This document shows, one piece after another, positions 1 through 64,000 of a stretch of 64,000 nucleotides of DNA. The stretch's first letter is position 1; each line of letters begins with the position of its first letter. Source of the stretch: Kitasatospora sp. NBC_00315 (GTDB taxonomy: Bacteria > Actinomycetota > Actinomycetes > Streptomycetales > Streptomycetaceae); NCBI RefSeq assembly GCF_041435095.1, contig NZ_CP108025.1, positions 3,534,001-3,598,000 of the forward strand. The letters are read 5' to 3'. Position numbers and translations under genes: made by a program. A model generated the notes under the pieces. The model saw nothing but the letters and a program-made list of their open reading frames with translations, was not told the origin of the DNA and did no database searches.

Positions 1-119
1 CCGCAGCACCCATGCCGGGCCCGGTATCTACCCCGGTCGACGCGCGAGAGGACGACTCTCGGCGCCGTCGGGGCCACCCACACCCCTGCCGCGCTACCAG
101 GCAGCAGGAAGGACCGACC

Positions 120-1568
120 GTGACGGCGCGCCGAACGGTCGACCGCACCCCCGCCCACACCCCGGCCCCCGCACCCGCGCGCGTCGGCTACGGAACGCTG
201 CTGCGCACCCCCGGTGCCCGGACGTTCCTCGTTCCCGCCTTCGTCGCCCGCCTGCCGTTCGCCATGCTGAGCCTGGGCATCGTGCTGCTGGTCTTCGACA
301 CCCACGGTTCGTACGGCACCGCGGGCGCCGTCGCGGCCGTCTCCGCCGTCGCGCAGGCCTTCATCGGCCCGCAGACCGGACGACTGGCCGACCGCTACGG
401 CCAGTCCGCGGTCCTGCTGCCGAGCGTCCTCGTGCACGCCGTCTCGGTCGGCGCGCTGATCGCGCTCGCCCTCGGACACGCGCCGGTCTGGTCGCTCTTC
501 CTCGCCGCGGCGCCGGCCGGCGCCAGCGTGCCGCAGATCGGCGCCATGGTGCGGGCCCGCTGGGTCGCCAAGCTCGCCGACTCCTCCCCCGGCACGCTGA
601 ACACCGCGTTCGCCTTCGAGTCCGTGACGGACGAGTTCACCTTCGTGATCGGCCCGGTGCTCGCCACCGCCCTGGCCACCGGGATCTCCCCCGCCGCCGC
701 GCTCGTCGCCGAGGCCGCGCTGACCGTGGTCGGAGGGCTCGCCTTCGCCGCCCGGCGCGGCACCGCGCCCGCCCGCCACCCGCACGTCCCGGGCGTCCGG
801 CGGGCGTCCGCGCTCGCCTCGCCGGGCGTGCGGCTGCTGGCCGGCGCGTTCCTCGGCGTGGGCACCGTCTTCGGCGCCATGCAGGTCTCGGTCACCGCCT
901 TCACCGAAGCGGCCGGACGGCCCGGGGCCAGCGGAACCGTGTACGGCGTCTTCGCGGGCGGCTCGATGCTCGCCGGCGTGCTCTACGGCATGATCGCCTG
1001 GCGCCGCCCGGCCCGGCAGCGGCTGCTCGCCGGCTACACCCTGCTGGTGCTCGGCTGCTCCACCCTGTGGGCGATGCCCGACCTGACCACGCTCTCCCTC
1101 GCCGGGCTGGTCTGCGGACTCGCCATCGCCCCGACCCTGATCACCGGCTACACGCTGGTCGAGACGCTGGTCTCGGACGGCGCGAAGACCGAGGCCTTCA
1201 CCTGGCTGACCGGTGCCATCGGGCTCGGCCTCGCCGCCGGCTCCACGGTGGCCGGGCAGCTGATCGACGGCCACGGCCCGTCGGCCGGGTTCCTGGTACC
1301 GGTGGCGGGCGCCGGGGCGGGGCTGCTCGCCCTGGTGGTCCTTCGACGACTGCTGGTGGCGCCGAGCGCTCCCGGCACGCCCCCGGCCGCCGGTGCGGAG
1401 GTGAGCACGCGGGCCGCTGTTCCGGCAGCGGGCACCCGGGTCACCGTCGCGGCGGCGACCGCACCCGCCGACGGCGGACGGACCGGGCCGGAGGCCGGCG
1501 CCCCGATGTCCCGGGGCGGGGAGAGGGGCGGCACCCCGGGCCGGCTCGTCGGGGCCTCGAAGGGCTGA
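120..1568 (+). CDS. MFS transporter
   Basis: Predicted inner-membrane major facilitator superfamily transporter of 482 residues; the substrate is unknown. After a Pro/Ala-rich start of about 25 residues come many hydrophobic helices. The loop GRLADRYG after the second or third helix matches the MFS motif A pattern. I chose GTG at 120 because AGGAAGGA lies just upstream; the frame is open further up to 12 but that part reads as Arg-rich non-coding sequence. The tail after about residue 420 is Ala/Gly/Pro-rich and probably disordered. No partner regulator is adjacent. The nearest downstream gene, the FmdB-type zinc ribbon, has its own promoter, so this gene probably stands alone. Family assignment is solid; function is not. 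Confidence 0.85.
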   Translation: MTARRTVDRTPAHTPAPAPARVGYGTLLRTPGARTFLVPAFVARLPFAMLSLGIVLLVFDTHGSYGTAGAVAAVSAVAQAFIGPQTGRLADRYGQSAVLLPSVLVHAVSVGALIALALGHAPVWSLFLAAAPAGASVPQIGAMVRARWVAKLADSSPGTLNTAFAFESVTDEFTFVIGPVLATALATGISPAAALVAEAALTVVGGLAFAARRGTAPARHPHVPGVRRASALASPGVRLLAGAFLGVGTVFGAMQVSVTAFTEAAGRPGASGTVYGVFAGGSMLAGVLYGMIAWRRPARQRLLAGYTLLVLGCSTLWAMPDLTTLSLAGLVCGLAIAPTLITGYTLVETLVSDGAKTEAFTWLTGAIGLGLAAGSTVAGQLIDGHGPSAGFLVPVAGAGAGLLALVVLRRLLVAPSAPGTPPAAGAEVSTRAAVPAAGTRVTVAAATAPADGGRTGPEAGAPMSRGGERGGTPGRLVGASKG

Positions 1569-1627
1569 GGCCGGTGGCCCCGCGCCGCCGGTGGTATCTC
1601 ACACCTGCGGCGCTGGACTGATCAGGC

Positions 1628-1653
1628 GGAATGCCGCATCATTGAACATCGTT
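1628..1653 (+). promoter_or_regulatory. SigR-type promoter upstream of the FmdB gene
   Basis: GGAAT at 1628-1632 is followed after exactly 18 bases by GTT at 1651-1653. This is the consensus of promoters read by the thiol-stress sigma factor SigR of Streptomyces. The GTT -10 element is also the first base plus two bases of a CIRCE left arm, so the two signals overlap. Transcription would start near 1660, about 40 bases before the FmdB start. That it is used is inference. Confidence 0.6.
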
Positions 1654-1678
1654 AGCACTCATTAGGCGAGAGTGCCAG
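1652..1678 (+). promoter_or_regulatory. CIRCE element (HrcA operator)
   Basis: TTAGCACTC at 1652-1660, a 9-base spacer, then GAGTGCCAG at 1670-1678. The CIRCE consensus is TTAGCACTC-N9-GAGTGCTAA. The left arm matches 9 of 9, the right arm 7 of 9, and the spacer length is exact. CIRCE is the binding site of the heat-shock repressor HrcA, usually found at groE and dnaK-type genes. Here it overlaps the -10 element and start point of the promoter for the zinc-ribbon gene. Confidence 0.75.
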
Positions 1679-1701
1679 GGGGAAGTGCAGGAGGAAGACA
1701 A

Positions 1702-2055
1702 GTGCCCACGTACCAGTACCAGTGCACCGAGTGCGGGAACGGCCTGGAGGCGGTGCAGAAGTTCACCGACGACGCGCTGACCACGTGCCCCGACTGCGAG
1801 GGACGGCTCCGCAAGGTCTTCTCGGCCGTGGGTGTGGTGTTCAAGGGCTCCGGCTTCTACCGGACGGACAGCCGCTCCTCCTCCAGCAGCTCGGTGGGCT
1901 CGGCCTCCGCGGCCGGTTCGTCCGGTTCGACCGGCAGCGGCTCGGCGGGCACCGGCTCGACCGCCGGCTCGTCCTCCGGCAGCGGCTCGACGACCTCCGC
2001 GAGCCCCGCGCCCGCGGCTGCCAAGTCGTCGACCGGGAGCAGCTCCGCGAGCTGA
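1702..2055 (+). CDS. FmdB-family zinc ribbon protein
   Basis: Small protein of 117 residues beginning MPTYQYQC. Cysteines 8, 11, 29 and 32 form two CxxC knuckles expected to bind one zinc ion, the hallmark of the FmdB regulatory-protein domain (residues 1-42). From about residue 55 the protein is a Ser/Gly/Thr-rich low-complexity tail ending with Ala and Pro residues, longer than in minimal family members. GTG at 1702 is supported by AGGAGGAA seven bases upstream. It is monocistronic, with a 20-bp hairpin directly after it. The SigR-like promoter and CIRCE element upstream suggest induction by thiol oxidation or heat, which suits a cysteine-zinc protein, but its molecular role is unknown. Confidence 0.85.
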   Translation: MPTYQYQCTECGNGLEAVQKFTDDALTTCPDCEGRLRKVFSAVGVVFKGSGFYRTDSRSSSSSSVGSASAAGSSGSTGSGSAGTGSTAGSSSGSGSTTSASPAPAAAKSSTGSSSAS

Positions 2056-2080
2056 GCCCCCGCAGGGACGCCACGGACTT

Positions 2081-2125
2081 CGAAGGGCCCGGTACCACCG
2101 TTCGACGGTGGTACCGGGCCCTTCG
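2081..2125 (+). terminator. terminator hairpin after the FmdB gene
   Basis: A perfect 20-bp inverted repeat (2081-2100 with 2106-2125) around the loop TTCGA. It lies 25 bases after the FmdB stop codon. There is no T-run, as is common in Streptomyces terminators. Confidence 0.8.
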
Positions 2126-2283
2126 CGTGGGCGACCGCGCAGTCGTTCGGGACCGCCCGGGACCGCCCGGGACCGCCCGGTCCGCCGCGCCGAGTACCGG
2201 TGCCCGCGACTGCGTGCCGTCTCCGTCTCCGTCCTCCCCGGCGGCGAGGTCAGGGCCTGCGTCACCCCTGGGGGTGTACGAAG

Positions 2284-2309
2284 TTATCCACAGCCCCTGG
2301 TTTTCCACA
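2284..2309 (+). promoter_or_regulatory. pair of DnaA-box-like sites
   Basis: TTATCCACA at 2284-2292 is a perfect general DnaA box. TTTTCCACA at 2301-2309 is a one-base variant in the same orientation, 17 bases on. No dnaA, dnaN or AT-rich unwinding region is near, so this is not an origin; at most it is a DnaA-titration or regulatory site. Confidence 0.35.
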
Positions 2310-2500
2310 GGCTGACGGAGGGGGATTCCGCCGCTTCGCCGACCGGCCCAAGCTGAGCCCACACCGTCGGCCCGGGGCCTGCGGCGGACGCGCGGCCTCC
2401 CTGCGGGCTGCGGTTCCACGGCCTGCGGCCGTGGGCCACCGCCGTGCACCCCGGGGCCGACGGGGTCGCCCACAGTTCCCGGCCCGAGGCGGTGCCCGAC

Positions 2501-2875
2501 ATGACCGGCTTCACCCCACCCCTGCTCCCATCCGGCCTTCCGTGCCCGCTCCCGGCGGCACTGCCCGCCACGCGGCACCGGGCCGGCGCCCGGCGTAGCG
2601 TCCCCGCCGCCGCACCCGCCGTCCCGCCCGGGCGCACCGTCCCCGCCTTCGCCCCGATCCGGCGCGGCGGCAGCGGGCGGCACCGGCTTCAGCAGGCCGT
2701 GCGGCACCGGCCGGGCGTCCTGGTCACCGGTCTGCTCGCCGTCGCGACCGCACTCACCGCGGGCCCACTGCGCCCGGGCCCGCCGGCTCCCGCCGCCACC
2801 TCGGCCGCCCACGAGCCCGCCGGCGCGCCACGCTGTGCCGCCGGTACCCCCGGCAGTTCGGCGCAGAGCCCGTGA
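2501..2875 (+). CDS. hypothetical protein with one membrane segment (possibly truncated SAF/RcpC-like)
   Basis: Predicted 124-residue protein. Residues 1-60 are Pro/Ala-rich; an Arg/His-rich stretch precedes one hydrophobic segment (VLVTGLLAVATALTAG, about residues 74-89); a Pro/Ala-rich tail follows. Streptomyces SAF-domain (RcpC/CpaB-like) proteins start with this layout, but the SAF domain itself is absent, so the gene may be a remnant. There is no strong ribosome site at ATG 2501, and an upstream GTG at 2444 is possible. Weak call, based on the hydrophobic segment and codon bias. Confidence 0.3.
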   Translation: MTGFTPPLLPSGLPCPLPAALPATRHRAGARRSVPAAAPAVPPGRTVPAFAPIRRGGSGRHRLQQAVRHRPGVLVTGLLAVATALTAGPLRPGPPAPAATSAAHEPAGAPRCAAGTPGSSAQSP

Positions 2876-2958
2876 ACGGGCCCTGGCCCTGGTCTTCGAG
2901 GGCGGTGGCGGTCGCCCCCCAGCCCGATCGCCGTCCGGGCGAGCTGGATGCCTTTCGG

Positions 2959-3183
2959 TCAGCCGCCGTGGTGGGGGGGCCGCTGGCTCAGGTACCAGTC
3001 GAGCCCGCGTCCCCCGCTCTCGCCGGCCGTCGGCCGCTCACCCCAGCCGTTGTCGGTGTCGTCGCCGGACTGCTGGTCGAACGGATCGCCGAACACCAGC
3101 TTCGCCCGGGCCGCCCCGCCGACCGCGTCCGGCGGAGTCTCCCCCGACTTTTCCTGCCCCTGCCCCTGCCCCTGCTCGCCCAT
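2959..3183 (-). CDS. small conserved hypothetical protein
   Basis: Predicted 74-residue hydrophilic protein starting MGEQGQGQGQEKSGE and ending DWYLSQRPPHHGG. The Gln/Gly-rich start, acidic centre (GDPFDQQSGDDTDNGWG) and the terminal RPPHHGG motif look like a small protein that I recall as common in streptomycetes, with no known function. No membrane segment or signal peptide is visible. It lies downstream of the sigma factor gene in the same direction, separated by 183 bases, and may be read through from it. Confidence 0.6.
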   Translation of the reverse strand: MGEQGQGQGQEKSGETPPDAVGGAARAKLVFGDPFDQQSGDDTDNGWGERPTAGESGGRGLDWYLSQRPPHHGG

Positions 3184-3366
3184 CGTCCTGCCTCCAGCCG
3201 CTCCAACCAGTCCCCACCAGCGTACGAGCCGGGGCCCCGGCCCCGGTCATCCGTCCACCCGGGGGCCCTGTCCGCCGCCCGCCCACCGGACGGCCACCGG
3301 CGCCACGCCCACCGCGTCGGGCCCCCGGAGCCGGGCCCCCCGACCGCTCTCGAACCGGCCCAGCGC

Positions 3367-4338
3367 TCAGGCCGCTTCGAAGCCCGCGTGGTCGGCGATC
3401 TTCTTCAGTTCGGCGAGCGCGTGCTTCTCGATCTGGCGGATCCGCTCGCGGGTCAGGCCGTGCTGCTTGCCGACCTCGGTGAGGGTGCGCTCCCGACCGT
3501 CCTCCATGCCGTACCGGGAACGGATGATCGATGCCGTGCGGTCGTCCAGCCGGCCGATCAGCCCGTCCAGCTCCTCCCGGCGGAGCATGACCATCACGGC
3601 GTCCTCGGGGGAGGTCGCGCCGGTGTCCTCGACGAGGTCACCGAACTGGGTCTCGCCCTCGTCGTCGACCGACATGTTGAGGCTGACCGGATCCCTGGCC
3701 CAGTCCAGCACGTCCTTGATCCGGGCCTCGGTGGTGTCGAGCTCCGCGGCGATCTCGGCCGGCTCTGGCTCACGCCCCAGCTCCTTGGCCTTCTCCCGCT
3801 GCACACGTCGGATCCGACCGAGTTCCTCGACCAGGTGGACGGGCAGCCGGATGGTGCGCGACTGGTCGGCGATCGACCGGGTGATCGCCTGACGGATCCA
3901 CCACGTCGCATAGGTGGAGAACTTGAAGCCCTTGGCGTAGTCGAACTTCTCGACCGCCCTGACCAGGCCCGCGTTCCCCTCCTGGATGAGGTCGAGCAAC
4001 GGCAGCCCGCTGCGCGGGTAGCGCCGCGCCACGGCGACGACCAGGCGCAGGTTGGAGCGGATGAAGACGTCCTTGGCGCGCTCGGCGTCCTCGGCTATCG
4101 ACTCCAGCTCCTCGCGCGTGACGCCCTTCGGAAGGGCGCTCTCCTCCAACAGGTGCCGGGCGTACACACCGGCCTCGATACGCAGCGAAAGCTCGACCTC
4201 CTCGGCGGCATCGAGCAGGGGCGTCCTGGCGATCTCGTCGAGGTACATCCCGACCAGGTCGCGGTCGGCTTCGAAGTTGGTCGGGCGGGCCGAGCGAGTC
4301 CGGTCGGCCCTGTCGCGAACGACGGCACGGGTGGCCAT
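3367..4338 (-). CDS. hrdD: HrdD-type group 2 sigma-70 factor
   Basis: RNA polymerase sigma factor of 323 residues, lacking the long N-terminal region 1.1 of the principal factor HrdB. Region 1.2 is at about 26-60 (RDLVGMYLDEIARTPLL), region 2 at 92-160 with FSTYATWWIRQAITRSI for -10 recognition, region 3 at about 170-245, and region 4.2 near 286-310 (TLTEVGKQHGLTRERIRQIE) for -35 recognition. ATG at 4338 follows AGGGAG; the open frame upstream has no such site. Length and the N-terminus MATRAV match HrdD-class factors, which are non-essential relatives of HrdB. A SigR-type promoter lies about 90 bases upstream, and S. coelicolor hrdD is a known SigR target, which supports the name. HrdA or HrdC remain possible. 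Confidence 0.75.
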   Translation of the reverse strand: MATRAVVRDRADRTRSARPTNFEADRDLVGMYLDEIARTPLLDAAEEVELSLRIEAGVYARHLLEESALPKGVTREELESIAEDAERAKDVFIRSNLRLVVAVARRYPRSGLPLLDLIQEGNAGLVRAVEKFDYAKGFKFSTYATWWIRQAITRSIADQSRTIRLPVHLVEELGRIRRVQREKAKELGREPEPAEIAAELDTTEARIKDVLDWARDPVSLNMSVDDEGETQFGDLVEDTGATSPEDAVMVMLRREELDGLIGRLDDRTASIIRSRYGMEDGRERTLTEVGKQHGLTRERIRQIEKHALAELKKIADHAGFEAA

Positions 4339-4858
4339 GCTTGCTCCCTTGCTGGTCTTGCCGAGATCTGCCTCCCTGCCCGCAAGGGCAAGTATGCGGG
4401 CCCCTTCGGGACTCACACGTAACGATCCAACGCACAGAAACCGGACAACATTCCCATGTTGCCCAGATTCACCGGCGGATGCAGTATCCTGCCGGTTTTC
4501 ACCCCGGAATTGGACGGAGGGTGAACGGCAAGGCACGGCTGGTGCCAGATCGGGGCTGGTTCGACGGGTCGGCGCCCGCCGAACGGGACATCCATTCGAT
4601 CCGCCATTCGCCGGCCCCGCAACAGGACCGGCCGCCGCGGGAACACCCCAGCCGTCGGCGGAGCGGCCGCGCCACGGGCCCCGGCCGACCGGCCGCCGCG
4701 GAGCCCCCGACGGGAGGCCCTCGGAGAGTCGAACCCCGGAGCGGCTCCTCGCGTTCCCCTCCGTCCCGACCGACATGCTCAGCTCCTTCGCACAAAAGAT
4801 GCCGAATCGCTATGCGTCCACCGCCGGATCCGCACGCGCCCCTGGGAAGGTCTCAGCC
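4339..4858. other. divergent intergenic region between hrdD and the PAP2 gene
   Basis: 520 bases between two divergent genes. The hrdD side holds the SigR-type promoter. I see no clear promoter or operator on the PAP2 side beyond the ribosome site GGGAAGG near 4843. Open frames here are GC-driven. Confidence 0.5.
4429..4454 (-). promoter_or_regulatory. SigR-type promoter for hrdD
   Basis: On the minus strand GGAAT (4454-4450) is followed after exactly 18 bases by GTT (4431-4429), the SigR consensus. Transcription would start near 4420, giving an 80-base leader before the ATG at 4338. Confidence 0.65.
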
Positions 4859-5623
4859 ATGCACCTGACCAACGGCACCTCCGAGACCGCCCCGAACCGC
4901 CACCTGCTGCGGTACGCGGCGATGGCGGCCGGCTGCGCCGCCCTGTTCGGAGTGCTGGCGGCCCTGGTGGGGGCACACTGGGGGCCGCTGGCCCGCCTGG
5001 ACCAGGGCTGGATCGACTCCGAGCACGGCTACTCCCGTCAGCACACGGCCTGGACGGCAGCCGTCCAGATGCTCAGTGACATCGGCGGCACCATCACCAT
5101 GCGGGTCCTGCTGGGCCTGGCGGCTGTCTGGCTCTGGCTGATCGGCGCCCGGGTGCTGGCCGCCTGGACGGTCACCCAGGCGCTGATCGGCTGGGGGGCC
5201 CTGTGGGGATTCAAGCTCTCCATCGGCCGCACCCGGCCGCACTTCGCCGACCCCGTCGCGCACGCCTCCGGCCCGGCGCTCCCGTCCGGACACGCGATGG
5301 CCTCGGCGATCACCTGCGTCATCCTGGTCTGGCTGGTGTGGCCGCACGCCAACCGAGCGGGCCGGGCGGCGGCCGCGAGCGTCGCGGCCGTGACCGTGCT
5401 GACCATCGGCTGGACCCGGATCGTGCTCGGGGTGCACTGGCCCAGCGACGTGCTGGCGGGCTGGCTGGCCGCGGGCATCGTCCTCGGCGGGGTGACGGTG
5501 GCCGTCGAGCTCTGGCGCCCCGGCGCGCTCGCCCGGGACGTCCGCCGGGTGAACTGGCGCACCAGACCCCGGGTGCAGCGCGTCCTGGTGAGCGGTTCCG
5601 CCGGGCCCGGCGGGGAGCACTAG
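4859..5623 (+). CDS. PAP2-family membrane phosphatase
   Basis: Membrane protein of 254 residues with five or six helices and the three phosphatidic-acid phosphatase type 2 motifs. Motif 1 is KLSIGRTRP (119-127), motif 2 is PSGH (142-145), and motif 3 is R187 to H193 to D197 (TRIVLGVHWPSD). Such enzymes remove phosphate from lipid phosphates such as phosphatidate or undecaprenyl diphosphate at the outer face of the membrane. ATG at 4859 follows GGGAAGG. The last 30 residues form a basic tail. It is divergent from hrdD and probably monocistronic. The lipid substrate cannot be read from the sequence. Confidence 0.85.
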   Translation: MHLTNGTSETAPNRHLLRYAAMAAGCAALFGVLAALVGAHWGPLARLDQGWIDSEHGYSRQHTAWTAAVQMLSDIGGTITMRVLLGLAAVWLWLIGARVLAAWTVTQALIGWGALWGFKLSIGRTRPHFADPVAHASGPALPSGHAMASAITCVILVWLVWPHANRAGRAAAASVAAVTVLTIGWTRIVLGVHWPSDVLAGWLAAGIVLGGVTVAVELWRPGALARDVRRVNWRTRPRVQRVLVSGSAGPGGEH

Positions 5624-5792
5624 GGGGATCGGCGACGCGGGGAGCGCTAAGGGGATCGGCGGCGCGGGGCTCGATGGCGCGGGGCCGAGCAAAGGGTGCC
5701 CCACCGGGTTTCCCGGCCCGTGTTCGAGCTCCATGCCTGGGTCCCCAACCCCGGGAGGCCGGGCCGCCGGTGCACCGGGTTACCGTGCCGCC

Positions 5793-6728
5793 ATGCCGTC
5801 GAGAAGTCCCGCAGTCCCCGTCACCGCCACCCGCCTCACCACCGACCACACCGCCACCGGCCACTCCCCCGGCAACCGTCCGGCCACCGGCGGGTTCCCT
5901 GCCGCCCCGTTGCGGATCGTCGCGGCCCAGGCTCCGGTGGTGGCCGGCGACATCCCCGCCAACGCCGTCACCGCCGCCGCCGTGATCCGCGAAGCCGCCG
6001 CGGCGGGCGCCCGGCTCGTCGTCTTCGCCGAGAAGTTCCTCTCGGGTTACGAGCCCGACCTCATCCGGGCGGATCCACTGCGGCACGCCGTCCAGATCGA
6101 CGACTCCCGGCTCGCTCCGATCAGCGACGCCTGCCGGGAGAGCGGCACCACGGCCGTGGTGGGCGCCGCCGTCCAGGACGAGACCGGCTCGCTGCGTGTC
6201 TCGGCTCTGGTCATCGGCCCCAGCGGTGAGCTGGTCACCCGGTACGACAAGCAGTACCTCTTCAAGGCCGAACGCGAGATCTACCGACCGGGCACGGCCG
6301 GTTGCACGCTCGAACTCGACGGCTGGCGGCTCGGACTCGGCATCTGCTACGACTCCGGCTTCCCCGAGCACGCCCGGGCCGCCGCGCTGGACGGCTGTCA
6401 CGCCTACCTGGTCGGCGCACTCTTCAGTGTCGGACACGGGCACCACGAATCCCGGACCTGGTTCCCCGCCCGCGCCCTCGACAACACCGTGTACACCCTG
6501 CTGGCCAACCACATCGGCGAGAGCGGCGGCTGGAACACCTGTGGGACGAGCGCCGTGTGGGCCCCGGACGGGCGGCTGCTCGCCGAAGCCGGGGCGGACC
6601 GGCGCGAGCTCGTCCTCGTCGACCTCGACCCGGCCGTGCTGAGCGCCACCCGCCGCTCCGAGCCACTGCTGCACGACCTGCACGACCGCCCCGACGACAC
6701 CCCCCGTACGCGGCACCGGCTGAGCTGA
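5793..6728 (+). CDS. carbon-nitrogen hydrolase (nitrilase superfamily)
   Basis: Predicted cytosolic amidase of 311 residues. The Glu-Lys-Cys triad is Glu80 (VVFAEKFLSGYEPD), Lys153 (YDKQYLF) and Cys185 (GICYDSGFPEHAR). Residues 1-38 are a Thr/Pro-rich extension before the usual domain start at LRIVAAQAPVV. TACCGT at 5781-5786 sits seven bases before ATG 5793 and looks like a -10 element, so the mRNA may be leaderless. Members cleave omega-amides, carbamoyl or nitrile groups; the substrate is unknown. It is followed 200 bases later by an acetyltransferase with its own promoter. Confidence 0.85.
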   Translation: MPSRSPAVPVTATRLTTDHTATGHSPGNRPATGGFPAAPLRIVAAQAPVVAGDIPANAVTAAAVIREAAAAGARLVVFAEKFLSGYEPDLIRADPLRHAVQIDDSRLAPISDACRESGTTAVVGAAVQDETGSLRVSALVIGPSGELVTRYDKQYLFKAEREIYRPGTAGCTLELDGWRLGLGICYDSGFPEHARAAALDGCHAYLVGALFSVGHGHHESRTWFPARALDNTVYTLLANHIGESGGWNTCGTSAVWAPDGRLLAEAGADRRELVLVDLDPAVLSATRRSEPLLHDLHDRPDDTPRTRHRLS

Positions 6729-6929
6729 AGCCGACGGACGCCGGTGGAGCGGTGAGCGTCCGGGCCACCGGGGCCCGCCGTCCAGGCCGCCGTCCAGGCC
6801 GCCGTCCGAACCGTACCCGGCGCCGCCGCCCTCACCCCCGGCGCTACCCCCGACGCCGCCGACGGCTGAGCGGCGGCGCGCGAGTGCGTCGAGTCCGTCG
6901 GCGCGCCCCACCGGGCTACGCTCCCGCGC

Positions 6930-7463
6930 ATGCGGACAACACTGCACGGCACCCTGGTCACGCTGCGGCCCGCCACCTCGGACGACATTCCGGCGCTGGT
7001 CGCCATCCGCGAGACCCCCGAGGTCCACCGCTGGTGGCGCGGTGGAGCCGACCTGGTGTCCGAGGTCACCGAGGATCTCGCCGATCCGGCCGCCGAGACG
7101 CTCGTCGTCCTGCACGCCGGACGGCTGGTCGGCGCGATCCAGTGGGCGGCGGAGACCGAACCGGACTACCGCCACGCCAACATCGACATCTTCCTCGACC
7201 CGGCCGCACAGGGCCGGGGCCTCGGCACCGACGCGATCCGTACGCTGGCCCGGTACCTCTTCACCGAGCACCGGCACCACCGCCTGGTGATCGATCCGGC
7301 ACTCGACAACACCGCCGCCGTCCGCTGCTACACCAAGGCCGGGTTCCGGCCGGTCGGGGTCATGCGCCGGTACGAGCGCGGCACGGACGGCAACTGGCAC
7401 GACAACCTGCTGATGGACCTGCTGGTGGAGGAGTTCGACGCCCCCGCCGGACGCACCGTCTGA
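6930..7463 (+). CDS. GNAT-family N-acetyltransferase
   Basis: Predicted acetyl-CoA dependent acetyltransferase of 177 residues. The N-terminus VTLRPATSDDIPALVAIRE starts the fold, and the acetyl-CoA loop is RGLGTDAIRTLARYLF. The region DNTAAVRCYTKAGFRPVGV is typical of motif B. The overall pattern, with HRWWRGG near residue 33, resembles AAC(6')-like enzymes, so an amine substrate such as an aminoglycoside is possible but unproven. TACGCT at 6917-6922 lies seven bases before the ATG, so the transcript is probably leaderless. A 12-bp tandem repeat (CGTCCAGGCCGC) lies in the gap before it, near 6780-6805. Confidence 0.85.
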   Translation: MRTTLHGTLVTLRPATSDDIPALVAIRETPEVHRWWRGGADLVSEVTEDLADPAAETLVVLHAGRLVGAIQWAAETEPDYRHANIDIFLDPAAQGRGLGTDAIRTLARYLFTEHRHHRLVIDPALDNTAAVRCYTKAGFRPVGVMRRYERGTDGNWHDNLLMDLLVEEFDAPAGRTV

Positions 7464-7552
7464 CCCGTACCCCCGTGCGACATCCGTGCCCCACCCGGGC
7501 TCCGTGGGCTCCCGCCCGGTAACCTCCCGGCCCCGGATGCCGTTGATGAACC

Positions 7553-7765
7553 ATGAGAGTGATACCGACCCAGTGGCGCCCCTCGGGCCACCCGGATGGC
7601 GAAACGGTTCTTCAACAGGACCTGCCGGAGTCACCGGACCAGCCGGACGAGCCCATCTTCGACGAACTGGCCCGCCGCTGGGACGGCGCCGGGCGCACCG
7701 TCCCCGGCCGCCCGGACCGCGAATGGACGAGCCTGGTCTCCCGTCCCGCGTGGCCCCACCGCTAG
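7553..7765 (+). CDS. small hypothetical protein
   Basis: Predicted 70-residue soluble protein. The first half is Pro/Asp-rich; the second half (IFDELARRWDGAGRTVPG, then PDREWTSLVS) has the regular Leu/Trp spacing of a folded helix pair and resembles small streptomycete proteins of unknown function. No ribosome site stands out before ATG 7553. It is a separate unit from the acetyltransferase 90 bases upstream. Confidence 0.45.
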   Translation: MRVIPTQWRPSGHPDGETVLQQDLPESPDQPDEPIFDELARRWDGAGRTVPGRPDREWTSLVSRPAWPHR

Positions 7766-8240
7766 ACCTCAGCGGCGCCGGCACCGGATCGGCCCGACCC
7801 TGCATCGGCGCGTCGTGCCCGCGCGCCCGCCCCTGCGCCGCGCCCACTGGCGCAGCGTCACAACTCCACGCATGCAGCCACCCGGCCGGATGCCACACCG
7901 CCCCCAGGGCCCGGAAAAGCCGGGCCCCGTCCCCGCCGAAAGCCGGGCCCCGTCCCCGCCGCCACGCCGCGGCCGGGCCACCCTCGTGCCCGTCGCGCCA
8001 CCGGCGCCCGGCGCCCCGGATGCGGAGCCGACGGGGCAGCGCCGCCGATGCACCTAACTGGGGAGATCTCCGCAGGCACCATCCGCTAGTCTGTCAGGGG
8101 TCAGCAGGCCGTCCCGCTGCGCACCCGGAGTGACCCGATCGAGGGCCCCGCCGGGGGCACTGCCGCGTCGGCTGGCCGCAACGTCCGCGGCGTCCTTCCC
8201 ACGCTCCTTCCGGAGTACGGCAGGATCCACGAGACACCCC
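7766..8240. other. gene-free stretch upstream of tRNA-Arg
   Basis: 475 bases with no convincing gene. It contains a 23-bp direct repeat (AAAGCCGGGCCCCGTCCCCG plus CCG) in tandem at 7916-7961. TAGTCT near 8087 could be a -10 element for the tRNA transcript, but no good -35 is seen. Confidence 0.45.
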
Positions 8241-8313
8241 GCCTCAGTAGCTCAGGGGATAGAGCACGGCTCTCCTAAAGCCGGTGTCGCAGGTTCGAAT
8301 CCTGCCTGGGGCA
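8241..8313 (+). tRNA. tRNA-Arg (anticodon CCT)
   Basis: The cloverleaf folds well: acceptor GCCTCAG with CTGGGGC, D-arm GCTC with GAGC, anticodon stem CGGCT with AGCCG around loop CTCCTAA, and T-arm GCAGG-TTCGAAT-CCTGC. The anticodon CCT reads the rare AGG arginine codon. The 3' CCA is not encoded. The gene is followed by a hairpin terminator. The 3' half of such tRNA genes is a frequent integration site, but no element is inserted here. Confidence 0.95.
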
Positions 8314-8791
8314 CAGCACGAGAACAGGCCCGGGTCGGGGGGGAAACCCTCCGACCCGGGCCTCCTTCGTTCCGGACCGCTGGTCCTCTCGCGCCCCGGC
8401 CGTGCCCGTGGCCCCCGGCGGGTCCTGCTCGCCGAGTACGTCGTGGAGGGCCTCGCCTCCCGTCGGCGACGGCCCGGTCACGGCCGCCGGCCGTGTGCCG
8501 CTGGAGGGGCGCGCGGCCCTCATGGTGCTTCGGCCCGTCCGTGTCATCGTCTCGCGGGTGCTCGCGCCGTACTGCGAGGCGCAGGGCGCTCCCGAGGTGC
8601 CGAAGGTCGTTCAGGTTCACCCGGGTTGAGACTGCGTCTCCGGACGGCGGATCCGTGTGGCTGAAGCCGACGCCGTGACGAACCGGGGACCGTCGGCGGC
8701 CTCGCCGCGCGGGAACCTACCGGACGGACGGGTGGGTCGCCGGGGTGCGCGGCGCGGCCCGGCAGCCCGCCGCGCCGCGCCAGGACCGTGG
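8314..8791. other. gene-free stretch after tRNA-Arg
   Basis: Apart from the tRNA terminator I see no supported feature in these 478 bases. The several overlapping open frames have no ribosome site and no recognisable domain. Confidence 0.45.
8326..8363 (+). terminator. terminator hairpin after tRNA-Arg
   Basis: AGGCCCGGGTCGG (8326-8338) pairs perfectly with CCGACCCGGGCCT (8351-8363), a 13-bp stem with a G/C-rich loop, 12 bases after the tRNA. Confidence 0.8.
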
Positions 8792-9292
8792 TCAACGGTG
8801 GAACAGCCCGCGCCAGCCGCGCGGTTCCGCCGTCCTGACCGCGGCCAGGACGGCGGTCACGAACGCCTCCGGGGTCGGTTCGGGGCCCTGACCGAGATTG
8901 ACGTGATTCTGGTCCGCCCATTCGCCGAGGACGGTGCCCGGCGCACCGTCGGCCGGACCGACCGAGTACTCCAGCGTGAGGTAGCGGCAGCTGTCGGCGC
9001 CCGGCGGGAGCACCACCGCGGCGAAGTAGGCCTCGGTGGGCGCGATCGGCTCGGGCAGGGTGACGAGGAGGAGGCGATGCCCCTCGCGCTCCAGCAGGCA
9101 GCCGGCCAGTCCGTCGCCCGGCAGTTGCTGCTCCGGGGTGAGTGACTGGCCGAAGCCCTCCCACATCGCCAGGAGCGACTGGCCCACCTCGCGGACCGGA
9201 GGTGTCACCACCATCTTCGGCCCGAACTCGGCCGCCGCTCCGGCGAGCACCCGGTGGACGAACCCGTAGTGGTGAACTCGGCTCTCCGTCAT
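8792..9292 (-). CDS. hypothetical protein
   Basis: Predicted 166-residue soluble protein with no membrane segment or signal. The body (FVHRVLAGAAAEFG, SLLAMWEGFGQSLTPEQQ, LTLEYSVGPADGAPG) looks like a folded alpha/beta domain, and the end PTPEAFVTAVLAAVRTAEPRGWRG is amphipathic. I do not recognise the family. The start ATG at 9292 has only a weak upstream purine run. It stands alone; the HPP gene upstream is on the same strand 176 bases away. Confidence 0.6.
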   Translation of the reverse strand: MTESRVHHYGFVHRVLAGAAAEFGPKMVVTPPVREVGQSLLAMWEGFGQSLTPEQQLPGDGLAGCLLEREGHRLLLVTLPEPIAPTEAYFAAVVLPPGADSCRYLTLEYSVGPADGAPGTVLGEWADQNHVNLGQGPEPTPEAFVTAVLAAVRTAEPRGWRGLFHR

Positions 9293-9468
9293 ACGACTTC
9301 GCCTCCCTGTCCGCGCCCGGGCAACTGCTCGGCCCCAACCTACTACCCACTGTCGGCGACCGGTCGACGCGGTCCGTCACTGCCTGTCCGCCCCTTGGCA
9401 AGGGGCAGCAGTCTCGGCCGCTCGGGAGGGGCCTGGGCGGTCGGCGCCGCCACGGCCGGGGCTCGCGC

Positions 9469-10068
9469 TCACCACCAGCGGGCCGGGTAGGGCCCGATGG
9501 CGCCGGCCCACGCGGCCGCGACGCCCGCGAGCACGAGCACCACGGCGCCCACGGCGAGCAGCGCCAGGAAGCGGGCCGGATCGGGGTGCTGCACCACGGC
9601 CAGCACGGCGGTGGCCGCTGCCGGAGCGTGCACGGCGCGCAGCAGACCCATCAGCGCGATGGACACTCCGGCGGCAGCGGCGGCGGCCCAGAGCGTGTGG
9701 CCGAGTACGGCGGCGGTGACCGCACCCGCCGCGGCCGAACCGAGTTGCCCGACGATCACCGCGCGCGGCTGGGCCGGCGGAAGGGCCGGGGAGCCACAGA
9801 TGATCATGGCTGTGGCGGCCAACGGCGCGATCATCAGCAACTGGCCGGTGGCCTGCCCCAACGCCACCAGGAGCAGCAGCGCCCCGGTGGCGGCGACCGC
9901 GCCCCGACCGGCCGCCCACTGCCTGGCCGCCCACCGGCCGACCGCCCACGCCCCCGGCGCCGGAGCCGGCGCCGGCGCCGGAGGCCCGGACGCCGGTCCG
10001 GCCGTCGAAGGCACCGGATCCGACGGTGTCGGCGGCTGCGCGGACGGCGTGCCGAGGGAACTGCTCAC
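9469..10068 (-). CDS. HPP-family membrane protein
   Basis: Predicted integral membrane protein of 199 residues. A Pro/Ala/Ser-rich N-terminus of about 50 residues precedes four helices. APLAATAMIICGSPALPPAQPRAVIVGQ and a degenerate HPP motif (HAPAAATAVLAV) match the HPP family, whose members include nitrite transporters of chloroplasts and cyanobacteria; here the substrate is unknown. GTG at 10068 follows GGAG seven bases upstream. The HPP triplet itself is altered to HAP, which is common among actinobacterial members. Confidence 0.7.
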   Translation of the reverse strand: MSSSLGTPSAQPPTPSDPVPSTAGPASGPPAPAPAPAPGAWAVGRWAARQWAAGRGAVAATGALLLLVALGQATGQLLMIAPLAATAMIICGSPALPPAQPRAVIVGQLGSAAAGAVTAAVLGHTLWAAAAAAGVSIALMGLLRAVHAPAAATAVLAVVQHPDPARFLALLAVGAVVLVLAGVAAAWAGAIGPYPARWW

Positions 10069-10229
10069 GGTGTCATCTCCTGTCGAAGCGGGTCACGGAC
10101 GAGATGGATCCGGCCCGCCGCAGGAGCCGGCACGGCCGTGGTCCTCCGTCCGACGCCGCCCCGACAGCGGGCGACGTCGGACGTTCGATCGGTCGGCCGG
10201 ATCGGCCCGGGTCGGCCGTGAGATCAGTC

Positions 10230-10301
10230 GGGTGTCCGACCGGGTGTCCGACCAGGTGTCCGACCGGGCGTCCGACCGGGTGTCCGACCGGGCGTCCGAC
10301 C
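10230..10301. repeat. 12-bp tandem repeat, six copies
   Basis: Six head-to-tail copies of GGGTGTCCGACC (with T/C and G/A variants) occupy 10230-10301, between the HPP gene and the 3' end of the TetR gene. Too short and without spacers to be CRISPR. Confidence 0.85.
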
Positions 10302-10345
10302 GTCACACCACGGCAAGGGCCGGTCCGGGCACTCGGCCGGCACCC

Positions 10346-11035
10346 TCACCCCCGGCGCACACTCACGGCGTCGGCCGCGGCGTCAGCCACCGCGTCGGGC
10401 ACCGCGTCGGGCACCGCGTCGGACACGGCGTCGGGCACGGCACTCGGATCCCGCCCCGGGGTCCGGTCCCGGTCCCGCGGGGAGGCCTGGAGCAGAGCCG
10501 CAGCGACGGCCCGGGCGCGCGGGGCGGCGTCCGTGCCGCCCTCCCGCAGGGCCGTGACGATGGCGCCGTCGCCGAGAAGCGCCAGCTGCCGGGCGAGGGT
10601 GGCGTGGTCGCGGTAGCCGCCGTCCGCCAGCAGGCGGTCGAGGAAGGAGATCACCTGTTCCTTGTGCTCGGCGGCCGTCCGGTGGGCGGGGCTGTCCCGG
10701 TCCGCCTCCTCCACCATCGTGTTGATGAAGGCGCAGCCGCGGAAGTCGGCCGCCACGAACCGCTCCTCCAACCCGTCGAAGAGCGCCAGTGGCAGTTCGG
10801 CCGCGTCGAGCGCACTGGCCTCGACCGTCCGGGCCAGCCAGGCCCGCCAGGTGGCATCGCGGCGACGCAGGATCTCGACCACCAGGTCGTCCTTGCCGGG
10901 GAAGTGGCGGTAGAAGGACGCGCGCCCCACCTCGGACTCGGCGATCAGCCGCTCGACCCCGACGGCCCGGATGCCCTCCTCGTAGAACAGGCGCTCGGCG
11001 GCGACGAGGAGTCGTTCTCTGGCGTTGCTCGGCAT
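10346..11035 (-). CDS. TetR-family transcriptional regulator
   Basis: Predicted DNA-binding repressor of 229 residues. The TetR helix-turn-helix is at residues 6-50 (ERLLVAAERLFYEEGIR, then IAESEVGRASFYRHFPGKDD). A ligand-binding domain follows to about 190. The last 35 residues are a low-complexity tail of DAVPDAV and DAVADA repeats encoded by a 15-bp DNA repeat, not part of the fold. ATG is at 11035. It is divergent from the carboxymuconolactone-decarboxylase-like gene, and three GGTACC-containing palindromes lie between the two starts, so it very likely represses that gene and itself. Confidence 0.88.
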   Translation of the reverse strand: MPSNARERLLVAAERLFYEEGIRAVGVERLIAESEVGRASFYRHFPGKDDLVVEILRRRDATWRAWLARTVEASALDAAELPLALFDGLEERFVAADFRGCAFINTMVEEADRDSPAHRTAAEHKEQVISFLDRLLADGGYRDHATLARQLALLGDGAIVTALREGGTDAAPRARAVAAALLQASPRDRDRTPGRDPSAVPDAVSDAVPDAVPDAVADAAADAVSVRRG

Positions 11036-11040
11036 GAAAA

Positions 11041-11130
11041 AACGGTACCACTCGGTGCCGAATGGCGACAGGGCTCTTGCCCTAGACGGTACCGATCGGT
11101 ACCGTCAATTCGGAACCGATCGGTACCGAA
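11041..11130. promoter_or_regulatory. TetR operator sites in divergent promoter
   Basis: The perfect 20-bp palindrome ACGGTACCGATCGGTACCGT is at 11086-11105. A near-perfect copy, TTCGGAACCGATCGGTACCG plus AA, is at 11109-11130, and a weaker one (ACGGTACCACTCGGTGCCG) begins near 11042. They sit between the TetR start (11035) and the start at 11164, where a repressor would block both promoters. Confidence 0.75.
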
Positions 11131-11163
11131 ATGGTTCGACGGCCGCCCGCAGAGGAGAACCCC

Positions 11164-11709
11164 GTGCCGCGCATCCCCCGACTCACCCCTGAAACCGCCG
11201 ACGAGGAGCAGCGCGAGCTGATCGAGGGCACCCTCCGACAGCTCGGCAAGGTGCCCAACCTGTACGCGACGATGGCGAACGGGCCGGCCGCCCTGCGCGG
11301 CTACCTGGCCATGCGCGAGGCCCTGGCCGGTGGCACCTTCGGGACCCGCCGGCGCGAACAGCTCGCGCTCTTCATCGCCCAGCGCAACGCCTGCGGCTAC
11401 TGCGTCTCGGCCCACAGCATGCGGGGCGGCCGGGTCGGCCTCACTCCGGACGAACTGCTGGCGACCCGCCGGGGCACCGATGCGGACGAGCACATGCACC
11501 AGGTCCTGCGGATCACCGGCGAGATCATGTCCACCGGCGGCCGGGTCACCGGGACGGCCCTCGCCGAGGCCCGCGCCGCCGGTGTCACCGACGGCGAACT
11601 GGCCGAGGTCGTGGCGCACATCGCCCTCAACCTGCTGTCGAACTACTTCAACCACCTGGCCGAGCCCGATCTCGACTTCCCGGCCGTGGAGCCTCACCCG
11701 ATCGGTTAG
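11164..11709 (+). CDS. carboxymuconolactone decarboxylase / AhpD-like protein
   Basis: Predicted 181-residue all-helical protein. The active-site pattern is Glu65, Cys77-x-x-Cys80 and His84 (EQLALFIAQRNACGYCVSAH), as in AhpD-type alkylhydroperoxidases and peroxidase-related members of the CMD superfamily. The cysteine pair suggests a thiol-dependent peroxidase or reductase rather than a true decarboxylase. GTG at 11164 follows GAGGAGA; an upstream ATG at 11131 is possible but lies in the operator region. The divergent TetR gene and operators suggest induction by a small molecule or oxidant. Confidence 0.85.
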   Translation: MPRIPRLTPETADEEQRELIEGTLRQLGKVPNLYATMANGPAALRGYLAMREALAGGTFGTRRREQLALFIAQRNACGYCVSAHSMRGGRVGLTPDELLATRRGTDADEHMHQVLRITGEIMSTGGRVTGTALAEARAAGVTDGELAEVVAHIALNLLSNYFNHLAEPDLDFPAVEPHPIG

Positions 11710-12102
11710 CGCTCCGGCCGGTACCCCTGCGGTCCCGGCGCGACGCGGGACGCGACGCCCATCGGCACCGGTACGGGCGCGCGAACGGGCGAGCCGACGA
11801 AGAGGGCGGACGGGCAGGCTAGGCGGGCGGGACGCCCCGGTCAGGCGAAACAGGCCGGAGGAGGGCGGGGCGGCCCCGCCGGGCGCGGCGCGGGCGGCCC
11901 CGCCGGGCCGCCGGCGCCGCCCGCGCCAGGCGGATGCGGAGCCCCGCCGGGAACCCAGGCCCGGGCCGTCCGACAAGGGGATTCTCACCGAATCGGATGA
12001 ATCGTCAGCCTCCCTCTCCAGTACCCTGGGAGCCACTCCGGAGGAGTCCACACATCCGGCGTTCCCTCACGACGTTCCCTCCCAGTCCCGAGGCCCTGCT
12101 CC
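11710..12102. other. gene-free stretch before the glycosyltransferase
   Basis: 393 very GC-rich bases without a supported gene. A 15-bp direct repeat GCGGCCCCGCCGGGC occurs at 11870-11884 and 11894-11908. The promoter of the following gene probably lies in the less GC-rich part from 11980 to 12060, but I cannot place its elements. Confidence 0.4.
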
Positions 12103-13611
12103 ATGACGCCTTCCCTGCCCGCCCGAACCGTCTCCCGGCTGTTGGGCGGAGTGTGGATATGGCCCGCGCTGGCCGCGGTCGTCATCGGTTGCTACCGGCT
12201 GACCACCCCGGAGCTGTGGCGGGACGAGATCTCCACCTGGACCGCGTCCACCCGGGGGCTCGGCGACCTGCTGCGGATGCTGCAGCACGTCGACGCCAGC
12301 AACGGCGTGTACTACGTGTTCATGCACGGGTGGACGACGCTGTTCGGCGACTCGCCGATCGCCCTGCGACTGCCCTCGGTCCTCGCGATGGCCGGCGCCG
12401 CCGCCTTCTCGGCACTCACCGCGCAGCGGATGTTCGACAGCCGGGTGGCGGGGCTGGCGGCCGGCCTGCTGCTGACCGTCGTGCCGAACGTGGCCCGGTA
12501 CGCCCAGGAGGCCCGCTCCTACGCGCTGGTGACCTGCGCCGTGGCGGCCGCGACCTGGCTGCTGCTGCTGGCCCTGGAGCGCCCGGGTCCGGGCCGCTGG
12601 GCCGGGTACAGCGCCTGCGTGGCACTCGCCGGCGGCGCCCACCTGATCTCCCTCAGCACGCTGGGAGGACAGTTCGCGCTCGTCCTGCTGCACCTGTGGC
12701 GGACCCGCGGGGCGGTGAACCGGCGGCTGCTCTGGCAGTACCCGCTGGCCGTGCTGGGCGCCCTGGCGCCGGTGGTGCCGCTGATGCTGCTCGGAAGCAG
12801 CCAGTCCGTCCGCCAGCTCGGCTGGATCCCCACCCCGACCCTGTTCGACCTGCGGACCTTCGGGAAGCTGCTGTTCGCCTCCGCGGACGTCTTCCACCTC
12901 TTCGCGGCCCTCGCCCTGGTCACCCTGCTGTGGCGGGGCCGCCGGCTGGCGGCGCTGCAACTGCTGCTGGTCGCCGTGCTGCCGGTGGCCGCGGTCTGGG
13001 CGGTCTCGCTCGGCGCCACCTCCTACTTCATCGACCGCTACCTGCTCTTCACGCTGCCGGCCTGGGCCGCGCTGGCGGGTGGCGGCGTGGGCGCGCTGTA
13101 CGCGATCGCACGGCGGTTCGCCCCCGTTCCGGTCTGCGCGGCGCTGGCGCTGGCCGCGGTCGCCGTACCGGCGGTGCAGGCCGCGCCGCTGCAGCGCCTG
13201 GTCCGCGGACCGTACGCGCACGAGCACGGCAGCGACTACCGGAGCGCCGCCGCGTTGATAGCGGCCGGCTACCGGCAGGGGGACGGGGTGGTGGCCCCGT
13301 ACGGCGAGTGGAACTGGGCGATGATCGGGCCCGCTGTCGACTTCTACCTGCCGCACGACATCCGCCCGTACTCGGTCTTCCTGCAGAACACGGCGGCCCA
13401 GGCGGGCGACCTCTACCCGGTCGAGTGCCCCGTCCCGACCTCCTGCCTCGGGACCGCGCAGCGGATCTGGGTGGTGACCGTCGGAACGGCCACGGATCCG
13501 CTGCAGACCCTCCCCGCCGACCAGTCCAAGGCCCTGCGGGCGCACTACGCGCCGGCCGGGGTCCAGCTGGTCCGCGGGCTGACGGTGTCGCTGCTGGAGC
13601 GCACCGGCTGA
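12103..13611 (+). CDS. GT39-type membrane glycosyltransferase
   Basis: Polytopic membrane protein of 502 residues with about ten helices. The first extracellular loop carries the paired acidic residues Asp41-Glu42 (LWRDEISTWTAS) expected of GT-C glycosyltransferases such as ArnT and protein mannosyltransferases. The motif YAQEARSYAL after the third helix is typical of the actinobacterial GT39-like group. It would transfer a sugar from a polyprenyl-phosphate donor on the outer face of the membrane. The C-terminal 130 residues form a soluble extracytoplasmic domain. It ends at a hairpin shared with the convergent carboxypeptidase gene. Acceptor unknown. Confidence 0.8.
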   Translation: MTPSLPARTVSRLLGGVWIWPALAAVVIGCYRLTTPELWRDEISTWTASTRGLGDLLRMLQHVDASNGVYYVFMHGWTTLFGDSPIALRLPSVLAMAGAAAFSALTAQRMFDSRVAGLAAGLLLTVVPNVARYAQEARSYALVTCAVAAATWLLLLALERPGPGRWAGYSACVALAGGAHLISLSTLGGQFALVLLHLWRTRGAVNRRLLWQYPLAVLGALAPVVPLMLLGSSQSVRQLGWIPTPTLFDLRTFGKLLFASADVFHLFAALALVTLLWRGRRLAALQLLLVAVLPVAAVWAVSLGATSYFIDRYLLFTLPAWAALAGGGVGALYAIARRFAPVPVCAALALAAVAVPAVQAAPLQRLVRGPYAHEHGSDYRSAAALIAAGYRQGDGVVAPYGEWNWAMIGPAVDFYLPHDIRPYSVFLQNTAAQAGDLYPVECPVPTSCLGTAQRIWVVTVGTATDPLQTLPADQSKALRAHYAPAGVQLVRGLTVSLLERTG

Positions 13612-13636
13612 GCGGACGGTCCGGCGCGGAACGGCC

Positions 13637-13670
13637 GAGGGGACGGACGGGGCTTCCCGTCCGTCCCCTC
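13637..13670. terminator. hairpin terminator between convergent genes
   Basis: A perfect 15-bp inverted repeat (GAGGGGACGGACGGG with CCCGTCCGTCCCCTC) around the loop GCTT lies between the glycosyltransferase and the D,D-carboxypeptidase. Confidence 0.8.
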
Positions 13671-13779
13671 ATCGTGGGACGTCCCCCTCGTCGGCGGACG
13701 TCCCCTGGCTCTCGGGGCATCCCTCGTCGCGGGACATCCCGGCCGGAGCGCCCGGCCCCCCGGCCCAGTCCGAACGGGG

Positions 13780-16335
<2,556 letters not shown>

Positions 16336-16635
16336 GTAACCCAGCCTCCTCATAGGCCCGGCGGGGCAACGGCCGACCCGATTTCGGGAAGCCGCCACCC
16401 CGCCCCATGTACTCGTACAGTCTCCGCCACCGGGCGGCCGATCCGGCCGCCCACACCCCGTCCGACCGGCGGATATCGCGGCGGTGCGATCGTCGCCCCG
16501 GCCGTTCCCTGGTCAGACGCGGGGCTCGGCACCGCTGGTTCCCCGTCTCGCGCGCTAGGTCACGATTCGGAGGCGTACTCGACAAGGCCGTGTGAGAGGC
16601 GTCACGCTGTCATTCATCCACGCGGGGAGGCTTGG
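16336..16635. other. divergent promoter region, carboxypeptidase / GPP34 gene
   Basis: 300 bases between two divergent starts. Apart from the ribosome sites on each side (AGGAGG near 16345 on the minus strand, GGGGAGG near 16623 on the plus strand) I see no clear operator. Confidence 0.4.
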
Positions 16636-17388
16636 ATGGGCAAGAGCCGTAGAACAATTCCCGAGGAACTCCTGTTGCTCGCTCTGGACCCGACCACGGG
16701 CACCACGGCGCAGCCGCAGACCCTCGATCTCGGACTCGCCGGGGCACAGCTCGTCGAGCTGTCCCTGGCCGGACGGATAGTCCCTGATGGGGACCGGATC
16801 GCCGTGGTGCTGCCACGGCCGACCGGGGACCCCACCTTGGACCACGCCCTGGAACTGCTGCGCCGTCGCGGCAGTCCGGTGCGTGCCGCGCACTGGATCG
16901 GCGGGCCCCGACTGGGGCTCCGGCAGACGTATCTGGCGCACCTCGAACGGTGCGGCATGGTCACTGCGGTGCCGGGACAGGTGTGCGGGGTCCTTCCGAC
17001 GACGCGTTACCAGGCGTCGGACGACTGCTCGAACGCCGCTATCAAGCAGCGACTCGACACGTCGATCCGGACCGGGGTCCCACCGGACCCGAGGACGGCC
17101 GCGCTGGCCGCCCTCGCGCATGCGGTGGGTCTCGGAAAGCACCTGTACCCGGGTAACGAGGGCAGGTCGTCGCGGTCCCGGCTGCGCGACCTGATCCGTT
17201 ACGACCCGCTCGGTGGGATGGTCGCGCACGCCGTCATGGACGTGCAGAACGGCCTTCCGTCCCAGCAGGGCCGTAACAACGCCCAGGCGAGCGCGGCGCC
17301 GGCCACCGGCGACCACGCTCCGCGGACGGCGACCCGGGGTCCGGCGGCGCCCGGACGGGCCGTAGCCACCCGGGTCGGTGCCCGGTGA
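16636..17388 (+). CDS. GPP34-family phosphoprotein
   Basis: Protein of 250 residues with the Golgi phosphoprotein 3 (GPP34/Vps74) fold. The start [17 protein letters not shown], then [14 protein letters not shown], and later [27 protein letters not shown] and [10 protein letters not shown] follow the family pattern. Eukaryotic members bind phosphatidylinositol 4-phosphate; the actinobacterial copies have no established role. ATG at 16636 follows GGGGAGG. The last 45 residues are a disordered Ala/Arg tail. A 20-bp hairpin follows, so it is a single-gene unit. Confidence 0.85.
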
Positions 17389-17460
17389 GCGACCGGCCCG
17401 CAAAGGGGCGCACGGTGAGCGGCACGCGCCGCTGACCGACAGTGAGCAACACGCAGGAAG

Positions 17461-17509
17461 CGAAGGGGCGGTCGCCCGGCACGGAAGTCGCCGGGCGACC
17501 GCCCCTTCG
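17461..17509 (+). terminator. terminator hairpin after the GPP34 gene
   Basis: A perfect 20-bp inverted repeat (17461-17480 with 17490-17509; left arm CGAAGGGGCGGTCGCCCGGC) with a 9-base loop. Confidence 0.85.
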
Positions 17510-17554
17510 CCGTTCCCGGACCGGTCCGCCGGACCGGACGGCCACCGCGCCGGA

Positions 17555-17616
17555 GCACCGCCCTACCGGGGCGCCGCCGCACCGGGCACCGCCCTACCGG
17601 GGCGCCGCCGCACCGG
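17555..17616. repeat. 31-bp tandem duplication
   Basis: Two identical adjacent copies (17555-17585 and 17586-17616) of a 31-bp unit beginning GCACCGCCCTACCGGGGCGC. Non-coding; probably a recent slippage duplication. Confidence 0.85.
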
Positions 17617-17888
17617 GCCCGCGGGCGGGCACACCCGGCCGTCTCTTCCTCGTACTCGGCCTCGCTCGGCTGTTCTCCACCGTACTGTCGCTCTTACCAG
17701 CAAGGGGCGGTCGCCGTCTCGCCGAAGCGCTTTTCCGATGATCTGTTCTACTGCGCTCCCGCGATTCCCCGGCGCCGACCTGATCCAAGGTGGCATGCTG
17801 CTCCAAGTCAGGGGGGTTGGTACCAATTTCCACACTGTTCCGAGGATTGCCGGTCCAACATTCACCGGAGGCCCGGCCGGAGGTCGAT

Positions 17889-18746
17889 GTGTCCGCGAGC
17901 ATCAATCCCACCGTGCGCAGGCGACGCCTTGGCGCCGAACTGCGGCGACTGCGCGAGACCCTGGGCATGACGGCGGAAGAGGTGGCCGGGAGACTGATGG
18001 TCTCCCAGTCCAAGATCAGTCGCCTGGAGAACGGGCGGCGAAGCATCAGCCAGCGGGACGTCAGGGACCTCTGCGACGTCTACAACGTCGACGACGAGCG
18101 GATCCGCGCCGGCCTGATGGAGATGGCCAAGGAGTCCCGGCAGCGCGGCTGGTGGCACGAGTTCAACGACATCCCGTACAGCGTCTACATCGGGTTGGAG
18201 GCGGAGGCCTCCTCGATCCGCGCGTACGAGTCCTCGTTCGTCCCGGGGCTGATGCAGACCCAGGAGTACGCCGAGGCCGTGGTGCTGGGCACCCAGCCGG
18301 ACACCGACGCCACCGCGGTACGGCGGCGGGTGGAGGTGCGGCTCAAGCGGCAGAGCCGGATCAACGGGGAGAACCGGCTCGGCAGCCTCTGGGCGGTGAT
18401 AGACGAGGCCGTACTGCGGCGCGAGGTCGGCAGCCGCGCGGTGATGGCCCACCAGCTGGCCCAGCTGCTCGATCTGAGCTCGCGGTCCAACATCAACCTT
18501 CAGGTGATCCCGTTCTCGCACGGCGCGCACCCCGGCATGACCGGGACATTCTCCTTGATGGAGTTTCCCGAGTCCGCGGATTCGACGGTTGTCTACTTCG
18601 AAGGGGTGACAAGCGACCTCTACCTGGAGAAGGAGGCGGACGTCCGCCGCTATACCGGACTCTACGACCATCTGAGGGCCGCGGCCCTCAGTGTCGCGGA
18701 GAGCCGGACACTGATAGCCAAGATCGCAGAGGGGTACCAACCATGA
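17889..18746 (+). CDS. XRE-family helix-turn-helix regulator with DUF5753
   Basis: Predicted DNA-binding protein of 285 residues. The XRE helix-turn-helix is at about 10-68 ([20 protein letters not shown], then [17 protein letters not shown]). The DUF5753 domain follows from about 100 to the end, opening with [19 protein letters not shown] and containing [20 protein letters not shown]. This architecture is the streptomycete family that includes WhiJ and is nearly always paired with a small DUF397 protein; in S. coelicolor such pairs affect development and antibiotic production. GTG at 17889 follows GGAGG by five bases. The stop overlaps the DUF397 start by four bases (ATGA), so translation is coupled. 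Confidence 0.9.
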
Positions 18747-18952
18747 TCACCACGTTCGAGAACGGCCTGGCCTGGCGCAAGAGCAGCCACAGCGGCGGCA
18801 ATGGTGCATGCGTCGAGATCGCCGTGCCGAGTGCGTCCTCCGTCGCGGTGCGCGACTCCAAGGATCCGCAGGGGCCGCAGCTGCGCTTCTCCCCCCAGGC
18901 CTGGGCCTCGTTCGCCGCTGCGGCCGGATCGGGCGCCTTCGGCGGGGTCTGA
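18743..18952 (+). CDS. DUF397 protein, partner of the DUF5753 regulator
   Basis: Small protein of 69 residues with the DUF397 pattern: [17 protein letters not shown] at about 11-27, [16 protein letters not shown] in the middle, and a terminal helix around [13 protein letters not shown]. Members of this family act with an upstream DUF5753 HTH protein, probably as a ligand or antagonist. ATG at 18743 overlaps the upstream stop, and GAGGGG precedes it. A bidirectional hairpin lies about 110 bases downstream. Confidence 0.9.
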
Positions 18953-19060
18953 CCGACCGCCACCCCTGTCGGCGTCCGCTCCTCACCACCCGAGTGGTCC
19001 CCCGCCGCCCCACGGGAGTCCCGTGGCCAGGTGGCCCGGCCCCCCGCCCCGCCCGTGGCG

Positions 19061-19094
19061 CCGGTGCCCGCCGTCATCCCGCGGCGGGCACCGG
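19061..19094. terminator. bidirectional hairpin between convergent genes
   Basis: CCGGTGCCCGCCG (19061-19073) pairs perfectly with CGGCGGGCACCGG (19082-19094), loop TCATCCCG. It separates the DUF397 gene from the convergent ADP-ribosylglycohydrolase. Confidence 0.7.
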
Positions 19095-19106
19095 GCCCGG
19101 TCCCCC

Positions 19107-20222
19107 TCAGCGCGGCACGGGGTAGCGCACGGCCCAGGCCGACCCCTCCGACGCCTCCTGGCCGTGCAGCTCCGGCCCGTGCACGAGCTCCAGCACGAAG
19201 TCGTCCGCGAGTTCCAGGATCGTCCCCCGCCCCTCCAGCCCCGCCAGCAGCTCCGGCGGCAGCGCGGTGTCCCCGTGCAGGGCCCCGAGCAGGTTGCCGC
19301 AGATCGCCCCGGTCGAGTCGCTGTCGCCGGAGTGGTTGACGGCCAGCAGCAGCCCGGACTTCACGTCGTACGCCACCAGCGCGCAGTACACGCCGATCGC
19401 CAGGGCCTCCTCGGCCACCCAGCCCTCGCCGAGTTCCTCCACCCGCTCGGCGGAGGGCTCCCCGGCGCGGACCGCGTCCAGCGCCGCACGCAGCGCGGCC
19501 GTCGTCTCCTCGTGCGCGGGCCGCTCGGAGAGCAGCGCCAGCGCGAGGTGCACGCCCTCCTCCAGGGTTCCGCCGCGGGCCACCGTGTGGATGATCACCG
19601 CGAGCGCCCCGGCCGACAGGTAGCCGCTCGGGTGTCCGTGCGTCAGCACCGAGCACTCCACGGCCAGCTGGAAGACCAGCCCGGGCTCCCAGCTGGTGAG
19701 CAGGCCGAACGGTGCGGCGCGCATCACCGTGCCGCAGCCCTTGGAGTGCGGGTTCTTGGGCGCGTCCAGCGTGCCGAGCCGGTCCGCCTCCGGACCGGAG
19801 AGCCCGGACAGGCAGGCCTGGCCGGGTGCGCGCTGGGCGTACAGCCACTCCTCCCGGCCGAGCCAGCCGAGGTCGGCCCGGCGCTCGTCCGGGCCCCAGT
19901 CACGCTGGGTGGCGGCCCAGCGCAGGTAGGCGAGATGGACGTCGGTGGGCGGGTGCCAGCCTCCGGTGTCGCGGCGCACGTGGGCCCGGATCAGGCCGTC
20001 GACGGTGAACAGCGACATCTGGGTGTCGTCGGTTATCGCGCCGCTGCGGCCGTAGGCGGGGGCGTAGCCCGTCACGCCGAGCGGGCCGTGCACCGCCCGG
20101 ATCTTCTCCAGCGACTCGAACTCGATGCCGGCGCCGAGCGCGTCGCCGATCGCCCCGCCGAGCAGACAGCCCCGCACCCGGCTGCGGAAGTCCTGCTGCT
20201 GCGCACGTGACCACAGTGGCAT
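19107..20222 (-). CDS. ADP-ribosylglycohydrolase family protein
   Basis: Predicted 371-residue all-helical hydrolase of the DraG/ARH family, which removes ADP-ribose from proteins or small molecules using two magnesium ions. Metal-site motifs are GDALG (26-30), TDDTQ (64-68) and NHSGDSDSTGAICGNLLG near residues 300-318; GHPSGY lies in the middle. ATG at 20222 is taken as the start since family similarity begins just after it (RVRGCLLGGAIGDALG); the upstream frame is Arg/Pro-rich noise, and the GTG three bases earlier is an alternative. The target is unknown; no ADP-ribosyltransferase is in view. Confidence 0.88.
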   Translation of the reverse strand: MPLWSRAQQQDFRSRVRGCLLGGAIGDALGAGIEFESLEKIRAVHGPLGVTGYAPAYGRSGAITDDTQMSLFTVDGLIRAHVRRDTGGWHPPTDVHLAYLRWAATQRDWGPDERRADLGWLGREEWLYAQRAPGQACLSGLSGPEADRLGTLDAPKNPHSKGCGTVMRAAPFGLLTSWEPGLVFQLAVECSVLTHGHPSGYLSAGALAVIIHTVARGGTLEEGVHLALALLSERPAHEETTAALRAALDAVRAGEPSAERVEELGEGWVAEEALAIGVYCALVAYDVKSGLLLAVNHSGDSDSTGAICGNLLGALHGDTALPPELLAGLEGRGTILELADDFVLELVHGPELHGQEASEGSAWAVRYPVPR

Positions 20223-20438
20223 CACGAGTCGGTACCTCTCTCCCGGGAAGCGTGGGGGTGCCCCCGGACAAGGCCGGGGGAAGGGCGCCCGACGACCGAT
20301 CGCGCGCCCCCGCACTGTATTCGACTTGTCGGCCGGTCAGACCGGTACCCTGCGAACGCCAGTTCTTCAACAGTTTGTTGCTGCCGCGCCATGCGCCGGC
20401 CGTGGACCGCCACCCGGGCCTGCCTAGCGTCCCCGGTC

Positions 20439-21554
20439 ATGACCACCACCCGTATCCGCCTGACCGCCGCGCTGACGCTCACCGGCGCGCTCGTCCTCGG
20501 CTCCCCCGCCCTGGCCTTCGCCGACGGCCCCCTCGGGACCGCCCCCACCGCCTCGGCGAAGCAGCACGCTCCGGCCATCCCCTTCACCGCGGCGAACGTG
20601 GTGCAGCAGGCGGACGGCGGCTTCACCCTGACCTGGACCGCTCCCGGTGCCCGCGGCGTGACCGTCTACGCCGGCACCGACCAGGAGGACATCCGCCACC
20701 GCAAGCCCGTCGCCCGCGGCGCCGGCTCCGCCACCGTGACGGTCAGCGGGCTGGCCGCCGCCGACCGCTGGTTCTTCGAGCTCGTCCCGGACCGTGGCGA
20801 GTCGCTGATCGTCGCCGACCGCTCGCTGCACCTGGCCTCCGCGCCCAACTTCCGCGACGCCGGGGGCTACCGCACCGCCGACGGCCGCTGGGTCAGGATG
20901 GGCGTCGTCTACCGCTCCGGCGACCTCAGCAGGCTGACCGACCAGGATCTCGCCAAGCTCCGCCGGCTCGGCCTCACGGAGGTCTTCGACCTCCGTACCC
21001 CCGGCGAGCAGAAGGCCGCGCCCGACCGCGTCCCGGCCGGCGCCACCACCGTCGACGCCAACGTCCTCGGCGCCGCCGACACCGGGGCGTTCGACGTCAC
21101 CGGTCCGGAGGCCGCGGTCCGGGCGATGACCGACGCCGAGCGCACGATGGTCTCCGCCGACAGCGCCCGGGCGGCCTACCGATCGGTGCTGGTCGCGCTG
21201 GTCGAGCGGAACGACGAGGGCGTGCTCTACCACTGCACCGCCGGCAAGGACCGGACCGGCTGGGCCTCCGCCGCCCTGCTCACCGCCCTCGGCGTGCCGC
21301 GCGACACCGTGGAGGCCGACTACCTGGCCAGCAACACCTACCGGGCCGCCGAGAACGCCGCCACCCTGGCCCAGCTGCCGCCGGCCTACCAGGCCGTCTA
21401 CAAGCCGCTGCTGGAGGTGCGCCCCGAGTACCTGGAGGCGGGCTTCGACGAGGTCCGGCAGAAGTTCGGCTCCTTCGACGCCTATCTGAAGTCCGGCCTG
21501 GGCCTGGACCAGCGGGACCAGCGCGATCTGCGCAGCCGGCTGCTGGTCGGCTGA
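20439..21554 (+). CDS. secreted tyrosine-protein phosphatase
   Basis: Protein of 371 residues with a signal peptide: MTTTRIRLTAALTLTGALVL, likely cleaved after Ala28 (SPALAFA). Residues 45-115 form a fibronectin-like or beta-rich module. The phosphatase domain starts at NFRDAGGYRTADG and carries the CX5R signature HCTAGKDRTGW with Cys266 and Arg272. It belongs to the Y_phosphatase3 family, some of which also act on phospholipid headgroups. TAGCGT at 20425-20430 is eight bases before the ATG, so the transcript is probably leaderless; the in-frame start upstream is rejected. Substrate outside the cell unknown. Confidence 0.88.
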   Translation: MTTTRIRLTAALTLTGALVLGSPALAFADGPLGTAPTASAKQHAPAIPFTAANVVQQADGGFTLTWTAPGARGVTVYAGTDQEDIRHRKPVARGAGSATVTVSGLAAADRWFFELVPDRGESLIVADRSLHLASAPNFRDAGGYRTADGRWVRMGVVYRSGDLSRLTDQDLAKLRRLGLTEVFDLRTPGEQKAAPDRVPAGATTVDANVLGAADTGAFDVTGPEAAVRAMTDAERTMVSADSARAAYRSVLVALVERNDEGVLYHCTAGKDRTGWASAALLTALGVPRDTVEADYLASNTYRAAENAATLAQLPPAYQAVYKPLLEVRPEYLEAGFDEVRQKFGSFDAYLKSGLGLDQRDQRDLRSRLLVG

Positions 21555-21559
21555 CCGGC

Positions 21560-21602
21560 GGCCGGCCCGCCACGCGCCCCGGGGGCGCGGAGCGGGCCGG
21601 CC
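21560..21602. terminator. double hairpin between convergent genes
   Basis: GGCCGGCCCGC (21560-21570) pairs with GCGGGCCGGCC (21592-21602); inside it CGCGCCCC (21573-21580) pairs with GGGGCGCG (21582-21589). Lies between the phosphatase and the convergent membrane protein gene. Confidence 0.7.
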
Positions 21603-21612
21603 CGGCGGCGGG

Positions 21613-22005
21613 TCACCCACCGCAGCTGTCACCCGAGGTGGCCGGCCCCGACAGGATGTGGACCACGGCGAAGAGCTCGACCAGGAAGAACACCGTCGCG
21701 AACACCGCCACCAGCGCGGCCAGCGCCGTCCAGAGGCCCTGATGGCGCCCGCCCGCCCGGCTGCCGAGAACCGCCCGGAAGGCGCCGGCCGCGGACCCGA
21801 GGCCGAGCAGCACGCCCAGGAAGAGGGCCGCCCTGGCCGACGCCGGCGTCGCGAGCGCCGGGCGGCAGTGCTGGAGCGGCGCCAGCACGTCGTGGTCGAC
21901 CCCGACGGCGTACCGCACGAACAGCCAGCCGACGGCTCCCGCCAGCACCACCGCGCCGAGCCAGGGCAGCCGCGCCCTCCGGAGGCCGTCTCCCGACCCG
22001 TTCAC
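21613..22005 (-). CDS. small membrane protein downstream of the amidase-domain gene
   Basis: Predicted 130-residue membrane protein with three helices: about 14-31 (LPWLGAVVLAGAVGWLFV), 58-80 (AALFLGVLLGLGSAAGAF) and 92-115 (LWTALAALVAVFATVFFLVEL). Between helices one and two lies a loop with one Cys (LQHCRPAL) and the end has another (SGDSCGG), which could form a disulfide outside the cell. GTG at 22005 follows GGGAG. It sits 26 bases after the amidase-domain gene in the same direction, so it is probably co-transcribed and could be its immunity or export partner. I do not recognise a family. Confidence 0.6.
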   Translation of the reverse strand: MNGSGDGLRRARLPWLGAVVLAGAVGWLFVRYAVGVDHDVLAPLQHCRPALATPASARAALFLGVLLGLGSAAGAFRAVLGSRAGGRHQGLWTALAALVAVFATVFFLVELFAVVHILSGPATSGDSCGG

Positions 22006-22031
22006 CCCACCACTCCCTCTCTCGTTCCCGC

Positions 22032-23288
22032 TCAGTACCAGTTCGGCTGGACCCGGACGAAGTGCATCTTCTGCTGCCCCTCGGCCGAGGCCTCGTGCCC
22101 GGACCGGCCGTCCAGGCTGACGTTCTTCCGGGGGTCGGAGTGCTGCGTGTAGCGGATGTCGCCGTCCGGCGTCACCGCCGTGACGACCGCCGTGTGGTGG
22201 ATGTTGCCCTTCTCCAGCCCGTCGTTCTGGTCGGTGTCCTCCTCGAAGAAGACCAGGTCACCGGGCTTCACCTCGGAGGCGGGGAGCTCCCGCCCACCGT
22301 TGCCGACCATGAAGTCGCGGAGGTTCTCGGCGCCTCCCCACGCGTGGCTGTGCTGCTGCCCGACCAGCCCCAGGCCCATCCAGCCCGGATCGTTGCCCTT
22401 GTTCCAGGCATCGCCCTCGAAGGTCCAGTCGCCCTTCATCCGGACGCCGGACTGCAGCAGGGCCTCCGAGGCGAAGTTGGTGCAGTTGTTCTCGCCGTCG
22501 AAGTCCCCGGAGCCGTCGTTCCAGTGCTCCAGCGTCCACTGCACCATCGCCACCCGGTCGAACTTGCGGTCAGGACCGCCCCGCAGGTCCTCCTTGACGC
22601 TGTCCGGGATGCCGGGCAGGCCGGCGAGCCGGACCGGGTCCGAGAGTTCGAGCTGCTTGCGCTGGGCGTCCGAGAGCGAGTCCCACCAGTCGGCGACCAG
22701 TCGCGGATCCTTGCCGTCCGGGATGTCGCCGGAGAGCATGTCCAGCTCGACCTGGGAGGCCTCGCCCTGCAGTTCGTCCAGGGCCCGGCCCGGATCGGTC
22801 TCGCAGGTGGCCGCACCGAGCTTGCGCAGCTCGGCCGCCGCCCGGTCGTCCGCCTGGGTGGCCTCCCGCAGCGCCTCCTTGATCAGGTCCGCGACCTCGT
22901 TCATGTGGGTGATCTTCTCGCCGGTCACCTCGCCGGTGGTGCAGACCGTGCCGGATCCGTCCACCTCCAGCTGGTAGCCGACGGCCAGGTCGACGGCGTG
23001 GGCCAGGGCCCGCTGCGCGTACTCGACCGAGGAGTGCCAGCCGTCGAGCACCATCGCGACACCGCGCATGATGTCGGCGCCGGCCTCCAGGATCTTCGCC
23101 TGCTCGTCCAGCTTCCTGCCCGCGGCCTCGCCGACCGCGTCCTGCCAGTCGTCCTTGAGCGGACCCACCCCGTTGCGGTGGATGTCGTCGACGGCCTGCC
23201 AGGCCTCCTTGGACAGCTCCAGCCAGCCCTCGGCGGCGCGCTGCAGCTTCGCCGGGTCGGCGGCCTTCAGGGCGGCGTACTCGACCAT
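22032..23288 (-). CDS. WXG100-like N-terminus with C-terminal amidase domain
   Basis: Predicted 418-residue protein with no signal peptide. Residues 1-110 are helical and resemble WXG100/ESX-type secretion substrates (LELSKEAWQAVDDIHRNG, DDWQDAVGEAAG). A central region up to about 240 is helical and acidic. The C-terminal domain looks like the putative amidase (Amidase_6, NlpC/P60-like) fold: NNCTNFASEALLQSG with Cys269, HAWGGAENL, VKPGDLVFFEED and GNIHHTAVVT with His364/365. It would hydrolyse a peptide or amide bond, perhaps in cell wall. ATG at 23288 has GGGGG at good spacing; a GTG six bases upstream overlaps the preceding stop. It is coupled to the WXG100-like gene. Confidence 0.75.
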   Translation of the reverse strand: MVEYAALKAADPAKLQRAAEGWLELSKEAWQAVDDIHRNGVGPLKDDWQDAVGEAAGRKLDEQAKILEAGADIMRGVAMVLDGWHSSVEYAQRALAHAVDLAVGYQLEVDGSGTVCTTGEVTGEKITHMNEVADLIKEALREATQADDRAAAELRKLGAATCETDPGRALDELQGEASQVELDMLSGDIPDGKDPRLVADWWDSLSDAQRKQLELSDPVRLAGLPGIPDSVKEDLRGGPDRKFDRVAMVQWTLEHWNDGSGDFDGENNCTNFASEALLQSGVRMKGDWTFEGDAWNKGNDPGWMGLGLVGQQHSHAWGGAENLRDFMVGNGGRELPASEVKPGDLVFFEEDTDQNDGLEKGNIHHTAVVTAVTPDGDIRYTQHSDPRKNVSLDGRSGHEASAEGQQKMHFVRVQPNWY

Positions 23289-23290
23289 GC

Positions 23291-23611
23291 TCACGCCCCC
23301 GCGTTCAGGTCGCGCGCGGCCTGGTCGAAGCGCCGGCCGGCCTCCTCGTTGGCGGCGTCGTAGGAGTGCGCGGAGTCCCGTAGCTGCTCGGAGTAGGTCT
23401 GCAGCTGCTGCACCACCGAGGTCATGTGGGTCTGCCAGGCCTGCGCGCACTCCTGCAGCGCCGGGCCGGCCGCCCACTCGGGGTAGGCGCCGGCGGCGAT
23501 CAGGCTTCCGTCCAGCCAGTGCCCGGACCTCTCGCCGACGTGCGCGGAGGTCGCGCCGAGTGCTCCGGAGGCCTGGTGCAGGCCGTCCGGGCGGATGCGG
23601 ATGTCGAACAC
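23291..23611 (-). CDS. WXG100-like small helical protein
   Basis: Predicted 106-residue helical protein starting FDIRIRPDGLHQASGALGAT. The layout of two helices with a central turn (WLDGSLIAAGAYPEWAAGPAL) and a second helix (CAQAWQTHMTSVVQQLQTYSEQLRDS) is that of WXG100/ESAT-6-like proteins that chaperone type VII secretion substrates. GTG at 23611 follows GGGGGAAA; the open frame beyond is not used. The stop TGA lies three bases before the amidase-domain ATG. The WXG triplet itself is not exact, so the family call is by size, helices and context. Confidence 0.7.
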   Translation of the reverse strand: MFDIRIRPDGLHQASGALGATSAHVGERSGHWLDGSLIAAGAYPEWAAGPALQECAQAWQTHMTSVVQQLQTYSEQLRDSAHSYDAANEEAGRRFDQAARDLNAGA

Positions 23612-23748
23612 GTCTTTCCCCCGTGGATCGTGGACAGCCCACGCTGCCACCGAGGGTGACGCACGGGAGCGGCCCACGGTTGCAGCGGCCGGCCGGGCGC
23701 CCCGGATCGTCCGGCACCGGTCCCCGGCACCGGACGGTCCGCCGCCGG

Positions 23749-26343
23749 TCAGTCCAGGACCGGGAGCAGCTCCGGCAGGTGCCCGTCCGAGGCGAGGGCG
23801 GCGGCCCGGCGCTCGGCCGGCACCTCGCCGTAGGTGGTGGTGCGCTGGCGGTGCGGCCGGCCGGCCGCCTCGGCGATGGCCTCCAGGTCGCGCACGGACT
23901 TGTAGCTGCCGTACGCCGAGCCGGCCATCCGCGAGATGGTCTCCTCCATCAGCGTGCCGCCCAGGTCGTTGGCGCCCGAGCGGAGCATCTCGGCGGCGCC
24001 CTCGGCCCCCAGCTTCACCCAGCTGGTCTGGATGTTGGGGATGTGGGTGTGCAGCAGCAGCCTGGCCATCGCGACCACCGCCCGGTTGTCGCGGGCGGTC
24101 GGCCCGGGCCGGGAGATGCCGGCCAGGTAGACCGGTGCGTTGGTGTGGATGAAGGGGAGGGTGACGAACTCGGTGAACCCGCCGGTCCGCTGCTGGATCT
24201 CCGCGAGCAGCCGCAGGTGGCCCAGCCAGTGCGCGGGCGTGTCCACGTGGCCGTACATCATCGTGGACGAGGAGCGGATGCCCAGCTCGTGCGCGGTGCC
24301 GACGACCTCGACCCAGGTGGCCGCGGGCAGCTTGCCCTTGGTCAGCACCCAGCGGACGTCGTCGTCCAGGATCTCGGCGGCGGTACCGGGGATGGTGTCC
24401 AGACCGGCCTCCTTGGCCTGCTGGAGCCAGTCCCTGATGGAAAGTCCGGTGCGGGTCGCGCCGTTGACCACCTCCATCGGCGAGAAGGCGTGCACGTGCA
24501 TGCCGGGCACCCGGGCCTTCACCGCGCGGGCGATGTCGAAGTACGCGGTGCCGGGCAGGTCGGGGTGGATGCCGCCCTGCATGCAGACCTCGGTGGCGCC
24601 GACGTCCCAGGCCTGGGCGGCGCGGTCGGCGACCTGGTCCAGCGAGAGGGTGTAGGCGTCGGCGTCGGTGCGGCGCTGGGCGAAGGCGCAGAACCGGCAG
24701 CCGGTGTAGCAGACGTTGGTGAAGTTGATGTTCCGGGTGACGCAGTAGGTGACGGTGTCGCCGACCGCGTCCCGGCGGACGTCGTCGGCGATCCGGCAGA
24801 GCGCGTCCAGGGCCGGACCGTCGGCGTGGAACAGGGCCAGTGCCTGATCGTCGGTCAGCCGGGTCGGGTCGTCCGCGGCCACCGCCAGCGCCTCGCGGAC
24901 GTCACCGGTCAGCCGCTCGGGCGCGGCGCCGGCGACCTGCTCGCGCAGCGCCTCCCAGTCCCCGTAGACGTCCTCGAAGTCGGCCCGGCGGTCACCGGTG
25001 CGCCCGTCGGTGTCGATGGTGCGGTGCAGGTCGGTGCGCCCGTAGGAGGCGGGCAGGTCCTCCGGCTCCTGCCAGGGCAGGCCGACCGGCCTGGCGTCCG
25101 CCCGGGCCAGGCCGGTGGCCGGGTCGGCGAGCGCGTTGACGTGCGGCAGGATCCGCGGGTCCAGCCAGGGCTCGCCGCGCAGCAGGTACTCGGGGTGGAC
25201 GGTGAGCCGCTCGCGCAGCTCGAAGCCGGCTTCGGCGGTTCGGGCCGCCAGGTCGTCGATGTGCGGCCAGGGGCGCTCGGGGTTGACGTGGTCCGGCGTC
25301 AGCGGCGAGACGCCGCCCCAGTCGTCGATGCCCGCGCCGATGATCAGCGCGAACTCGCCGCCGACCAGGTTCGGCGGCGCCTGGACCCGTGCGGAGGGTC
25401 CGAGCACCAGGCGGGTGACGGCGATCGCCGCCGCCAGCTCCTCCAGCTCCGCGTCGGGCATCGCGCGCATCGCGGTGTCCGGCTTGGCCCGGAAGTTCTG
25501 CACGATCACCTCCTGGATCGCGTGGTAGCGCCGGGCGGTGCGCCGGATCGCGAACAGGGCGTCGGCCCGCTCCTCGTACGTCTCGCCGATCCCGATCAGC
25601 ACGCCGGTGGTGAACGGCACGGCGCTGCGCCCGGCGTCCTCCAGCACCCGCAGCCGGACGGCGGGCTCCTTGTCCGGCGAACCGAAGTGCGGGCCGCCGG
25701 GCTCGGACCAGAGGCGGGTCGCGGTGGTCTCCAGCATCATGCCCATGGACGGGGCGACCGGCTTCAGCCGCTGGAAGTCCGTCCAGGTCAGCACGCCGGG
25801 GTTCAGGTGCGGCAGCAGGCCGGTCTCCTCCAGCACCCGGATCGCCATCGCCCGGACGTAGGCGAGGGTGTCGTCGTAGCCGTGCGCGTCCAGCCACTCG
25901 CGGGCCTCGGGCCACCGCTCCTCCGGCCGGTCGCCGAGTGTGAAGAGGGCCTCCTTGCAGCCCAGCGCGGCCCCCTGACGGGCGATCTCCAGGACCTCGT
26001 CCGGTGAGAGGTACATGCCGTGGCCGGCCCGCCTGAGCTTCCCCGGGACGGTCACGAAGGTGCAGTAGTGGCACTTGTCCCGGCACAGCCGGGTGAGCGG
26101 GATGAAGACCTTCTTCGAGTACGTGACGACCCCGGGCCGCCCGGCCTGCGCCAGCCCGGCGTCGCGCACCCGCGCGGCGCTCTCGCACAGCGCCCGCAGA
26201 TCGGCCCCCCGGGCCTGGAGCAGCACCGCCGCCTCGCCCGCGTCGAGCGCCACGCCGTCACGGGCGCGGCGCAGGGCCCGCCTCATGGCGTTCGCGGTGG
26301 GGGCGGGAGCGGAAGTGGCCGGGGAGGCGTCCGTTACGTCCAT
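23749..26343 (-). CDS. fbiC: FO synthase (bifunctional CofG-CofH)
   Basis: Enzyme of 864 residues that makes 7,8-didemethyl-8-hydroxy-5-deazariboflavin (FO), the chromophore of coenzyme F420, from tyrosine and a ribityl-diaminouracil. It holds two radical-SAM domains. The CofG half (about 65-390) has CRDKCHYC with Cys87, 91 and 94; the CofH half (about 520-860) has CYTGCRFC with Cys545, 549 and 552. The fused form and this length are normal for actinobacteria. On the minus strand TAGGGT (26355-26350) lies six bases before the ATG, suggesting a leaderless transcript. A 10-bp inverted repeat lies just upstream. The gene stands alone; other F420 genes are outside the window. Confidence 0.96.
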
Positions 26344-26381
26344 GGCGCGACCCTACGCCTGCTTTCAGCCCGTAGGACTAC

Positions 26382-26408
26382 GTGACCCTGAGTTGGGATC
26401 AGGGTCAC
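26382..26408. promoter_or_regulatory. palindromic site upstream of fbiC
   Basis: GTGACCCTGA (26382-26391) and TCAGGGTCAC (26399-26408) form a perfect 10-bp inverted repeat around GTTGGGA. It lies 39-65 bases before the fbiC start, just upstream of the presumed -35 region, so it could bind a regulator of fbiC or of the divergent LolA-like gene. Confidence 0.55.
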
Positions 26409-26537
26409 CCGCCCCGGTACATGCGTCGTGAGGCGTAGCCGCATCTGGCTCCGTAGGGCGATGCCGGCGGCCCGCCGATCGCCTCTAATGGAGTGGGGAC
26501 GGGCGAGCGGGTCACAGCTACGGAGGGGTTGAACGCG

Positions 26538-27779
26538 ATGACGGACGACACGACGACGGCGGGGCAGGTCGCAGCGCCGTACCGGCCTGGGCGGCGCACG
26601 GCGGTGCGGGTGCTGGTGCCGGTGACGGTGGCCGGGGTGGTGGCCGCAGGCATCGGTCTGGTGCCCGCGCTGGCCGACGGCGGGGCACCGGGCCTGCCGC
26701 CCCTGACGGCCCAGCAGGTGGTGGCGAAGGCGCTCGGCTCCGAGTCCCGGACGCTCACCGGCACCGTGCAGGTCTCCGCCGACCTGGGGGTGCCCGCGCA
26801 GCTGCTCGGCTCCGCCGCGGGTCTCGGCGGCGGCTCGGGTCTCGGCGGCGGAGCGGGGGCCGGGCAGCAGGGCTCCCCGGCCGCGCCGCAGACCGAGCTG
26901 CCGGCTCTGCTGGGCGGCGAGCACACCCTGCGGGTCGCGGTGGACGGCCCCGACCGACAGCGGGTCGGGCTGATCAAGGACCTCGCCGAGTACGAGCTGG
27001 TCCGCAACGGGAGCCAGGCCTGGGCCTGGGACAGTGCCCGCAACGAGGCCGTGCACCTGGCGCTGCCCCAGGGCGCCGCTGCCGGCGAGGCCGCCGGGGC
27101 CCCGCTGACGGGCGTGCCCAGCACCCCGCAGGAGGCGGCGAAGCGGTTCCTCGACCTGAGTGCGGACAGCACCTCCGTAACGGTGGATGGTACGGAGACG
27201 GTGGCCGGCCGGAAGGCGTACCGGCTGAGCGTGCGGCCGACCGGCGCGGGCTCGACGATCGGTGAGGTGCGGATCGCGGTGGACGCCGACAACGGCGTGC
27301 CGCTGGCGGTGGTGGTGAAGGCCGCCGACGGGGGCGCCACCGTGTTCGACGTCCACTTCAAGGACGTCTCCTTCGCCGCGCCGGCGGCCGGGACCTTCGA
27401 CTTCAGCGCTCCCAAGGGCGCGAAGGTGACGGAGCAGAAGGCCGGTGGCGGGGCTCCCGGCCAGGCCGCCGGTAAGGCCGCGAAGGCTCCCGGCGCCGCC
27501 GGGGACGGCCTGAACGTGCTCGGTGAGGGCTGGACGAGCGTGCTCGGCACCACGCTGCCCACCGGCGGGGCGTCCGCTCCGGCCGGGGCCGGGGGCACGC
27601 ACGGCGAGCAGTTCGGCGGCCGGAGCGCGCAGCAGCTGGCCAAGGCGCTCGGCAAGCCCGTCAAGGGCGGCACCCTGATCGGCACCAAGGTGCTCAACGT
27701 GCTGATCACGGATGACGGCCGGGTGTTCGCCGGCGCGGTGACGCTGCCGGTGCTGCAGAGTGCGGCCGGGGTGAAGTAG
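26538..27779 (+). CDS. LolA-like / DUF2092-type exported protein
   Basis: Predicted 413-residue exported protein. After a short cytoplasmic start one hydrophobic segment (VRVLVPVTVAGVVAAGIGLV, about 23-42) acts as signal or anchor. The outer domain reads as a LolA/LolB-like lipoprotein-localisation fold: AQQVVAKALGSESRTLTGTVQVSADLG, then TVAGRKAYRLSVRP, IGEVRIAVDADNGVPLAVVV and VFDVHFKDVSFAAP. Such proteins bind lipid or lipoprotein chains, or act in sigma-factor signalling. Gly-rich linkers are seen near 100 and 310. ATG at 26538 follows GGAGGGG. The stop TAG is directly followed by the ATG of the ABC ATPase, so the three genes to 29751 form one operon. Confidence 0.8.
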   Translation: MTDDTTTAGQVAAPYRPGRRTAVRVLVPVTVAGVVAAGIGLVPALADGGAPGLPPLTAQQVVAKALGSESRTLTGTVQVSADLGVPAQLLGSAAGLGGGSGLGGGAGAGQQGSPAAPQTELPALLGGEHTLRVAVDGPDRQRVGLIKDLAEYELVRNGSQAWAWDSARNEAVHLALPQGAAAGEAAGAPLTGVPSTPQEAAKRFLDLSADSTSVTVDGTETVAGRKAYRLSVRPTGAGSTIGEVRIAVDADNGVPLAVVVKAADGGATVFDVHFKDVSFAAPAAGTFDFSAPKGAKVTEQKAGGGAPGQAAGKAAKAPGAAGDGLNVLGEGWTSVLGTTLPTGGASAPAGAGGTHGEQFGGRSAQQLAKALGKPVKGGTLIGTKVLNVLITDDGRVFAGAVTLPVLQSAAGVK

Positions 27780-28814
27780 ATGACACAGGCTCCCACCGCG
27801 GAGCCGGCCGGGGGCCGGGCCGCGGACGCGCGCCCGGCCCCGGTGGCCGTCCCCGCGCCGGCACTCCCCGCCGGCGATGCCGTCATCAGTACCAGCGGCC
27901 TGACCAAGCGCTTCCGGGGCGGCCAGCTCGCGGTGGACGGCCTGGATCTGACGGTGCCCCGGGGCAGCGTCTTCGGCTTCCTCGGCCCGAACGGCTCCGG
28001 CAAGACCACCACGATCCGGATGCTGATGGGCCTGATCGCGCCGTCCGCCGGGAGCGCGACGGTGCTCGGCGAGGCCATGCCGCAGTCGGTGGGCACGGTG
28101 CTGCCCCGGGTGGGCGCCCTGATCGAGGGGCCCGCCCTCTACGGATTCCTCTCCGGGCGCGACAACCTGGTCCGCTACGACTGCGCCGACCCGACCGCCG
28201 ATCCGCGCACCCGCGGCCGGCGGGTCGGCGAGGCGCTGGACCGGGTCGGTCTGACGGCGGCGGCCGGCAAGAAGGCCAGGGCGTACTCGCTGGGGATGAA
28301 GCAGCGGCTCGGCCTGGCGGCCGCCCTGCTCCAGCCGCGTGAGCTGCTGGTGCTGGACGAGCCGACCAACGGTCTCGATCCGCAGGGCATGCGGGAGATC
28401 CGCACCCTGGTCAGGGACGTGGCGGCGGAGGGCACCACGGTCTTCCTCTCCTCGCACCTGCTGGACGAGATCGAGCAGGTCTGCACGCACGCCGCCGTGA
28501 TGTCGCGCGGACGCCTGGTGGTCCAGGGCACCGTGCCGGAGCTGGCGGCCCGGGCCCAGGGCCGGCTGGTGGTCCGGACCTTGGACGTCGCTCCGGCGGC
28601 CGGGATCCTCTCGGCCCACGGGCTGAGCGGCGTCCGCACCGGCGAGGACCGGGTGGAGGCCGAGGCGGGCCGTACCGACGAGGAGGCCCTCCCGGAGCTG
28701 TGCGCGGCGCTGGTCGCCGCCGGGGTGCGGGTGGTCGGCTTCGGAGTCGAGCGGGGCACGTTGGAGGACGCCTTCGTGGCGCTGACCGGGGAGGGCTTCG
28801 ATGTCGCGGGCTGA
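27780..28814 (+). CDS. ABC transporter ATP-binding protein
   Basis: ATPase subunit of 344 residues, probably for an exporter. A Pro/Ala-rich start of about 35 residues precedes the domain. Walker A is GPNGSGKT (69-76), the signature is SLGMKQR (170-176), Walker B is LLVLDEP with Asp193-Glu194, followed by the switch histidine in FLSSHLLDEIEQ. The C-terminal 100 residues are a DrrA/CcmA-type extension. The ATG directly follows the stop of the LolA-like gene, and the 3' end overlaps the permease start by 14 bases. Confidence 0.93.
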   Translation: MTQAPTAEPAGGRAADARPAPVAVPAPALPAGDAVISTSGLTKRFRGGQLAVDGLDLTVPRGSVFGFLGPNGSGKTTTIRMLMGLIAPSAGSATVLGEAMPQSVGTVLPRVGALIEGPALYGFLSGRDNLVRYDCADPTADPRTRGRRVGEALDRVGLTAAAGKKARAYSLGMKQRLGLAAALLQPRELLVLDEPTNGLDPQGMREIRTLVRDVAAEGTTVFLSSHLLDEIEQVCTHAAVMSRGRLVVQGTVPELAARAQGRLVVRTLDVAPAAGILSAHGLSGVRTGEDRVEAEAGRTDEEALPELCAALVAAGVRVVGFGVERGTLEDAFVALTGEGFDVAG

Positions 28815-29751
28815 GACCGACGAGGTGGCGCCGGCCGCCGCAGGACCGGCCGCCGGGGCGGTGGCCGCGGTGGCGGCCGCCCCCGCGGGGGTGGCCCCGA
28901 TGGCGGCGGAGGGCCGCCGGCCGCAGACGGCGGCGGGCTTCCTGGCGCTGTTCCGGAGCGAGGTGGCGCTGACCTTCCGACGGGTCAGGACGATGGCCCT
29001 GCTGGGCATCCTGGCGGTGCTGCCGGTGCTGATCGGCGTGGTGGTCAGGATCCAGACCGGCGACGCGCACGGCGGGGAGGGGCCGGCCTTCCTCGCCCAG
29101 GTCAGCCAGAACGGCCTGTTCCTGGTCTTCACCTCGCTGGCCGTCGCGCTTCCGGTGTTCCTGCCGATGACGGTCGGTGTGGTCGCGGGCGACTCGATCG
29201 CGGGCGAGGCGAGTACCGGCACCCTGCGCTACCTGCTGGTCGCCCCGGCCGGCCGGACCCGGCTGCTGGCGGCCAAGTTCGCGGCCGGGCTGGTGTTCTG
29301 CGCGGCGGCGACCGCGACGGTCGCGCTGGCCGCGCTGGCGACGGGCGCGGCGCTCTTCCCGCTCGGCGAGGTGACGCTGATCTCGGGCGACTCCATCGGC
29401 CTGGGCGCGGCGCTGCTGCGGGCCGTCCTGGTGGCGGGCGTGGTGGCGGCCTCGCTGGCCGGGCTGGTCGCGATCGGGCTGTTCGTCTCGACGCTGACGG
29501 GCAGCGGGATCGCCGCGATGGCGAGCACCGTCGGGTTGGTGATCACCGTGCAGATCCTGGACAGCTTCCCGCAGCTGCACGCGATCCAGCCGTACCTCTT
29601 CAGCCACCACTGGCTGAGCTTCGCCGACCTGCTGCGGCAGCCGATGTACTGGGACGGTGTGCTGCGCAACCTCGGTGTGCAGGCGGTCTACGTCGCGATC
29701 TTCGGCTCCGCCGCGTGGGCCCGCTTCACCAGCAGGGACGTCACGGCCTGA
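28801..29751 (+). CDS. ABC transporter permease
   Basis: ABC-2-type membrane subunit of 316 residues. The first 40 residues are Ala/Pro-rich and cytoplasmic; then six helices follow, beginning with FRRVRTMALLGILAVLPVLIG. GDSIAGEASTGTLRYLLVAP is the conserved cytoplasmic loop typical of NatB/YhaP-like and antibiotic-type exporters. It should form a transporter with the upstream ATPase, with the LolA-like protein as a possible accessory. Substrate unknown. A strong hairpin ends the operon. Confidence 0.9.
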   Translation: MSRAETDEVAPAAAGPAAGAVAAVAAAPAGVAPMAAEGRRPQTAAGFLALFRSEVALTFRRVRTMALLGILAVLPVLIGVVVRIQTGDAHGGEGPAFLAQVSQNGLFLVFTSLAVALPVFLPMTVGVVAGDSIAGEASTGTLRYLLVAPAGRTRLLAAKFAAGLVFCAAATATVALAALATGAALFPLGEVTLISGDSIGLGAALLRAVLVAGVVAASLAGLVAIGLFVSTLTGSGIAAMASTVGLVITVQILDSFPQLHAIQPYLFSHHWLSFADLLRQPMYWDGVLRNLGVQAVYVAIFGSAAWARFTSRDVTA

Positions 29752-29755
29752 CCCT

Positions 29756-29798
29756 CCGGGGCGGTGCGAGCCGGCAGCGCCGGCTCGCACCGCCCCGG
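29756..29798. terminator. hairpin terminator between ABC operon and rarD
   Basis: A perfect 19-bp stem (29756-29774 with 29780-29798; left arm CCGGGGCGGTGCGAGCCGG), loop CAGCG. It can serve both convergent units. Confidence 0.85.
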
Positions 29799-29816
29799 GC
29801 CAGCGGGTGGCGCAGG

Positions 29817-30794
29817 TCAGCGGGTGGCGGCCGGGGCCGTGACGGGCCGGTCGGCGGGCCCTTCGGCCGCGGCGAGGGCCGCCGCGCGGTCCGCCCGCAG
29901 CCGCCGCAGCGCGTCCCAGGTCAGCAGCGCCAGGGCGACCCAGACCAGCGCGAAACCGCCCCAGCGGGCGGGCTCCATGGTCTCGTGCATCACGGCGACG
30001 CCGATCAGGAACTGGAACACCGGGGCCAGGTACTGGAGCAGACCGAGCACGGTCAGCGGGACCCGCACCGCCGCGGCGCCGAAGAAGAGCAGCGGGACGG
30101 CGGTGACCACGCCGCTCAGCACCAGCAGCCCGGAGTGCCCCCACCCGTACGAGCCGGGGACGGTGTGGCCGAGCGTGCCCTGCCCGCTGACCGCGAGGTA
30201 GATCAGGTAGCCGAGGGCGAAGGGGAACAGGAAGGCGCTCTCCGTCGCGAGGCTCTCCAGCCCGCTCAACCCGACCTTCTTCTTCAGCAGGCCGTAGATC
30301 GCGAAGGAGAACGCCAGGGTCAGCGCGATCCACGGCGGCTGCCCGTAGGCGATGGTGAGGACCGCCACCGCGAGGGCGCCGACGCCGACCGCGGCCCACT
30401 GGGCCGGCCGCAGCCGCTCGTGCAGCAGCAGGACGCCGAACGCGATGGTGACCAGCGGGTTGATGAAGTACCCGAGGCTGGTCTCGACGACGTGCCCGCT
30501 GTTGACACCCCAGATGTAGACGCCCCAGTTGACCGAGACGACGGCCGCCGCGCCGGCCGACATCGCCAGCCGCCGGGGCTGGCGCAGCAGCGGCCTGACC
30601 CAGCTCCAGTGGCGCTGCACCAGCAGCAGCACCAGGACGGCGACCAGTGACCAGACCATCCGGTTGACCAGGATGTCGTCGGCCCGGCTGGGTTCCAGCA
30701 GTGGCCAGAACAGCGGGAAGAGCCCCCAGATCCCGTACGAGGCGACGCCGAACCAGAGGCCACGGGCGGCCTCCTGTGGGGATGTCTCCGGCAT
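29817..30794 (-). CDS. rarD: RarD-type EamA transporter
   Basis: Inner-membrane transporter of 325 residues of the drug/metabolite superfamily, with ten predicted helices in two EamA repeats. The start ARGLWFGVASYGIWGLFPLFWPLLEPSRADDIL and the motif NWGVYIWGVNSGHVVETSLGYFINPLV are characteristic of RarD (chloramphenicol-sensitive protein). The transported compound is unknown. ATG at 30794 is preceded by GGAGGG. The last 20 residues form an Ala-rich cytoplasmic tail. It is a single gene. Confidence 0.9.
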   Translation of the reverse strand: MPETSPQEAARGLWFGVASYGIWGLFPLFWPLLEPSRADDILVNRMVWSLVAVLVLLLVQRHWSWVRPLLRQPRRLAMSAGAAAVVSVNWGVYIWGVNSGHVVETSLGYFINPLVTIAFGVLLLHERLRPAQWAAVGVGALAVAVLTIAYGQPPWIALTLAFSFAIYGLLKKKVGLSGLESLATESAFLFPFALGYLIYLAVSGQGTLGHTVPGSYGWGHSGLLVLSGVVTAVPLLFFGAAAVRVPLTVLGLLQYLAPVFQFLIGVAVMHETMEPARWGGFALVWVALALLTWDALRRLRADRAAALAAAEGPADRPVTAPAATR

Positions 30795-30926
30795 GACGGC
30801 CTGCCCTCCGCGCGCGCTTGTGTCGAGCCGACGGTAGCGGGCGCGCAGTGGCGTGTCATCGCCATTAGCGGTTTTTGGTCATGACAATCACGTGACAGAT
30901 CGGGCCCGGGGCGCCGGGCGCCCGCC

Positions 30927-31146
30927 TCAGCCCCGCAGAGCGGCCCGCAGCGTCTCGGCGAGCGGGGTGGTCGGCCGGCCGATCAGCCGGGCCAGGTCGC
31001 CGTCGGTGTCGGCGAGCTCGCCCCGGGCGATCGCGGCGTCCACGTCCACCAGGATCTCCGCGAGGACCGGCGGCAGACCCGCGCCCAGCAGCACCTTGAG
31101 GTGCTCGTCCGCCGTCACGTTGTGGAAGGTCACCGGGCGGCCGCGC
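30927..31146 (-). pseudogene. remnant of an NmrA-like NAD(P)H oxidoreductase (C-terminal part)
   Basis: The last 70 or so codons before the stop at 30927 read RPVTFHNVTADEHLKVLLGA, then GLPPVLAEILVDVDAAIARG and LIGRPTTPLAETLRAAL, which matches the C-terminus of NmrA-like/SDR-type reductases. The Rossmann domain (about 210 residues with GxxGxxG) is missing: upstream of 31146 the frame runs only through His/Pro-rich noise before meeting the 3' end of korB. So the gene has lost its 5' three quarters by deletion. No ribosome site or start is seen. Confidence 0.6.
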
Positions 31147-31221
31147 TGCCCACCGGACGGGTCCGGTGGGCAGCCGCCGTGCGCGTGGCCGTGCGCCTGG
31201 CCGGGCGTCGGCCGGGCGCCG

Positions 31222-32269
31222 TCAGCCGACCGTCCAGGTGTCGCTGCCGGCCAGCAGGGCGGCGAGCTCGCCGGGGCCGCGCCGGGCGGTGGCGGCGGCA
31301 AGCTGCTCCGCCATCAGCGTGTCGTAGACCGGACGCCGGACGCTGCGCAGGACCCCGATCGGGGTGTGGTGCAGCGTGTCGGCGTCGGCGATCCGGGACA
31401 GCGCGAAGGCGGTGGCGGGGCCGGCCGCGTGCGCGTCGTGGACCAGCACCCCGCCCTCGTTGGCCGGCGTCACGGCGGCCGCGTACAGCTCACCGCTGCC
31501 GGCGTCACGGAACACGCCCTGGCCGCCGTCCGCGCCGAAGCGGACCGGCTGCCCGTGCTCCAGCCGGATCAGCGCCTCGTCCCTGGTGCCCGGCTCCTTG
31601 AGCACCTCGAACGCGCCGTCGTTGAAGATGTTGCAGTTCTGGTAGATCTCCACCAGCGCCGTGCCCTCGTGCTCGGCCGCCGCGCGGAGCACCGACTGCA
31701 GGTGCTTGCGGTCCGAGTCGATGGTGCGGGCGACGAAGGTGGCCTCCGCGCCGATCGCCAGCGAGAGCGGGTTGAACGGTGCGTCGAGCGAGCCCATCGG
31801 CGTGGACTTGGTGATCTTCCCGAGCTCGCTGGTCGGCGAGTACTGGCCCTTCGTCAGGCCGTAGATCCGGTTGTTGAACAGCAGGATCTTCAGGTTGACG
31901 TTGCGCCGCAGCGCGTGGATGAGGTGGTTGCCGCCGATCGACAGCGCGTCGCCGTCCCCCGTCACCACCCAGACGCTCAGATCCTGCCGGGAGGTCGCCA
32001 GACCGGTCGCGATCGCCGGGGCGCGACCGTGGATGGAGTGCATCCCGTAGGTGTTCATGTAGTACGGGAACCGGGAGGAGCAGCCGATCCCGGACACGAA
32101 CACGGTGTTCTCCCGGCGGATGCCGAGCTCCGGCATGAACGCCTGCACGGCGGCGAGGATCGCGTAGTCCCCGCAGCCCGGGCACCAGCGGACCTCCTGG
32201 TCGGTCTTGAAGTCCCGGGCGCTCTGCGGGCCGTCGGCCTTCGGGACCAGCTCCAGGGAGCGGAAGTTC

Positions 32270-32277
<8 letters not shown>
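31222..32277 (-). CDS. korB: 2-oxoacid:ferredoxin oxidoreductase, beta subunit
   Basis: Thiamine-diphosphate subunit of 351 residues. With KorA it converts 2-oxoglutarate (or another 2-oxoacid), CoA and oxidised ferredoxin into the acyl-CoA, CO2 and reduced ferredoxin. The cluster ligands are in CPGCGDY (Cys32, Cys35) and GIGCSS (Cys66); the ThDP motif is GDGDALSIGGN (107-117) with NNRIYG (135-140). No separate 4Fe-4S ferredoxin domain is present, as usual in actinobacteria. The start ATG overlaps the end of korA by eight bases, so the two are coupled. 2-oxoglutarate is the commonest substrate for this subtype, but pyruvate is not excluded. Confidence 0.93.
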
Positions 32278-34243
<1,966 letters not shown>

Positions 34244-34313
34244 TGCCGCGGACCTCCTCGTGGGCATCAGCCGCGGGCGTGAGCCGTGTGCCCCGTCCGC
34301 CTGGTGCACCATC

Positions 34314-34325
34314 CGCATCCTATGC
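34314..34325 (-). promoter_or_regulatory. candidate korA -10 element in a 12-mer shared with nuoA
   Basis: The minus strand reads GCATAGGATGCG, containing TAGGAT, a good HrdB-type -10 hexamer. The identical 12-mer occurs at 52584-52595 upstream of nuoA. No clear -35 is seen. Confidence 0.45.
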
Positions 34326-34453
34326 GCGGGATGAATCCAGCGGACGGAACTTGGGCATGCGGCGGGAAGTGCTTCCTCGTTGTCCTTTTTCCGCAGTTCT
34401 TCACACCGATATCAGCAGCACGGAGAACCGCCCCCCGACACACCGGCCGATTC

Positions 34454-34498
34454 CGTGCCCCACCCCGGCGCGCGAACGGGAGCCGGAGGTGGGGCACG
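34454..34498 (-). terminator. hairpin after the response regulator gene
   Basis: CGTGCCCCACC (34454-34464) pairs with GGTGGGGCACG (34488-34498), an 11-bp stem with a loop that can pair further. It lies 27 bases beyond the stop of the response regulator and isolates it from korA. Confidence 0.6.
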
Positions 34499-34524
34499 AA
34501 CGGAAGCGAGGATCGGAAGCCGGG

Positions 34525-35187
34525 TCAGGAACCCAGGTAGGTGAGCACCGCGAGCACCCGGCGGTGGTCCTCCGGGCTCTGGGCGAGGCCGAGCTTGAGG
34601 AAGATGTTGCTGACGTGCTTCTCCACCGCGCCGTCCGAGACGACCAGCTGCTTGGCCACGGCGGCGTTGGTGCGGCCCTCGGCCATCAGCCCCAGCACCT
34701 CCCGCTCGCGCGGGGTGAGGCCCTCCAGCACGTCACCGCGGCGGCTGCGGCTCAGCAACTGCTGCACCACCTCCGGGTCCAGCGCCGTACCGCCGCCGGC
34801 CACCCGGACCACCGCGTCGACGAACTCGCGCACCTCGGCGACCCGGTCCTTGAGCAGGTAGCCGACACCCCGGGTGGAACCGGCCAGCAGCTCGGAGGCG
34901 TACCGCTCCTCGACGTACTGCGACAGCACCAGCACGCCCAGCGACGGGTAGAGGCCGCGCAGCGCCACGCAGGCCCGGACGCCCTCGTCGGTGTGGGTCG
35001 GCGGCATCCGCACGTCGGCGACCACCACGTCCGGCAGCGCGTCGGCGGCGGCGAGGTCGTGGATCGCCTTGAGCAGCGCCTCGCCGTCCCCGACTCCTGC
35101 CACGACCTCCAGGCCGCGGTCGGTGAGCAGCCGGGTCAGTCCCTCCCGCAACAGAACGGAGTCCTCGGCGATGACGACGCGAAGCAT
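34525..35187 (-). CDS. orphan NarL/LuxR-family response regulator
   Basis: Two-domain regulator of 220 residues. The receiver (1-120) has the acidic pocket Glu8-Asp9, phospho-acceptor Asp58 (PDVVVADVRMPP) and Lys in LLKDRV. The LuxR helix-turn-helix is near 155-205 (LTPREREVLGLMAEGRTN, then VSDGAVEKHVSNIFLKLGL). Such regulators are normally next to a HisKA_3 histidine kinase, but none is adjacent. The only kinase in the window is the degenerate one at 52992-54209, 18 kb away on the far side of nuo. ATG at 35187 follows GGAAGG. It lies 76 bases after the prenyl synthase gene in the same direction. Confidence 0.9.
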   Translation of the reverse strand: MLRVVIAEDSVLLREGLTRLLTDRGLEVVAGVGDGEALLKAIHDLAAADALPDVVVADVRMPPTHTDEGVRACVALRGLYPSLGVLVLSQYVEERYASELLAGSTRGVGYLLKDRVAEVREFVDAVVRVAGGGTALDPEVVQQLLSRSRRGDVLEGLTPREREVLGLMAEGRTNAAVAKQLVVSDGAVEKHVSNIFLKLGLAQSPEDHRRVLAVLTYLGS

Positions 35188-35263
35188 GGCGGCCTTCCGG
35201 TGGGCTGGACTGACGGGGTCAGTCTTCCCTATCCGCCTGTCCGCACGGGCTCCGACCGGAAGA

Positions 35264-36274
35264 TCACATGGTACGAATGGCCACCGCGTCGCACAGCCCC
35301 TGCAGGGCCGCCTTGGCCGGGCATTCCGGCAGCGGGGCCAGCAGCGCGCGGGCCTCCTCGGCGTAGCGCAGGGTCTCGCGGCGGGCGTGCTCCAGCGCGG
35401 GGTGCTTGCGCAGCAGCCGCAGCGCCTCGGCGTGCAGCACGTCGTCGGCCAGGTCGAGCTGGAGCAGTTCGCGCAGCCGGACGTCCGACGGGTCGGCCGG
35501 GTCGGCGGGCATCTGCTGGAGCAGCAGGATCGGCAGTGTCGGCACGCCCTCGCGCAGGTCGGTGCCGGGCGTCTTGCCGGACTCGTGGCCGTCGCTGGCG
35601 ATGTCGAGCACGTCGTCGGCGAGCTGGAACGCCATGCCCATCCGCTCGCCGTACTCGGTGAGGATGTCGACGACCCACGGCTGGGCGCCGGACATCAGCG
35701 AGCCGAAGCGGCAGGAGACGGCGACCAGCGAGCCGGTCTTGCCGGAGAGCACGTCGAGGTAGTGGCGCAGCGGGTCGTCGTCCGGGCCGGGGCCGGCGGT
35801 CTCCAGGATCTGGCCGGTGACCAGTCGCTCGAAGGCGTCGGCCTGGAGCCGGACGGCCTCCGGGCCGAGGTCGGCGAGCACCTGGGAGGCGCGGGAGAAG
35901 AGGAAGTCGCCGGTGAGGATGGCGACCGAGTTGTCCCAGCGGGAGTTCGCGCTGGGGGCGCCGCGCCGCACGGGGGCCTCGTCCATCACGTCGTCGTGGT
36001 ACAGCGTCGCCAGGTGGGTCAGCTCGACCACCACGGCCGCCGGTACGACGCCCGGTGCGTAGGGGTCGCCGAACTGCGCGGCGAGCATCACCAGCAGCGG
36101 CCGGAACCGCTTGCCGCCGGCCTCGATGAGGTGGCTCGCGGTGATGGTGATGAAGGAGACGTCGCTCTTGACGGCCTCGGCGAGGGCGGCTTCCACCGCG
36201 TCCATGCCGCTCTGGACGTCGCGGGTCAGATCGCGGTCCTGCACGCTGAGCCCGAAGGGTCCCACGACGGTCAC
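35264..36274 (-). CDS. polyprenyl diphosphate synthase
   Basis: All-trans prenyltransferase of 336 residues that extends an allylic diphosphate with isopentenyl diphosphate. The first aspartate-rich motif is HDDVMDE (Asp94, 95 and 98) and the second LADDVLD (Asp220, 221 and 224); GGKRFRP (54-60) binds isopentenyl diphosphate. It is most like heptaprenyl/octaprenyl/nonaprenyl synthases, and its place just downstream of nuoN suggests it makes the menaquinone side chain for the same respiratory chain. GTG at 36274 follows GGAG by eight bases; an in-frame GTG nine bases upstream is less likely. A hairpin separates it from nuoN. Confidence 0.9.
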   Translation of the reverse strand: MTVVGPFGLSVQDRDLTRDVQSGMDAVEAALAEAVKSDVSFITITASHLIEAGGKRFRPLLVMLAAQFGDPYAPGVVPAAVVVELTHLATLYHDDVMDEAPVRRGAPSANSRWDNSVAILTGDFLFSRASQVLADLGPEAVRLQADAFERLVTGQILETAGPGPDDDPLRHYLDVLSGKTGSLVAVSCRFGSLMSGAQPWVVDILTEYGERMGMAFQLADDVLDIASDGHESGKTPGTDLREGVPTLPILLLQQMPADPADPSDVRLRELLQLDLADDVLHAEALRLLRKHPALEHARRETLRYAEEARALLAPLPECPAKAALQGLCDAVAIRTM

Positions 36275-36478
36275 GAAGACCACTCCTGTCCCTGGTCGAT
36301 CTAGCGGCCCGGTCCCTGAGTGCCGCCGCTGGCCATACAGGCAGGGTATCCGGTCACGAGTGGATCACTGCACGGGCGTGCGGGTCTGTCATGGCCGGTG
36401 CGGTCGGACCGGTCGCGGCCGTACGGGCGGCGCCGGTGCCCGGTCGGGCCCGTCCGGCCCCGCGTCCCCCCGGAGCAG

Positions 36479-36512
36479 GGTCCGGGCCGCGCTCCCCGGC
36501 GCGGCCCGGACC
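36479..36512 (-). terminator. terminator of the nuo operon
   Basis: GGTCCGGGCCGCGC (36479-36492) pairs perfectly with GCGCGGCCCGGACC (36499-36512), loop TCCCCG, 16 bases after the nuoN stop. Confidence 0.85.
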
Positions 36513-36527
36513 GCTGTGCGCGGCGGT

Positions 36528-38162
36528 TCAGCGGACGAACGGCGACACCTTCGACGCCAGGTCCAGGAAGTACTGCGGCAGCAGCCCCAGGCCCAGGGTG
36601 ACCAGCACGCCGACGCCGATGGCGGTCGCCGTGAAGGCGCTGGGGACGGCCACCGTGGGGCCGCCCGGCTGCGGGTCGGAGAAGAACATCAGCACGATGA
36701 CCCGGATGTAGAAGAAGGCCGCCACCGCCGAGCTGAGTACACCGACGATGACCAGCGGCGTGGCGCCGCCCGCCGCCGCGGCCTGGAACACCGCGAACTT
36801 CCCGGTGAAGCCCGAGGTGAGCGGGATGCCGGCGAAGGCCAGCAGGAAGAGCGCGAAGACCGCCGCCAGCAGCGGCGAGCGCCGCCCCAGACCCGCCCAG
36901 CTGGAGAGGTGGGTGGCCTCGCCCTTGGAGTCGCGGACCAGCGTGACGACGGCGAAGGCGCCGAGCGTCACGAAGGAGTACGCCAGCAGGTAGAAGAGCA
37001 CCGCGCTCAGGCCCTGCCGGTTGGTGGCGATCACACCGGTGAGGATGAAACCGGCGTGCGCGATCGAGGAGTACGCGAGCAGCCGCTTGACGTCCTGCTG
37101 GGTGACCGCCAGCACGGCGCCCACCACCATGGTCAGGATCGCCACGCCCCACATCACCGGCCGCCAGTCCCAGCGCAGGCCGGGGAAGGCCACGTAGAAC
37201 AGCCGCATGAAGGCGCCGAACGCGGCCACCTTGGTCGCCGCCGCCATGAAGCCGGTGACGGGCGTCGGCGCGCCCTGGTAGACGTCCGGGGTCCAGGAGT
37301 GGAACGGCACCGCGCCGACCTTGAAGAGCAGGCCGACCGAGAGCAGCGCCAGGCCGATCAGCAGCAGGGCGTCGTTCTGGGTGGTGTTGAGCAGGGCCGG
37401 GGTCGCCTGCGCCTCGCCGGAGATGACGTCGGCGATGTCGCCGAGCCGCACACTGCCCGCGTAGCCGTACAGCAGGGCCGTGCCGAACAGGAAGAACGCC
37501 GAGGCGAACGCGCCCAGCAGGAAGTACTTGACGGCCGCCTCCTGGGAGAGCAGCCGGCGGCGCCTGGCCAGCGCGCAGAGCAGGTAGAGCGGGAGGGAGA
37601 AGACCTCCAGCGCCACGAACATCGTCAGCAGGTCGTTGGCTGCCGGGAAGAGCAGCATGCCGCCGACCGCGAACAGGGTGAGCGGGAAGACCTCGGTGCT
37701 GGCGAAGCCGGCCCGGGTGGCCGCCCGCTCCTGCTCGCCGCCGGGGGTGGCGGAGGCCTGCGCGGCGAAGGCGTCCACCGGGACACCGCCGACGGTGGGC
37801 TCCAGCCGCCGCTCGGCGTAGGTGAGCACGGCCACCACGGCGACCAGCAGGATCACGCCCTGCAGGAACAGCGCGGGTCCGTCGAGCGCGACCGAACCCA
37901 TCGCCAGCAGGTCGACCTTGGTGCTGCCGTAGCCCTGGGAGGCGAGCACGATCACGGCGGCGAACGCGCCGCCGAGGCCGAGCAGGGCGATCACGATCTG
38001 TGCCCAGTAGCGGGACGCGCGGGGCAGGAACGCCTCGGCGAGGATCCCGGCGACGGCGGCGCCGAAGACCACCAGCATCGGGGAGAGCTGACCGTACTCG
38101 ATGTGCGGCGCCGGGATGCTCGGGCTGTTGCCGCCGGCGGCGGCGAGCCATTGGACCGTCAC
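36528..38162 (-). CDS. nuoN: NADH-quinone oxidoreductase subunit N
   Basis: Antiporter-like membrane subunit of complex I, 544 residues and about 14 helices, one of three proton-pumping modules. The proton_antipo_M region starts near VDAFAAQASATPGG with YFLLGAFASAFFLFGTALLYG and later VKRLLAYSSIAHAGFILTG, carrying the conserved lysines in the helices. The loop around residues 120-140 is long, as usual in actinobacteria. GTG at 38162 overlaps the nuoM stop by four bases (GTGA). It is the last gene of the operon, followed by a hairpin. Confidence 0.95.
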   Translation of the reverse strand: MTVQWLAAAGGNSPSIPAPHIEYGQLSPMLVVFGAAVAGILAEAFLPRASRYWAQIVIALLGLGGAFAAVIVLASQGYGSTKVDLLAMGSVALDGPALFLQGVILLVAVVAVLTYAERRLEPTVGGVPVDAFAAQASATPGGEQERAATRAGFASTEVFPLTLFAVGGMLLFPAANDLLTMFVALEVFSLPLYLLCALARRRRLLSQEAAVKYFLLGAFASAFFLFGTALLYGYAGSVRLGDIADVISGEAQATPALLNTTQNDALLLIGLALLSVGLLFKVGAVPFHSWTPDVYQGAPTPVTGFMAAATKVAAFGAFMRLFYVAFPGLRWDWRPVMWGVAILTMVVGAVLAVTQQDVKRLLAYSSIAHAGFILTGVIATNRQGLSAVLFYLLAYSFVTLGAFAVVTLVRDSKGEATHLSSWAGLGRRSPLLAAVFALFLLAFAGIPLTSGFTGKFAVFQAAAAGGATPLVIVGVLSSAVAAFFYIRVIVLMFFSDPQPGGPTVAVPSAFTATAIGVGVLVTLGLGLLPQYFLDLASKVSPFVR

Positions 38163-39775
38163 TTGTGCTCACCTCCTGGGATGGCGGCCACCGGGTGGGC
38201 CGGTGCCGGGTCGGTCCGGTGGATCTGGGAGAGGGTGTCGTCCACCGCCGGGTTGACGATGTCGGTGAGCGGCTTGGGGTAGACGCCCAGCAGGATGGTC
38301 AGCGCCACCAGCGGTGCCACCACGGCCAGTTCGCGGACCTTGAGGTCGGGCATGCCGCGCACGCCCTCCTTGACCGGCCCGGTCATGGTGCGCTGGTAGA
38401 GCACCAGGACGTACAGCGCGGCCAGCACGATGCCGAAGGTGGCGATGATGCCGAGCACCGGGTAGCGGGTGAAGGTGCCCACCAGGACGAGGAACTCGCT
38501 CACGAAGGGCGCCAGGCCCGGCAGCGAGAGGGTGGCGAGCCCGCCGATCAGGAACGTCCCGGCGAGCACCGGGGCGACCTTCTGCACACCGCCGTAGTCG
38601 GCGATCAGCCGGGATCCGCGCCGCGAGATCAGGAAGCCGGCCAGCAGCATCAGCAGGGCGGTCGAGATGCCGTGGTTGACCATGTAGAGGGTCGCGCCGC
38701 TCTGGCCCTGGCTGGTCATCGCGAAGATGCCCAGGATGATGAAGCCGAAGTGCGAGATCGACGCGTACGCGACCAGCCGCTTGATGTCCTTCTGGCCGAC
38801 GGCCACCAGGGCGCCGTAGATGATGCCGACCACCGCGAGGACCAGGATCACCGGGGCGAAGGTCTTCGAGGCGTCCGGGAACAGGCCGAGGCAGAAGCGG
38901 AGCATCGCGAAGGTGCCGACCTTGTCGACGACCGCCGTGATCAGCACGGCCGTTCCGGCGGTCGACTCCCCCATCGCGTTGGGCAGCCAGGTGTGCAGCG
39001 GCCACAGCGGCGCCTTCACCGCGAAGGCGAAGAAGAAGCCCAGGAAGAGCGCCTTCTCGGCGGTGCCGCCGAGCACGAGCTTGCCGTCGGCGATCGCGGA
39101 GGTGAGCGTGGGCAGGTCGAAGGTGCCGAAGCCCTGCTGCTGCGCGATCACGTACAGCCCGATCACCGCGGCCAGCATGACCAGCCCGCCGAGCAGGTTG
39201 TACAGCAGGAACTTCACCGCGGCGTAGGAGCGCTGGCGCGCCGACTCGGGGCCGCCCGCGCGGTCCCCGAATCCGCCGATCAGGAAGTACATCGGGATCA
39301 GCATGGCTTCGAAGAAGACGTAGAACACGAAGACGTCGGTCGCCAGGAACGACACGATCACCATCGCCTCGACGGCCAGGATCAGCGCGAAGAAGCCCTG
39401 GGTGCGCCGGCGGTTCTCGAACGTCCCCTCGGGCGCCGGCGCCGGATCGGCGTCGTGCCAGGAGGCGAGCATCACCACCGGGATCAGCACCGCCGTCAGC
39501 AGCGCCAGCACCGTGCCGATACCGTCGGCGCCGAGCGAGAAGGTGATGCCGAAGGACCGGATCCAGCTGTGCGACTCGGTGAGCTGGTAGCGGGCGCCGC
39601 CCGGATCGAACCGCACCGCGATGACGACGGCGAGGGCCAGGGTGACGAACGAGACGCCCAGGGCGACCAGTTTGGTGACGCGCCGGCGGCCCTCGTCCGA
39701 CCCGGCGGGCAACGCGGCGGTGAGCACCGCGCCGGCCGCCGGGACGGCGCAGGTGGCGCTCAGCAGGTAACTCAT
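38159..39775 (-). CDS. nuoM: NADH-quinone oxidoreductase subunit M
   Basis: Antiporter-like proton-pumping subunit of 538 residues, about 14 helices. Characteristic stretches are FFEAMLIPMYFLIGGFG (with the conserved Glu), VKAPLWPLHTWLPNAM and IKRLVAYASISHFGFIILG. ATG at 39775 follows GGGAGG by seven bases. Distance to nuoL is 61 bases, one of the wider gaps in the operon, yet no promoter is evident. The 3' end overlaps nuoN. Confidence 0.96.
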   Translation of the reverse strand: MSYLLSATCAVPAAGAVLTAALPAGSDEGRRRVTKLVALGVSFVTLALAVVIAVRFDPGGARYQLTESHSWIRSFGITFSLGADGIGTVLALLTAVLIPVVMLASWHDADPAPAPEGTFENRRRTQGFFALILAVEAMVIVSFLATDVFVFYVFFEAMLIPMYFLIGGFGDRAGGPESARQRSYAAVKFLLYNLLGGLVMLAAVIGLYVIAQQQGFGTFDLPTLTSAIADGKLVLGGTAEKALFLGFFFAFAVKAPLWPLHTWLPNAMGESTAGTAVLITAVVDKVGTFAMLRFCLGLFPDASKTFAPVILVLAVVGIIYGALVAVGQKDIKRLVAYASISHFGFIILGIFAMTSQGQSGATLYMVNHGISTALLMLLAGFLISRRGSRLIADYGGVQKVAPVLAGTFLIGGLATLSLPGLAPFVSEFLVLVGTFTRYPVLGIIATFGIVLAALYVLVLYQRTMTGPVKEGVRGMPDLKVRELAVVAPLVALTILLGVYPKPLTDIVNPAVDDTLSQIHRTDPAPAHPVAAIPGGEHK

Positions 39776-39836
39776 GGCCGGACCTCCCGACGTGTGGAAT
39801 CTCCCGCGAGCGGGCGAGTCAGTGAGCGACTCATCA

Positions 39837-41732
39837 TCAGACCGACCTCATCAGGAGAGTGGTGGCGACCAGCACCAGCGTGCCGCCGAACATGGAGAGG
39901 GCGTACGTCCGGACGTAGCCGTTCTGTACGCGGCGCAGCCGGCTGGAGACGCCGCCGATGGTGGCGGCGAGGCCGTTGACGAAGCCGTCGAGGCCCCTGC
40001 TGTCGAAGTAGACGAGCGCGGCCGCGAGCGCGGAGCCGGGGCGGACCAGGACGGCGTGGTTGAAGTCGTCCTGGAGCAGGTCGCGACGGGCGGCCCGGGT
40101 GAGCGCGGAGCCGACCGGCGGGACCACGGGGACCTGCGAGCGGCCGTACATCAGGTACGACAGACCGACGCCGGCCAGCATGCAGACCATGGTGAGCGCG
40201 GTGACGGTGAGCGGGGTCAGCGGGGAGTCGCCCTCGGAGAGGCCGGTGATCGGCTCCAGCCAGGTGACGAAGGAGCTGTTCAGGGCGAACAGACCGCCGG
40301 CGAAGACCGAACCGAACGCGAGCACGACCATCGGAGCGGTCATGATCTTCGGGGACTCGTGCGGGTGCGGTTCGTGCCCCTCGGCGTCCGGCTGCCAGCG
40401 CTTCTCGCCGAAGAAGGTCAGGATCATCACCCGGGTCATGTAGAACGCGGTGACGGCGGCGCCCAGAAGGGTGCAGAGGCCGAGGATCCAGCCCTCGGTG
40501 CCGCCCTTGGCGAAGGCCGCCTCGATGATCTTGTCCTTGGAGAAGAAGCCGGACAGGCCGGGGAACCCGATGATCGCCAGGTAGCCGAGGCCGAAGGTGA
40601 CGAAGGTGACCGGCATGTACTTGCGCAGGCCCCCGTAGCGCCGCATGTTCACCTCGTCGTTCATGCCGTGCATGACCGACCCGGCGCCGAGGAAGAGCCC
40701 GGCCTTGAAGAAGCCGTGGGTGACCAGGTGCATGATCGCGAAGGCGTAGCCGATCGGGCCGAGGCCGGCCGCGAGGATCATGTAGCCGATCTGCGACATG
40801 GTCGAGCCGGCCAGCGCCTTCTTGATGTCGTCCTTCGCGCAACCGACGACCGCACCGAAGATCAGCGTGACCGCGCCGACCACCACCACGGCGGTCTGCG
40901 CGTCCGGCGCCAGGTTGAAGATCGCGGACGAGCGGGTGATCAGGTAGACGCCGGCGGTCACCATGGTGGCCGCGTGGATCAGGGCCGAGACCGGGGTCGG
41001 GCCCTCCATCGCGTCCCCGAGCCAGGACTGCAGCGGCACCTGCGCGGACTTGCCGCAGGCGGCGAGCAGCAGCATCAGGGCGATCGCGGTCAGCCTGCCC
41101 TCGCTCGCCTGCGGCGCGGCGCCGAAGACAGGCTCGAAGGCGAAGCTGCCGAACTCGGTGAACATCAGCATGATCGCGATCGACAGGCCCATGTCGCCGA
41201 CCCGGTTGACCAGGAACGCCTTCTTGGCGGCCGTCGCGGCACTGGGCTTGTGCTGCCAGAAACCGATCAGCAGGTACGAGGCGAGCCCGACCCCCTCCCA
41301 ACCCACGTACAGCAGGAGGTAGTTGTCCGCGATCACCAGCAGCAGCATGGCGGCCAGGAACAGGTTCAGGTACGCGAAGAAGCGCCGACGGCGCTCGTCG
41401 TGCGCCATGTAGCCCACCGAGTAGAGGTGGATCAGGGTGCCGACGCCGGTGATCAGCAGGACGAAGGTGATCGACAGCTGGTCCAGCCGGAATCCGACGT
41501 CGGCCTGGAAGCCGTTCACCGGGATCCAGCTGTACAGGTGCAGGTTCACCGGGCGTTGCTCGGCGTCCCGGCCCAGCATCGACACGAACAGCGCCAGCCC
41601 GAAGGCGAAGGAGAGCGCGGCGAAGGCCGTGCCCAGCCAGTGGCCGAAGCGGTCGAGCCGGCGCCCGCCGAGCAGGAGCAGGGCGGCGCCCGCCAGCGGG
41701 GCCGCCACGAGCAGCGGAATGAGAGAGTTCAC
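39837..41732 (-). CDS. nuoL: NADH-quinone oxidoreductase subunit L
   Basis: Largest proton-pumping subunit, 631 residues with about 16 helices and the long amphipathic C-terminal helix that runs along the membrane arm. Recognisable stretches are [55 protein letters not shown] and [21 protein letters not shown] at 41732 lies 14 bases after nuoK with GGAGGG upstream. Full length and intact. Confidence 0.97.
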
Positions 41733-41746
41733 CGTGGGCCCTCCGC

Positions 41747-42046
41747 CTACAGCTTCATCAGGTTGCTGTCATCGACCGAAGCCGAGTGCCTGGTCCGGAA
41801 GATGGACACGATGATGGCGAGACCGACGACGACCTCGGCCGCCGCGACCACCATGGTGAAGAACGCGATGATCTGACCGTCCAGGTTGCCGTGCAGCCGG
41901 GAGAAGGTGACCAGCGCCAGGTTCGAGGCGTTGAGCATCAGCTCGACGCACATGAACAGCACGATCGCGTTGCGCCTGATCAGCACCCCGCTGGCACCGA
42001 TGGTGAACAACAGGGCCGCAAGATAGAGGTAGTTGACGGGGTTCAC
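41747..42046 (-). CDS. nuoK: NADH-quinone oxidoreductase subunit K
   Basis: Small membrane subunit of 99 residues with three helices, normal size for NuoK. The conserved glutamates are in [16 protein letters not shown] and [10 protein letters not shown], part of the proton path next to NuoJ. GTG at 42046 overlaps the nuoJ stop by four bases. Confidence 0.96.
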
Positions 42047-42918
42047 GGCTGGTCCCCCTCGTGGTTCGGAACCTTCTCCAGTGCGGGCCTGCCCGGTGCG
42101 GGCACCGGCGGCCGGGCGGACGGCGCCCGGCCGAGCCACTCGGCCGTGCTGCCCTCCAGCTCGGCCATTCGCCGCAGCATCTCCTGGCTGACGTCGCGGA
42201 TCTGGCCGCGCTCGCGCAGGGTGGCCATCACCGAGTCCTCGGCGATCGTGCCGTCCGGCAGCAGGCCGGGGACGTCGACCGCGTTGTGCCGGGCGTACAC
42301 ACCGGGGGCCGGCATCGGCGGCACCTGGATGTTGTCCCTCACCCGCTGGGCGGCCAGCTCGCGCTGGGTGCTCGGGGCCTTCACGTGCTCGCGGTGGGTG
42401 AGCACCATGGCGCCGATCGCGGCGGTGATCAGCAGGGCGCCGGTGACCTCGAAGGCCCAGACGTACTTGGTGAAGATCAGCCGCGCCAGGCCCTGCACGT
42501 TGCCCTCGGCGTTCGCCTCGGCCAGGCCGGTGAAGTGGTTCAGCTTCGCGTTGGCGATACCCGCGATCAGCAGCACCCCGAAGCCGAGGCCGCAGAACAC
42601 GGCGGCGAACCGCTGGCCCTTCAGCTGCTCCTTGAGCGAGTCCTCGGAGGTGACGCCGACCAGCATCATCACGAACAGGAAGAGCATCATGATCGCGCCG
42701 GTGTAGACGACGATCTGCACGACGCCCAGGAAGATCGCGCCCTGCGCCATGTAGCAGAGCGCCAGCGAGATCATGGTCGCGGCCAGGCACAGTGCACTGT
42801 GCACGGCCTTGCGCAGCAGCAGCATGCCGAGGGCGCCGCCCACGGCGATCACGGCGAGGACCCAGAACTGCACGGCCTCACCCGTGGAAGCGGCCCCGGT
42901 CAGGGCGAGCGCGTTCAC
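42043..42918 (-). CDS. nuoJ: NADH-quinone oxidoreductase subunit J
   Basis: Membrane subunit of 291 residues. Five helices fill residues 1-175, with [19 protein letters not shown] carrying the pi-bulge region of the third helix. The remaining 115 residues form a hydrophilic tail, longer than in E. coli NuoJ (about 184 residues) but usual for actinobacteria; it ends in a Pro-rich stretch. GTG at 42918 follows GAGGAGG and overlaps the nuoI stop by four bases. Confidence 0.95.
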
Positions 42919-43505
42919 CCGGACACCTCCTCTTCGGACTTCTGCCGCGACACGGGCGTCTGACGCTCGGTCCCGGGCGCGGCGGCGGTGATCTCGCCGC
43001 GGTAGTAGGCGCCCTCGTCGGCGCCGGGGTAGATCGGGTGCGGGGAGTCGACCATGCCCTCGGTGAGGCCGGCCAGCAACTGCTCCTTGGTGAAGATCAG
43101 GTCCTTGCGGGAGGAGTCCGCCAGCTCGTACTCGTTGGTCATGGTCAGGGCCCTGGTCGGACAGGCCTCGATGCAGAGCCCGCAGAGGATGCAGCGGGCG
43201 TAGTTGATCTGGTAGACCGCGCCGTAGCGCTCACCGGGCGAGTAGCGCTCCTCGTCGGTGTTGTCGGCGCCCTCGACGTAGATCGCGTCGGCCGGGCAGG
43301 CCCAGGCGCACAACTCGCACCCGACGCACTTCTCCAGGCCGTCCGGGTGCCGGTTCAGCTGGTGGCGGCCGTGGAAGCGCGGAGCGGTGGGCTTCTTCTG
43401 CTCCGGGTACTGCTCGGTGAGCCGCTTCTTGAACATGGCCTGGAAGGTCACGCCGAAGCCTGCGGCCGGGCCCAGGATCGACGACTTCTCGGTGTCGTCC
43501 GACAT
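42915..43505 (-). CDS. nuoI: NADH-quinone oxidoreductase subunit I
   Basis: Iron-sulfur subunit of 196 residues that passes electrons through two 4Fe-4S clusters (N6a, N6b) towards the quinone site. Both ligand sets are intact: [13 protein letters not shown] and [13 protein letters not shown]. The N-terminal helix [20 protein letters not shown] anchors it to the membrane arm. The C-terminal 50 residues are an actinobacterial extension. ATG at 43505 is six bases after nuoH. Confidence 0.96.
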
Positions 43506-43511
43506 GTCGGT

Positions 43512-44852
43512 TCAGCTCCCTTCGGAATGGTCGGCGCCGTTGAGCGCGTCCTGCAGTTGCGGGGCCCGGCTGCGCCGGCGCGGGACGGGCGGCAGCTCCT
43601 GGCCGGGCAACGGCGGTACGGGGTAGCCGCCGGCCATCGGGTCGAAGGCACCCCCGGGGCCCGCCGCCTCGGCCTCGCCGTCGCCGTCGGGCCTGCGGCG
43701 CAGCACGTCCCGCAGCAGCGCGAGCAGCAGCAGCGCGCCGATCGGGGCGCCGACGTACAGCACCACCTCACCGAAGCCGTAGCCCTCGTTGCGCAGCGCC
43801 CGGACACTGGCGACCATCACCAGCCAGACCAGCGAGACCGGGATCAGGACCTTCCAGCCCAGCTTCATGAACTGGTCGTAGCGCAGCCGGGGGAGCGTGC
43901 CGCGGAGCCAGATGAAGAAGAACAGCAGCAGCTGGATCTTCAGGATGATCCACAGCATCGGCCACCAGCCGTGGTTGGCGCCCTCCCAGAAGGTGGAGAC
44001 CGGCCAGGGGGCCCGCCAGCCGCCGAGGAAGAGCGTCGAGGCGACCGCGGAGACGGTGACCATGTTGACGTACTCGGCGAGCATGAACATCGCGAACTTC
44101 AGCGAGCTGTACTCGGTGTTGAAGCCGCCGACCAGCTCGCCCTCCGCCTCCGGGAGGTCGAACGGCGCACGGTTGGTCTCGCCGACCATCGCGATGATGT
44201 AGACGATGAACGAGACCGGCAGCAGCACCGCGAACCAGGTCGGCTGCTGGGAGGAGACGATCTCCGAGGTCGACATCGAGCCCGAGTAGATGAACACCGC
44301 CGCGAACGACAGGCCCATCGCGATCTCGTAGCTGACCATCTGCGCGGCCGAGCGGATCCCGCCGAGCAGCGGGTAGGTCGAGCCGGAGGACCAGCCGGCC
44401 AGCACGATGCCGTAGATCCCGATCGACGCGGTGGCCAGGATGTAGAGCAACGCCACCGGGAAGTCGGTCAGCTGCAGCGGGGTTCGGGTGCCGAAGATGG
44501 ACACCTCGTCGCCCGCCGGACCGAACGGGATCACCGCGAAGGCCATGAACGCCGGGATGGCGCAGACCACCGGCGCCAGGATGTAGACCGCCTTGTCGGC
44601 CCCGGTGACGACCAGGTCCTCCTTGAGGGCCAGCTTGACGCCGTCCGCGAGGGACTGCAGCAGTCCCCAGGGACCGTGCCGGTTCGGGCCGATGCGCAGC
44701 TGCATCCAGGCCACCACCTTGCGTTCCCAGACGATCGCGATCAGCACCGTCAGGAGGAGGAAGGCGAAGACGAAGACGGCCTTGAGCAGGACCAGCCACC
44801 AGGGGTCGCGGCCGAAGAAGCCCAGGGTCTCGTATGCGGCGAGGTGGTTCAT
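43512..44852 (-). CDS. nuoH: NADH-quinone oxidoreductase subunit H
   Basis: Membrane subunit of 446 residues forming much of the quinone chamber. Eight or nine helices; family motifs include [29 protein letters not shown] and [25 protein letters not shown]. The last 75 residues are a Pro/Arg-rich hydrophilic tail, making it longer than the E. coli protein (325 residues) as is common in streptomycetes. ATG at 44852 overlaps the nuoG stop by four bases (ATGA). Confidence 0.96.
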
Positions 44853-47338
44853 CGGGCCTCCTCCGGCTCGGCTGCGGCGGGGGTCCGGACGGCGTCGGCA
44901 TCGGCCGGGGCGATGGCGACCAGGTGGCCGACCGTGGTGCCCAGGGTGCGATGGGCCCCGCCGGGGGTGGAGTTGAGCGGGATCCAGACCGTCCGGTCGG
45001 GGATCTCGGCGGTGATCTCCAGCGGCAGCTCCAGTGCACCGGCCGGGCCGGTCAGCCGCAGCGCGGTGGTGGCACCGATCTCCTGGGCGGTGGCCGGGGA
45101 GATCCGGGCGACGGCCGGGTGCCGGGTGCCCGCGAGCGGGCCGTCGCCCTCCTGGAGCGAGCCGTTGTCCAGCAGTTGGCGCCAGCCCGCCAGCACCGCC
45201 TCGCCGGCGGACGGCCGGGGCAGCGGGGCCGGACGGACGGCCGGGGCGGCCGGGCGCTCGCCCTCCCAGGGGGTGAAGAGGTCCAGCTCCAGCCGGGCGG
45301 CCCGGACGTCGGGCAGGCCCAGGCGGTGGCCCAGCGCGTCGGCGAGCATGGTCAGCACCCGGACGTCCGGGTACAGGTGGCGGCCCATCTGCTGGTCCGG
45401 CTTGAGGGCGGCCTCGAAGAGCCGGACCCGGCCCTCCCAGTCGAGGAAGGTGCCGGCCTTCTCGGCGACCGCGGCGACCGGCAGGACGACGTCGGCGTGG
45501 GCGGTGACCACCGAGGGCCGCAGCTCCAGCGAGACCACGAACGGCACCCGGGCCAGCGCCTTCTCGGCGAGCGCGGGATCGGCCAGATCGCCGGGGTCGA
45601 CTCCGCCGACCAGCAGCGCGTCCAGCTCGCCCTCGGCGGCGGCCGCGAGGATCCGGTCGGTGTCGCGGCCCGGCCGCGAGGGCAGGTCGGCGACGCCCCA
45701 ATGGGCGGCGGTCTCGATCCGGGCGGCCGCCACGGAGACCGGGCGGCCACCGGGCAGCAGGCCGGGCAGGGCGCCCGCCTCGACCGCGCCGCGCTCACCC
45801 GCGCGACGCGGGATCCACGCCGGCCGGGCGCCGGTGGCGTGGGCCAGCCGCAGCACCGCGGTCAGCGCGCCCGGTACGGCGGCGAGCCGCTCGCCGACCA
45901 GGATCACCGCGCCGGGCTCGCGCAGCAGCAGGGCCGCACGGCCGGCGTCGTCGCCGAGCGCCTCGTCGGCGGCCAACGCCGACAGCCACTCGGCCTCGGT
46001 GCCGGGGGCGGCGGGCAGCAGCGCGCCGTGCAGCTTGCCCAGCCCGCGGGAGGCGTGGTCGGCGACCGAGAAGACCTTGAGGCCCTTCGCCCGGTTGGCC
46101 TTGCGCAGCCGCAGGAAGACGATCGGCGACTCCTCCTCGGGCTCGAAGCCCACGAGCAGGGCGGCCGGTGCGGCCTCCAGCCGCTCGTACGAGACGCCCT
46201 CGCCGTCGAGGTCCACGCCGTGCCCGGCGACGGCGGCGGCCAGGTAGTCCGCCTCCTCGGCGCTGTGCGGGCGCGCCCGGAAGTCCACGTCGTTGGTGCC
46301 GAGCACCACCCGGGCGAACTTGGCGTAGCCGTAGGCGTCCTCGACGGTGACCCGGCCGCCGGCCAGCACGGCCGTCCGCGCCCCGGCCAGTCCGGCGGCC
46401 GCGGCCGCCAGCGCCTCCGGCCAGGAGGCCGGGACGAGCTCGCCGTCCTGCCGGATCAGCGGGGTGGTGAGGCGGTCGCGCTGCTGCGCGTAGCGGAACG
46501 CGAAGCGGCCCTTGTCGCAGTTCCACTCCTCGTTGACCTGCGGATCGTCGCCGGCGAGGCGCCGCAGCACCTTGCCGCGCCGGTGGTCGGTGCGCTGCGC
46601 GCAGCCCGAGGAGCAGTGCTCGCAGACGCTGGGCGAGGAGACCAGGTCGAACGGCCGCGAGCGGAAGCGGTAGGCGGCCGAGGTGAGCGCGCCGACCGGA
46701 CAGATCTGGATGGTGTTGCCGGAGTAGTACGAGCGGAAGTCGTCGCCCTCCCCGGTGCCGACCTGCTGGAGTGCGCCGCGCTCGACCAGGTCGATGAACG
46801 GGTCCCCGGCGATCTCCTGCGAGAACCGGGTGCAGCGGGCGCACAGCACGCAGCGCTCGCGGTCCAGCAGCACCTGGGTGCTGATCGGCACCGGCTTCTC
46901 GTACGTGCGCTTCATGCCCTCGAAGCGGGAGTCGGCGCCGCCGGTGGACATCGCCTGGTTCTGCAGCGGGCACTCGCCGCCCTTGTCGCAGACCGGGCAG
47001 TCCAGCGGGTGGTTGATCAGCAGCAGCTCCATCACGCCGCGCTGCGCCTTCTCGGCGACCGGCGAGCTGACCTGGGTGCGGACCACCATGCCCTCGGCGA
47101 CCGGGATGGTGCAGGAGGCGACCGGCTTGCGCTGCCCCTCGACCTCCACGATGCACTGTCGGCAGGCACCGGCCGGAGCGAGCAGCGGGTGGTCGCAGAA
47201 GCGCGGGATCTGGGTGCCGATCTGCTCGGCGGCGCGGATCACCAGCGTCCCCTTGGGGACCTGGACCTCGACGCCGTCGATGGTGAGCGTGACCAGTTCC
47301 ACCGCGGTCTGGGAGGCGGAAGGCTCGGTCAGGGTCAT
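44849..47338 (-). CDS. nuoG: NADH-quinone oxidoreductase subunit G
   Basis: Largest peripheral-arm subunit, 829 residues. Residues 15-95 form the 2Fe-2S ferredoxin-like domain ([20 protein letters not shown]). Next come the His-Cys3 cluster region ([18 protein letters not shown]) and 4Fe-4S ligands ([11 protein letters not shown], later CPVGAL), then a molybdopterin-oxidoreductase-like region beginning at [11 protein letters not shown] with an N7-type cysteine set and [15 protein letters not shown] at 47338 follows GGAGG and overlaps nuoF by four bases. The C-terminal half is more divergent and Ala-rich, as in other actinobacteria. Confidence 0.96.
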
Positions 47339-48696
47339 GCGTGCACCTCCCTTTCGTTGGCGGGCTGCTGGCCGGTGCGGTGTGCGTCGGACCAGACGGT
47401 GGAGGCCGCCGGGTCGAACGGGCAGCGGCGCTCGGTGAGGTGCTGCTCGTACTCGGCCCGGAAGTGCTGGAGCGAGGAGACGATCGGGCTGGCCGCGCCG
47501 TCGCCCAGCGCGCAGAAGGACTTGCCGTTGATGTTGTCGGCGATGTCGAGCAGCTTCTCCAGATCGCCTTCGGAGCCCTGTCCGGCCTCGATCCGGCGGA
47601 GCAACTGGACCAGCCAGTACGTCCCTTCGCGGCAGGGGGTGCACTTGCCGCAGGACTCGTGCGCGTAGAACTCGGTCCACCGGGTCACCGCGCGCACCAC
47701 GCAGGTGGTCTCGTCGAAGACCTGCAGCGCCTTGGTGCCGAGCATCGAGCCGGCCGCGCCGACGCCCTCGTAGTCCAGGGGTACGTCGAGGTGCTCGTCG
47801 GTGAACATCGGGGTGGAGGAGCCGCCCGGGGTCCAGAACTTCAGCCGGTGCCCGGCCCGGACGCCGCCGCTGATGTCCAGCAGCTGGCGCAGCGTGACGC
47901 CGAGCGGCGCCTCGTACTGGCCGGGGTTGGTGACGTGGCCGGAGAGCGAGTAGAGCGTGAAGCCCGGGGACTTCTCCGTGCCCATCGACTTGAACCAGTC
48001 CTTGCCGCGGGCCAGGATCGGCGGTACCGAGGCGATCGACTCGACGTTGTTGACCACGGTCGGGCAGGCGTACAGGCCCGCGATCGCCGGGAACGGCGGT
48101 CGCAGCCGGGGCTGTCCGCGCCGGCCCTCCAGCGAGTCGAGGAGCGCGGTCTCCTCGCCGCAGATGTACGCACCGGCGCCGGCGTGCACGGTGATGTCGA
48201 GGTCGACGCCCGAGCCGAGGATGTCCTTGCCGAGCAGCCCCTCCGCGTACGCCTCGGCCACCGCCGCCTGGAGCCGGCGCAGCACGGGGACGACCTCGCC
48301 GCGCAGGTAGATGAAGGCGTGGTCGCAGCGGATCGCGTAGGAGGCGATGACCATGCCCTCGATCAGCGCGTGCGGGTTGGCGAACAGCAGCGGGATGTCC
48401 TTGCAGGTGCCCGGCTCGGACTCGTCCGCGTTGACCACCAGGTAGTGCGGCTTGCCGTCGTTCTGCGGGATGAACTGCCATTTCATGCCGGTCGGGAAGC
48501 CGGCGCCGCCGCGGCCGCGCAGTCCGGAGTCCTTGACCAGCGCGATCACGTCGTCCGGCGGCATCGCGAGGGCGGCCCGCAGGCCGTCGTAGCCGCCGTG
48601 GGCGCGGTAGGTGCCGAGGGTCCAGGGGCGGTCGTCGGCCCAGGAGGCGGACAGTACGGGGGTGAGCAGCTTTTCGGCCGGCTCGGCGGAGGTCAT
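47335..48696 (-). CDS. nuoF: NADH-quinone oxidoreductase subunit F
   Basis: NADH-binding flavoprotein subunit of 453 residues. Glycine-rich NADH/FMN motifs are [13 protein letters not shown] and [18 protein letters not shown], and the N3 4Fe-4S cluster is bound by [10 protein letters not shown] plus a later Cys in GKSFCALGD. It takes hydride from NADH and starts electron flow in complex I. ATG at 48696 overlaps the nuoE stop by one base (TGATG); a GTG three bases earlier would overlap by four. Complete. Confidence 0.96.
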
Positions 48697-49436
48697 CACG
48701 CTTCCGTCCCTTCGTGCCGGGGCGAGACGACCTTCGTCCCCGCCGTGCCGGGAAGTGCCTCGCCCTTGGACAGCCGCAGGCCGGCGAGCGAGGGCGCGCC
48801 GCCCGCGCCGGATTCGTCCACGGCGCCGGAGCGCTCGTCGGGGAACCCGGCCAGGATCCGCGAACTCTCCTTGAAGGAGCAGAGTTTGGCGCCACGGGTG
48901 GGTCGCACCTCGGCTCCCGCGCGCAGGTCGTCGACCAGCTGCCGGGCGCTCTCGGGGGTCTGGTTGTCGAAGAACTCCCAGTTGACCATCACCACGGGCG
49001 CGTAGTCGCAGGCCGCGTTGCACTCGATGTGCTCGATCGAGACGTCGCCGTCGGCGGTGGTCTCGTTGTTCCCGATCCCCAGGTGCTGCTGGAGCTCCTC
49101 GAAGATCTGGTCGCCGCCGAGCACGGCGCAGAGCGTGTTGGTGCAGACGCCCACGTGGTACGTCCCGGCCGGCTTGCGGCGGTACATGGTGTAGAAGGTG
49201 GCGACGGCGGTGACCTCGGCGGTGGTCAGATCCAACTGCTCGGCGCAGAACCGGATCCCGGTCCGCGTGACGCAGCCCTCCTCGGCCTGCACCAGGTGCA
49301 GCAGCGGCAGCAGGGCCGAGCGGGCCACGGGGTAGCGGCCGATCAGCTCCTTCGCGTCCTCGGCCAGTCTGGCGTGGACGTCCGCGGGGTACGGCTCGGC
49401 CGGCAGTGCCGGCAGGCCCAGTTCGACGTTGCTCAA
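48696..49436 (-). CDS. nuoE: NADH-quinone oxidoreductase subunit E
   Basis: 2Fe-2S subunit of 246 residues that docks on NuoF. The thioredoxin-like fold (about 15-185) carries cluster ligands in CTNTLC and [12 protein letters not shown]. The last 60 residues are a Ser/Gly-rich tail. The start is TTG at 49436: it overlaps the nuoD stop by four bases (TTGA), GGAGG lies nine bases upstream, and the family fold begins soon after ([20 protein letters not shown]). No ATG or GTG is suitably placed. Confidence 0.93.
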
Positions 49437-50758
49437 CGGTCCACGCCTCCCATCACCGGGTCGATCCCGGCCACCGCGACGATCACGTCGGCGACCTGGC
49501 CGCCCTCGCACATCGCCGCCATCGTCTGCAGGTTGGTGAACGAGGGGTCGCGGAAGTGGACGCGGTAGGGCCGCGTGCCGCCGTCGCTGACCACGTGCAC
49601 CCCGAGCTCGCCCTTGGGCGACTCGACCGCCGCGTACGCCTGCCCCACCGGGACCCTGAAGCCCTCGGTGACCAGCTTGAAGTGGTGGATCAGGGCCTCC
49701 ATCGAGGTGCCCATGATCTTCCGGATGTGATCGAGCGAGTTGCCCATCCCGTCCGGGCCGATGGCCAGTTGGGCCGGCCAGGCGATCTTCTTGTCGGCGA
49801 CCATCACCGGGCCGGGCTTGAGCCGGTCCAGGCACTGCTCGACGATCCGCAGCGACTGGCGCATCTCCTCCAGCCGGATCAGGAACCGGCCGTAGGAGTC
49901 GGCGGTGTCGGCGATCGCGACCTCGAAGTCGTAGTTCTCGTAGCCGCAGTACGGATCGGACTTGCGCAGGTCGTTCGGCAGGCCGGTGGCCCGCAGGATC
50001 GGACCGGTGGCGCCGAGCGCCAGGCAGCCGGCCAGGTCCAGGAAGCCGACGTCGACCAGCCGGGCCTTGAACACCGGGTTGCCGGTGGCGAGCTTGTCGT
50101 ACTCGTGCATCCGCGAGCGGAGCAGTTTGACCGCCTCGCGGACCTGGTCGACGGCGCCGGGCGGCAGGTCCTGGGCGAGGCCGCCGGGGCGCACGTACGC
50201 GTGGTTCATCCGCAGGCCGGTGACCAGTTCGAAGACGTCCAGGATGACCTCGCGGTCCCGGAACCCGTAGATCATCAGGGTGGTGGAGCCGATCTCCATG
50301 CCGCCGGTGGCGAGGCACACCAGGTGCGAGGAGATCCGGTTGAGCTCCATCATCAGCACCCGGATGACGCTGGCCCGGTCCGGGATCTGCTCGGTGATGC
50401 CGAGCAGCTTCTCGACCGCCAGGCAGTAGGCGGTCTCGTTGAACAGCGGGGTCAGGTAGTCCATCCGGGTCACGAAGGTGGTGCCCTGGACCCAGTTGCG
50501 GAACTCCATGTTCTTCTCGATGCCGGTATGGAGGTAGCCGATGCCGCAGCGGGCCTCCTTCACCGTCTCGCCGTCGATCTCCAGGATCAGCCGCAGCACG
50601 CCGTGGGTGGACGGGTGCTGGGGACCCATGTTGACGATGATGCGTTCGTCGTCGGCCCGGCCGACGGCGTCCACCACCTCGCCCCAGTCGCCACCCGTGA
50701 CGGTGAAGACCCGGCCCTCGGTGGTCTCGCGCGCACCTGCTTCGTGGTGAGTGGTCAT
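49433..50758 (-). CDS. nuoD: NADH-quinone oxidoreductase subunit D
   Basis: 49-kDa-type subunit of 441 residues lining the quinone site. Recognisable stretches are [15 protein letters not shown] (with the quinone-site His), [34 protein letters not shown] and the C-terminal DPVMGGVDR. Sequence length is normal. ATG at 50758 overlaps the nuoC stop by one base (TAATG). Confidence 0.97.
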
Positions 50759-51486
50759 TACGAGTACGACCTCCGCTGGTCGGGCGCCGGGATCTGGGCG
50801 CCCTTGTACTCGACGGGAATGCCGCCGAGCGGGTAGTCCTTGCGCTGCGGGTGTCCCAGCCAGTCGTCCGGCATCATGATCCGGGTCAGCCCCGGGTGAC
50901 CGTCGAAGACGATGCCGAAGAAGTCGTACGCCTCGCGCTCGTGCCAGTCGTTGGTCGGGTAGACGCTGACCACGGACGGGATGCGCGGGTCGGCGTCCGG
51001 CGCGGTGACCTCCAGCCGGATCAGCCGGCCGTGGGTGAGCGAGCGCAGGTGGTAGACCGCGTGCAGCTCCCGGCCCTTGTCACCCGGGTAGTGCACGCCG
51101 CTCACCCCGAGGCAGAGCTCGAAGCGCAGCGCCGGGTCGTCGCGCAGCGTGCGGGCGGTGCGCAGCAGGTGCTCGCGGTCGACGTGGAAGGTCAGTTCGT
51201 CGCGGTCGACCACGGTCCTGTCGATCACCTCGGCCGGGTCGAGCCCCTGCTCCTCCAGCGCGCCCTCCAGCTCGTCCGCGACCTCGTCGAACCAGCCGCC
51301 GTACGGTCGGGCGCTCGCGGGCGGCAGGACGATCGGGGCGGCCAGGCCGCCGAATCCGGAGGTGTCACCGCTGCCCTGGGCGCCGAACATGCCCTGGCGC
51401 TTGCCGACCACCTCGACCGGGATCTCCCGGCGGGTGGCCGGCACGGGGGCGGTGCCGTTGTCGCCGTTGCCGTTGCTGGCCGTCAT
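50758..51486 (-). CDS. nuoC: NADH-quinone oxidoreductase subunit C
   Basis: 30-kDa-type subunit of 242 residues. The first 60 residues are an actinobacterial extension; the conserved domain includes [16 protein letters not shown] and the signature [27 protein letters not shown], then [11 protein letters not shown]. It is separate from NuoD, unlike the fused E. coli NuoCD. ATG at 51486 overlaps nuoB by four bases. Confidence 0.96.
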
Positions 51487-52037
51487 CGCAGCAGCCCCCG
51501 CATCTCGCTGACCGGGGTGGCCTGCAGGGCGAGGGCTTCACCCAGCTCCTCCGCGCGGCGCTTGTTCACGCCCAGCGGCTCGTGCTGGATCTTGTCGTGC
51601 AGCTTCAGGATCGCGTCCATCAGCATCTCCGGGCGGGGCGGACAGCCCGGCAGGTAGATGTCCACCGGGACGATGTGGTCCACGCCCTGCACGATCGCGT
51701 AGTTGTTGAACATGCCGCCCGACGAGGCGCAGACGCCCATCGAGATGACCCACTTGGGGTTGGCCATCTGGTCGTACACCTGGCGCAGCACCGGTGCCAT
51801 CTTCTGGCTCACCCGCCCCGCCACGATCATCAGATCGGCCTGCCGGGGTGAGCCCCGGAAGACCTCCATGCCGAACCGGGCCAGGTCGTAGCGGCCGGCG
51901 CCGGTCGTCATCATCTCGATCGCGCAGCAGGCGAGCCCGAAGGTGGCCGGGAAGAGCGACGACTTGCGCACCCACCCCGCGGCGGTCTCCACGCTGGTGA
52001 GCAGAAAGCCGCTCGGCAGCTTCTCCTCGATACCCAT
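51483..52037 (-). CDS. nuoB: NADH-quinone oxidoreductase subunit B
   Basis: PSST-type subunit of 184 residues holding the terminal cluster N2 that reduces quinone. The ligands are the tandem cysteines in [10 protein letters not shown], the Cys in VCASSGG and the Cys in GCPPRPE, all present. ATG at 52037 has GAGAGGG upstream. It lies 57 bases after nuoA. Confidence 0.97.
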
Positions 52038-52094
52038 CAGATCCCTCTCAGCCTCTCAAGTCCGGTGGTTTGTCCTCGCGTTCACAAGCAGAGG

Positions 52095-52454
52095 TCAGTC
52101 CCACTCCAGACCGCCGCGGCGCCATACGTAGGCGTACGCGACGAAGACGGTGGCGATGAACAGGAGCATCTCGACCAACCCGAAGATCCCCAGGGCGTCG
52201 AAGCTGACCGCCCAGGGGTAGAGGAAGACGATCTCGATGTCGAAGACGATGAAGAGCATCGCCGTCAGGTAGTACTTGATCGGGAACCGGCCGCCGCCCA
52301 CGGGCTGCGGGGTCGGTTCGATGCCGCACTCGTACGCCTCCAGCTTGGCCCGGTTGTAGCGCTTCGGGCCGGTCAGTGAGGCCATCACGACGGAGCCGAC
52401 CGCGAACGCCGCCGCGATGGCACCGAGTACGAGGATCGGCGCGTAGGCATTCAT
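52095..52454 (-). CDS. nuoA: NADH-quinone oxidoreductase subunit A
   Basis: First gene of the complex I operon, 119 residues, three helices. The loop YECGIEPT between helices one and two and the end FVAYAYVWRRGGLEWD are typical. ATG at 52454 follows GGGAG. It has a long upstream region (52455-52991) carrying a likely Rex operator. Confidence 0.96.
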   Translation of the reverse strand: MNAYAPILVLGAIAAAFAVGSVVMASLTGPKRYNRAKLEAYECGIEPTPQPVGGGRFPIKYYLTAMLFIVFDIEIVFLYPWAVSFDALGIFGLVEMLLFIATVFVAYAYVWRRGGLEWD

Positions 52455-52553
52455 AAGCCCCCGCTCCCTCCGTCCAGTCGTCGTTGACTGCAGATCGGAA
52501 CCAACGGGTCACGCTGTGGTGGACCCGTGATCCAACTCCTGAGATCCACCCCA

Positions 52554-52569
52554 TGTGAGGCAGTTCACA
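52554..52569. promoter_or_regulatory. Rex-type operator upstream of nuoA
   Basis: TGTGAGGCAGTTCACA matches the S. coelicolor Rex operator pattern TGTGAAC-N3-TTCACA at all but two arm positions. Rex is the NADH/NAD+-sensing repressor of respiratory genes. The site lies about 100 bases before the nuoA start and 15-40 bases downstream of the candidate -10 element on the minus strand, where a bound repressor would block transcription. The TGTGA-N6-TCACA form also resembles CRP/FNR-class sites. Confidence 0.7.
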
Positions 52570-52583
52570 AAGCCGGGATCGAG

Positions 52584-52595
52584 CGCATCCTATGC
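52584..52595 (-). promoter_or_regulatory. candidate nuoA -10 element
   Basis: The minus strand reads GCATAGGATGCG with TAGGAT as a likely -10 hexamer; the same 12-mer occurs upstream of korA. No convincing -35 is seen at 17-18 bases. Predicted leader about 125 bases. Confidence 0.45.
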
Positions 52596-52603
52596 CCGTC
52601 GGC

Positions 52604-52648
52604 TTGTGATCTGCGACACGCAGTTCGGGACGATCTTTGTGATCTGCG
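52604..52648. repeat. spaced direct repeat upstream of the nuo promoter
   Basis: TTGTGATCTGCG occurs at 52604-52615 and again at 52637-52648. The copies are 33 bases apart, about three helical turns, so a protein could bind both on one face of the DNA just upstream of the candidate nuo promoter. Confidence 0.7.
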
Positions 52649-52991
52649 CCACCTGTCGAACGGGACTTAAGGGGATCAAGTCGCCGTTCATCAACCCAAG
52701 GCGTCCATATGGTCACAACCAGTCGCATTCATCTATGAACTGGCTGGTCAGGGCTGTTTTCCTATATCAACTCCACATCGCTCACCGCAAATTTCGAGGC
52801 ACCGTGTTGACGTGTTATAGGAACTCACCCTCCCGGGTGGCCACCGCCGAACACCCGCTTGACCTTTCGTTCACAAGCGCGCGAACGGCCCGGACGGCAC
52901 CGGCGGGCCGGACGGGCGGAGGCGGGGAACGACGGAGGAAGACCGGGAGCGGCGGAGGGGAACGGTGGAGGAAGCCGGGAGCGGCAGCGCG

Positions 52992-54209
52992 CTACGCGCT
53001 CTCCTCCAGCGGCAGGGCGGCCGTCACCCGCCCACCGGCGCTCCCGTACGGGCCGGCGTCCAGCGTCCCGCCGAGCGCCTCCACCCCGGCGGCCGACTCC
53101 GCCCGCCCGGGTCCGGTCCAGCGCGACAGCCCCGCCCGGCCGGGTGAGGTCCCGCCGTCGTCGGTGACCGTGACCTCCAGCCGCGCGTGCCAGGGCCCGC
53201 CGGTCCGCCGGACCAGGACGTCGATCCGTCGGGCGGCGCGGGCCGGCCGGCTCAGCGCGTCCTGCCGGATCTCCTCCAGCGCCGCCGCCACCACGCGGTA
53301 GGCCGCCACCGACACCTCGCGCGGGACGTCCCCCGGCCGGGGGTCGACCTCAAGCCCGGCCTCGCCGGCGCCGGCCGCGGTGAACCGCGCCACCAGCCGG
53401 GCCAGCTCCGCCAGTCCGGGATCCGGCGCGACCGGCCTGCCACCGGGTCGCAGGGGTCCACCGGCGCGGAACAGGGCGGCCGTACGGTCCAGGGCGCCCC
53501 GCGCCTGCCGCCCGGCCTGCTCGACCCGGCGCAGGACCGCGGCCGCCCGCGCCGGATCCGCACCGGCCAGCACGGCGCCCGCCCGCGCCCGGGTCACCAT
53601 CCCGCTCACGTCGTGCGCCACGAAGTCGGTCAGGCCGTGGGCGAGTTCGGGCGCACCGGCGCGCCCGGCCACCGTGACCGACCTGCGGCGGGCGTCGTCC
53701 AGGCCGCGCAGATACAGGCCCAGCAGGACGGGGAGCAGCACCAGCGCCGAGCCGAAGCCGGCGACGTCCAGCGCCGCAGCCGGCCAGCGCACGCCCGCGA
53801 AGCGGGTCGGCCAGCACGCCACCGCCAGCGCCTGCGCGGCGCTCGCCAGCAGCGCGTGCAGCCCCCGGGCGTACCGCAGTGCCAGCACCACCAGGACCAG
53901 CAGGCCGAGCAGTTCGGCGAGGCCGACCAGGCAGACCAGCCGCTCCGACTCCTCGTACCGCCCGCGCCACCAGAGCAGGCCGGTGGCGGCCAACGAGAGC
54001 CCGGCGACGCCGCTCGCCGTGACACAGGGCCGCAGTCTGCCCCGGGCCACCGCCAGCAGCCCGGCCGCGGCGGCCGCGGCGGGCACCGCGGCGTAGCCCA
54101 GACCCGTCGCCGCGGCCGCGCAGACCGCCGCCACCAGCAGCACGGCCCCCGCCAGGTCCACCCGGGCCCGCAGCCCCCGGCCGCTCGCCGGCCCCCTGTC
54201 CGTCTCCAT
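52992..54209 (-). CDS. degenerate NarL-type sensor histidine kinase
   Basis: Membrane protein of 405 residues. Five or six helices lie before residue 170. The dimerisation segment keeps the phospho-acceptor pattern (FVAHDVSGMV, His199), as in HisKA_3 kinases. The ATPase part is eroded: the N-box position reads YRVVAAALEEIRQDALS, where Asn is expected, and the glycine boxes are partial (TDDGG, GVEALGGTLD). It may bind no ATP and serve as a sensor only. On the minus strand TAGGCT (54222-54217) is seven bases before the ATG, so the transcript is probably leaderless. There is no response regulator beside it; it lies upstream of nuoA. Confidence 0.75.
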   Translation of the reverse strand: METDRGPASGRGLRARVDLAGAVLLVAAVCAAAATGLGYAAVPAAAAAAGLLAVARGRLRPCVTASGVAGLSLAATGLLWWRGRYEESERLVCLVGLAELLGLLVLVVLALRYARGLHALLASAAQALAVACWPTRFAGVRWPAAALDVAGFGSALVLLPVLLGLYLRGLDDARRRSVTVAGRAGAPELAHGLTDFVAHDVSGMVTRARAGAVLAGADPARAAAVLRRVEQAGRQARGALDRTAALFRAGGPLRPGGRPVAPDPGLAELARLVARFTAAGAGEAGLEVDPRPGDVPREVSVAAYRVVAAALEEIRQDALSRPARAARRIDVLVRRTGGPWHARLEVTVTDDGGTSPGRAGLSRWTGPGRAESAAGVEALGGTLDAGPYGSAGGRVTAALPLEESA

Positions 54210-54260
54210 GCCGCCCAGCCTAGGGAAAGCGGCGGGCCCGCCCCGGGTCGATCGGCATAT

Positions 54261-55229
54261 TCAGGTACCGGTGGCCGCGCCCGCCGCGACGGGCCGGACC
54301 TCCGGCGGGCCGGCGGACGCCGCTGCCACCGCTGCCGCCGCTGCCGCCGCCGGGGCGGTCGAGCGCCGGCCCCACTCGGTGCCGGCGAGGATCAGCAGCA
54401 CCCCGAACAGGCCGAGCAGGCCCGGGCGTTCACCCGCGATGCCGATCCCGAAGACGGCAGCCCAGACCGGCTCGGTGCCGAGCAGCAGGCTGACCCGCGA
54501 GGGCGAGGTCGCGCGGACCGCCCACAGCTGCACGAAGAAGGCGAACAGCGTGCAGAGCAGCGCCAGGTGCAGCAGCAGGGCCCACTGGACCGGCCCGAAC
54601 GACCGTGCCAGCGCCCACGGCGAGGATCCGGTGCAGGCCGCGCCGATGGCGAACACCACGGTGGCACCGGCGAGTTGGATCCAGGTGAGAGCGAGCGGGT
54701 CGGTCCGGCGGATGGCCCTGGTCCGCGACATCGCGAGCACGTTGACGGTCCGCGCCACCGCGGCCCCGAACACCAGCAGGTCACCCAGGTTGAGCGCCTG
54801 GAAGCCGCGCTCCCCGGTGAGCAGCGCGACGCCGAGCACCGAGAGCACGGCGGCCAGTGCGAAGGCACGCGGCAGCCGGGTGCGGGTGATCGCGCTCTCC
54901 GCGAGCGGGGTGATCACCATGGTGAGGCTGATGATCAGCCCGGCGTTGGTGACCGAGGTGGACACGGAGCCGTACGTCTCCAGCAGGAAGACGGCGCCGA
55001 GGATCAGCCCCAGCGCCGCCCCGCCGGCCCACTCCCGCCACCCGAGCCCGCGCAGCGCCCGCCGGGCCGCGAACCCGAGGACGGGCAGCACCAGCCCGAA
55101 CCGGAGCACCAGCATCGCCAGCACGGTGTGGGAGTCGGCGATCCGGTTGACGGCGAAGAAGCTGGACCCCCAGACCACGGCGACCATCAGCAGCGGCAGG
55201 TCCCGGACGAGGGGTGAGGGTGCGCGCAC
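54261..55229 (-). CDS. EamA-family (DMT) transporter
   Basis: Ten-helix drug/metabolite transporter of 322 residues with two EamA repeats; the first starts LPLLMVAVVWGSSFFAVNRI and the second near ALTWIQLAGATVVFAIGA. GTEPVWAAVFGIGIAGERPG is the usual end of the second repeat. A poly-Ala tail closes the protein. GTG at 55229 follows GGAGGAGA; the frame upstream is Arg-rich and not coding. Substrate unknown. It ends 51 bases before the kinase start, same direction. Confidence 0.88.
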   Translation of the reverse strand: MRAPSPLVRDLPLLMVAVVWGSSFFAVNRIADSHTVLAMLVLRFGLVLPVLGFAARRALRGLGWREWAGGAALGLILGAVFLLETYGSVSTSVTNAGLIISLTMVITPLAESAITRTRLPRAFALAAVLSVLGVALLTGERGFQALNLGDLLVFGAAVARTVNVLAMSRTRAIRRTDPLALTWIQLAGATVVFAIGAACTGSSPWALARSFGPVQWALLLHLALLCTLFAFFVQLWAVRATSPSRVSLLLGTEPVWAAVFGIGIAGERPGLLGLFGVLLILAGTEWGRRSTAPAAAAAAAVAAASAGPPEVRPVAAGAATGT

Positions 55230-55470
55230 GGGTGATCTCCTCCGAGACGAACGGGTCGGCAGAACGGATCCCGTGCGTCGTCGGACGGATCCCGGTGCGC
55301 GAGGCGCGGAGCGCGAGGTCGGCGGCCCTGGCCCGGGACGCGCCATCCTCGCGTACCGGACCGCCGCGATCAACAGTTTTACCGGTACGACCCGCACAGG
55401 GCGCCGGAGCCCGTGCCACCTGCCCGGACCGGCCGGGCCGGGCCGCCCCTGCCCCGAGCGCGGCGGACGC

Positions 55471-56034
55471 TCAGAGCTCCTCGAAGGGGTGCCGCTGGGC
55501 GAACTCCTGGGCCGTCATGCCCATCACCACGAGGTCATGGTGGCGGCCGGCGAAGAACTCGTGGTCCCGCAGGCGCCCCTCCTCGACGAAACCGAGCCGG
55601 CGGTGCAGCGCGAGCGAGGCCTCGTTGTAGCCGTAGACCCCCGCCTCGCACTTGTGATACCTGCGCTCGCCGAACATGTACCGCAGCAGCAGGACGACGG
55701 CGTCGGCCGCGTAGCCCTTGCGGTGGTGTTCGGCCCCGATGCCGATCCCGTAGTGGAACCGTCCGGTCCGCGGGTCGGCGTCGGCGGTGGAGAGCGCGCC
55801 GACCAGCCGCCCGCTCCTCAGCTCCTCTATCCCCAGCATGAAGCAGTCGCCGGCGGGCTCGGCCTTCGCCCGCTCGGCCGACCAGACCCGGTAGCCCTCG
55901 GCCGAGCGCGGCGGGCGGAGGGCGTCCACCGAGCGCTGGTGCTCGGTGTGCTCGTCGAAACGTTTGAAGGTCTGCCAGTCCTCGGGCTCGACTCCGCGCA
56001 GGCGCACGTGCCGGCCGTTCCAGAAGGTGCTCAT
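55471..56034 (-). CDS. RimJ/RimL-type GNAT acetyltransferase
   Basis: Predicted acetyltransferase of 187 residues. It opens with TFWNGRHVRLRGVEPEDWQTF, a RimJ/RimL-like start, has the acetyl-CoA loop in AEHHRKGYAADAVVLLLRYMF, and ends motif B with NEASLALHRRLGFVEEGRLRD. It could acetylate a protein N-terminus or small amine. ATG at 56034 is preferred to an upstream in-frame ATG since homology begins directly. It is divergent from the MazG-like gene. Confidence 0.87.
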   Translation of the reverse strand: MSTFWNGRHVRLRGVEPEDWQTFKRFDEHTEHQRSVDALRPPRSAEGYRVWSAERAKAEPAGDCFMLGIEELRSGRLVGALSTADADPRTGRFHYGIGIGAEHHRKGYAADAVVLLLRYMFGERRYHKCEAGVYGYNEASLALHRRLGFVEEGRLRDHEFFAGRHHDLVVMGMTAQEFAQRHPFEEL

Positions 56035-56188
56035 CGGACCATCCGAACAGGGCAAGGACCCTGCTGTCCAAGGCATTTACCACCGCCGACCGGTGCTGGG
56101 CCCGCCCGGCCGTCCCGGGCCGACGGCCGCGCTCCCGTAGCGTGGCAGCCCGACCCGACGACCCGCACCACCAGGGAGCAGAGCGCTT

Positions 56189-56539
56189 ATGGACAGCACC
56201 ATCTGGGACAGCGTCGACCGCCTGGTCGCCTGGCTGGACGATCGGAGCCCGGTCGGCCCGGAGCAGGAACGCCTGCTGCGGATCATCAAGCTGTCCGAGG
56301 AGGTCGGCGAGGTCGGACAGGCCGTGATCGGGGCCACCGGGCAGAACCCGCGCAAGGGCGTCACGCACAGCTGGGAGGACGTCCAGCACGAACTCTGCGA
56401 CGTGGTGTTCGCCGCGCTGGTCGCGCTCCGCACGCTCACCCCGGACGCCCGCGGGGTGTTCGAGGAGCGGCTGGCCTACGTCGAACGGCGCTCGCTGACC
56501 TCCCGGGAGCACGGCGGCGCGGGAGCCGGCGACACGTGA
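56189..56539 (+). CDS. MazG-like nucleotide pyrophosphohydrolase
   Basis: Small helical protein of 116 residues of the all-alpha NTP pyrophosphohydrolase superfamily. The metal-binding pattern is EExxE (Glu37, 38 and 41 in KLSEEVGEVGQAVIG) and ExxD (Glu68, Asp71 in HELCDVVFAALV). Such enzymes cut nucleoside triphosphates to monophosphates and diphosphate and may clear damaged nucleotides. ATG at 56189 has GGGAG upstream. An IS30 element is inserted 60 bases downstream without damaging it. Confidence 0.85.
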   Translation: MDSTIWDSVDRLVAWLDDRSPVGPEQERLLRIIKLSEEVGEVGQAVIGATGQNPRKGVTHSWEDVQHELCDVVFAALVALRTLTPDARGVFEERLAYVERRSLTSREHGGAGAGDT

Positions 56540-56611
56540 GCCCGGCCTCGCGTGAGCGCGACCACGCGTGGGCCCGCCGGGGCGGACGGACGCGCAGGGC
56601 TTGGGTTCTAA

Positions 56612-56654
56612 CGGTCCTCGCAACACCCGCGATCTGTGGGAGTTGCGAGGACCG
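56612..56654. repeat. subterminal inverted repeat of the IS
   Basis: CGGTCCTCGCAAC (56612-56624) and GTTGCGAGGACCG (56642-56654) are perfect inverted repeats overlapping the left end and the transposase start. It may act as a promoter operator or a hairpin limiting read-through transcription. Confidence 0.75.
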
Positions 56655-58045
56655 TGGGCGTTGGGCGTGATGATCTTGCTGGGTTGCGGGAGCGTTTCCT
56701 GGAGCGGCTGGATGTCGTAGGCAGCGTGACCGTGGCGGCGCGTGAGCTGGGGATGAACCGGAACACTGCCTTCGCCTGGGCCCGGAAGGCCGGACGGAGG
56801 TCGGTGGGCCCGCCGCGCCGGCATCCGCGGCGGGACGAGTACGAGCGGCTCCGGGCCGGGGGTGTCGCGCGTCGGGAGGCGGTCCGGCAAGTCGGGGTGA
56901 ACGAGCGCACGGCCAGGGACTGGGACCAGGGCGTCAAGAAGAGCGCCACGACGCGGACCTATCCCGACGGCCGCCATGTCGACTACGCGGCAGGAACCGT
57001 CACGATGGGCCGTGTGACCACAGCACCCGTGGGCCTGGCCGCCCTGGACAAGCAACTCCACCCGAGGTTCCTGACGCTGGCCGAGCGCGAACAGATCCGC
57101 GATCTGCGCGCGTCAGGCCACTCGTTGCGGGCGATCGGACGCACCCTGGACCGGCCGGCGAGCACGATCAAGCGGGAGCTCGACGCGAACTCCGGCAGCG
57201 AGGACTACCACCCCTACGCGGCCCACCGGGCGGCCGCCGCGCGCCGGCCCCGGCCCAAGGACCGCAAACTGCTGCGCGAGGGACGACTGCGCCGCTTCGT
57301 CCGGGACGGACTGCGCAGACGGTGGTCGCCCGAGCAGATCTGCCACGCTCTGCTGAGGGAGCATCCCGACGACGAGAGCATGCGGGTGAGCGTGGAGACG
57401 ATCTACCAGGCGCTGTATTTCCAGGCCCGCGGCGCTCTGAAGCGGGAAGTGCAGGCGGCCGTCCGCTCCGGGCGGACCCGCCGCAAGCCACGCCGGGACC
57501 CTGAGCGGCGCACTTCCCGGTTCATCGACCCGATGGTGATGATCAGCGACCGCCCCGCCGACGTCGAGGACCGGGCCGTGCCCGGTCACTGGGAAGGCGA
57601 CCTGATCATCGGTGCGGGCGGGCGCTCCGCGATCGCCACCCTGGTCGAGCGAAGCACGCGTTACACCATGCTGGTTCACCTGCCGGGCGGAGCCCATGAC
57701 GCCGAGACCGTCCGCGACGGGCTCGTCCGCACCGTCCAGACCCTGCCCGCCCACCTGCGCGGTTCTCTCACCTGGGACCAGGGCAGCGAGATGGCACGCC
57801 ACAAGCAGTTCAGCATGGCCACCGACATGCCCGTCTACTTCTGCGACCCGGCCTCGCCCTGGCAACGCGGCTCGAACGAGAACACCAACGGGCTGCTGCG
57901 GCAGTACTTCCCGAAAGGCACCGACCTGAGCCTGCACGGTCCCGAAGACCTCGAACACGTCGCCCAGGAGCTCAACGGCCGCCCACGCAAGACGCTCGGC
58001 TGGGATACCCCAGCCGAGCGCCTACGTGATCTACTCACCACCTGA
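56636..58045 (+). CDS. IS30-family transposase
   Basis: DDE transposase of 469 residues. Two N-terminal helix-turn-helix regions (about 25-110, and ALDKQLHPRFLTLAEREQIRDLRASG to about 185) bind the ends. The catalytic triad is Asp322 (GHWEGDLIIG), Asp381 (LTWDQGSEM) and Glu415 (GSNENTNGLLRQYFPKG), with the D-E spacing of 33 typical of IS30. No frameshift or stop is present, so it looks active. GTG 56636 is taken as start; GTG 56654, nearer a GAGG, is an alternative that removes six residues. Confidence 0.92.
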   Translation: MGVARTVGVGRDDLAGLRERFLERLDVVGSVTVAARELGMNRNTAFAWARKAGRRSVGPPRRHPRRDEYERLRAGGVARREAVRQVGVNERTARDWDQGVKKSATTRTYPDGRHVDYAAGTVTMGRVTTAPVGLAALDKQLHPRFLTLAEREQIRDLRASGHSLRAIGRTLDRPASTIKRELDANSGSEDYHPYAAHRAAAARRPRPKDRKLLREGRLRRFVRDGLRRRWSPEQICHALLREHPDDESMRVSVETIYQALYFQARGALKREVQAAVRSGRTRRKPRRDPERRTSRFIDPMVMISDRPADVEDRAVPGHWEGDLIIGAGGRSAIATLVERSTRYTMLVHLPGGAHDAETVRDGLVRTVQTLPAHLRGSLTWDQGSEMARHKQFSMATDMPVYFCDPASPWQRGSNENTNGLLRQYFPKGTDLSLHGPEDLEHVAQELNGRPRKTLGWDTPAERLRDLLTT

Positions 58046-58121
58046 AACCAAGTGGTGTTGCAACGACCCCTTGAACCCAAGGGGCGCGCGGGCCCTGCGC
58101 GTGCGCCCACCTGGGGCCCGC

Positions 58122-59129
58122 TCAGCCACCCGGCGGGGGATCCACCAACCGGGAGCCCTCGGTGAGCATCCCGGCCCGCTTGACCGTGCGGATCACCGGG
58201 ACCACCTCCAGGCGCTGCACCGCCCGCAGCGCGCCGATCCGCTCGGTGACGTACTCGTAGAGGGCGTCGGTGTCCCGGCAGATCAGCACCGCGAGGAGGT
58301 TGGCCGAGCCGGTGACGGCGGCCGCGAACGGCACCTCGGGGTGGCCGCCGACCGCGGCGCCCACGGCCGCGAGATCGCCCGGCGCGACGGTGGCGAGCAT
58401 CAGCGCCTGGATCTCGAAGCCGAGCAGCAGGTGGTCGATCTCGACGTCGACGTAGAAGGCACCGCTGTCCCGCAGGTGGTCCAGGCGGCGGCGGACGGTG
58501 GACTCGGAGAGCCCGGCCGCGCGGGCGAGTTCGGGGTGGCCGGCCCGGCCGTCCCGGGCCAGCACCGCGAGCATCGCCAGCTCCGGCTCGTCCAGGGTCA
58601 CCTTCCCGTCGGAGCCGCCCGTCACCGGGTACTCCAGCGCCGCGACCTGCTCGGCGCTCAGCACGTCCAGCCCCCGCCAGCGCTGGGGGCCGCCCCGGTA
58701 CACCCGCAGGATGCTGTGGGCGGACACACCGGTCACCCGTCGGATGCCGGGCAGCTGCTGGAGCAGCAGGGTGTCGCGGTCCTGCCGGCTGCGGGCCCGG
58801 GTGACGCAGTGGATCTCGGTGCCGCCGGAGTTGAGCGACACCCAGGCGATGTCGGGTCGCCGGGCCAGCGCGTCCGCCACCGCGACCGCCGCGTCCGGGG
58901 TGCACTGCACCCGCAGCGAGGACTCGAACAGGCCGACCCGGTGGCCCTGCGGCAGACCGACGACGCGTAGCAGGCCCGCGGTGCGAAGGCGCCGGTAGCG
59001 GCGGATCACCGTCTGGTCCGAGACGTCGAGGACCTGGGCGATGCGGCTGAACGCGGCCCGCCCGTCGATCATCAGGGCCTGCACCAGTGCTTGGTCCAGA
59101 CGATCGAGCTCCTGGTCGGTAGTCTTCAT
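58122..59129 (-). CDS. Lrp/AsnC-family transcriptional regulator (tandem)
   Basis: Regulator of 335 residues, about twice the length of simple Lrp proteins. It has one helix-turn-helix near 5-55 (LDQALVQALMIDGRAAFSRIAQVLDVS) and a second near 175-225 (DEPELAMLAVLARDGRAGHPELARAAGLSESTVRRRL), each followed by an effector-type segment. This duplicated layout is common in streptomycetes. ATG at 59129 is a compromise; ATGs up to 30 bases upstream are in frame. It is divergent from a DHA2 exporter, and a palindrome lies between them, so it probably controls that exporter. Confidence 0.82.
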   Translation of the reverse strand: MKTTDQELDRLDQALVQALMIDGRAAFSRIAQVLDVSDQTVIRRYRRLRTAGLLRVVGLPQGHRVGLFESSLRVQCTPDAAVAVADALARRPDIAWVSLNSGGTEIHCVTRARSRQDRDTLLLQQLPGIRRVTGVSAHSILRVYRGGPQRWRGLDVLSAEQVAALEYPVTGGSDGKVTLDEPELAMLAVLARDGRAGHPELARAAGLSESTVRRRLDHLRDSGAFYVDVEIDHLLLGFEIQALMLATVAPGDLAAVGAAVGGHPEVPFAAAVTGSANLLAVLICRDTDALYEYVTERIGALRAVQRLEVVPVIRTVKRAGMLTEGSRLVDPPPGG

Positions 59130-59165
59130 GGTTTCCATCATCACAGAGCCGGAGACCATCGGATT

Positions 59166-59180
59166 CCGCCACTGTGGCGG
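59166..59180. promoter_or_regulatory. palindrome between the Lrp-type regulator and exporter
   Basis: CCGCCACTGTGGCGG is a perfect 7-bp inverted repeat around one central base, sitting in the 138-base divergent promoter region. Candidate operator for the Lrp/AsnC-type regulator. Confidence 0.55.
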
Positions 59181-59267
59181 TGCTGGATGGCGTGATTCGG
59201 CCGAAGACTGCGACCTTCGAGACCGTACGCGCGGGACGGGCCCGGCGCGGATAACGAGGAGAACCCC

Positions 59268-60815
59268 ATGCGTAAGTGGCTACCGCTGACGGCGGTGTGC
59301 CTGGGCGCGTTCATGCTGCTGGTCGACGTCACCATCGTGACCGTCGCGCTGCCGGACATGGCGGCCGGCCTGCACACCACCTTCGCCGACCTGCAGTGGG
59401 TGATGGACGTCTACGCCCTCGCCCTGGCCGCCCTGCTGCTCGGCGCGGGCTCGCTCGCCGACCGGATCGGCCGCCGCAGGGTGTACGTGGCCGGGCTCGG
59501 CGTGTTCGCCCTGGCCTCGCTCGCCTGCGGCCTGGCCACCGGCCCGGGCATGCTGATCGCCTTCCGCGGGCTGCAGGGCATCGGCGGCGCGGCGATGTTC
59601 GCCACCACGATGGCCCTGCTCAGCGGCGCCTACCAGGGCCGTGACCGGGGCATCGCGTTCGGCGTCTGGGGCGCGGTGAACGGCGCCGCGGCGGCGGCCG
59701 GGCCGGTACTCGGCGGCCTGCTCACCGAGCACCTGGACTGGCGCTGGATCTTCTTCGTCAACCTGCCGGTCAGCATCGTCGCAGTGCTGGTCACCCTGCG
59801 GGTGGTGAAGGAGTCGCGCAACCCGCACGCCACCGGCGTGGACGTGCCCGGCATGGTCAGCTTCACCGTGTTCGCGGGCGCCCTGACGTACGCCCTGATC
59901 CGGGTCGGCGAGAACGGCTGGGCCTCCGTCACCACCTTCGGCCTGCTGGCGCTCAGCGTCGCCGCACTGCTGGCCTTCCTGCTGATCGAGCTGCGCAGCA
60001 GCCGGCCGATGCTGGACCTCGCGCTGTTCCGCAGTCCGGCCTTCGTCGGGATCATGCTGGGCGGACTGCTGCTGTCGGCGGCCGCCTTCTCCTACCTGGT
60101 GTACTCCTCGCTCTGGTTGCAGACCGTCCGGGGGATGGGCCCGGTCACCGCCGGGCTCGCGATGCTGCCGATGAGCATCGTGGCCTTCGTGGCCGCCGCC
60201 GTCGCCGGCAAGAAGCTGCACGGCGCACCGCCCCGGTTCACCGTCGGCGGCGGTCTGCTGCTGATCGGCGCGGGCGCGCTGCTGCAGACCGTGATCGGCG
60301 CCGACTCGACCTGGGCGGTGCTGGCGCCCGGCCTCGCGGTGGCCGGCGCCGGTGTCGGCCTGGCCACGCCCGCGATGGCCTCGGTCGCGATGGCGGCGGT
60401 GCCGCCGAGCCGGGCCGGGATGGCCGGCGGCGCGCTCAACACGGCACGCCAGCTGGGCAACGCGCTGGGGATCGCCGTGCTCGGCGCGGTGTTCCAGGCC
60501 GGGGTGCTCGGCGCCGTCCGCGCCGACCGTACGGTGCCCGAACCGCAGCGGACCGCCGACGCCCTGACCGGGGGCCAGGCGGGCGCGGTGATCGCCCGGG
60601 CGCCCGGGTCCGCGCACCTGGTGCACACCGCCTTCGCCACCGGCCTCCAGGACACCTTCGTGGTGTCGGGGGTGCTGGGGCTGCTGGGCGGGGTGGCCGT
60701 GCTGGCCCTGGTCCGCCCGTCGGCGGCGCCCACCGGGACGGGCACCGAAACCGGCACCGGACCGGGCGCGGCGGTGCCCGGACAGGCGGACGCGCGGGAG
60801 CCCGCACAGAGGTGA
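59268..60815 (+). CDS. DHA2-type MFS drug exporter
   Basis: Membrane transporter of 515 residues, 14 predicted helices, of the EmrB/QacA subfamily of proton-driven multidrug exporters. Motif A is GSLADRIGRRRV after helix two, and FVNLPVSIVAVLVTLRVVKES follows helix six as usual. The helix-five region reads [19 protein letters not shown] (motif C). The last 45 residues are a Thr/Gly/Ala-rich tail. ATG at 59268 follows GAGGAGA. The divergent Lrp/AsnC gene is its likely regulator. Natural substrate unknown. Confidence 0.92.
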   Translation: MRKWLPLTAVCLGAFMLLVDVTIVTVALPDMAAGLHTTFADLQWVMDVYALALAALLLGAGSLADRIGRRRVYVAGLGVFALASLACGLATGPGMLIAFRGLQGIGGAAMFATTMALLSGAYQGRDRGIAFGVWGAVNGAAAAAGPVLGGLLTEHLDWRWIFFVNLPVSIVAVLVTLRVVKESRNPHATGVDVPGMVSFTVFAGALTYALIRVGENGWASVTTFGLLALSVAALLAFLLIELRSSRPMLDLALFRSPAFVGIMLGGLLLSAAAFSYLVYSSLWLQTVRGMGPVTAGLAMLPMSIVAFVAAAVAGKKLHGAPPRFTVGGGLLLIGAGALLQTVIGADSTWAVLAPGLAVAGAGVGLATPAMASVAMAAVPPSRAGMAGGALNTARQLGNALGIAVLGAVFQAGVLGAVRADRTVPEPQRTADALTGGQAGAVIARAPGSAHLVHTAFATGLQDTFVVSGVLGLLGGVAVLALVRPSAAPTGTGTETGTGPGAAVPGQADAREPAQR

Positions 60816-60822
60816 CAACTCC

Positions 60823-60860
60823 CCGAAGGGGGCGCCGGCTTCGGCCCGCGCCCCCTTCGG
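60823..60860 (+). terminator. terminator hairpin after the DHA2 exporter
   Basis: CCGAAGGGGGCG (60823-60834) pairs perfectly with CGCCCCCTTCGG (60849-60860), eight bases after the stop. Confidence 0.75.
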
Positions 60861-60996
60861 CATGCCGGAACCCGTCGCTCCCGCTCCGCCCCGACGGGAA
60901 CACCCGTACGGCCCGCCCGTGTCCACAGGAGCCCCGCGGCGCTACCGTGACCTCATGCAACCCGCCCGGCGCCCAGACACGAGGTAGTGCGTTGCC

Positions 60997-61467
60997 ATGC
61001 CCTTCACCCCGCCCGACGCCCCGCTGACCGGCGATCCGCCGACCGGTTACATCGGCCTGGTCACCATCGAGATCAAGGGTCTGGCCCCGGCCGCCACCTT
61101 CCGCCGGCTCGACCTCGCGCTGGACGCCCTGGCGCACGCCCTGCTCACCGTGCCGCTCTCCGCCCAGGACCGTGCGGCCTTCGAGGAGTTCCTCTCCCCG
61201 GACGGACGCCGCGAGATCGCCCGGCAGCTGATCCGGACGGGCGAGGTGCGGACGCTGGCCTTCCTCGGTCTCGACGGCCACACCGTACGCATCAGGGCCG
61301 CCAACCCGCCCCGCCCGGGAGCGGTCGAGGCGTACCGGCTGCCCCGGCCCGCTCCCTGGGACGGCCAGGCGCCGCCGTACCGGCTCGCCCCCGGCCGCAC
61401 CGCCCACCCGTACGCCGCCGGCCCCCCTGGCCCCACGCACCCGCAGGACCTGGACGCCACCGGGTAG
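60997..61467 (+). CDS. hypothetical protein
   Basis: Predicted 156-residue soluble protein. The first 100 residues look folded (YIGLVTIEIKGLAPAATFRR, ALDALAHALLTVPLSAQDRAAFEEFL, REIARQLIRTGEVRTLAFLG); the last 50 are Pro/Gly-rich and probably disordered. I do not recognise a family. ATG 60997 has GAGG eleven bases upstream, slightly far. It stands alone after the exporter's terminator. Confidence 0.55.
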   Translation: MPFTPPDAPLTGDPPTGYIGLVTIEIKGLAPAATFRRLDLALDALAHALLTVPLSAQDRAAFEEFLSPDGRREIARQLIRTGEVRTLAFLGLDGHTVRIRAANPPRPGAVEAYRLPRPAPWDGQAPPYRLAPGRTAHPYAAGPPGPTHPQDLDATG

Positions 61468-61505
61468 GCACGGTCGGCGCCGGCGAGGCGCGACGCGGAC
61501 CGCCG

Positions 61506-61748
61506 TCAGGGTCCGGTGTCGCGGATGCCCGGCGGGTCCGCGACATCCGGCGCGGCGGTCGGGCGCAGCCACGGGTAGTAGTAGGGCACCTGGACCTGCG
61601 CGGCGGGACACTCGTGGGGCACCGGGCCCGCCGCCTCCTCACCGTCCGGATGGTCGTCGGCCGACCGCCCGACCGGACTCGCCAGCACGGCGCCGAGCGC
61701 GATCGCCACCACCGTCAGCAGCACCAACTCGACCAGCTGCCAGGCCAT
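61506..61748 (-). CDS. small membrane-anchored protein
   Basis: Predicted 80-residue protein with one N-terminal membrane helix (VELVLLTVVAIALGAVLA, about 6-23) and a hydrophilic, Pro/Tyr-rich rest. The ATG overlaps the stop of the RsbW-like ATPase gene by one base (TGATG), so the two are translated together. It could anchor or modulate that ATPase, but no family is recognised. Confidence 0.5.
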   Translation of the reverse strand: MAWQLVELVLLTVVAIALGAVLASPVGRSADDHPDGEEAAGPVPHECPAAQVQVPYYYPWLRPTAAPDVADPPGIRDTGP

Positions 61749-62197
61749 CACACACCCCCCGCCGCGCCGGGGACGGCCACGCCGGCGGCCACAGCGGCCG
61801 TCCTCGCCCATACCGCCTTTCCGTACGGCCCGAGCTTCTCGACGCCCCATTCGTCGGCGAGCTGCTCGACGAGGAACAGCCCCCGGCCGGACGTTCGCGC
61901 GGTACTGCCGGGCCGCACCGCGAGCGGCTCCGACGACGAGTCGGCGACCGCGATATAGAGGACACCCGCGCGAAGTTCGAGAACCACGGCCGGACCAGCG
62001 CCGTGCACGATGGCATTGGTGAGCAGTTCGGACAGCAGCAGGCACGCCGTGTCCGAGTCGAGGCCGATCGCCCCGAGGGTGTCCCGCAGCAGGTGCCGCA
62101 TCGTCGCCACGATCTGCGGCAGCGCCGGCGGGAAGAAGTCGAGACGGAATTCGTTCAGCACGTCGTCGTCGGACGGACGCACCAGGGGCATCAGCAT
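61748..62197 (-). CDS. RsbW-like ATP-binding protein (HATPase_c)
   Basis: Predicted 149-residue GHKL-type ATP-binding protein of the anti-sigma-factor/serine kinase kind. The N-box is ELLTNAIVHG, the G1 box VADSSSEP, and the G2 box SGRGLFLVEQLADEWG. It lacks other domains. In streptomycetes such stand-alone ATPases are abundant; most have no known sigma factor partner. ATG at 62197 follows GGAG; the frame upstream is less likely. It is divergent from the second DUF5753 regulator. Confidence 0.82.
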   Translation of the reverse strand: MLMPLVRPSDDDVLNEFRLDFFPPALPQIVATMRHLLRDTLGAIGLDSDTACLLLSELLTNAIVHGAGPAVVLELRAGVLYIAVADSSSEPLAVRPGSTARTSGRGLFLVEQLADEWGVEKLGPYGKAVWARTAAVAAGVAVPGAAGGV

Positions 62198-62477
62198 GAG
62201 GGGTCTCCAGTCTCCTGGCGTGTGGGTACTCAGCACATCCATGACCAGTGGCTCGCCCGGCTGGCGTGGACGGACAGGCAGAGAAACCTGAACGGCATGC
62301 CAAAGGTGCACTTCAGGTCAACTGACAGATCGTCAGTGAGCGGCGCACTACTCAAAGTAGGCTTACCCCCGCATTAATGCAACCCAGACAAGCTGGGAGA
62401 TAGGTTGACCATCAAGCAAGTGGCGCGGCACAGCCCGCACGCGCGAGACTGCTCGTGCTACGGGGAAGGGATGCAAT

Positions 62478-63374
62478 GTGGCTCTGCGAGCACACATCAG
62501 CGAACGTCAACGGCGCTACGGCGCCGAGGTGCGCCGGCTCCGACTGGACGCCGACATACGAGTGCAGGAGGCCGCCGCACATGTCGGCATGCGCGGTCCG
62601 CAGCTGAACCACATCGAGGCGGCTCGAACCGGGCTGGACGAACAACGGCTGCGCCTGCTGGCCGCCTTCTACGGCTGCGAGGACGAGACCTACCTCGACC
62701 TCCTCGCAACATTGGGCGCGAGCGACGGAAAGGGCTGGTGGAGTCCGTACAAGCGAAAGGTCCCGACCTTCGCGCTCGATCTCGCCGAGCTGGAGCACTG
62801 GGCGACCAGCGCATACCTCAACTACGAGACGTTCTTCATCCCCGGGCTGCTCCAGACCGAGGACTACATTCGGAATCTGTTCGAGAACGGGGACACCTCA
62901 CTGTCTGCCGAACAGATCGACGACGCGGTGCAGTTCCGCCTCGCCAGGCAGGAGGCGCTCACCGGCCGCACGAACTTCCGGTTCGTGATTCACGAGGCGG
63001 CTCTCCTGATGGCCTTCGCAGGAAAGGCAGTGATGCGTCTGCAACTCGCGCACCTGCTGCAGATGTGGGAGAGGCCGAACGTAACGATTCAGATCTACCC
63101 TTTCAGCGTCAGGGCGACGCCGCCGTACAGTGGCCCGTTTCTCATCACGGAGCCGGCCTCCCGCCTGCTCTCGACGGTGGTGATCGATCACCCTGGCGCA
63201 TCCGAATTCACCGAGACGACCGAGGCGCTGGAGAAGTACCGGGGCAGGTTCGACGATCTCAGCCGACTGGCGCTGCCGTCCGGGAACTCTAGAAAATCCT
63301 CACAGCCCAACTCCGGCCGGGATTCGTGGGGGATCGTCCAGCACATCAAACACAGCCTCGAATTGGAAAGGTGA
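62478..63374 (+). CDS. second XRE-family regulator with DUF5753
   Basis: Predicted DNA-binding protein of 298 residues. The helix-turn-helix is at about 12-65 (YGAEVRRLRLDADIRVQEAAAHVG) and DUF5753 from about 100 to 275 (LNYETFFIPGLLQTEDYIRN, VTIQIYPFSVRATPPYSGPF). Codons are less strictly GC-biased than in the core genes (for example several AAC/GAA/TTC and TCA choices), which suggests an accessory gene. GTG at 62478 follows GGGGAAGGG. A DUF397 gene starts three bases after its stop. The RsbW-like ATPase is divergent, a typical grouping in streptomycetes. Confidence 0.88.
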   Translation: MALRAHISERQRRYGAEVRRLRLDADIRVQEAAAHVGMRGPQLNHIEAARTGLDEQRLRLLAAFYGCEDETYLDLLATLGASDGKGWWSPYKRKVPTFALDLAELEHWATSAYLNYETFFIPGLLQTEDYIRNLFENGDTSLSAEQIDDAVQFRLARQEALTGRTNFRFVIHEAALLMAFAGKAVMRLQLAHLLQMWERPNVTIQIYPFSVRATPPYSGPFLITEPASRLLSTVVIDHPGASEFTETTEALEKYRGRFDDLSRLALPSGNSRKSSQPNSGRDSWGIVQHIKHSLELER

Positions 63375-63377
63375 GTC

Positions 63378-63575
63378 ATGCCGAACCACTGGCAGAAGTC
63401 GACGAGTAGCACCCAGGACGGCGGGAACTCGGTGGAGGTCATCGCCAACAGCGACGGCATGATCGAGATCCGCGAGTCCGAAACGCCCGGCGAGACCATC
63501 GTCACGACGCCGAAGAAGTTCGCGCTGTGGATCGAAGGCGTGAAGCGGGGTGAGTTCGACCACTTCGCGGCCTAG
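63378..63575 (+). CDS. second DUF397 protein
   Basis: Small protein of 65 residues: WQKSTSSTQDGGNSVEVIA, then MIEIRESETPGETIVTTP and an ending helix WIEGVKRGEFDHF. This is a divergent DUF397, without the usual Cys in the GNCVEVA position (NSVEVIA here). ATG 63378 lies next to the upstream stop with GAAAGG in the overlap region. A strong hairpin follows. Confidence 0.82.
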   Translation: MPNHWQKSTSSTQDGGNSVEVIANSDGMIEIRESETPGETIVTTPKKFALWIEGVKRGEFDHFAA

Positions 63576-63580
63576 CCCCG

Positions 63581-63613
63581 GCGGCCCCCCTTGCACCAAT
63601 CAAGGGGGGCCGC
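63581..63613 (+). terminator. terminator hairpin after the second DUF397 gene
   Basis: GCGGCCCCCCTTG (63581-63593) pairs perfectly with CAAGGGGGGCCGC (63601-63613), loop CACCAAT, six bases after the stop. Confidence 0.85.
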
Positions 63614-63737
63614 TGCGCACCCCGCGAGCAGCGCCCGCATTCGTACGCCCTTCACTCTTGCATCCTTACTCTCTGTTCGTCTAGCGTAACGGCATGCGCC
63701 GCCGATGAGGTGGCCCGATGCCAGGTGGTGCTTCGCC

Positions 63738-64000
63738 ATGCGCTCGACGGCCACCGAGCCCCTGCTCCCAGAATCGCCCGCGTTCGCCGAACAGCTCGGC
63801 CGGACCGAGCTCGTGGCCGGCCTCGTGTTCGTCGGCACGAACGCACACCCGTTGCGCATCCGGCCCGCGAACGCTCCGCACCTCGCCGACGCCGCCAAGC
63901 TGGTCGGTGCAGGGCGGGAGCGAGCACCTCTGCCGCCTCCCCCTGCCCGATTCCGGGCCCCGGGAGCCTCTCATCCGCACGAGCAACAGATCTGCCCAGG
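63738..64000 (+). pseudogene. hypothetical protein gene, apparently frameshifted, cut by window end
   Basis: From ATG 63738 an open frame with normal GC-rich third positions reads MRSTATEPLLPESPAFAEQL up to about LADAAKLVGAG near 63911. After that the GC-rich third positions move to another frame, which reads GGSEHLCRLPLPDSG and PREPLIRTSNRSAQ to the window end. Removing one G from the run at 63912-63918 joins the two smoothly. This is either a true frameshift or a sequence error. TAGCGT at 63682-63687 is a possible -10 element. No family recognised. Confidence 0.45.

Follow-up and report, generated by a model that had tools for sequence, protein, structure and literature searches.

We analysed a stretch of 64,000 nucleotides from Kitasatospora sp. 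NBC_00315 (the window), and our results indicate that the region upstream of a small zinc-ribbon gene is the promoter-operator of Streptomycetaceae ruc, at which HrcA, through a CIRCE operator, and SigR would control a redox-switched chaperone in an AND-like manner (probability roughly 0.87). The regulation and biochemistry of this circuit come from Mycobacterium tuberculosis; we infer its behaviour in Streptomycetaceae and the AND-like logic. The elements of the region are listed in Table 1.

Table 1. Elements of the ruc promoter-operator region, in window positions.
Feature	Position	Strand	Basis
TGGACT, putative -35 of an older housekeeping-type promoter	1614..1619	+	TGGAC-N17-20-CANNAT in 52 of 124 ruc upstreams sampled across the class
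GGAAT, SigR -35 element	1628..1632	+	conserved in family, exact in 259/298 genomes
CATCAT, putative -10 of the housekeeping-type promoter, spacer 17	1637..1642	+	column conservation
GTT, SigR -10 element	1651..1653	+	18-base spacer; TT common to CIRCE left arm
CIRCE operator for HrcA, TTAGCACTC-N9-GAGTGCCAG	1652..1678	+	sequence; kept across most ruc upstreams of the class
Ribosome binding site AGGAGGAA	1689..1696	+	sequence
ruc orthologue, Cys4 zinc ribbon (C8, C11, C29, C32) and Ser/Gly/Ala-rich tail, 117 aa, GTG start	1702..2055	+	PF09723, TIGR02605, identity

The protein matched PF09723 (Zn_ribbon_8, 2.6e-15) and TIGR02605 ('FmdB family', 1.4e-20). Since the latter is named FmdB family zinc ribbon protein, the gene might be taken to encode a general FmdB-type regulatory zinc ribbon of metal or one-carbon metabolism, with zinc stress as the purpose of its regulation. 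This is extremely improbable, however, because the first 58 aa, which span the entire zinc ribbon, are 78-79% identical to those of mycobacterial orthologues and carry the cysteines of the N-terminal CxxC-N17-CxxC (C8, C11, C29 and C32) at the same positions, because the C-terminal tail (residues 59-117) is of low complexity and mostly S, G, A and T, a composition that predicts disorder, because CIRCE is otherwise common only to chaperonin genes and hrcA, and because M. tuberculosis Ruc proved to be a chaperone by direct assay (PMC7448276). The mutation primers made for M. tuberculosis Ruc, C8S/C11S and C29S/C32S, address the same cysteine positions (PMC7448276). A PDB sequence search with the protein returned low-complexity noise only. 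Judged by these comparisons, the gene is the orthologue of the characterised Rv0991c (Ruc) of M. tuberculosis, not the unstudied FmdB protein that an earlier sequence-only reading had seen in it. Nor does anything point to the zinc-stress signal proposed in that reading; the zinc is a redox switch.

Of the 198 genomes sampled across the class, 187 have a gene for the zinc ribbon. In the window (123-4776), ruc is flanked by an MFS gene on one side and a sigma-70 gene on the other, and the order in Streptomyces parvulus, with genes named by eye, is MFS, ruc, a phosphorylase-like gene and an MscL-like gene, so that the downstream neighbourhood differs between the two. A literature search found no mention of SCO3187, possibly the S. 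coelicolor ruc orthologue, and no publication describing SigR control of an FmdB gene in a streptomycete.

The sequence-only reading had placed an exact SigR consensus, GGAAT-N18-GTT, at 1628-1653 and a CIRCE element overlapping its GTT, and our own reading of the sequence agrees on both the arms and the overlap. The left arm of CIRCE (TTAGCACTC, 1652-1660) is perfect (9/9), the spacer is 9 bases, and the right arm (GAGTGCCAG, 1670-1678) agrees with GAGTGCTAA at 7/9 positions, giving 16/18 arm bases against TTAGCACTC-N9-GAGTGCTAA. The two mismatches do not indicate decay, since the CIRCE of the genome's own hrcA has GAGTGCCAG as its right arm too. The 3' end of CIRCE lies 23 bases upstream of the zinc-ribbon gene. 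The genome encodes a sigR orthologue (TIGR02947, 352 bits against a cut-off of 251.55), which itself has GGAAT-N18-GTT upstream. SigH of M. tuberculosis is the orthologue of SigR. Genome-wide, exact GGAAT-N18-GTT occurs 44 times and the backwards pattern twice; within the 64-kb window alone, GGAAT-N17-19-GTT was seen 2 times against 0.63 expected, which is not significant. The second exact site in the window (4429-4454, minus strand) is followed after about 90 bases by an HrdD-like gene of the sigma-70 family, which starts near 4338 on the minus strand. In S. coelicolor, hrdD was earlier reported as a SigR target, for which ChIP-chip gave no confirmation.

For the composite site, the case is carried by conservation. 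Of 298 Streptomycetaceae genomes, 259 contain GGAAT-N17-19-GTTAGCACTC-N9-GAGTGC; the reversed control gave 0 in every genome listed, and the spacer from GGAAT to GTT was 18 in all family matches listed. A chance match is therefore excluded, being ruled out by this family conservation together with the permuted-motif controls described below. The GGAAT and GTT as well as the CIRCE arms are thus conserved at orthologous loci, which was the check that the sequence-only reading had set for itself. In 66 Streptomycetaceae rows aligned on CIRCE, which are related sequences rather than independent samples, the GGAAT columns were conserved at 0.89-0.98 per base and the preceding six bases at 0.45-0.79; as the rows were picked for GTTAGCACTC and the right arm, the arms are perfectly conserved in this alignment by construction. 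About 13% of the sampled Streptomycetaceae genomes are without the exact composite, among them Actinacidiphila with GGAAA and others without any SigR -35. In addition, at three loci from a few genomes of one genus (L204, L205 and L207, in G255, G144 and G186; genus g10) the ruc upstream has kept CIRCE but no longer contains TGGACT and GGAAT; these are natural losses of the SigR promoter. As both sites are conserved, dual control of Streptomycetaceae ruc by HrcA and SigR is very likely on the sequence comparison.

A third element is interleaved with the SigR elements in the window, namely TGGACT-N17-CATCAT. TGGAC-N17-20-CANNAT was present in 52 of 124 class-wide ruc upstreams, including 27 of 30 from Streptomycetaceae and upstreams from several other families; among the permutation controls for TGGAC in the 124 upstreams, GGACT, which overlaps TGGAC, gave 21 and the others at most 6. 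Columns A(-14), A(-11) and T(-10) were conserved at 0.98-1.0 in the 66 Streptomycetaceae rows, and in most other families with the pair CANNAT overlaps CIRCE by one base, its last T being the first of CIRCE. These patterns suggest that TGGAC-N17/18-CANNAT is an older promoter of housekeeping type, the sigma factor being inferred. No such pair was found in the sampled mycobacterial family. For M. tuberculosis ruc, two starts 19 bases apart have been reported (PMC7448276), which fits two promoters there.

To compare the arrangement across the class, we used the ruc upstreams of 124 sampled genomes, 80 named loci and 83 more from three families, with some genomes in more than one set, and defined the register as the start of GTT relative to the first CIRCE base. 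CIRCE was present in the great majority of upstreams, and the exceptions cluster (families f5, f25 and f36, and parts of f26, f33 and f38). The SigR-type promoter has a patchy distribution and takes about ten registers, from -25 to +32. Register -1 is that of Streptomycetaceae and also of Rhodococcus and Nocardia relatives, -3 that of Mycobacterium, and -7 that of Nonomuraea and, with GGAAC, of Frankia-like genera; registers -18 to -25 occur in many genera of family f17 and in single genomes elsewhere. At two loci of one genus (L193 and L196; family f4, genus g94) the register is +32, with GGAAT inside the 9-base CIRCE spacer. Catenulispora (L063) and the Streptomycetaceae genera g2 and g5 keep CIRCE and have no SigR site. 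No description of this shifting register across clades was found in the literature search.

The same comparison bears on whether the SigR site is real. HrcA control alone might be genuine, the SigR match then being a GTT supplied by CIRCE plus a chance GGAAT, and TGGACT-N17-CATCAT the working promoter. Indeed, the GTT lies inside GTTAGCACTC in Streptomycetaceae, so that at register -1 the TT comes from CIRCE, which leaves just GGAAT and a single G as independent evidence there; moreover, the TGGAC-CANNAT pair occurs in families without GGAAT, and CIRCE without a SigR site is found in basal Streptomycetaceae and many other families. We nevertheless regard this explanation as very unlikely. GGAAT is conserved above its flanks, and among 150 dereplicated CIRCE-bearing upstreams outside Streptomycetaceae there were 35 GGAAT-N18-GTT near CIRCE and one each with spacers of 15, 17 and 19, against a mean of 0.09 for 89 permuted motifs and of 2.1 for a shuffle control, 2 of the latter being fixed because CIRCE and the following bases were left unshuffled. 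With register -1 left out, 24 GGAAT-N18-GTT remained against 0.08 per permuted motif, almost only with spacer 18. For the SigR-type promoter in general, these other registers rule out that the GTT is just a part of CIRCE. Furthermore, Rv0991c is a direct SigH target in M. tuberculosis (40.3-fold; PMC4803200).

Since registers differ outside Streptomycetaceae, the SigR element and CIRCE are under separate selection. CIRCE is near-universal and the SigR-type promoter patchy, which makes HrcA control look like the ancestral state and SigR/SigH control like an input added or re-registered repeatedly. The genera that keep CIRCE without a SigR site (Catenulispora, g2 and g5) suggest, on simple inspection of the distribution, that HrcA control is older than SigR control at ruc. 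It is thus probable that in Actinomycetes an ancestral HrcA operator at ruc acquired or re-registered a SigR/SigH promoter several times, at about ten positions including the CIRCE spacer, which would amount to repeated convergent wiring.

Within the 8.3-Mb genome, CIRCE (TTRGCACTC-N8-10-GAGTGC) was found at four loci only and the reversed pattern at 0, in keeping with the earlier remark that HrcA targets are few. These loci are ruc, groEL2, groES (with two CIRCE copies) and hrcA (PF01628, 2.2e-57), the last preceded by a CIRCE of its own; groEL2 and groES were assigned by eye from translated starts and hrcA by Pfam. None of the genome's 44 exact GGAAT-N18-GTT sites lies at groEL2, groES or hrcA, and no gene of this genome other than ruc therefore combines the two elements. 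The SigR site explains how ruc, unlike the genome's other CIRCE genes, could respond directly to oxidation. In M. tuberculosis, HrcA repression extends to four genes, namely ruc and three members of the Hsp60/Hsp10 family (PMC7448276), and the two lists nearly coincide. As Ruc is itself a chaperone, its gene is not out of place among the HrcA targets.

We propose that CIRCE-bound HrcA would extend over the SigR -10 as well as the predicted transcription start, and would also lie just past the -10 of the probable housekeeping promoter, so that ruc would be off in unstressed cells. Heat or protein-folding stress would inactivate or remove HrcA, thiol oxidation would free SigR from RsrA and let SigR RNA polymerase fire from GGAAT-N18-GTT, and both events would be required for full ruc output. 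The same cues would activate the product, in that oxidation of the four cysteines would release zinc and expose a disordered chaperone that passes clients to DnaK. Both regulatory inputs would then match the conditions under which the ruc product works. The biochemical part follows M. tuberculosis Ruc, an oxidation-activated chaperone that is zinc-bound when reduced, loses zinc when oxidised and, once oxidised, binds unfolded proteins and hands them to DnaK (PMC7448276). The SigR promoter and CIRCE could instead be independent inputs (OR logic), with HrcA unable to stop SigR polymerase, and clades whose SigR -10 lies 18-25 bases upstream of CIRCE would allow roadblock repression only. In the window, however, CIRCE extends over the SigR -10 as well as the predicted transcription start. 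In an M. tuberculosis mpa mutant, in which HrcA degradation is lost, heat induction of ruc is strongly impaired, the Pup-proteasome being needed for robust induction (PMC7448276). Independent inputs are thus unlikely, and the AND-like arrangement is preferred. Pup is also encoded in the present genome.

The link between SigR and HrcA drawn in the sequence-only reading stands in that both sites are conserved and dual control is very likely, but it cannot be called unstudied, as it is known for Rv0991c (PMC7448276, PMC4803200). M. tuberculosis ruc has overlapping SigH and HrcA sites, is derepressed in an hrcA mutant and shows further induction by heat (PMC7448276). The literature search, which did not extend to the main SigR ChIP-chip study, found no expression or binding data on any Streptomycetaceae ruc. 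Our results carry the M. tuberculosis circuit over to most of the class, including the Streptomycetaceae, a family of antibiotic producers in which mutants of sigR and hrcA are easily made. The register changes between clades can serve as a natural experiment in how a repressor site is combined with an alternative sigma promoter.

Compared with known systems, the ruc promoter has the exact -35, spacer and -10 of the Streptomyces SigR regulon (consensus GGAATN18GTT), but unlike that regulon generally it is placed under the operator of a heat-shock repressor. With the HrcA-controlled groES, groEL and hrcA of actinomycetes it shares the operator and, in this genome, the repressor gene, whereas the promoters of those genes here are without an exact SigR site. 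The closest counterpart is M. tuberculosis ruc, an orthologous gene in which a SigR/SigH-type promoter likewise overlaps an HrcA operator and the HrcA regulon likewise comprises chaperonin genes and ruc. The register differs, since in the sampled mycobacteria GTT ends just before a CIRCE-like arm (GTT-CTAGCACTT, -3), whereas here TT is shared (-1) and the left arm is a perfect CIRCE arm. The SigH/HrcA overlap on ruc having been published for M. tuberculosis in 2020, the Streptomycetaceae case is a well-conserved new example of it rather than a new system.
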